From a virus, in the IMG/VR virus record IMGVR_UViG_3300002488_000028, positions 275 through 25,461 of that record: a DNA stretch of 25,187 nt. One strand, written 5' to 3'. Made by a program: the position numbers and the translations under genes. Shown in pieces: positions 1 through 25,187 of this stretch. Each line of letters starts with the position of its first letter. Within the stretch, counting starts at the first letter, position 1. The notes below the pieces were generated by a model that saw only the letters and a program-made list of their open reading frames with translations, was not told the DNA's origin and did not search any database.

Positions 1-3
1 GTC

Positions 4-95
4 TATAGAACGGGACACCTCGGTTTACCTGCAAGGTAAACCGTACAGGCAGGCTCTCAGTACCCTGTTTTATAGAACGGGGCCCTGCAGTTTAC
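4..95 (+). repeat. Two diverged direct repeat units 67 bp apart
   Basis: Unit 1 is at 4-28 and unit 2 at 71-95. Both begin with TATAGAACGGG and end with GTTTAC at the same internal spacing. In the 30-base alignment at offset 67 about 22 positions match. The start of the unit, TATAGAACG, occurs again at 7686-7694 just before another gene. Function is unknown; binding sites for a replication or regulatory protein are the simplest reading. Confidence 0.6.
21..43. repeat. Perfect 9-bp inverted repeat with 5-base loop
   Basis: CGGTTTACC at 21-29 pairs with GGTAAACCG at 35-43 around the loop TGCAA. The arms contain the same GTTTAC word that recurs as direct copies downstream, so this is two inverted copies of that word. 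It could act as a dyad binding site or as a hairpin. Confidence 0.6.
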
Positions 96-187
96 GCACC
101 GCTTCGCCGGAGCGATGTAGTTTACGGGGCGGTTTACGCTCCTTTAAGCCCACACAGCGCTCGAACAAAAAAAATTTTCAGAAAACT

Positions 188-203
188 TTTTGGTATACCA
201 AAA
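188..203. promoter_or_regulatory. 16-bp perfect palindrome, operator-like
   Basis: TTTTGGTATACCAAAA is its own reverse complement. It lies 11 bases before the TATA-like box (215-220) of the first gene and about 42 bases before its start codon, where a dimeric regulator could control recruitment of the transcription factors. Just downstream AACCGCT (205-211) and AGCGGTT (235-241) form a second, looser inverted pair that spans the box. No matching regulator gene is recognised in the window. Confidence 0.45.
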
Positions 204-214
204 GAACCGCTGGC

Positions 215-220
215 TTTTTA
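215..220 (+). promoter_or_regulatory. TATA-like box for the gene at 245
   Basis: TTTTTA lies at -30 to -25 from the ATG at 245, and no Shine-Dalgarno site precedes that ATG. This spacing is that of an archaeal leaderless promoter. The preceding word ACCGCTGG followed by a T-run recurs at 2510-2522 before the metalloprotease gene. Confidence 0.45.
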
Positions 221-244
221 CTTCCGACTTACCTAGCGGTTTGT

Positions 245-664
245 ATGGGAGCATTCGATGACGCTTGGATTATCTTGAAAAATCAATTCAAACTCAATGA
301 GGACTTCACTAGTCTGCGAGATGACGCACATGAGGGCAAGAAGGCTAACTGGGATGGCCGAGGGCGCTGGAATGAGATGAAGGACTCGATTAGCGAAGAG
401 TATGGTGACGAGCCGATGCCGGGTGCGAGTTGGAAGCGACCTTTTGACTTACAGGGCTTTGACCCTAACGACAAAACCATGGACTTTGATGAGTCAGGTG
501 CTGCCTTGCCCTTGCATTTTCAAAATCAACTGAAGCGTATACCTATGCTTAACCCGCCTACAGCAAAGCGAATACTACAGATGGCTTTGAACACTGGGCA
601 GGGAATGGCAGACGGCTCTGTAGATAGGCCATACGAGATGTCAGACTTCGTTAACTTTGAATGA
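245..664 (+). CDS. Uncharacterised small protein with N-terminal AW-LK tag
   Basis: A 139-residue acidic soluble protein. It opens with MGAFDDAWIILK, the first copy of the short amphipathic tag that recurs through this genome; with the ATG at 245 the tag begins exactly at residue 1, as in the other tagged proteins, which supports this start. I recognise no domain in the rest of the chain. There is no signal peptide or membrane segment. The start has no Shine-Dalgarno site but does have a TATA-like box at 215-220, so the transcript is probably leaderless. It is the first gene of a unit that continues into the ParB-like gene, whose start lies 9 bases after this stop codon. Confidence 0.7.
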   Translation: MGAFDDAWIILKNQFKLNEDFTSLRDDAHEGKKANWDGRGRWNEMKDSISEEYGDEPMPGASWKRPFDLQGFDPNDKTMDFDESGAALPLHFQNQLKRIPMLNPPTAKRILQMALNTGQGMADGSVDRPYEMSDFVNFE

Positions 665-673
665 GTGAGTACT

Positions 674-1648
674 ATGAAACCCTTTGACATCGCTTGGCGT
701 TTGCTCAAAGAAGAGGTTGATGACGAGGCTTTCAAGCGGTCTGCTTACGGTTTAATGGATGAGGGATGGGCTGACCATTTACCCGAAGATTTTGACCATG
801 AAGGATTTAATGCAGGGGATTATAATGAAATTGTTGAAAGAGAATACCCTACAGGTCAAAGTGGACATAGTCCCGGAATTAAAGAATTACAAAGGTCATT
901 ATATAATCACTATGAAAGTCCCGAAGAGAACGAGGAGCGTTTTCGTGATTTAATGGATAACCCTACTCGTGAGCCTATACTTGTCGTTAGAGATAAAAAT
1001 GGAGAAGAGCACATTATCGCTGGACATCATAGAATGGCGGCAAACATTGAGTCCAACAGACCACATCTTCCTGCTTTAATATTGGATATGAATAAGGGTA
1101 TTCAAACAGGCGAACCAATGAACCTTGCTTTCCGTTTGCTCAAGGCTCCTGTTTATACCGATGACAACCCTCCACCTATGCAACAGAGTCGGCACTATGA
1201 GATGCTGCCTGAACTTGACAAGATGGGCGGATACATGTGGCAGTCAGAAGACGGGCTGGCTCGTGGTACCTTGCGACCTGATTATTTTCTAAACAGTTTG
1301 ATGATAAATAACTTTGAGATGGCTGGGCCAGTGAGGGGGCAGAACAAGTCTCGTCAGTATCTTCAAGACATGATTGACCAAGGGCATGGTCACTTTGGTC
1401 ACGAGTTAACTGGTACGCATGTAACCAATGTTGAGAGCCATACTGCTGACTTCTGGAACAAGTTAGTCGACGAGGGTATGCTCGATGGCGCTCACGAGCG
1501 TGCGAACATACGCACGAACCTAGACGGAGACCAGCACTTTGTCTACGCTTATGACAAAGAAACCAAGCAACCTTGGAATCATGAACTGAGTGAAGAATAC
1601 GCTGATTATCACGGCTTGCCTACCGATGCGGTCTACGATAATATCTAG
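674..1648 (+). CDS. ParB-like domain protein with two AW-LK tags
   Basis: A 324-residue protein in three parts. Residues 1-12 are the tag (MKPFDIAWRLLK). Residues about 95-140 resemble the ParB/sulfiredoxin-type nucleotide-binding fold: a strand (PILVVRD), a beta turn, then AGHHRMAA at 116-123, equivalent to the GxHR signature of that family. A second tag (GEPMNLAFRLLK, 146-157) then leads into a C-terminal domain of about 165 residues that I do not recognise. An in-frame GTG lies at 665, but only the ATG at 674 places the tag at residue 1, and GAGTGAG lies just before it. ParB-like folds in viruses include CTPases and nucleases; the activity here is open. No ParA partner is visible, so a partition role is unlikely. 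Confidence 0.65.
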   Translation: MKPFDIAWRLLKEEVDDEAFKRSAYGLMDEGWADHLPEDFDHEGFNAGDYNEIVEREYPTGQSGHSPGIKELQRSLYNHYESPEENEERFRDLMDNPTREPILVVRDKNGEEHIIAGHHRMAANIESNRPHLPALILDMNKGIQTGEPMNLAFRLLKAPVYTDDNPPPMQQSRHYEMLPELDKMGGYMWQSEDGLARGTLRPDYFLNSLMINNFEMAGPVRGQNKSRQYLQDMIDQGHGHFGHELTGTHVTNVESHTADFWNKLVDEGMLDGAHERANIRTNLDGDQHFVYAYDKETKQPWNHELSEEYADYHGLPTDAVYDNI

Positions 1649-1654
1649 GAACGC

Positions 1655-1660
1655 TTTTAT
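1655..1660 (+). promoter_or_regulatory. TATA-like box for the gene at 1683
   Basis: TTTTAT lies at -28 to -23 from the ATG at 1683, just after the preceding stop codon. The ATG has no Shine-Dalgarno site and follows the sequence ATAGGGTTCAC, which resembles the TTTAGG-like words before the starts at 2548 and 6361. Confidence 0.4.
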
Positions 1661-1682
1661 CTTTAACAGCCATAGGGTTCAC

Positions 1683-1964
1683 ATGGGCGCATTCGAGAAG
1701 GCTTGGTCTGTCTTGAAGTCTAGGACTAATCGAGACTACCCTTTTACTCCAAGTGGTCGGGCTGGTAAGCAGACTCAATATTCCCCTAACTTTACAGGCA
1801 ATACTGTCCCAATGGTCGGAGGAAGCGTAGACAAAACTCCAACTGATACTTCTAGGTTTGGTGGTAAGCCGATGACATCTGGTGAACGCCGGGCTAAGGA
1901 GAAGGTAGGTATGCGACAAATGATGAGGGATGAGTCTGCACCGAATCTTGATGAGGAGGAATAA
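1683..1964 (+). CDS. Small unknown protein with N-terminal AW-LK tag
   Basis: A 93-residue protein that starts with MGAFEKAWSVLK and is otherwise polar, rich in Gly, Thr, Pro and Arg, and probably disordered, ending in the acidic stretch LDEEE. An in-frame start further upstream (1590) overlaps the ParB-like gene; the ATG at 1683 is preferred because it puts the tag at residue 1 and has a TATA-like box at -28. No family is recognised. The next gene, the Nudix hydrolase, starts 2 bases after its stop and has its ribosome site inside this gene's 3' end, so the two are probably translated from one message. Confidence 0.6.
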   Translation: MGAFEKAWSVLKSRTNRDYPFTPSGRAGKQTQYSPNFTGNTVPMVGGSVDKTPTDTSRFGGKPMTSGERRAKEKVGMRQMMRDESAPNLDEEE

Positions 1965-1966
1965 AC

Positions 1967-2530
1967 ATGGGAGTATTCGAGCAGGCTTGGACTATTCTCA
2001 AGCGTGAAGACTACAGGCAGGCTGGCGGTACCCTGATTAGAGACTCAGAGGGCCGTGTGTTATTGGTCAGAAGAAATGAACTTCTGCCTGACGGAACCAT
2101 GAAGCCGGGTGGTTCTAATCATGGTATGTACGAGTTGCCCGGTGGTAATGTCGACCCCGGTGAAACTGCTCAAGAGGGCGTAGCCAGAGAAACGCTTGAA
2201 GAGACAGGGCTTCCTCTCGTTAACATGACAGCGCTTGAGCCTAATGTTTACGACGATAAGCAAAAGGTATATCACGGATTTACTGCTGACATTGACCCTA
2301 ATCACCAAGGTGAATTACAACTCTCAGATGAGCACGACGAGTACAAGTGGATGCACCCACACGAAGCATTGGCTATGAACGAACACCCTGACGGAATGGA
2401 AATGCCTTACTGGTTAAGCCAAGATGCAGAGACTTTCTTTAGAGGAATGGTAGATAATAATGATATGCAGGGCGAGCCCATGACCAAGGCTTGGGAATTT
2501 CTAAAGGGACCGCTGGTTTTTTACAACTAA
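1967..2530 (+). CDS. Nudix hydrolase with AW-LK tags at both ends
   Basis: A 187-residue Nudix-fold hydrolase; the family cleaves nucleoside diphosphates linked to another moiety (for example oxidised dNTPs, NADH, ADP-ribose, capped RNA). The Nudix box GX5EX7REUXEEXGU is present at residues 60-82, with G60, E66, R74, E75, E78, E79 and G81 all in place, so catalysis should be intact; the hydrophobic position after RE is Thr. The chain starts with the tag MGVFEQAWTILK and ends with a second tag, GEPMTKAWEFLK, followed by seven residues. A strong GAGGAGG site lies at 1954-1960. Viral Nudix enzymes are often assigned to nucleotide-pool clean-up, decapping or NAD-related signalling; the substrate cannot be told from the sequence. 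Confidence 0.9.
   Translation: MGVFEQAWTILKREDYRQAGGTLIRDSEGRVLLVRRNELLPDGTMKPGGSNHGMYELPGGNVDPGETAQEGVARETLEETGLPLVNMTALEPNVYDDKQKVYHGFTADIDPNHQGELQLSDEHDEYKWMHPHEALAMNEHPDGMEMPYWLSQDAETFFRGMVDNNDMQGEPMTKAWEFLKGPLVFYN
2517..2523 (+). promoter_or_regulatory. TATA-like box for the metalloprotease gene
   Basis: TTTTTTA lies at -31 to -25 from the ATG at 2548 and overlaps the end of the Nudix gene. The ATG has no Shine-Dalgarno site. The surrounding ACCGCTGG plus T-run repeats the promoter region of the gene at 245, and TTTAGGCTCACGC precedes the ATG. Confidence 0.45.
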
Positions 2531-2547
2531 TCGCTTTAGGCTCACGC

Positions 2548-4206
2548 ATGGGAGCGTTTGAGCAGGCTTGGGCTTTGCTTAAAGGTCAATACTTCCATCC
2601 TTCAGTCGGCGGTTACATCGATGATAGAAGTGGTGAAGGTGATGTATCGAGGAACGAAGAGCCTGTGCCTGAAGAGGGATTGCCACCTATGGCTCCACAA
2701 CAGCCGCCACAGAAAGGACCATTCGACATAAAGGACCCAGCGCCGGGAATATTGCCCGAAGACTTTTGGTCAGACCACTTTCATGAGCGTGTTACCGATA
2801 GAAATCGTACAGCCAATGAAAAGGAAGAAGAGGAAGTTAAGGCAAGAGTAACAGAAGCCATACTACCTTTCCTTGACGCTATGGGCAATTATAGACCGGG
2901 GGCGCCTAAAAATATAGCAGTTAGAAGTCACATTTTGGGTGAGCACAGAAGTCACTCTCCTGCTAGTGAAGGCGACTCTATTGTTTCGATAATTCGACCT
3001 CATAAGATGACAGGTAAGCCTGAACTAAATACAGTAATGCTACGCAATTCTGAACTCAGTAATACCCCTCAACCTTTCAGACCAGAGGCCATGCGTGTAG
3101 ATAAAGTCATCAACAATCATAATTATTCTAACAACGAATACAAGCGTATGCTTCAACGAGCAGGGCGCATGGGAGTGAACAGAAAGCGAGGGTTTGCAAA
3201 GTCAGAAAACCTGCTGAAAGATTCTAAGATTGGAGTTTCAGGTCACGCTCCTACAAATGACCCACGGTTTTGGGAAGTCATGCAACACTACGGTACACAA
3301 GACCCAAGTCAAGTTGGAGTTCCTTTCTTACCTTACAACCCAGAATTAGCGACCATGGGTCCTCAAGTAGATGAACTGCTTGCTAATTACGGTTATGAAC
3401 CGTATTACTTTTCAGGACCGGGTGGGCGGTTTCCTTTACCTGACCTTCAGAATAAAAACTACGAGACAGGACACCTTGCTATATTCGACCCCGGAGTCAA
3501 GTCGGCTTCTTTTGGTGATGTAGATTTTACTGACAACTGGAGAAAGATTCACGAGTTAGGGCACGGTCTAGGGCTACAGGACCTCAACGCTAAGTGGGGA
3601 GAAGGTCGTAGGCTCGGTAAGGTTGGAGTAAGAAGCCCTCGTGAAATGCTTAGAGCAATTGACTGGGAAACTATGGCACTGGATAACCAAAGAAACTTGA
3701 TGAGGGAAATTGGTTTAGATATGGACCCTAAGCAATTTAACCGTGACTGGAATACTACAATCGGTGATGCAGGCTTTAGAGCATTGACTGGTAAGTTCAC
3801 ATCTCCAACCGAAGAAGGTTTCGTTCCTCATGATGAAAAGATTTCTCCAAAGCATTCTATTCGTGCTATAGAGCAGCGTGCGGAAGAACTTGGTTTGGGT
3901 ATGGATGATAACCTAAGAAGCATCAGAGGAAGGAAAGTAGCAAGCGAACCAATGGACATCGCTAATCAGTTGTTGAAATATGATGATGAAATACCGGATT
4001 ATAGCGATTACCCTGTTTATCAATGCGAAGTTTGTGATAAATACCTTGATGAGTCATCGTATTATCTTTTGAACGACCATCATTATTGTAAAGACCATTA
4101 CTTTGAATTACTTGATGGTCAAGAGTTTGACCCGGATTTTCAAAGTAAACTCACAGGCGAACCAATGGACCTTGCATTCCGTTTGTTAAAGCGACAGCAA
4201 TCTTAA
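2548..4206 (+). CDS. Metzincin-like zinc metalloprotease with LIM-like finger and three AW-LK tags
   Basis: A 552-residue modular protein. Residues 1-12 are the tag MGAFEQAWALLK. An unassigned N-terminal region (about 60-200) contains DHFHERVTDRN. HELGHGLGLQD at residues 335-345 fits the metzincin pattern HExxHxxGxxH/D with Asp as third zinc ligand, as in snapalysin (M7) peptidases. A second tag (SEPMDIANQLLK, 466-477) leads to a LIM-like half finger with C493, C496, H511, C514 and H517. A third tag (GEPMDLAFRLLK, 537-548) ends the chain. An in-frame ATG at 2491 lies inside the Nudix gene; the start at 2548 is chosen by tag position and promoter. The substrate is unknown: candidates are virion maturation, cleavage of the tags, or host cell-envelope protein. 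Peptidase assignment rests on one motif. Confidence 0.75.
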   Translation: MGAFEQAWALLKGQYFHPSVGGYIDDRSGEGDVSRNEEPVPEEGLPPMAPQQPPQKGPFDIKDPAPGILPEDFWSDHFHERVTDRNRTANEKEEEEVKARVTEAILPFLDAMGNYRPGAPKNIAVRSHILGEHRSHSPASEGDSIVSIIRPHKMTGKPELNTVMLRNSELSNTPQPFRPEAMRVDKVINNHNYSNNEYKRMLQRAGRMGVNRKRGFAKSENLLKDSKIGVSGHAPTNDPRFWEVMQHYGTQDPSQVGVPFLPYNPELATMGPQVDELLANYGYEPYYFSGPGGRFPLPDLQNKNYETGHLAIFDPGVKSASFGDVDFTDNWRKIHELGHGLGLQDLNAKWGEGRRLGKVGVRSPREMLRAIDWETMALDNQRNLMREIGLDMDPKQFNRDWNTTIGDAGFRALTGKFTSPTEEGFVPHDEKISPKHSIRAIEQRAEELGLGMDDNLRSIRGRKVASEPMDIANQLLKYDDEIPDYSDYPVYQCEVCDKYLDESSYYLLNDHHYCKDHYFELLDGQEFDPDFQSKLTGEPMDLAFRLLKRQQS

Positions 4207-4231
4207 AGGCATTTAGTGCTCTCGCCTGTAC

Positions 4232-4753
4232 ATGAGCAGAGCATTTTCTAATGCATGGACTATTTTGAAGCAGCGTGGTCACGCCATTATGCCAAACCCA
4301 GAAGAAGAAGAAGCCGAACAGCAAAGAATGCAAAGGATGATTGACGATAGAGTAGACAACTCCGACGACATGTCATTTACAATGGATGAGTATAATCAAC
4401 TTAATTCGCCACTTCGACAACCTAAAGATATAGACCGTGCCTTTGATGATTTTGAAATAGATGAAGACCAGCGTCGTGAATATTTACTAGATTTGTTAAC
4501 ACAAAGAGGTCGTGACAAATCTATAACACAGCACATTGATGCAGCAGGTCAACAGATGGGCCCTATGGCTGATTACCAAAGGCAATCTGAGGCTGACCAA
4601 ATGGAAGCAGAGGGAATAGATATTCCTATGCGACCTCGTGGTCCTCCTGCTAACATTGGACAAGCGGGCAGTTCAGGCGCTCCTCCTTTGACAGGTAATC
4701 CATTTGCTGCTGCTATGCAGCGTATGAAAGGTAATCAAAAGCCTTCACTTTGA
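4232..4753 (+). CDS. Acidic unknown protein with N-terminal AW-LK tag
   Basis: A 173-residue protein beginning MSRAFSNAWTILK, in which the tag is shifted by one residue relative to most copies. It is rich in Glu, Asp, Gln and Met, with an acidic helical stretch (residues 22-100), and no membrane segment or recognised domain. It ends with a Pro/Gly-rich tail whose last part, LTGNPFAAAMQRMKG, looks like a degenerate copy of the internal tag (LTGEPMDLAFRLLK). There is no Shine-Dalgarno site before the ATG; TTAAAG at 4203-4208 lies at about -29 and may be a weak TATA-like box. Confidence 0.6.
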   Translation: MSRAFSNAWTILKQRGHAIMPNPEEEEAEQQRMQRMIDDRVDNSDDMSFTMDEYNQLNSPLRQPKDIDRAFDDFEIDEDQRREYLLDLLTQRGRDKSITQHIDAAGQQMGPMADYQRQSEADQMEAEGIDIPMRPRGPPANIGQAGSSGAPPLTGNPFAAAMQRMKGNQKPSL

Positions 4754-4789
4754 GCAAAAGACTTATGCTTAGATTAACTCTGGGCATAA

Positions 4790-5647
4790 TTGATAACCTT
4801 GAGCGATATTGAAATTTACGAAGTAGGTCCTAGAGACGGTCTGCAAAATATAGATTTCAATGTAAGTACTCAGCAAAAGATTGATTTGATTAATAATTTG
4901 CACAAAGCGGGCCTCAAAAGTATGGAAGTTACCAGTTTCGTACACCCTAGATTAGTTCCTAACATGGCAGATGCAACTGATGTCTTCTTACAAACTAGTC
5001 ATTTAGACGATTTCGGAGTATTAATTCCTAACCAAAAGGGATTTGATAGGGCTTGGGAAGCGGGGGCCAAGAAATTCAATATATTCTTTAGCCCAAGTAA
5101 AGCGTTCAATCGAGCAAATCTTGGTAGAAACCTAGAGCAAGTTTACACAGATTATACAAATATGCTAGAGGACATTGATAGAGATGATGTGAGAGCATAT
5201 ATTTCTTGTGCCTTTGGATGTCCGTTTACAGGTAAACCGAAAGGCTGGGAATTACAACAAGTAGTTGGTATGGCCAGTGAAATGTCAAGTAAAGTGGTAT
5301 TATGCGACACAATTGGTACTGCTATTCCTAGTTCAATTAGGAGAAGTATAGACAGTTTACGCAGTAGAGATTATGAATTAGCACTTCATTTACACAATAA
5401 TAAGTCAAATGACACTAATATCTTTCAAAATGTACAGGCTGCTTTAGATATGGGAGTTAATGAATTTGATTCTAGCATCGCTGGATTAGGTGGATGTCCA
5501 TTTATACCCGGTAGCGGTAGTAATCTTTCAACTAATCAACTACTTCATTTTGCAGAGAGATACGGCTACGAAACTAAAGTAGACATTGAGTTACTTAGAG
5601 ACGCTACGGAAATGGCTTTGGGTTGGAAAACTAAGTGCTTGGTGTAG
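4790..5647 (+). CDS. HMG-CoA lyase family protein
   Basis: A 285-residue member of the HMGL-like TIM-barrel family. The closest fit is 3-hydroxy-3-methylglutaryl-CoA lyase, which splits HMG-CoA into acetyl-CoA and acetoacetate at the end of leucine breakdown. Known catalytic positions are conserved: GPRDGLQN (R15, D16), EVTSF (E47), the metal-site pair HLH (H200, H202), GLGGCP with the catalytic Cys (C236), and the following Asn in GSNLS (N245). It also has the family segment SCAFGCPFTGK. It carries no AW-LK tag, unlike its neighbours. The start is TTG at 4790; a second TTG at 4799 is equally possible and no good ribosome site precedes either. It is slightly short at the N-terminus relative to cellular enzymes but looks intact. 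Other members of the superfamily act on related acyl-CoA esters. It is probably a host-derived auxiliary metabolic gene. Confidence 0.88.
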   Translation: MITLSDIEIYEVGPRDGLQNIDFNVSTQQKIDLINNLHKAGLKSMEVTSFVHPRLVPNMADATDVFLQTSHLDDFGVLIPNQKGFDRAWEAGAKKFNIFFSPSKAFNRANLGRNLEQVYTDYTNMLEDIDRDDVRAYISCAFGCPFTGKPKGWELQQVVGMASEMSSKVVLCDTIGTAIPSSIRRSIDSLRSRDYELALHLHNNKSNDTNIFQNVQAALDMGVNEFDSSIAGLGGCPFIPGSGSNLSTNQLLHFAERYGYETKVDIELLRDATEMALGWKTKCLV

Positions 5648-5663
5648 TTAGGCTCACCTACAC

Positions 5664-5670
5664 TTTTATT
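5664..5670 (+). promoter_or_regulatory. TATA-like box for the gene at 5695
   Basis: TTTTATT lies at -31 to -25 from the ATG at 5695. No Shine-Dalgarno site precedes that ATG. The position supports the short form of the downstream gene rather than the GTG at 5635 that overlaps the lyase gene. Confidence 0.4.
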
Positions 5671-5694
5671 TCTACAAACCCATTCGGCCATATC

Positions 5695-5856
5695 ATGTTG
5701 TTAGAACTATTTTTAGTATCGCTTGCTTTTGGATTTACCTTTACTTGGTTTAGTATGAATTTATTTAAGCCAGAAGACCTTGACTTTGTAATATTTGATT
5801 CTAGTCAAGAATTGCAGGAAGTATGCTGGAAAGGTCTCCGGCACGGTGAAAAGTGA
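5695..5856 (+). CDS. Small single-pass membrane protein
   Basis: A 53-residue protein with one hydrophobic segment at about residues 2-23 and a short acidic tail (KPEDLDFVIFDSSQELQEV). A longer form from GTG 5635 would overlap the lyase gene by 13 bases; the ATG at 5695 is preferred because of the TATA-like box at -31 and because it puts the membrane segment at the N-terminus. No family is recognised. The next gene, also a small membrane protein, starts 3 bases after the stop. Together they could be a membrane pair (holin-like or superinfection-type), but nothing in the sequence tests this. Confidence 0.5.
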   Translation: MLLELFLVSLAFGFTFTWFSMNLFKPEDLDFVIFDSSQELQEVCWKGLRHGEK

Positions 5857-5859
5857 TTA

Positions 5860-6093
5860 GTGACACCAAATTTAAGTACGGTCCTTCGATGGCGAACCAT
5901 GTTCTGGGACCTTGTCACATTACTCGCCTTCTTGTGTACATGGGCTTACCTTAACGAATTGACTAAAAAAATTACCGAGTTAAGAAAAGATATTGATGAC
6001 TTAATGACATTCAATAGAATAGCGAGATACCATGCACTTAATGATGAAAAGACAAAATCAAGGGAGGCCTCTGACGATGAAAGGAAAGCGTAA
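5860..6093 (+). CDS. Small membrane-anchored coiled-coil protein
   Basis: A 77-residue protein with a membrane segment at about residues 14-31, followed by a charged helix (NELTKKITELRKDIDDLM) that looks like a coiled coil, then a polar tail. The start is GTG at 5860; GGTGA lies at 5845-5849 and GTGATTA directly before the start, inside the end of the previous gene. The layout, a short N-terminal anchor with a long charged helix, recalls spanin- or holin-partner-like proteins, but this is only a shape resemblance. Its last 17 bases overlap the zinc-ribbon gene. Confidence 0.55.
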   Translation: MTPNLSTVLRWRTMFWDLVTLLAFLCTWAYLNELTKKITELRKDIDDLMTFNRIARYHALNDEKTKSREASDDERKA

Positions 6094-6220
6094 AAGTATA
6101 GAATGTACACATTGTGGATTCCATCCCACTCGTAGAGTCTATAGAAAAATAAATGGCGTTTTCAAGGGAATAGCGTGGTTGTGTGAAAACTGCGGTAAGT
6201 TCATAAAAGATTCCGATTAA
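6077..6220 (+). CDS. Small zinc-ribbon protein
   Basis: A 47-residue basic protein with two CxxC knuckles, C10/C13 and C36/C39, separated by 22 residues, which fits a zinc ribbon. The reading frame stays open upstream to 6032, but the ATG at 6077 has a good AGGGAGG site at 6061-6067 and removes a stretch unlike a ribbon. It overlaps the preceding gene by 17 bases, so the two are probably co-transcribed. Likely roles are nucleic-acid binding or bridging to the transcription machinery; this is inference from the fold only. Confidence 0.6.
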   Translation: MKGKRKSIECTHCGFHPTRRVYRKINGVFKGIAWLCENCGKFIKDSD

Positions 6221-6249
6221 TTGATAAAGTATTACTTGACCGTTTAATT

Positions 6250-6329
6250 TGGTCCCTGACATTCACTACCTATCGACCTACCTTTTTTGTGTGTTTTCTT
6301 TTGCTTATTCCAACAAAGGTCAGGGACCA
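6250..6329. terminator. 11-bp inverted repeat around a pyrimidine-rich stretch, possible terminator or structured RNA
   Basis: TGGTCCCTGAC (6250-6260) and GTCAGGGACCA (6319-6329) are perfect complements with 58 bases between them. Between the arms lies a T-rich tract (6281-6303) of the kind that ends archaeal transcripts. The element fills most of the 140-base gap between the zinc-ribbon gene and the gene at 6361, and its right arm abuts that gene's TATA-like box. It could be a terminator, a small structured RNA, or a binding dyad. Confidence 0.4.
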
Positions 6330-6331
6330 CA

Positions 6332-6338
6332 TTTATTT
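6332..6338 (+). promoter_or_regulatory. TATA-like box for the basic-protein cluster
   Basis: TTTATTT lies at -29 to -23 from the ATG at 6361, directly after the right arm of the 6250-6329 inverted repeat. TTTAGGCAATAC precedes the ATG, similar to TTTAGGCTCACGC before 2548. There is no Shine-Dalgarno site, so the message probably begins at or near the ATG. Confidence 0.45.
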
Positions 6339-6360
6339 CTTAGTTTAGTTTAGGCAATAC

Positions 6361-6567
6361 ATGGGCGGAGCCATGGATACTGCTTTTCAAATTTTGAAAG
6401 GTGACATTGTCATAGTTTCTGAAACTGTAGCGAAGAAATTGTGTCCAGCAGGTAAGGCTGCAGCCAAGCGTAAATTCAAAGTTTATCCGTCAGCCTATGC
6501 TAACGGCTGGGCGGTACAATACTGTAAGGGTAAGTTCCGTGGTAAGAAGAAGGGGAAGAAGAAATGA
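6361..6567 (+). CDS. Small basic YPSAYAN-type viral protein with AW-LK tag
   Basis: A 68-residue, very basic protein. The N-terminus (MGGAMDTAFQILKGD) is a tag copy shifted by one residue. The rest contains CPAGKAAAKRKF then KVYPSAYANGWAVQYCKGK, a signature I recognise from small conserved proteins of many aquatic viruses and phages of unknown function, and ends in a Lys-rich tail (KKKGKKK). The charge suggests DNA or RNA binding, possibly as an internal virion protein. It heads a run of five closely packed genes (6361-7651), with ATGA or similar stop-start overlaps in three of the four junctions. Confidence 0.75.
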   Translation: MGGAMDTAFQILKGDIVIVSETVAKKLCPAGKAAAKRKFKVYPSAYANGWAVQYCKGKFRGKKKGKKK

Positions 6568-6740
6568 AGTTGAAGCGTAACTCTTGTTGTTGCGGGGGCA
6601 GTAAAGAAACTCCTTGCGTTTGTATGCTAAAGGGGGTTATGAAGTGTTCTGCAGAATCTCCTAAATGTCCCTGTTACGCTTTACTTGACAAGCAGAAAAA
6701 GAAAGCAAAGAGTATTTCAAAGATGATAGCAGTAAGGTGA
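6564..6740 (+). CDS. Small cysteine-rich protein
   Basis: A 58-residue protein that overlaps the previous stop codon as ATGA. It carries eight cysteines, in a CCC cluster at residues 8-10, then C18, C20, C28, C35 and C37, followed by a Lys-rich helix (residues 43-53). This looks like a small metal-binding or disulfide-rich fold with a basic tail. AAGGGGAAG upstream could serve as ribosome site. The next gene starts 4 bases after its stop, and the stop itself lies in AGGTGA, that gene's ribosome site. It has no clear AW-LK tag. No family is recognised. Confidence 0.6.
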   Translation: MKLKRNSCCCGGSKETPCVCMLKGVMKCSAESPKCPCYALLDKQKKKAKSISKMIAVR

Positions 6741-6744
6741 GCAT

Positions 6745-7053
6745 ATGAACGAATGTACTTGTCATGATGTTCTTGTAATTAAGAATCTTAACAGGTGGTT
6801 TAAAGAAAAGTGGGTTGATGTTTCTCGTAAAGATAAAGACGGCAAGCATCCACCGTGCGGCAGGTCAAAGGCCAAGAAAGGTAGCAAGGGTTACCCTAAG
6901 TGCAGACCTAGTGTCAAGGTTTCTAGTAAAACTCCAAAGACTTCTGGTTCAATGTCCGAAGGACAAAAGCGAGCAGCGACTAAGCGTAAGCGTAGTAAGA
7001 AGCAAGGTGTTGGTGGAAAACCTACTATAGTAAAAATGGTTAGGGTGATTTAA
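6745..7053 (+). CDS. Small basic viral protein of the WVDxSR...PCGR...YPKC type (DUF5872-like)
   Basis: A 102-residue highly basic protein. Residues about 19-60 read WFKEKWVDVSRKDKDG, then PPCGRSKAKKGSKGYPKC, followed by an SEGQKRAATKRKR stretch. This order, W[VI]D[VL]SR, PCGR, YPKC and a Lys/Arg tail, is a recurrent small protein of phages and large DNA viruses, which I recall as DUF5872; the family name is from memory. The cysteines and basic charge suggest a small zinc-stabilised nucleic-acid binder. The N-terminus (MNECTCHDVLVIKNL) lacks a clear AW-LK tag. AGGTGA precedes the start. Its stop overlaps the next start as TAATG. Confidence 0.75.
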   Translation: MNECTCHDVLVIKNLNRWFKEKWVDVSRKDKDGKHPPCGRSKAKKGSKGYPKCRPSVKVSSKTPKTSGSMSEGQKRAATKRKRSKKQGVGGKPTIVKMVRVI

Positions 7054-7388
7054 TGGAAGGAGAATTCTGTGACTGTTGCTCTCCTTCGGAGATTGCCTTT
7101 GAGTTTCTCAAGGCTAAAAAGAAATCCAAGCCTTTTCATGGATACAATAAGAACAAGCACGCCAGAACTGGTGGTCTAAATGCTAAAGGTCGTGCTGCAG
7201 CCAAGCGAAAGACTGGTGCTAACTTGAAGCGACCTGTGACAAAGAAGCCTTCTAAACTCAAACCCGGTGGTAAAGCGGCTAAGCGTCGCAAGTCTTTCTG
7301 TGCTCGAATGAGTGGGGTGAAGGGCCCAACTAGCAAAGGTGGAAAGAAGACACCGAAAGGTGCGGCACTGGCAAGGTGGAACTGTTGA
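7053..7388 (+). CDS. Small basic viral protein, GGLNAKGRAAAKRKTGANLK type (DUF6321-like), with AW-LK tag variant
   Basis: A 111-residue protein, very rich in Lys and Arg. After a Cys-containing N-terminus with a degenerate tag (SPSEIAFEFLKAKKK, residues 10-24), it has GGLNAKGRAAAKRKTGANLK, then SFCARMSGVKGP and a terminal ALARWNC. This arrangement is a well-known small conserved viral protein family, which I recall as DUF6321 (name from memory). Biochemical function is not known; the charge suggests nucleic-acid binding. AGGGTGATT lies just before the ATG within the end of the previous gene. The next gene begins inside its last codons. Confidence 0.78.
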   Translation: MEGEFCDCCSPSEIAFEFLKAKKKSKPFHGYNKNKHARTGGLNAKGRAAAKRKTGANLKRPVTKKPSKLKPGGKAAKRRKSFCARMSGVKGPTSKGGKKTPKGAALARWNC

Positions 7389-7651
7389 GACCAATTGATT
7401 CTGCTTGGCAAGTTCTAAAGCACGCCACAAGCCCTGAGGCTAAGCGCCATAAATCAGAATATGATTCTAAGTATGAGTCTACTCCTGAGCGTAAAAAATA
7501 TCATGCTGAACTAAACAGGGAAAGGCGCAAGCGTGGAATCTATGGTAGAGGTGGTCCTGATATGAGTCACACCAAAGAAGGTACAATGGTAGCCGAAGAC
7601 CCTCATGCTAACCGTGCACGCCACTTTAAGGAAAGAGGAACGCTTAAGTAA
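7385..7651 (+). CDS. Small basic viral protein (ELNRERRKRGIYG type) with N-terminal AW-LK tag
   Basis: An 88-residue basic protein starting MRPIDSAWQVLK if TTG 7385 is used. That start puts the tag at residue 1, overlaps the previous stop as TTGA, and has GGTGGA 4 bases upstream; the alternative GTG at 7376 would add three residues before the tag. The body contains YHAELNRERRKRGIYGRGGPDMSH, then VAEDPHANRARHFKERGTLK, a pattern seen in small proteins of aquatic phages and large viruses that sit together with the two preceding families. Its role is unknown. It is the last gene of the basic cluster. Confidence 0.7.
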   Translation: MRPIDSAWQVLKHATSPEAKRHKSEYDSKYESTPERKKYHAELNRERRKRGIYGRGGPDMSHTKEGTMVAEDPHANRARHFKERGTLK

Positions 7652-7698
7652 TCATTTATCCGATAAGACCATGTACTACTTGTTCTATAGAACGCACC

Positions 7699-7908
7699 GT
7701 GGAACACTGGTGGAAAACTCTACTAACTGACCTTATTGCACAGGCAGAATGTGAAGTTTTAATATTAGATTCCGCTATAGAAAAAGACGACTCTTGGGAA
7801 AACATAGCGCTTTTGGTCGAAGTATCTGAGCATCTTGATAGGCTTCGACAGGCTTATGATGAGAAAGTACTTCGGCATACACATGCTGAGTCGCAACTCT
7901 CCAAATAA
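7699..7908 (+). CDS. Small acidic helical protein
   Basis: A 69-residue protein predicted to be all helical, starting with GTG at 7699. It contains the Leu-rich heptad-like stretches TLLTDLIAQAECEVLILDSAI and ALLVEVSEHLDRLRQAY. The C-terminus is polar. The last 26 bases overlap the start of the next gene. The upstream gap (7652-7698) contains the palindrome TTCTATAGAA (7683-7692), a partial copy of the repeat at the left edge of the window, and no ribosome site. No family is recognised; the overlap suggests it is coupled to the Gly-rich protein that follows. Confidence 0.5.
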   Translation: MEHWWKTLLTDLIAQAECEVLILDSAIEKDDSWENIALLVEVSEHLDRLRQAYDEKVLRHTHAESQLSK

Positions 7909-9568
7909 TGCGGCTTGGTTATTTCTTAAACAACGCATGGGTCAAGAGCAGTCCTATGCTGATATGATTCATCCAGAAGATAAAGAAGCAATTGAAAATT
8001 ATATGGCTTCTATGTCGCCTGAAAAGCAAAAGGCTATTTCTAAGATAAGTGAATATGTTAACACACTTCCATCTGAAGAAAAGAGTAAATTAACTGCTTC
8101 TTTACATAATGCTTATTCTCAAAATGCAGGTAAGTTTTCCGAACTATTACCACCTTTGCACGAAAGTAAAGAATCTAATGAAGTAACAAAGGCCTTCTTC
8201 GTACCGATTGTTATAGCCGCTGTGTTTGCTGCTGATGCAGTTAACACTAGTCAAGGTGCAGATGCTAGTTTTGTAGGTAATGTTTTTGCTGATGTAGGTA
8301 ATACTATATCACACGGTGCTGGTGGAAACCCACAGATGTTTGGAGAAACTAATTATGGTGACATAATTGAATACAATAGTCCTAAGGGTTATGTTAACCC
8401 TCTTACTGGTACTACGCATTTTCAAAACGAAGATGCAGGTACATTAGAGAGAAGTGCTATGGGGTTAGTTAGTGGTGTAGGTAGTTTTATCAATCCATTT
8501 TCTGCATTTAAAGGAGCAAGAGCAGCAAGTAAAGTAAGGGCTCCCGGTAAAGTTAGCAGACTTACTCAAACAGGAAAAGTTGCTGATGATGCAACGGCAT
8601 CGAAAATAATGGGCAGAAAAGGAAATGCTGATTTTGCAGACGAAATGCGCCTAACCAACTATGGCAGCAGTAAAGCACCAATGGATGATATACTAGCAGA
8701 ACAGGTTAAAACAGGTAAAGGTATGGGTAGATTTGGCACAAGGGTTAAGGCTTCTAAGGACACCCAACGAGCAAAAAACATTCAAGACGCAATTGATGCA
8801 AATCCACAGGGATTTAAAAATGCACAAAAGTACATTGATGAAACTGGAGGAATGGGTACTAGAGGTAAAATTAACAGACTCGCAGGTGCAACTTACAGTC
8901 CTACCAAATGGGGCCGGTTCGGAAACGCTCTTGGAAGGAATGCTTACAGATTACTCCAAGGTAATGAAAGAATGCCCAATCCAATTAATCCATTCCAAAT
9001 GATTTTCGGACAAGGTCCGGGTGATGTTCCCGGTGGTGGTAATCTTGACACTTCTGGTTTTGCATCAGGCTCTTCTTTTTCTAACACAAATTCTTTTGCA
9101 GGAGGTGCCGGAGGTGGTACTGCTGGAGGATTTGGTGACGGATACGGCATGGGCAATGTTTCGAATATAGATTCTAACATGTCACAGCGCAGAGAAGTAT
9201 GGAACCCATACGCAGATTATTCCACAACTAGAGGACAGACCCTCGCCGGAAGAGGCATGGGGGACCCCGGTTCCTTTGGTGGATTTGGAAAAGGTGATAC
9301 TATGAAAATTGGAGAAAGAATGTTAAAAGACGCTACTGAATTAATGTATAACAGAAACACCGTAAGTAAAGAAGATGACTGTTGCCCTAATTGTGGGGAA
9401 AAAGTTGGTAAAATGGGCTGCATGAAAATGGGCTGCGGTGGTATGAATAAAGCCGACAAAAAACCTGCTGGCGGTATGGTTATAGTCATCGGCTCTAAAG
9501 CAGGTCCCGGACCTTCTAAAGACGGTAAGCGTGAAAAGTTAGATTCTGAAAAGGATAAGAAAGAGTGA
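7883..9568 (+). CDS. Large Gly-rich protein with AW-LK tag and C-terminal Cys cluster
   Basis: A 561-residue protein. Near the N-terminus NNAAWLFLKQRM (residues 8-19) is a tag copy. A helical region follows, then hydrophobic stretches (FFVPIVIAAVFAADAV near residue 100 and LVSGVGSFINPFSAF near 200), a basic central part, a Gly/Asn/Ser-rich segment (about 375-430) and a Cys-rich end with DDCCPNCGEKVGKMGC and GCGG that could bind zinc. The ATG at 7883 is chosen because it gives a near-terminal tag; an upstream ATG at 7835 overlaps the previous gene more. The mix of hydrophobic patches and glycine-rich linkers would suit an internal virion or membrane-penetration protein, but no family is recognised. 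Confidence 0.6.
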   Translation: MLSRNSPNNAAWLFLKQRMGQEQSYADMIHPEDKEAIENYMASMSPEKQKAISKISEYVNTLPSEEKSKLTASLHNAYSQNAGKFSELLPPLHESKESNEVTKAFFVPIVIAAVFAADAVNTSQGADASFVGNVFADVGNTISHGAGGNPQMFGETNYGDIIEYNSPKGYVNPLTGTTHFQNEDAGTLERSAMGLVSGVGSFINPFSAFKGARAASKVRAPGKVSRLTQTGKVADDATASKIMGRKGNADFADEMRLTNYGSSKAPMDDILAEQVKTGKGMGRFGTRVKASKDTQRAKNIQDAIDANPQGFKNAQKYIDETGGMGTRGKINRLAGATYSPTKWGRFGNALGRNAYRLLQGNERMPNPINPFQMIFGQGPGDVPGGGNLDTSGFASGSSFSNTNSFAGGAGGGTAGGFGDGYGMGNVSNIDSNMSQRREVWNPYADYSTTRGQTLAGRGMGDPGSFGGFGKGDTMKIGERMLKDATELMYNRNTVSKEDDCCPNCGEKVGKMGCMKMGCGGMNKADKKPAGGMVIVIGSKAGPGPSKDGKREKLDSEKDKKE

Positions 9569-9599
9569 ATTTGAAGACCTGTGACTTCTTAGGATGTCA

Positions 9600-9639
9600 T
9601 GGGTCGGAGGGGGCAATCCCTCTCGCAATCTCCGACCCA
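9600..9639. terminator. Stable 10-bp hairpin in the gap after the Gly-rich protein gene
   Basis: TGGGTCGGAG (9600-9609) pairs perfectly with CTCCGACCCA (9630-9639) around a 20-base loop. A competing inner stem GAGGG/CCCTC (9607-9611 with 9618-9622) could form instead. It lies 31 bases after a stop codon in a 152-base gap. A structured transcript end is the simplest reading; two mutually exclusive stems could also mean a regulatory RNA. Confidence 0.45.
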
Positions 9640-9720
9640 ACCAATTTAGTGATACTTAAATGTATATGGGAACACTTTATGTGTATTATTCTCGTCGGTT
9701 GTACCTGAGAGGGGTTTGTA

Positions 9721-10287
9721 GTGCAACCTGATTATGATACAAGTAGAGAAAGTGACCAAGCAGAAATTAGATTAATGGGGCTGATAATTACACAAGCAAT
9801 ATCAATAGGTATTGCTGTAGGTATATTTGATGCTGGACTTTGGTTAACTTTGGATGACCCAACAGTTAATGGTATAACTTATGCTATGGCGGCATTTGCT
9901 ATACAAGGTATTGCTTATTATTTATTCAAGATGTTCTTCCAACAAGGTATGGATGAAAAGGCAAGAATGGCATCCCAAGAAAGAGAGCGCAGAAATCGAT
10001 ACCGTTCTATGGAATTTACCTTTGACCGCAGGAGACAAGATATGGAAATGCGTATGCAAGAAGCACAATTAGAGGCTGAACTTAATTGGATGGAAGAAAA
10101 TCCGGGCAAGACACCTCCTTGGATTCAACAAAGGATGGTAGAGCCCAGTATGTCTACATATGACTTTATTCCAGAGACAGGAGCAAAAGATTCTAGCGCT
10201 TTGAGTTTAGGATTGAGTTTTGAAAAGGAAGAAGATAATTCAAAAAGAGTCCGTGGTTCTGACGGTAAATTCAAAAAGAAGGAGTGA
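9721..10287 (+). CDS. Two-pass membrane protein with cytoplasmic coiled coil
   Basis: A 188-residue protein with two membrane segments at about residues 18-41 and 51-73, a long charged helix (about 78-125, rich in Arg, Glu, Met and Gln) and a basic tail (RGSDGKFKKKE). The start is GTG at 9721, with GAGAGGGG at 9707-9714. It is the first gene of a tight operon whose members are spaced 4-12 bases apart, and the two downstream genes encode another membrane protein and a GTPase. A role as membrane scaffold for that GTPase is a reasonable guess. No family is recognised. Confidence 0.65.
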   Translation: MQPDYDTSRESDQAEIRLMGLIITQAISIGIAVGIFDAGLWLTLDDPTVNGITYAMAAFAIQGIAYYLFKMFFQQGMDEKARMASQERERRNRYRSMEFTFDRRRQDMEMRMQEAQLEAELNWMEENPGKTPPWIQQRMVEPSMSTYDFIPETGAKDSSALSLGLSFEKEEDNSKRVRGSDGKFKKKE

Positions 10288-10292
10288 AGTAA

Positions 10293-10541
10293 ATGGGCCG
10301 AATCTTCAAAACACCTTCTGACGACACAGTAGAAGAAACTTTGAGGATGATGCATACTGCTAACATGGTAGATGTCGCTTATGAGAAAACAATGGGCTGG
10401 ATAAAGGTTGTTTTCTTTTCAGCACTTACTGCATTCACCGTAAGTGCTCTTGAATTTTACAATGACTGGAACCTATGGGAAGACTCCGGTAACTGGTTAA
10501 AGAATACTCTACAAGGCTGGGCCGATTCTATTTTTGATTGA
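10293..10541 (+). CDS. Small single-pass membrane protein of the GTPase operon
   Basis: An 82-residue protein with one membrane segment at about residues 36-53 (WIKVVFFSALTAFTVSAL) flanked by an N-terminal polar helix and a Trp-rich amphipathic tail (NDWNLWEDSGNWLK, then GWADSIFD). AAGGAGTGAAG precedes the ATG. It lies 5 bases after the preceding membrane protein gene and 9 bases before the GTPase gene. No family is recognised. The tryptophan-rich tail would suit interfacial membrane contact. Confidence 0.6.
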   Translation: MGRIFKTPSDDTVEETLRMMHTANMVDVAYEKTMGWIKVVFFSALTAFTVSALEFYNDWNLWEDSGNWLKNTLQGWADSIFD

Positions 10542-10550
10542 GGTGAAGTT

Positions 10551-11273
10551 ATGTCGATGATGGGAGGCTCTGCACTTGTCGGAGGTATGGTTTTTGCTCG
10601 TGAGTTGTGGCATTATTTCATACCAAGAAGAGTAGGCGTATATGGTCCTACTATGGTTGGTAAAACTACACTTGACCGATACATGACTACACCGGGAGAG
10701 ATGGAAGAAATACCTGAAGGAGAGCGCACTAAGCATTTTAAAATACCCGGCATGAATCGATTTCTTTTACCAAAACCTACTCGTAAAAGGGTTAGTTGGA
10801 AAGGTGAAAAAAGAGTTGTTTATTCTGCAGACATTGCAGGAGAAGAGCGCTTTTGGAACCTATGGATTGACGACATGGTTAATCGGAGAGTAGAAGCAGT
10901 AGTATTCATGTTTGACCACAGGACTAATCTTGGTGGAGAGGATGCTATACAGTCTGTAGGCGGATTCAAATATTTAGTAGATGCCTTAATTCATAGACAA
11001 TATAGGTACAGAACACTTAGGTCTTGGTTAAAAGGAAAGAAGTATTGTCCTAAAGTTATAATTTTAGTTGCCAATAAAGCAGACCAGTGGTGGGATGAGC
11101 AGGCAAACTTACTTTGGCAACAGCAAAGGTTAGGTGAACATAAGATATTCGACCCTTTCAGAGAGGACCTTGTCCGTTTACAAAAAGCGGGTATACCTAC
11201 TAAAAGAGGTATGATGGCTACTAGAATTGGTTGGAATGTAGAAAGCACTATGCTTGATATACTAGCAGTATGA
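10551..11273 (+). CDS. Ras-like small GTPase
   Basis: A 240-residue P-loop GTPase with motifs in the right order and spacing: G1 GPTMVGKT (residues 32-39), G3 DIAGEE (94-99), a hydrophobic strand plus turn VVFMFDHRT (117-125) and G4 NKAD (175-178), which specifies guanine. MATRIG (222-227) lies where G5 is expected. The 30 residues before the P-loop contain a hydrophobic stretch (ALVGGMVFARELWHYF) that may dock on a membrane. Length and layout resemble Arf-, SRbeta- or MglA-like proteins rather than translational GTPases. GAGGTGA precedes the ATG. Its neighbours are small membrane proteins, so a membrane-associated switch is the natural inference. No GAP, GEF or roadblock protein is recognised among the neighbours. 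Confidence 0.85.
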   Translation: MSMMGGSALVGGMVFARELWHYFIPRRVGVYGPTMVGKTTLDRYMTTPGEMEEIPEGERTKHFKIPGMNRFLLPKPTRKRVSWKGEKRVVYSADIAGEERFWNLWIDDMVNRRVEAVVFMFDHRTNLGGEDAIQSVGGFKYLVDALIHRQYRYRTLRSWLKGKKYCPKVIILVANKADQWWDEQANLLWQQQRLGEHKIFDPFREDLVRLQKAGIPTKRGMMATRIGWNVESTMLDILAV

Positions 11274-11285
11274 GGAGAGATAGAT

Positions 11286-12329
11286 ATGGTAAGAAATTTT
11301 GGATTTGGCGGCTACGGTAGAGTTCCTAGAAGTGATGCCAATTTGGGTAATATGAGTGAAGCACACATTATGGCATTAAGTCAGCAAGGTAATGCTAATC
11401 ACGCTCAGTTATTAGAAATGCAGGCTGCACAGCAGCAGATGCAACAAATGTCAGAGAAAACAAATATAGAAGTCCCCAAAGTTAACTTCTATCCAAGCAG
11501 GCATCCTGACCCAAGAAAGGCAAGGAAGCAAGATATTAAGCAGGCTAGAAGACTTTTGACTCCTACTAAGCGAAGTATTTTCAATCCACTTAGGTGGATG
11601 TGGGGTAGAAAGTATAGATACAATCGTAAAAGTAGCCTTTGTGTTATTGACGGTACAGATTGTGAAGAATTAATCAAGTATGATAACTTATATGCTAAGA
11701 TTTGTGACGAAGAAACTGGAAAGAGTCTTTGGGAAATGTACTGGAAAAACCCAGTAACTGGAGCGCCAGAAGCATTTGTAGCGAGAGAGCAAGTAACTAA
11801 TGGTAGGAAAATGAAAGGAACTTATTGTCCTGAGCACTTGCATCTTTACCATCTTTTGTGCAAGTGGGAAGCAGAGGCTGATAAAGACCACAGTAAAACA
11901 AAAATGGGCATGAAGGAAATGGTAAAGAAGGGAGTATCTACTGTTGCTGTACCTATTTCTATCATTAAGAAGAAAGATAATACTCCTGAATATCTAAAGA
12001 AGTATGAGCCCTTCTTTGAGGAATTACAAAAAGACTCCAAAGTTCAAAGCGGTATCAATATACTACATTACAAAAATCCAGAAACAGGAATTAATGATGT
12101 AACTATGATTGTATTTGACTTAAGGTTGTTTCAAAAAGAAATGAAAGGTAGAGAATATAGTATATCTGATGCAATCGCTAACATTGGAATAAACCAAAAT
12201 CCAACACAAGCGTCTGCTGCTATGGCCCAAAATCAACAACTTTTGGCACAAATGGAAGCGAATGCGACCAATGCTACTATGAATAATAGCGTCGTGGCTC
12301 AACCAGAGCAGCCACAGTTACCACAGTAA
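11286..12329 (+). CDS. Unknown protein of the GTPase operon with Cys/His patch
   Basis: A 347-residue protein. Residues 20-60 are Gln/Met-rich and probably disordered; a basic region follows (residues 72-115, many Arg and Lys). The central part carries cysteines and histidines (LCVIDGTDCEELI, AKICDEETGK, GTYCPEHLHLYHLLCKW) that could form a zinc site. A final folded part includes ITMIVFDLRLF-like strands (residues about 245-285), and the tail is Gln/Asn-rich. GAGGAGA precedes the ATG. No membrane segment is present, in contrast to most of its operon. It may be an adaptor or effector of the GTPase, which is inference from position only. Confidence 0.6.
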   Translation: MVRNFGFGGYGRVPRSDANLGNMSEAHIMALSQQGNANHAQLLEMQAAQQQMQQMSEKTNIEVPKVNFYPSRHPDPRKARKQDIKQARRLLTPTKRSIFNPLRWMWGRKYRYNRKSSLCVIDGTDCEELIKYDNLYAKICDEETGKSLWEMYWKNPVTGAPEAFVAREQVTNGRKMKGTYCPEHLHLYHLLCKWEAEADKDHSKTKMGMKEMVKKGVSTVAVPISIIKKKDNTPEYLKKYEPFFEELQKDSKVQSGINILHYKNPETGINDVTMIVFDLRLFQKEMKGREYSISDAIANIGINQNPTQASAAMAQNQQLLAQMEANATNATMNNSVVAQPEQPQLPQ

Positions 12330-12341
12330 AGAGGAGATAAT

Positions 12342-12992
12342 ATGGGACTATTCGGAAACAACCAGCAAAATAACGGAACACTAAATTTAGGCGTGGGTCA
12401 GAGTAACGGTATGGTTGCTCAAACTCAAAATCCATTTGCCCCTCAAAATAACATGATGCAGCAGGCTGCTCAAAATCCTTTCATGTCAGGTATGATGGGT
12501 GGCGCTGGTATGCAACAGGGTATGCAACAGGGTATGATGGGTCAACCTATGGCCCCTCCTTCTGAAATGGAAATACAATTGGCACTAATGAGAACTTTAG
12601 CACCAATTGACCGATTTATTACAGGTACGCAAATGATGACATTGGTACAGATGATTAATGACATTGTTAGTTTTTCTGTTTTAGAAATACTCAAGGGTGC
12701 TAAATTTAATATTAACGAAGACGATAGCACTATGCAATTAGACATTACATCTTTACCAAGTAATCTTCAAACCATGAGTGCTGAAAATGTAACAGGTCAG
12801 TTCAATTCTTTACAAATGGCTAGTCAGCAGAATATACAGAATGCAGAAATGCAGCAACAGCAAATTGCAGCATTTGCTCAACAGTCTATGATGGGAGGTG
12901 CATTGTCTGCTGCATTGGCTGACGAAGGCTTCATGAACAAAGCAGGTGGTGCTGCTGGTAGTTTCATGGGCAGAATGATGGGAATGAGGTGA
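12342..12992 (+). CDS. Gln/Met-rich protein of the GTPase operon
   Basis: A 216-residue protein. The first 75 residues are low-complexity Gln, Asn, Met and Gly, with a duplicated 12-bp unit (12507-12530) encoding repeated GMQQ. Residues about 75-145 form an ordered-looking helical part (ALMRTLAPIDRFITGTQMM, then a short strand region TMQLDITSLPSNL). The tail is again Gln/Met/Ala-rich. GAGGAG precedes the ATG at 12342, and the next gene follows after 4 bases with its ribosome site in this gene's stop region. Low-complexity Gln/Met tails also occur in the neighbouring 11286 protein and in the portal. No family is recognised. Confidence 0.6.
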   Translation: MGLFGNNQQNNGTLNLGVGQSNGMVAQTQNPFAPQNNMMQQAAQNPFMSGMMGGAGMQQGMQQGMMGQPMAPPSEMEIQLALMRTLAPIDRFITGTQMMTLVQMINDIVSFSVLEILKGAKFNINEDDSTMQLDITSLPSNLQTMSAENVTGQFNSLQMASQQNIQNAEMQQQQIAAFAQQSMMGGALSAALADEGFMNKAGGAAGSFMGRMMGMR

Positions 12993-12996
12993 TAAA

Positions 12997-13242
12997 ATGG
13001 TAATGGGAGATAGACCAATGGCAGGGCTTGCATACGGAACAATGGCAATATTTAATCCAAGAAAGAGTGTTATAGTAGACATGGTTATGGTACAATTAAT
13101 ATCTATTATTGTGGCACTCGGTGTAATAATGATTACTGGCTCCGATTCTTTAGAAAGTGATACTATAGCATACTTGGTAGCAGGTATGTTTGGTGCATTA
13201 TTCATGCTCGGTGGAGTTTATAGTAGAATCTCTAATATCTAG
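12997..13242 (+). CDS. Small two-pass membrane protein
   Basis: An 81-residue protein with membrane segments at about residues 25-47 and 55-77 joined by a short acidic loop (GSDSLESD). GAGGTGATAAA precedes the ATG. It is the last gene of the GTPase operon, and its final 45 bases overlap the 3' end of the minus-strand zinc gene in a convergent arrangement. The topology is holin-like, but so are many small viral membrane proteins, and no motif supports that role. Confidence 0.6.
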   Translation: MVMGDRPMAGLAYGTMAIFNPRKSVIVDMVMVQLISIIVALGVIMITGSDSLESDTIAYLVAGMFGALFMLGGVYSRISNI

Positions 13243-13509
13243 TGAAACATGTCTTCCCCACTTTTTGAGTGGACATTCTGAAGATGACAGGGTAGTTTTT
13301 ACTCTCATTTGACATCCACATTCTCTACATCTGTTACTACTATGTTCCCAACTAGGACACTCTTTACATATGTCCATTCTAATTTTTTTGACATCATCAG
13401 GTACAAATCTCCTCATGAATATGTCTCTACTTGCTTTAGCAAGGTCTTTTGCAGTCTTTATTGAAACAGGAACGCCCATTATTTTGGGCGTCGCTCTAGG
13501 TAGTTTCAT
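13198..13509 (-). CDS. Zinc-finger protein, the only minus-strand gene
   Basis: A 103-residue protein with a helical basic N-terminal half and a cysteine cluster: C48, C51 (CKEC), C61, C64, C66 (CRECGC) and C79, followed by PLKKW. The order CxxCP...C..CGC....K...CPLxKW is a recurrent small phage/viral zinc domain whose function is not known. The frame is open back to 13641, but that would run 72 bases into the divergent gene at 13570. The ATG at 13509 starts just before the conserved part, and TTTTGAATAA lies at -29 to -20 as a weak TATA-like box. It is transcribed against the flanking operons and converges with the gene at 12997. Confidence 0.7.
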   Translation of the reverse strand: MKLPRATPKIMGVPVSIKTAKDLAKASRDIFMRRFVPDDVKKIRMDICKECPSWEHSSNRCRECGCQMRVKTTLSSSECPLKKWGRHVSLDIRDSTINSTEHE

Positions 13510-13569
13510 ATCATAATCTCGGCAGTTATTATTCAAAAGCATTATGCCTATGTACTCAATGGGACCGTC

Positions 13570-14271
13570 ATGGGCGGTGAGCGTCAGACAAAACGGTCCT
13601 GCCCTTTCTGCCAGCACGAAGACCGTGATATGTTGGAACAAAACATAATTGACGGTATAGTAGATGTCAAAATTTTAGATAAAGATATGGGTTGGAGAGC
13701 CAATACTGCTGAGAGACATATGAATAATCATGCAGGCGAATATCATAAAGGTGCTAACCACTCTTGTGTAGTTTGTACAAGTGATGATAGAAAAGCGCTA
13801 GAAGTTGCTTATTTTGAAGGTGATAAGACTACTGAAGAGATAGCAGCAGAGTTAGATTGTAGTGAGCAATTAGTATTCAGACATATGAAACACCATTTCC
13901 AACCTTTAGTAAAGCGAAGTGCTACTGCAGTTGTTGCAGTAAAGGTAGGTGAAGAAGTTGATGTTTTGCGTAACAATGTGGCAGGACTTAATGGAAAACT
14001 TACTCAATTTATGACAGAGACTAGTATTCACGACGATGGTGTCATCAGTGACATGGTTAAGTTGCATAAAGAAGTTAGGGAAACTCTCAAAGATTTAAGC
14101 GCTTACCAAGAGAAATGGGCTGAGCCTACACAGAATATCGCCAACAATACTATCAATGTGCTTAAAGTGGAGTTAGGTAAGGAAAGTCCTGATACTTGGA
14201 AAAGACTCAAGGCTAAACTACTTGCAGCAGAAGACATTAATTTAGACGAAGAAGTTTTAGATATAATTTGA
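13570..14271 (+). CDS. Tandem zinc/helix-turn-helix protein, candidate small terminase subunit
   Basis: A 233-residue protein with two copies of one module 55 residues apart: C11, C14, H50, H54 and C66, C69, H105, H109, with identical internal spacing (CxxC, 35 residues, HxxxH). The second module contains a clear helix-turn-helix reading TTEEIAAELDCSEQLVFRHM (residues 87-106). A helical C-terminal half (about 125-230) follows, probably for oligomerisation. DNA binding, coiled C-terminus and position at the head of the packaging genes suit a small terminase subunit that recognises the packaging site; a transcription regulator is the alternative. The ATG at 13570 lacks a Shine-Dalgarno site, like other unit-opening genes here. 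Confidence 0.6.
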   Translation: MGGERQTKRSCPFCQHEDRDMLEQNIIDGIVDVKILDKDMGWRANTAERHMNNHAGEYHKGANHSCVVCTSDDRKALEVAYFEGDKTTEEIAAELDCSEQLVFRHMKHHFQPLVKRSATAVVAVKVGEEVDVLRNNVAGLNGKLTQFMTETSIHDDGVISDMVKLHKEVRETLKDLSAYQEKWAEPTQNIANNTINVLKVELGKESPDTWKRLKAKLLAAEDINLDEEVLDII

Positions 14272-14293
14272 GGTGATTAAAATTCCGGCTAAT

Positions 14294-15430
14294 ATGGGTA
14301 CAGGTTCTGATACAAGGATGTATAGTCCTCGTTCAGAGTCGATGCTCGGTTATACCAAGGATGACGATGATTACCGTCACGGAGTAGGTGACCCTGAAAC
14401 CATGGAACGCATGCGTGACAAGAAGATGAAGGAAAAAGAAACTGCAGGAGTAGTTGATGATTTACCTCATCTTAAACTTGAGAGTCCAAAGCCTGAACCA
14501 AAAATGCCAATGATGGAAGAAGAAGAGCCAGTTATGGATGATGATAATGAAAATGCTAGAGGTGCAGAAATATCACAGATGACTGGAATGCCTGATACAG
14601 GTAACTTAAGTATTGGTAATGCTACTGGTACAAAGCCAGACGCAGGCGGTCAATTGGTAGCCATGAGTGAGCCAATGGATGATGCTTGGTCTACTTTGAT
14701 GAAAAGCCGACTAGATAAAGTCAAAGGTAAAGAGTCAAGACCATGGCATCAAGAGCAGTTCGATATACAGCCCGGCGGTGCTGACATAAGTACCGCTACT
14801 TCTCGTAGAGCAAAGTTACATTCTAGGTATGTAGAGCCAAGTAAAAAACATGGCCTCATGCATAGTCCACTTTCTGTACACATGTCTCACTTAGGTGTGG
14901 CTACAAAGCAACCTCTCAAATTATTCCCAGAAAAATATAGACAACAGATGGGTACTATGGACAGGAGAAAATTGATGGGTAATATTCCTCAACCTATGGC
15001 TGGTCACGCTATGGGTCCAGAAAGAACATATGACCCTAAGCCTCCTAAGGCAAGTGCTACAGAAGGTCTGAAAATTACTGAGCCTCGTGCTCCCAGACCA
15101 GCCAGTCAAAGTTTAACTAAGTCTGACACTCTAAAGGTAATCAAAGAAGACATGGAGGAAATTAGAAAGAAAATGGAATACATGCACTTCGCACAAATCA
15201 GACAACTACTGCGTCGATTGAAAGATGTAGCAGAAAAAAGAGAGAGCAGATTAAAGGCGGCAGTATCAGGCGGTCCCGGAAATAATAGAGAAACTGGTCA
15301 TAGAGAAGGTGCAGATGGAACTACTAGTCCTAATGGTGCTACAGAGAATCTAAATTCCGAAGATGACCCTAAGAATTGGGGAGCGCCTGCTACTCTATTT
15401 GCAGCCAAAGGTAGTGGGAGAGTTGGCTGA
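14294..15430 (+). CDS. Unknown head-region protein with internal AW-LK tag
   Basis: A protein of 378 residues from the first ATG. It is polar and largely low in order, with a tag copy SEPMDDAWSTLMKSR in the middle (bases 14666-14710) preceded by an acidic segment, and a helical stretch near residues 280-325 (KVIKEDMEEIRKKMEYMHFAQIRQLLRRLKDVAEK). The start is uncertain. GTG at 14273 and ATG at 14294 are in frame, but GAGGTGAT (14270-14277) is ideally spaced only for ATT at 14282, by comparison with the same site before 12997. A scaffold or internal head protein would fit the composition and position. Its stop overlaps the next start as TGATG. Confidence 0.6.
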   Translation: MGTGSDTRMYSPRSESMLGYTKDDDDYRHGVGDPETMERMRDKKMKEKETAGVVDDLPHLKLESPKPEPKMPMMEEEEPVMDDDNENARGAEISQMTGMPDTGNLSIGNATGTKPDAGGQLVAMSEPMDDAWSTLMKSRLDKVKGKESRPWHQEQFDIQPGGADISTATSRRAKLHSRYVEPSKKHGLMHSPLSVHMSHLGVATKQPLKLFPEKYRQQMGTMDRRKLMGNIPQPMAGHAMGPERTYDPKPPKASATEGLKITEPRAPRPASQSLTKSDTLKVIKEDMEEIRKKMEYMHFAQIRQLLRRLKDVAEKRESRLKAAVSGGPGNNRETGHREGADGTTSPNGATENLNSEDDPKNWGAPATLFAAKGSGRVG

Positions 15431-17358
15431 TGTTCAAAGTACACTTTCCTGCAACTAATTATTTCGATAATCTACCGAAAGTGCACGGCTCAGATGTTTT
15501 TCTAAAGGCTCTGATAATATCTCAAGAAATCAAAAAGAGTGCACTTCTTCATTACAGAGTAGGTGGGGAAAACAACCAAGGTTTTGTTCACACTTGGGCA
15601 CCGGAAGAGGCAATTAATTCAGACCCTAACGAGCCAGACCATCCTCCTTGGAGCCATAATCCTCAAACTGGTAAATTGATATTCAATCAAGACGGGACTC
15701 CTTTCGGACATCATCCCATAGATTATGTCAACAAAGACTTGTCCGAAAAGTTTGGACCAGAAAGGGCTAGACAAATGATTGACGGCGCTATCGAAAGATA
15801 TAATGCAAAGCATGCAGAAGATAGCAACCATTTACTTCCGGGTTTTGATAGTCCAGAATGGAGAAAAGTTTTCGCAGGTGATTATATTGACAGAGATACC
15901 CACGCTTCAGAAAGACAAGTTAGAGGAGATACACCTTTGTACGAAGGTGGACCAACTCCATTAAACACCTATTCCATGAACATGGGCAATGTAGACCCTC
16001 GTACTGGCTCAGACCAAGGTGCATGGATTGATGGCGGGCATGTTCATTTTCACAAAGAGTTAGGAGAAGAAATGGAATCTATGGGTGTACCTAGGTCAGA
16101 GTATGCTAAGTTACCTTATGTTAGATATTCTGTACTAAAGCCTAATTATTTGACTAATGACCTAGTAGTTTCTTGGAACAAAACCGATGCTGCAAAAGCA
16201 GGTGTTAGTGGTTCAGCGCCTGACAATTATTTACACCCTGTAGTAAGAGACAGATTAAATTCACAAAGGGCACATCCCGAAGTACACGCACATCAAATTG
16301 CACATTTGTTACCTGATGTATTCTATCATGGCGCTACTGGTAGTGGTGGTGGTAGAAAGAAAGGGGGAGAAGAAGACCCGGTAACTGCTGGAGAAAACTT
16401 AGCAAGAATTATGCAAGAGGCAGGAGTCGATACTGAAGGATACAGTCCTGAAGAATTAAACCAAATTGCTGGTACAATGGCTATGAAGTTATTTTTCAGC
16501 CGTACTCATAATTTACAAGGCTCTGGTGGAGGGGCTGTAAAGAATACAATAAATGACTCTTTTAGAGAATTAGGTAGTCATCATAGTGATGAAACATATG
16601 GGGACTACCGTACACATGCAAAAGCAGGAGTTGCTACTGGTGGGCCGAATTATCATAAAACTGCTAACATGAGGTCAGCGGATATAGTTGCCCATCTAAA
16701 CAATCTTGCACATAAGTATACAAAAGAAGGTATGGGTGAAGAAGAAGCATTGCAACAAGCGGCTGCTAATTTTAGAAGTCACGATACTAAGAGAGCAAGA
16801 TATGCTCCTGTAGAAGGATTGCGTGAAAGAACTGAAGATTTGATTGGTAGAATTATGGGTCAACAAGGTCATGAAAAGTTAAACTTAGGAACTAATCTAC
16901 CACAAGGTCGCATAGAAGCAGGTCTACCACAAGGTTTTGGTGAACAGATGACAGATGTTCCTGACCACTGGAGAAGGAGAATTGTTGGAACTAGTGACCT
17001 TGCCCCCGCTGGTAACAAAGAAAGAGATACACCCTTACCTACCCAACCTGAAGTACAGCCTCAACCTCGACCACAAGTACAGCCACAAGTACAGCCACAA
17101 GTGCAACCACAAGCACTACCTACTCGTCAAACTCAACTTCCAGTTAGGGTCATGCCTACATCTATGGCTCCTAGACCTGCTACTCCACAAGAAGCAGCAT
17201 TTCAGCAAAATGTAGGTAATCCTGTTACACAGCAGTTTTTTGACCCGATGACGGGTGGGCTTGTGCAGCGGTCACAAGATGTTGTGTCTGCTATTGACAC
17301 TATTCGTAAGAAAATGGGATATTTTGAAGGATTCTTAAAGGGGTATAGGAATGAGTAA
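15430..17358 (+). CDS. Large unknown protein with proline/glutamine-rich repeat tail
   Basis: A 642-residue protein in the packaging-head operon. The first 480 residues appear folded, with many His and Gly: WIDGGHVHFHKELGEEM (near 196-212), EVHAHQIAHLLPDVFYHG (near 285-302) and SRTHNLQGSGGGAVKNT (near 355). These are not a pattern I can assign to an enzyme. The tail (about 535-600) is Pro/Gln-rich with tandem PQVQ units, followed by a short ordered end (VVSAIDTIRKKMGYFEGFLKGY). The start overlaps the previous stop as TGATG, and its own last 8 bases overlap the next start. No signal peptide or membrane segment is present. Candidate roles are minor head protein or internal virion enzyme. Confidence 0.6.
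   Translation: MFKVHFPATNYFDNLPKVHGSDVFLKALIISQEIKKSALLHYRVGGENNQGFVHTWAPEEAINSDPNEPDHPPWSHNPQTGKLIFNQDGTPFGHHPIDYVNKDLSEKFGPERARQMIDGAIERYNAKHAEDSNHLLPGFDSPEWRKVFAGDYIDRDTHASERQVRGDTPLYEGGPTPLNTYSMNMGNVDPRTGSDQGAWIDGGHVHFHKELGEEMESMGVPRSEYAKLPYVRYSVLKPNYLTNDLVVSWNKTDAAKAGVSGSAPDNYLHPVVRDRLNSQRAHPEVHAHQIAHLLPDVFYHGATGSGGGRKKGGEEDPVTAGENLARIMQEAGVDTEGYSPEELNQIAGTMAMKLFFSRTHNLQGSGGGAVKNTINDSFRELGSHHSDETYGDYRTHAKAGVATGGPNYHKTANMRSADIVAHLNNLAHKYTKEGMGEEEALQQAAANFRSHDTKRARYAPVEGLRERTEDLIGRIMGQQGHEKLNLGTNLPQGRIEAGLPQGFGEQMTDVPDHWRRRIVGTSDLAPAGNKERDTPLPTQPEVQPQPRPQVQPQVQPQVQPQALPTRQTQLPVRVMPTSMAPRPATPQEAAFQQNVGNPVTQQFFDPMTGGLVQRSQDVVSAIDTIRKKMGYFEGFLKGYRNE
17071..17118 (+). repeat. 12-bp tandem repeat encoding PQVQ units
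   Basis: Four 12-bp units start at 17071, 17083, 17095 and 17107. The first two are identical (CCACAAGTACAG), and the third and fourth differ by two and four bases. The unit length keeps the frame, so copy number can change without breaking the gene. Confidence 0.75.
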
Positions 17359-18565
17359 AATCTTAGTCAAATCCCCAGTTAAGAACAACAAGGTCTTAGT
17401 TAAGGCTACCGTAACTAGCGGAGGGATGGATGACTCTGCTGTACAGTATGATTTGACAGGCAAGCCTGTATTTGTTATGGGTGGTGGTAAAGGAGCAACT
17501 GGTAAGACTGCTGCACAAAAATACTTGGCTAGATTAGGTGGCGCTGCCGGTGCTGCTACCGCTGCTCTAGGTCTAGGTGGCGGTCAAAAGCGAACTCTTG
17601 GAGAATTCGTAGGTTCTGGAATTGGCGGTGGCTACCAAGGTGCTGACTTAGGTAACAGACTTGGTAACTTTTTGAGTACAGGTACTCAAAGAGAAGTTGC
17701 TAACCTTAAAGAATCTCAGAAAAAATTGAATAACCAAAGAGCCGCTTATAGAAAATTAGGACTACCTATACCAGCAGAACTGGGAGGAGAAAGAAGCGGC
17801 CCAGTAAGAGTTCAATCTAGTGACCCCTATGAAGGGATGAGAGGAGGTGGCGATGATGAGATGGATGCTACCAACGCACAGGCTGCTAACACAATATTAA
17901 GCACAATTCAAGATGCTAAATCTGGAACAAAAATAGAACCAGAAAGTGAAGTTGCAGTTACTGATAATTCTCTTCCTAATATAGATACAGCATTGGCTTC
18001 TCTTGCTCCCGGCGGAGGAGGTAAAATAACAGATTACAACAGAGGGCAAGAAAGAAGCAGCCAAAGTATGTTTAGTAATGCGGCTGTAGAAGGCCTCGGT
18101 CTAAATACTCAACAGGTAGACCCTATGGATGATTCACCTTTGCTGGGTAATCTTGGAGCAAGTTCCATGGCTCCACCGTCAACAAGCGGCGCAGCCTCTC
18201 AATTAGCAGAAGTAGACTCTGCTTCCAATCAGAATATGGCACAGCATGGGATGGATGATGAAAGGTCAATTACTTATAGTCCTGAACAAATAGAAGCAGC
18301 AAAGAACCTTATGGATAGACAACAAATAAACCATCCCGGCGATAGTGTCAATTGGAATCAGTCACCTAATCCTAATCAAAAAGCATCTGCTGATGCGGCA
18401 AGAAGAATGGATGCGTATGGTAATTTCCAAGATATGGCTAACTGGGATGAGGAATATGACATATTCGACGACGCTACTTGGAAAATGTTAAAGGCATTCA
18501 GGCTTTTGAAGATGTTAACTTTCTATCCTCGATATATCAGGAAAGGATTAGTACTGGTGGAGTGA
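17351..18565 (+). CDS. Unknown Gly/Ala-rich protein upstream of the large terminase
   Basis: A 404-residue protein. The N-terminus is basic with repeated ILVKSPVK, KVLVKATV-type strands. A Gly/Ala-rich stretch (residues about 48-105) contains small-residue zippers such as LGGAAGAATAALGLGGG and GSGIGGGYQGADLG that could pack in or on a membrane. The middle is Ser/Asn/Gln-rich and probably disordered. The C-terminus has the acidic-aromatic segment EEYDIFDDATWKMLKAFRLLKM, which resembles the AW-LK tag with one inserted residue. The gene overlaps the previous one by 8 bases and is 6 bases from the terminase gene. Glycine-zipper segments occur in DNA-ejection and internal head proteins, but no family is recognised. 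Confidence 0.55.
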   Translation: MSKILVKSPVKNNKVLVKATVTSGGMDDSAVQYDLTGKPVFVMGGGKGATGKTAAQKYLARLGGAAGAATAALGLGGGQKRTLGEFVGSGIGGGYQGADLGNRLGNFLSTGTQREVANLKESQKKLNNQRAAYRKLGLPIPAELGGERSGPVRVQSSDPYEGMRGGGDDEMDATNAQAANTILSTIQDAKSGTKIEPESEVAVTDNSLPNIDTALASLAPGGGGKITDYNRGQERSSQSMFSNAAVEGLGLNTQQVDPMDDSPLLGNLGASSMAPPSTSGAASQLAEVDSASNQNMAQHGMDDERSITYSPEQIEAAKNLMDRQQINHPGDSVNWNQSPNPNQKASADAARRMDAYGNFQDMANWDEEYDIFDDATWKMLKAFRLLKMLTFYPRYIRKGLVLVE

Positions 18566-18571
18566 TGAGAT

Positions 18572-20050
18572 GTGGAAGGGATGGATGAATTCGTCAGGGA
18601 CATGGACCTACAGATGTCTTCAAAGTCCTTTGAGTATTTCTTCACTGAAATATTGGAATTCGAGTTTTCAGACCATCACGAAGATTGGCTAAAAGGCCTC
18701 AATGAAAGTAGAAGATACTGCGTCAAAGCGAGCCGTGACCACGGTAAATCTGTATTTTTCATGTCTTATGCCCTTTGGTTAGCGGCATTTAATCCAAAGA
18801 CTCACATCATGATATTCAGTCACAGCCTAGAGCAGACCCTTGAGCACATGCGTTTTATCAGAAATAACATAGAATCTTCTGACATACTCAAAGGACTAAA
18901 GCCTCAAGGTAAACCTTGGGCTAAGTCTTATTTCGAATTCACTAATGGCAGTCGTCTTATGGCTAAGTCGGTTGGTGGTGCTACTCGTGGTTTCCACCCT
19001 GATGTAGTAGTATGTGACGATATTCTTTGGGGTACAACCTCAGGTGAATTACAAAGGGCAGCCGACTGGTTCTATACTGTTTTACTTCCGGTTCTGCACC
19101 ACACAGGTAGACTGATGATGGTCGGTACACCGTTTAGTTACAACGATTTGTACGCTGAGTTGGAAGATAAAAAGGCATTCAGAGTCGAAACTTATCCTGC
19201 TATATTATCTAATGGTGAACCTCTTTGGCCCAGCCGATGGCCACTTGATGCACTTAAGGTACGAGAAGATTCTATGCCAGCGATTAAATTCGCTCGTGAG
19301 TATTTGTGTGAACCTATCCACGACATGTCAAGTATGTTCCCAATGACTCTGTTAGAAAAGGCTAGGGATAAAAACTTGGTATTACTTGACAAAGCAGAAG
19401 AAGAGTTTGATGAAAACGGGGAGTCTGCGGGCATATTTGGTCAACACTTTGTAGGCTGGGACCCTGCTATTGCATCTGATTCAAATGCAGACTACACCGC
19501 TATGACTGTTCTTAGAGTGTTACCTGATAGTGAAGAAAAACAACTAGTGTATGTTTTGAATGAAAAGGGACTTGGTGGTGCTGCTCAAAAAAGACATGTC
19601 ATATTACTTAACAATAGATTTCAACCTGACTTAATTGAACTTGAAGGTAACAACTTTCAGCGTATGTTTGAGGCGGAACTTAAAGAGATGAGAGATGACA
19701 TTCCTATCAAGACATTTATGACAACTCGTCAGAGAAAGGAAAGTATGTTTATGTCTTTATTGATGGCCTTTGAACAAGGTAAAATCAAGACGCCTTGGGG
19801 TAATGAGAAGAGTAAAGAATTCACTCGTACATTAGAAACTCAACTTAGTAGATTCGGTATGCAGAAAAATGGCCGGTTAGAGTCTGTCGGTACTCACGAT
19901 GACTTGGCTATGAGTTTAGCATTGGCTAATTGGGCTACTAAAGAATTCAGAGGAAGTGTAGTGTCATTAGACGATTACATGCCCGAATTTGATAATTTAT
20001 TTGGAGAAGCGCCTAGAAGTAGTGTAGCGGGAGCATGGTTTATCGCATGA
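18572..20050 (+). CDS. terL: Terminase large subunit
   Basis: A 492-residue DNA-packaging motor protein that would cut concatemeric DNA and pump it through the portal into the prohead. The ATPase domain has a Walker A variant ASRDHGKS (residues 53-60), Walker B VVVCDD (145-150) and a coupling motif VGTPFS (184-189). The RNase H-like nuclease domain has its acidic residues at GWD (D297), IELEG (E356/E358) and HDDLAMSLA (D443/D444). All core motifs are present at normal length. The start is taken as GTG 18572 with GAGTGATGA upstream; ATG 18581 is possible. It lies after the Gly/Ala-rich gene and before a LAGLIDADG gene and the portal. Confidence 0.95.
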   Translation: MEGMDEFVRDMDLQMSSKSFEYFFTEILEFEFSDHHEDWLKGLNESRRYCVKASRDHGKSVFFMSYALWLAAFNPKTHIMIFSHSLEQTLEHMRFIRNNIESSDILKGLKPQGKPWAKSYFEFTNGSRLMAKSVGGATRGFHPDVVVCDDILWGTTSGELQRAADWFYTVLLPVLHHTGRLMMVGTPFSYNDLYAELEDKKAFRVETYPAILSNGEPLWPSRWPLDALKVREDSMPAIKFAREYLCEPIHDMSSMFPMTLLEKARDKNLVLLDKAEEEFDENGESAGIFGQHFVGWDPAIASDSNADYTAMTVLRVLPDSEEKQLVYVLNEKGLGGAAQKRHVILLNNRFQPDLIELEGNNFQRMFEAELKEMRDDIPIKTFMTTRQRKESMFMSLLMAFEQGKIKTPWGNEKSKEFTRTLETQLSRFGMQKNGRLESVGTHDDLAMSLALANWATKEFRGSVVSLDDYMPEFDNLFGEAPRSSVAGAWFIA

Positions 20051-20059
20051 CAGTAACAG

Positions 20060-20065
20060 TTTTAT
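20060..20065 (+). promoter_or_regulatory. TATA-like box for the LAGLIDADG gene
   Basis: TTTTAT lies at -29 to -24 from the ATG at 20089, in the 38-base gap after the terminase gene. GTGGGG at 20076-20081 could also serve as ribosome site, so the gene may be read from its own promoter as well as from the operon. Confidence 0.4.
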
Positions 20066-20088
20066 GATACCAAAAGTGGGGCAAGTAT

Positions 20089-21396
20089 ATGTGGGGTTCG
20101 TTATCAGTTGGGAAATCAAACGATTTTCTTGAAATGGATAATCCAATAAAATCTATTGTAGCCTCTACATTGATGTCTCATCCTAAAGTAGATGAGGCTA
20201 TAGCAAAGTCAATTGCTTCTGAAACTATTATATTCGAAGAAGCAACTTTACCTCAAGTGAATTACGCCCCATTCTGTATAACTGGTGAAGGTTGGTTTGA
20301 AGACAAGTTAGGAAAAAGCGCAACTGATATTGTAAAGGAATTAAGAAAGGCTCGTAGAATTCATAAAGATGCCAAGCACGAAATAGATGAATTGATTTCT
20401 AATGTTATCAAAATAAAATCTATGGAAGTAGAGGCCACTCTTCATAAGTTAGATTGGGCAACCCCATACCATGATACTATGCGGAGTCTAGGACTTAGTG
20501 ATAAATCACTAAAGTCTCTAAGGCTATTTGGTAAAAGTAGGGAAACTAGCCTTACTAGAGCATGTAATTTATGGGACAATGCAGAATCTACACTAAAGCA
20601 GTTAGATGAATTTCAAGATGTATGGGGTGAAGAGGAGCGACTGACATGGGTAAATGCCATGCAGAACAAACAAGACGCCCGTAAAATGTGGAAAAGTGCC
20701 CTTCATCAATTTGAAAATTTATCTAAAGAGCAACAAAAGTGGATGAAATTAGCCAAGGAAGAGATAAAGACACATGGCTCTATGACTGCTAAAACGATTA
20801 CAGGTAACCTTATTGAAAAGGGAGTACCTAGATTGAACCGCAATAGAATGTCTAAATTGCTAAAAATGTACGGTGAAGAAATCAATATTATTTCTGGTCA
20901 CCGAAAAGGTGAATATATGTGCATGGACCGAGATGGCTTGATTATCAAAGACCCTTGGGCTTATGCTGCTGGCTTCCTTGACGCTGATGGTTATATCACT
21001 ATCACTGAAAGGGGTGAGCCTCGTGCAGGATTTATTGCTACTGGTGACAGAGGTAGAATTCACTGTGAGCAACTTCACAAAAATATAGGCGCAGGTAAGT
21101 TACAATTAGACCAGAAGGTGTACAAAGATACTCAAAGAAGTCAACATAGAGTTAGTTTCTATTCAAAGGAGGATTTGTCAAAATTATTAGCAGGCATTAC
21201 TCCACATCTCCGTATGAAAGATAGACAAGCGAAGGCTGTATCCGCTTATCTAACAGAAACTGACCCAGTTAGAAAAGATGAAATTAAAAGATTTGTTCAA
21301 TTTTCTAATAGAGATGGTACCACTAAAGGTGAGGAATCACTTAAAGAGTGGGGAGTAGACCGAGATACAGTAATGAGTTGGGGAACTGGGGTATAA
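20089..21396 (+). CDS. Single-motif LAGLIDADG-type protein, free-standing endonuclease or DNA-binding relative
   Basis: A 435-residue protein. The first 235 residues are helical and unassigned. Residues about 235-285 look like a winged-helix or homeodomain-like segment (MTAKTITGNLIEKGVPRLNRNRMSKLLK). Residues 291-302 read AYAAGFLDADGY, a LAGLIDADG helix with D298 and D300 in place, followed by the expected strands and the closing segment HLRMKDRQAKAVSAYL. Only one LAGLIDADG helix is visible, so the enzyme would have to act as a dimer. It is not inside another gene; terminase and portal on both sides are uninterrupted. It may be a homing endonuclease, a nuclease recruited to packaging, or a domesticated DNA-binding protein. 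Confidence 0.75.
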   Translation: MWGSLSVGKSNDFLEMDNPIKSIVASTLMSHPKVDEAIAKSIASETIIFEEATLPQVNYAPFCITGEGWFEDKLGKSATDIVKELRKARRIHKDAKHEIDELISNVIKIKSMEVEATLHKLDWATPYHDTMRSLGLSDKSLKSLRLFGKSRETSLTRACNLWDNAESTLKQLDEFQDVWGEEERLTWVNAMQNKQDARKMWKSALHQFENLSKEQQKWMKLAKEEIKTHGSMTAKTITGNLIEKGVPRLNRNRMSKLLKMYGEEINIISGHRKGEYMCMDRDGLIIKDPWAYAAGFLDADGYITITERGEPRAGFIATGDRGRIHCEQLHKNIGAGKLQLDQKVYKDTQRSQHRVSFYSKEDLSKLLAGITPHLRMKDRQAKAVSAYLTETDPVRKDEIKRFVQFSNRDGTTKGEESLKEWGVDRDTVMSWGTGV

Positions 21397-21398
21397 TT

Positions 21399-23174
21399 AT
21401 GGCAGAAAAGAAGGGCAGAGTAGCGAGATTATTGGAATCAATAGGTAATCCATTCCGCCGTAGAAGAACTCCTGAGCCTCAGATGCCTTTGTGGACCACT
21501 GGTATACAAGAGCCAGTCCTTGTACAAGGTATTACTATACCTGCACTTTATGCTGTATCGAATGAGAATCTTATTCTTAGGACAGTGTTAACTACATTAC
21601 AGCAAGAAATATTCAGAAGAGGTTATTTTTGGGATGAGACATTTAAGAAAAAGTGCGTTGCTTGCGAAAAAGAATATCAGCACGATGTCGATGTTTGTGA
21701 AGAGTGCGGCTCTGCAGAATTAACAAAGCCTGACCCGGACCAAATAGTGTATGCGAAGTGGTTGTTAGAGCAGCGCAACTCTATGGAGCAAAGTTTCATG
21801 GATGTACTTAGAGAAATAGAATATGATTTGAATATTACAGATGATGCTTTTCTAATTTTGATAAAAGAATACTATATTGATGAAGAAACAAACGAAGTAC
21901 AATTCTATAGAATAAAGGAGATAGTCAGAGGTGACCCTATCTTTATGCGTATTATTGCGGATAAGAGAGGGGTTAGGGGTGGTAGATTTAGAATATGCCC
22001 TATTCACCGTAACAATGTAAAATCATATAGTGAGGAAGAAAAGTCTTGCGATATATGTGGTCATGAAATGGAAGATGTGCACCATGTAAATACAGCAGGT
22101 GCTGGTAAAACCCAGTACTATCTGAAGGGCGAAGTAATACATGTAAGTAAGTATCAACCTTCTAAGTTGTACGGGCGCTCTCCTGTGTCTACATTATGGA
22201 GGCAGGCTATGACATTGACTGCGATGGATAACTACATGTATACATCTTACAGTAAAAGAAGAACGCCCAAAGGTTTGATTTCTGTTACTACAGACAATTT
22301 AGAATCTATGAAGTCGTTTTTCAAATCTATGGATGAAAAACTAGAGCGTGACCCTCACTATATCCCTAAGATTGGTATAGAATCCAGTACAGGTAAAGGG
22401 GGAGTCAATTGGGTTAAGTTCATGGATACGCTAGAAGAAATGCAATACATACCTGCTCGTGATGAAATGAGGCAGCGTATTGCTTCTTTCTATGGTGTAT
22501 CTAATGTATTCATGATGGATACTGGTAAGTCTGGTGGACTCAATAATGAAGGTATGCAAATATTAGTTACAAACCGTGCAGTAGAATTTGGTCACAAAGT
22601 ATACACTGAACATTTGTTCCCTAGATTAATGGAAGAGATGGACATTACTGATTGGAAACTAACACTTTATCCGAATGAAGAAGAAGACGAAGTTACTCGA
22701 CTACGCCGTGACGAGATGGAAGTTAACATCGCTCAGAGAATGATGATGATGGGCTATAAGCCTCAGTTATCTGAAACTGCAAATAGAGATATAAGATTCG
22801 TGTACAAGCAACCTGACCCAGAAGAGGCGGCTATGCAGCAACAGCCTCCTATGGGAGGAATGCCTCCGGGTGGTATGCCAATGGGAGGAATGCAAATGGG
22901 CGGTGGTATGGGCACACCCGGAGCACTACCAAGTCGTAATATAAATCCTCAACAGGCAGCAGCCATGGCTAGACAAGCACAAGGTGGAATGCCTCAGCCG
23001 GGAGGAGAGGGGCAAGGAATACGAACTCCAAGTGGACCAGCAAGTCCTCAAAACAGAACTAGCATGGGCTCAGGCTCACCAATGTCAAGTGTTCAGCAAA
23101 GAGGCTCCCAAATGGGACCAGTTCAGCAAGCAGGTCAGAATATAGTAAATGCCCGTAACCCTAGAGGGGCTTAG
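21399..23174 (+). CDS. Portal protein with two zinc knuckle pairs
   Basis: A 591-residue portal, the dodecameric ring at the capsid vertex through which DNA enters and leaves. The diagnostic core is GEVIHVSKYQPSKLYGRSPV and the following helices, then DEMRQRIASFYGVSNVFM and SGGLNNEGMQILVTNRAVEF, typical of phage portals. Two cysteine groups interrupt the first half: C86, C89, C100, C103 and C200, H203, C217, C220, each able to bind zinc. The last 100 residues are Met/Gly/Gln/Pro-rich and disordered. An in-frame ATG at 21348 lies inside the previous gene; ATG 21399 follows its stop by 2 bases. Its place next to the large terminase is the standard order for tailed viruses. Confidence 0.88.
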   Translation: MAEKKGRVARLLESIGNPFRRRRTPEPQMPLWTTGIQEPVLVQGITIPALYAVSNENLILRTVLTTLQQEIFRRGYFWDETFKKKCVACEKEYQHDVDVCEECGSAELTKPDPDQIVYAKWLLEQRNSMEQSFMDVLREIEYDLNITDDAFLILIKEYYIDEETNEVQFYRIKEIVRGDPIFMRIIADKRGVRGGRFRICPIHRNNVKSYSEEEKSCDICGHEMEDVHHVNTAGAGKTQYYLKGEVIHVSKYQPSKLYGRSPVSTLWRQAMTLTAMDNYMYTSYSKRRTPKGLISVTTDNLESMKSFFKSMDEKLERDPHYIPKIGIESSTGKGGVNWVKFMDTLEEMQYIPARDEMRQRIASFYGVSNVFMMDTGKSGGLNNEGMQILVTNRAVEFGHKVYTEHLFPRLMEEMDITDWKLTLYPNEEEDEVTRLRRDEMEVNIAQRMMMMGYKPQLSETANRDIRFVYKQPDPEEAAMQQQPPMGGMPPGGMPMGGMQMGGGMGTPGALPSRNINPQQAAAMARQAQGGMPQPGGEGQGIRTPSGPASPQNRTSMGSGSPMSSVQQRGSQMGPVQQAGQNIVNARNPRGA

Positions 23175-23178
23175 GAAG

Positions 23179-23184
23179 TTTAAA
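23179..23184 (+). promoter_or_regulatory. TATA box for the genes after the portal
   Basis: TTTAAA lies at -31 to -26 from the ATG at 23210, directly after the portal stop codon. This is the best match in the window to an archaeal TATA box and suggests a separate, probably late, promoter for the structural genes to the right. Confidence 0.5.
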
Positions 23185-23209
23185 GTCAAGTGGTGTAGTG
23201 GGTATTCGC

Positions 23210-23548
23210 ATGGACTTAAAGAAGTTAGACCCTATGGCTAGAAAAATGCGTGTACATATTGACGGTTTTTACAAGGCTATCGAAGACAATGATACTAGCA
23301 ATGCAGGTACGCATATCAATGAAATTTTGAAGTATGCACAGTACATGTCCAATGATGTTAGTACTCTGATTGCTAAGGCAAGCCATCATCCTGAAGGAAT
23401 GAATCAAAGATTCGCTGGTGGTGCTCCTGTAATGAAATTCAACAGAACAGAAACAGTACATCCTACTACTGACAAAGTCTTACCGGGTACAATCCGTACT
23501 AGTAGAATAGGAAGCATAATGAGAAAACAATCTAATCGTAGTCTTTGA
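23210..23548 (+). CDS. Small unknown protein after the portal
   Basis: A 112-residue basic protein with a helical N-terminal half (KKLDPMARKMRVHIDGFYKA, then EILKYAQYMSNDVSTLIAKA) and a polar tail. GTG at 23198 is in frame but has no properly spaced ribosome site; ATG 23210 fits the TTTAAA box at -31. Genes in this position in tailed viruses often encode head decoration, scaffold or connector proteins, but I recognise no family. The next gene follows after 11 bases. Confidence 0.6.
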   Translation: MDLKKLDPMARKMRVHIDGFYKAIEDNDTSNAGTHINEILKYAQYMSNDVSTLIAKASHHPEGMNQRFAGGAPVMKFNRTETVHPTTDKVLPGTIRTSRIGSIMRKQSNRSL

Positions 23549-23559
23549 GGTGAAATATT

Positions 23560-23928
23560 ATGTCTGAAGAGGGAGAGACTAATACAGCAGAGCAACTTAT
23601 GGGAGTGCTTATTTCTAAAATGGAAAGCATGGATAGTGACCTAGTTGCTCTTAAGAAAGAAAACTATGAATTAAGAAAAGCAGTAAGTAATCCTAGCGCA
23701 ATGCTAAGGAAAGCAGGATTTGTTCGTGCAAGAAACAGTGCACCTGAAGGTATGATGCCTGATGAATTTAGAAACGAGTCTACTGATATGATTATGAAAG
23801 GTTCAGATGGACAAGACATAAATGTTCCAGAAACAAATGCTGACTTCCATAATATGGAATGGGCAGATATTCATGAACTGGCTGAGAGGGCTAAGTCTTC
23901 TGGAGCCATTGGAAATACAATAGAATAA
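23560..23928 (+). CDS. Small coiled-coil protein, scaffold candidate
   Basis: A 122-residue acidic protein. Residues about 10-45 form a coiled coil (LMGVLISKMESMDSDLVALK and onward); the rest is polar with a short helical end (WADIHELAERAKSSGAIG). GAGGTGA precedes the ATG. An acidic coiled coil between portal and likely capsid genes is typical of a scaffold or scaffold-like protein, which is inference from position and composition. Confidence 0.6.
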   Translation: MSEEGETNTAEQLMGVLISKMESMDSDLVALKKENYELRKAVSNPSAMLRKAGFVRARNSAPEGMMPDEFRNESTDMIMKGSDGQDINVPETNADFHNMEWADIHELAERAKSSGAIGNTIE

Positions 23929-23941
23929 GTGAAGTGATAAA

Positions 23942-24373
23942 ATGAAGCCAAGGTTCGAACCAATAAGTGAAAAGGCATTAGAGTTACTAAAAGCCGCTAA
24001 AGATTTAGAAAATAGAATTGCTAAGAAAGAAGGAAGTCAACCTGATTATAGCAGTCAAAAAGAAGGCTCCGAAGTAGGGCACGCTAGATTTGAAAGAGCC
24101 AGAAGCGGAGTACCTAACGCATTCTATAACACGAATAATGTAGTTCCCGAAGTAGAAGATGTAGCGAACAAAGGTGCGATAATGGAAAACAGCGATGTTG
24201 CTACAAGAGATTCACCATATTACCCTAATGCTTTCAGTACAACAGGTGCTCTTGAAAACTTCACTGGGGACAAAGGTACCCCAATCCAAAAGTCTCTCGG
24301 CGGCTCTGCAGAACGCATGGCTGTACAAGACCTCCAAAAGTCTGTAGACCGTCTTGCCAGCCGTTTGAATTAA
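23942..24373 (+). CDS. Small unknown protein of the head module
   Basis: A 143-residue protein with an N-terminal helix (EKALELLKAAKDLENRIAKK) and a C-terminal helix (SAERMAVQDLQKSVDRLASRL) flanking a long polar middle. The N-terminus, EPISEKALELLK, is reminiscent of the AW-LK tag but has one extra residue and Leu for Trp, so I do not count it. AAGTGATAAA precedes the ATG. A polar chain with helical ends could be a scaffold or a capsid-assembly peptide. Confidence 0.55.
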   Translation: MKPRFEPISEKALELLKAAKDLENRIAKKEGSQPDYSSQKEGSEVGHARFERARSGVPNAFYNTNNVVPEVEDVANKGAIMENSDVATRDSPYYPNAFSTTGALENFTGDKGTPIQKSLGGSAERMAVQDLQKSVDRLASRLN

Positions 24374-24388
24374 ACGGCGGGTGGTTAA

Positions 24389-25187
24389 ATGAGAGAGACT
24401 GCTTTAGACATCCTTGATAGAAACCGTAATACTTTCTTGAAGTCTATTGCAGACAACATTGGTAAATCAGACGCTGGTGCAGACTTTTTCTTATCTGCCG
24501 TTAGTGCGGAAAGAAAAGGATATATTTTGTCTAATCAAGATAATTCTTTAATTAAGACTTTTTATTCTATACTCAAGCAAGGTGAAGAATATCCGAAAAA
24601 TGTTGGTGAATATTGGGGAGTGATGGACAAGGACTCTCCGGCTGGTAACATAGGTACTATGGGCGGTCAACTCATACAAGGCTCATCTTATGATTTAGAT
24701 AGAGTAGTTCAGCCGCAACCCAACCAATCATTAGCGGGTATGAATGTCAATCTTGCACAAGGTGATGCAAATGACGCTTACAAGAACCATAACCCATTAG
24801 ACTACCGATTCAATGGACTAATGTCTCGCTCACAAAGTACTGGTGTACCTGCTATGATTGACAATACGCTAGACTTTTACAGACCTCCTTCTGTAGGTGC
24901 TGACCCAAGAAGTTTAATTGATGGTCAGAAAGAAAGGGCTTGGGATGATTATTATGGAGATGATGAAAACCATGCTTTTGTTCTAAATCATCACCACTAT
25001 CATAAACTCCCCGGCGAGGGAATAGAATCGACTCAGCATCACGATTACGAAAAGCATTTCAATAACTGGAAAACAAGTAACGCTGATTTAGAAATTCAAC
25101 TTAAAGAACAAGGCTACAGTGATATGGAAGCAGAGCATGAAATGAGACTAAGGCACCTTGATGAGGCTAAAAATAGATGGACTTCAG
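24389..25187 (+). CDS. Unknown structural-region gene, cut by the window edge
   Basis: The frame opens at ATG 24389, after GGGTGG (24379-24384), and runs without a stop for 266 codons to the last base. The N-terminus (RETALDILDRNRNTFLKSIA) is helical. The visible part is soluble and mixed, with a His-rich stretch near residues 193-215 (HAFVLNHHHYHKLPGEG) and a charged helix at the end. Position after portal and scaffold-like genes suggests a major head protein or a maturation protein, but I cannot recognise an HK97 fold or a protease motif in the visible part. Confidence 0.6.
   Translation, partial: MRETALDILDRNRNTFLKSIADNIGKSDAGADFFLSAVSAERKGYILSNQDNSLIKTFYSILKQGEEYPKNVGEYWGVMDKDSPAGNIGTMGGQLIQGSSYDLDRVVQPQPNQSLAGMNVNLAQGDANDAYKNHNPLDYRFNGLMSRSQSTGVPAMIDNTLDFYRPPSVGADPRSLIDGQKERAWDDYYGDDENHAFVLNHHHYHKLPGEGIESTQHHDYEKHFNNWKTSNADLEIQLKEQGYSDMEAEHEMRLRHLDEAKNRWTS

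Follow-up and report, generated by a model that had tools for sequence, protein, structure and literature searches.

What does an HMG-CoA lyase gene do in the genome of an archaeal virus? The window analysed here, meaning the whole stretch of 25,187 nucleotides, is part of a 33,267-base IMG/VR record (IMGVR_UViG_3300002488_000028) that is itself a fragment. One of its open reading frames was originally predicted, from the letters alone, to encode an intact and active HMG-CoA lyase in an accessory block. The features referred to below are as follows, where 'tagged' denotes a short N-terminal pattern described later.

665–1648, + strand: tagged protein with a ParB-like stretch, IIAGHHRMAA (phrog_4715, E=7e-4)
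1967–2530, + strand: tagged NUDIX hydrolase (Pfam PF00293, E=4e-22)
2548–4206, + strand: tagged protein with a HELGHGLGLQD zinc-peptidase-like motif, found by sequence reading, and tag-like repeats near the C-terminus too
4232–4753, + strand: upstream neighbour of the lyase gene, with the N-terminal tag AWTILK (tag scan)
4790–5647, + strand: HMG-CoA lyase homologue of the type I magroviral subfamily (HMMs, PDB, AlphaFold, Foldseek)
5635–6093, + strand: two small hydrophobic untagged ORFs downstream of the lyase gene, 5635–5856 and 5860–6093 (ORF list, tag scan)
18572–20050, + strand: terminase large subunit, the basis of the virus phylogeny (Pfam, PHROG, tree)
20089–21396, + strand: C5, a conserved gene that separates terminase from portal and includes an HNH-like stretch (PHROG scan, gene order)
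21399–23174, + strand: portal protein (PF04860, phrog_18178)

The presence of a terminase, a portal and an S78 prohead protease identifies a head-tailed virus. Its relatives G001, G002 and G003 span 93–103 kb, compared with the 33 kb of the fragmentary record, and encode a family B DNA polymerase and a chaperonin. Both genes are described for Magrovirales, whose assigned hosts are Marine Group II archaea (PMC10768690, PMC12999244) and whose ICTV exemplars include ON649702 and PP497039. Judged by the gene content of relatives, the record comes from a head-tailed virus of the Magrovirales type, an assignment at the level of order. The window's own group has a GC content near 42% and, from our reading of the sequences, a thermosome-type chaperonin. 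GC is lower, at about 33–35%, in a second group of relatives, whose one long contig tested has a GroEL-like chaperonin. These two properties fit Aoguangviridae, for which 31.5% GC and GroEL are given in PMC10768690. The chaperonin is thermosome-like in the window-type G001 and G002, and GroEL-like in the low-GC G003 (L034, L035, L036).

The lyase ORF starts with TTG, has 285 codons and contains no internal stop. The second TTG, at 4799, is probably the translation start, rather than that at 4790, because the resulting LSDIEIYEVG aligns with MSDVSIYEVG of relatives. In two other contigs (L031, 9998–10000; L026, 4567–4569) the lyase seems to be CTG-started, with a Shine-Dalgarno-like AAGGAGG just before it, close to where the upstream gene ends. 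Residues 7–275 of the window protein match Pfam PF00682 (E=4.5e-29). The hydroxymethylglutaryl-CoA lyase model NF004283 of NCBIfam is passed narrowly, with 246.7 bits against a cut-off of 246. A PDB search aligned human HMGCL (2cw6) with residues 7–273 (E=1e-48). A search of a phage collection returned only three distant matches, at 34–37% identity. We also predicted the structure with AlphaFold; an input alignment of the window, viral and bacterial sequences gave a model with pLDDT 92.8 and pTM 0.91, whereas a single-sequence run gave pLDDT 34. When the model was compared with the PDB using Foldseek, the top 14 matches were exclusively HMG-CoA lyases (best E 6.9e-29; human HMGCL 7e-29). The next enzyme family followed at about 2e-14. 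By this ranking the protein belongs with the HMG-CoA lyases and not elsewhere among the DRE-TIM enzymes. Taken together, the concordant Pfam, NCBIfam and PDB searches and the predicted fold identify the ORF as a complete HMG-CoA lyase homologue, as the original prediction had proposed.

We then mapped the active site on human HMGCL, taking the residue roles to be those established for the human enzyme. The segments concerned are these.

4832–4837, + strand: R15-D16 (human R41-D42), catalytic Arg and metal-binding Asp, the same in 30/30 viral copies
4925–4927, + strand: E46 (human E72), from alignment to human HMGCL
5387–5395, + strand: H200-x-H202 (human H233/H235), metal ligands and catalytic histidine, invariant in viral and cellular copies
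5396–5422, + strand: replaced loop, with NNKSNDTNI for the cellular HDTxG-xA, 3 residues longer (alignment)
5495–5536, + strand: glycine-rich catalytic loop from C236 to N245 (human C266 to N275), with Asn249 for Glu279 (alignment)

R15, D16, E46, H200, H202, C236 and N245 of the window lyase correspond to human R41, D42, E72, H233, H235, C266 and N275. According to sequence and model, D16, H200, H202 and N245 form the metal site, and Arg15 and Cys236 are catalytic. Sixteen residues of the catalytic site or pocket (human E37, R41, D42, Q45, E72, S75, N138, R165, Y167, S169, D204, T205, H233, H235, C266 and N275) are retained unchanged in every one of the 30 viral copies aligned. Hence, the claim that every catalytic residue is present stood, once the glutamate given as E47 was renumbered E46. 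The description of the enzyme as intact needs qualification, since the HDTxG motif and Glu279 are replaced. The HDTxG loop, which follows the metal-binding histidines, is lost in every viral copy and 2 to 4 extra residues are present. At the position of human E279, Asn occurs in 14/14 type I copies (the subfamilies are defined below), Glu in 10/15 type II copies and Glu in 37/37 sampled cellular copies. Human S201 is replaced by Val throughout the viral set. The HDTxG loop and Glu279 are conserved in cellular enzymes but are not known to be strictly required, so we did not count them among the defining features of the family.

The altered loops raise the alternative of a DRE-TIM lyase with a shifted substrate, in which the new post-HxH loop and the changed Cys loop admit another beta-hydroxyacyl-CoA, for example one of the archaeal host, or a 2-hydroxy-acid. 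Magroviruses would then own lyase-like subfamilies in which a remodelled active-site mouth changed substrate or control, in a function useful enough for divergent versions to replace each other among viruses. Loop 203–211 and position 249 are indeed unlike nearly all or all sampled cellular HMG-CoA lyases, the loop change is common to the viral copies, and the viral group has a long stem in the lyase tree. Conversely, no residue with a metal-binding or acyl-binding role in human HMGCL has been lost, and the closest folds are HMG-CoA lyases without exception. We consider a shifted substrate or control unlikely. The shared loop change nevertheless poses a clear and testable biochemical question.

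The gene is widely distributed. Among 37 long related contigs (about 47–109 kb, found via the terminase and including some near-duplicates), at least 21 carry an HMG-CoA lyase gene, a lower bound because many of the contigs are fragments. Our lyase tree contained 30 viral and 37 bacterial copies. The contig scan returned bacteria only, so the separation of the viral group is shown for the bacteria sampled. All 30 viral copies fall on one side of the tree, apart from 37/37 bacterial enzymes (support 100/99). They comprise type I (n=14, including the window), type II (n=15) and one further copy, L200. In L187 (G437:C1:66855-67691) a type II lyase match runs through one TAG. Two records of >300 kb labelled Acinetobacter phage (H1, CAKLQH020000001.1; H2, CAKLQF020000001.1) have a lyase-like 'leuA' beside a CoA-transferase, and possibly include bacterial DNA.

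The viral lyases are under strong purifying selection, with dN/dS of 0.035–0.25 across the 12 pairs with finite dS, some of it near saturation. Together with the invariant residues, this fits a functional gene. It also weighs against a passenger gene of recent host origin and no benefit to the virus. The patchy presence and repeated replacement of the lyase would suit such a passenger, but the viral branch is separate and deep, and the occurrence of two divergent types among viruses with similar terminases suggests selection for function. We regard a passenger gene as very improbable.

The history of the lyase differs from that of the terminase. The window terminase is 84–91% identical to those of L072, L087 and L092, whose lyases are type II and only about 39–43% identical to that of the window. 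Conversely, type I lyases with 53–60% identity to the window's sit in viruses whose terminases are only about 38% identical. Four changes between types I and II are required on the terminase tree. For the window copy, this mismatch led us to reject vertical inheritance with the terminase. Because the window has a type I gene, its nearest terminase kin have type II and its closest lyase kin have distant terminases, the gene appears to move between viruses; exchange is the simplest reading of the two trees.

The location of the gene also varies. The low-GC group has the order terminase-C5-lyase-portal, and L006-type viruses have terminase-lyase-C5-portal. An upstream accessory block is instead the site of the lyase in the window, in L027 and in most of the type II viruses. 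We rejected the terminase-portal gap as a fixed site for the lyase, because in most relatives this gap holds other small genes or nothing. The terminase-C5 gap looks like a variable cargo slot (L094, L097, L112, L117 and L121-L145 were compared): it is empty in close relatives of the window, contains small basic or tagged genes elsewhere, and holds the lyase in L006-type viruses. The position between terminase and portal in many relatives, namely the low-GC group and L006-type viruses, could hint that the protein moonlights in head assembly or serves there without enzymatic activity. However, the catalytic site is invariant in 30/30 copies, most relatives lack a lyase in this gap, and the window and type II viruses keep the gene elsewhere. 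A role in head assembly is thus highly doubtful.

An assembly chimaera was rejected as the origin of the window arrangement, because an independent 96.8 kb contig (L027/G001) has a lyase of the same kind inside a block of the same kind, and because the gene, with 37.8% GC, differs little from its neighbours in base composition. Synteny therefore gave no sign of a chimaeric join, and the accessory block of an archaeal virus, part of the original prediction, recurs in L027/G001. Among the window proteins scanned, we identified no further leucine-breakdown or mevalonate-pathway enzymes. The protein encoded at 2548–4206 has a CxxC-rich stretch near its C-terminus, with a weak LIM-domain match.

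Many neighbours of the lyase share the N-terminal tag W-x(1,2)-[LIVFM]-[LIVM]-K, which reads AWxLLK in the window's group and MSWKDILK in the low-GC group. In the two virus groups it occurs near the N-terminus of 50/305 and 40/122 ORFs, where shuffling predicts 1.0 and 0.6, respectively. Tagged proteins were noted in window positions 665-9568 and in L002, L003, L005, L027, L028, L030, L031 and L201-L213; some repeat the tag near the C-terminus (GEPMDLAFRLLK). The lyase had been said to lack the tag, and the wider sample agrees: 0/31 viral HMG-CoA lyases carry it. Phage internal head proteins have targeting sequences, and by analogy we would guess that the tag marks packaged proteins. Tag-like stretches (ISIVKAD, FQILKSD, SELLKA) also lie close to the N-termini of the S78 prohead protease and a putative capsid protein, in L010 (15128-16507 and 16524-16940) and L003 (18144-19343). 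These stretches would fit a tag that is a protease-related site. The tag is possibly a packaging or prohead-protease signal, and may separate packaged proteins from those that act in the cell. Its absence from the lyase agrees with action inside the cell.

Our preferred reading, to which we give a probability of roughly 0.6, is that the virus encodes a TIM-barrel (S)-HMG-CoA lyase that is produced in infected Marine Group II cells and stays out of the virion. TIM-barrel lyases of the HMG-CoA lyase family act on (S)-HMG-CoA (PMC6689899). With a divalent metal, the window enzyme would convert (S)-HMG-CoA to acetyl-CoA and acetoacetate. This cleavage would complete leucine breakdown and would drain HMG-CoA otherwise bound for mevalonate and ether lipids; the acetyl-CoA released would return this carbon to energy metabolism and biosynthesis as lytic growth proceeds. 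Late expression is likely, because the gene lies on the same strand as the head genes. Points against this reading are the identity of about 37% to characterised enzymes, the barely passed NF004283 cut-off, the changes to HDTxG and Glu279, and the failure to find companion leucine-breakdown or mevalonate enzymes among the window proteins scanned. A literature search for HMG-CoA lyase or leucine breakdown in the host gave nothing usable. If active, the enzyme would let the virus act on HMG-CoA, the point at which leucine breakdown and the mevalonate route to membrane ether lipids come together. Marine Group II is one of the commonest groups of marine archaea. Since over half of the sampled long magroviral contigs have the gene, altered carbon flow during infection could be widespread.

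The known enzymes provide a frame for these observations. Human HMGCL (2cw6, 3mp3-3mp5) and the bacterial lyases 1ydo, 1ydn, 2ftp and 6nds share with the window lyase the TIM barrel, metal ligands, catalytic Arg/His/Cys and pocket. In structural alignments they are 31–37% identical to it. The window protein differs from them in the replaced HDTxG loop, longer by 3 residues, in Asn for E279 and in Val for S201. Isopropylmalate, homocitrate and citramalate synthases and 4-hydroxy-2-oxovalerate aldolase have the fold and HxH metal site in common with it. Matches to these other DRE-TIM metallolyases are far weaker (at most 44 bits in NCBIfam, compared with 247 for the lyase model; Foldseek E about 1e-14, compared with 1e-28). 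In magroviruses the gene is already known: PMC10160649 lists HMG-CoA lyase as a magroviral auxiliary gene, and PMC10768690 names it for the Aoguangviridae exemplar ON649702. Compared by description, those viruses belong to the same order by gene content, and their lyases agree in enzyme name and auxiliary-gene class; the available portions of these accounts make no mention of a split into two subfamilies, of the replaced loop or of gene exchange among viruses. New here are the distribution count, the viral branch with two main subfamilies, the invariant residues, the purifying selection, the changes to the loop and Glu279, and the apparent movement between viruses.
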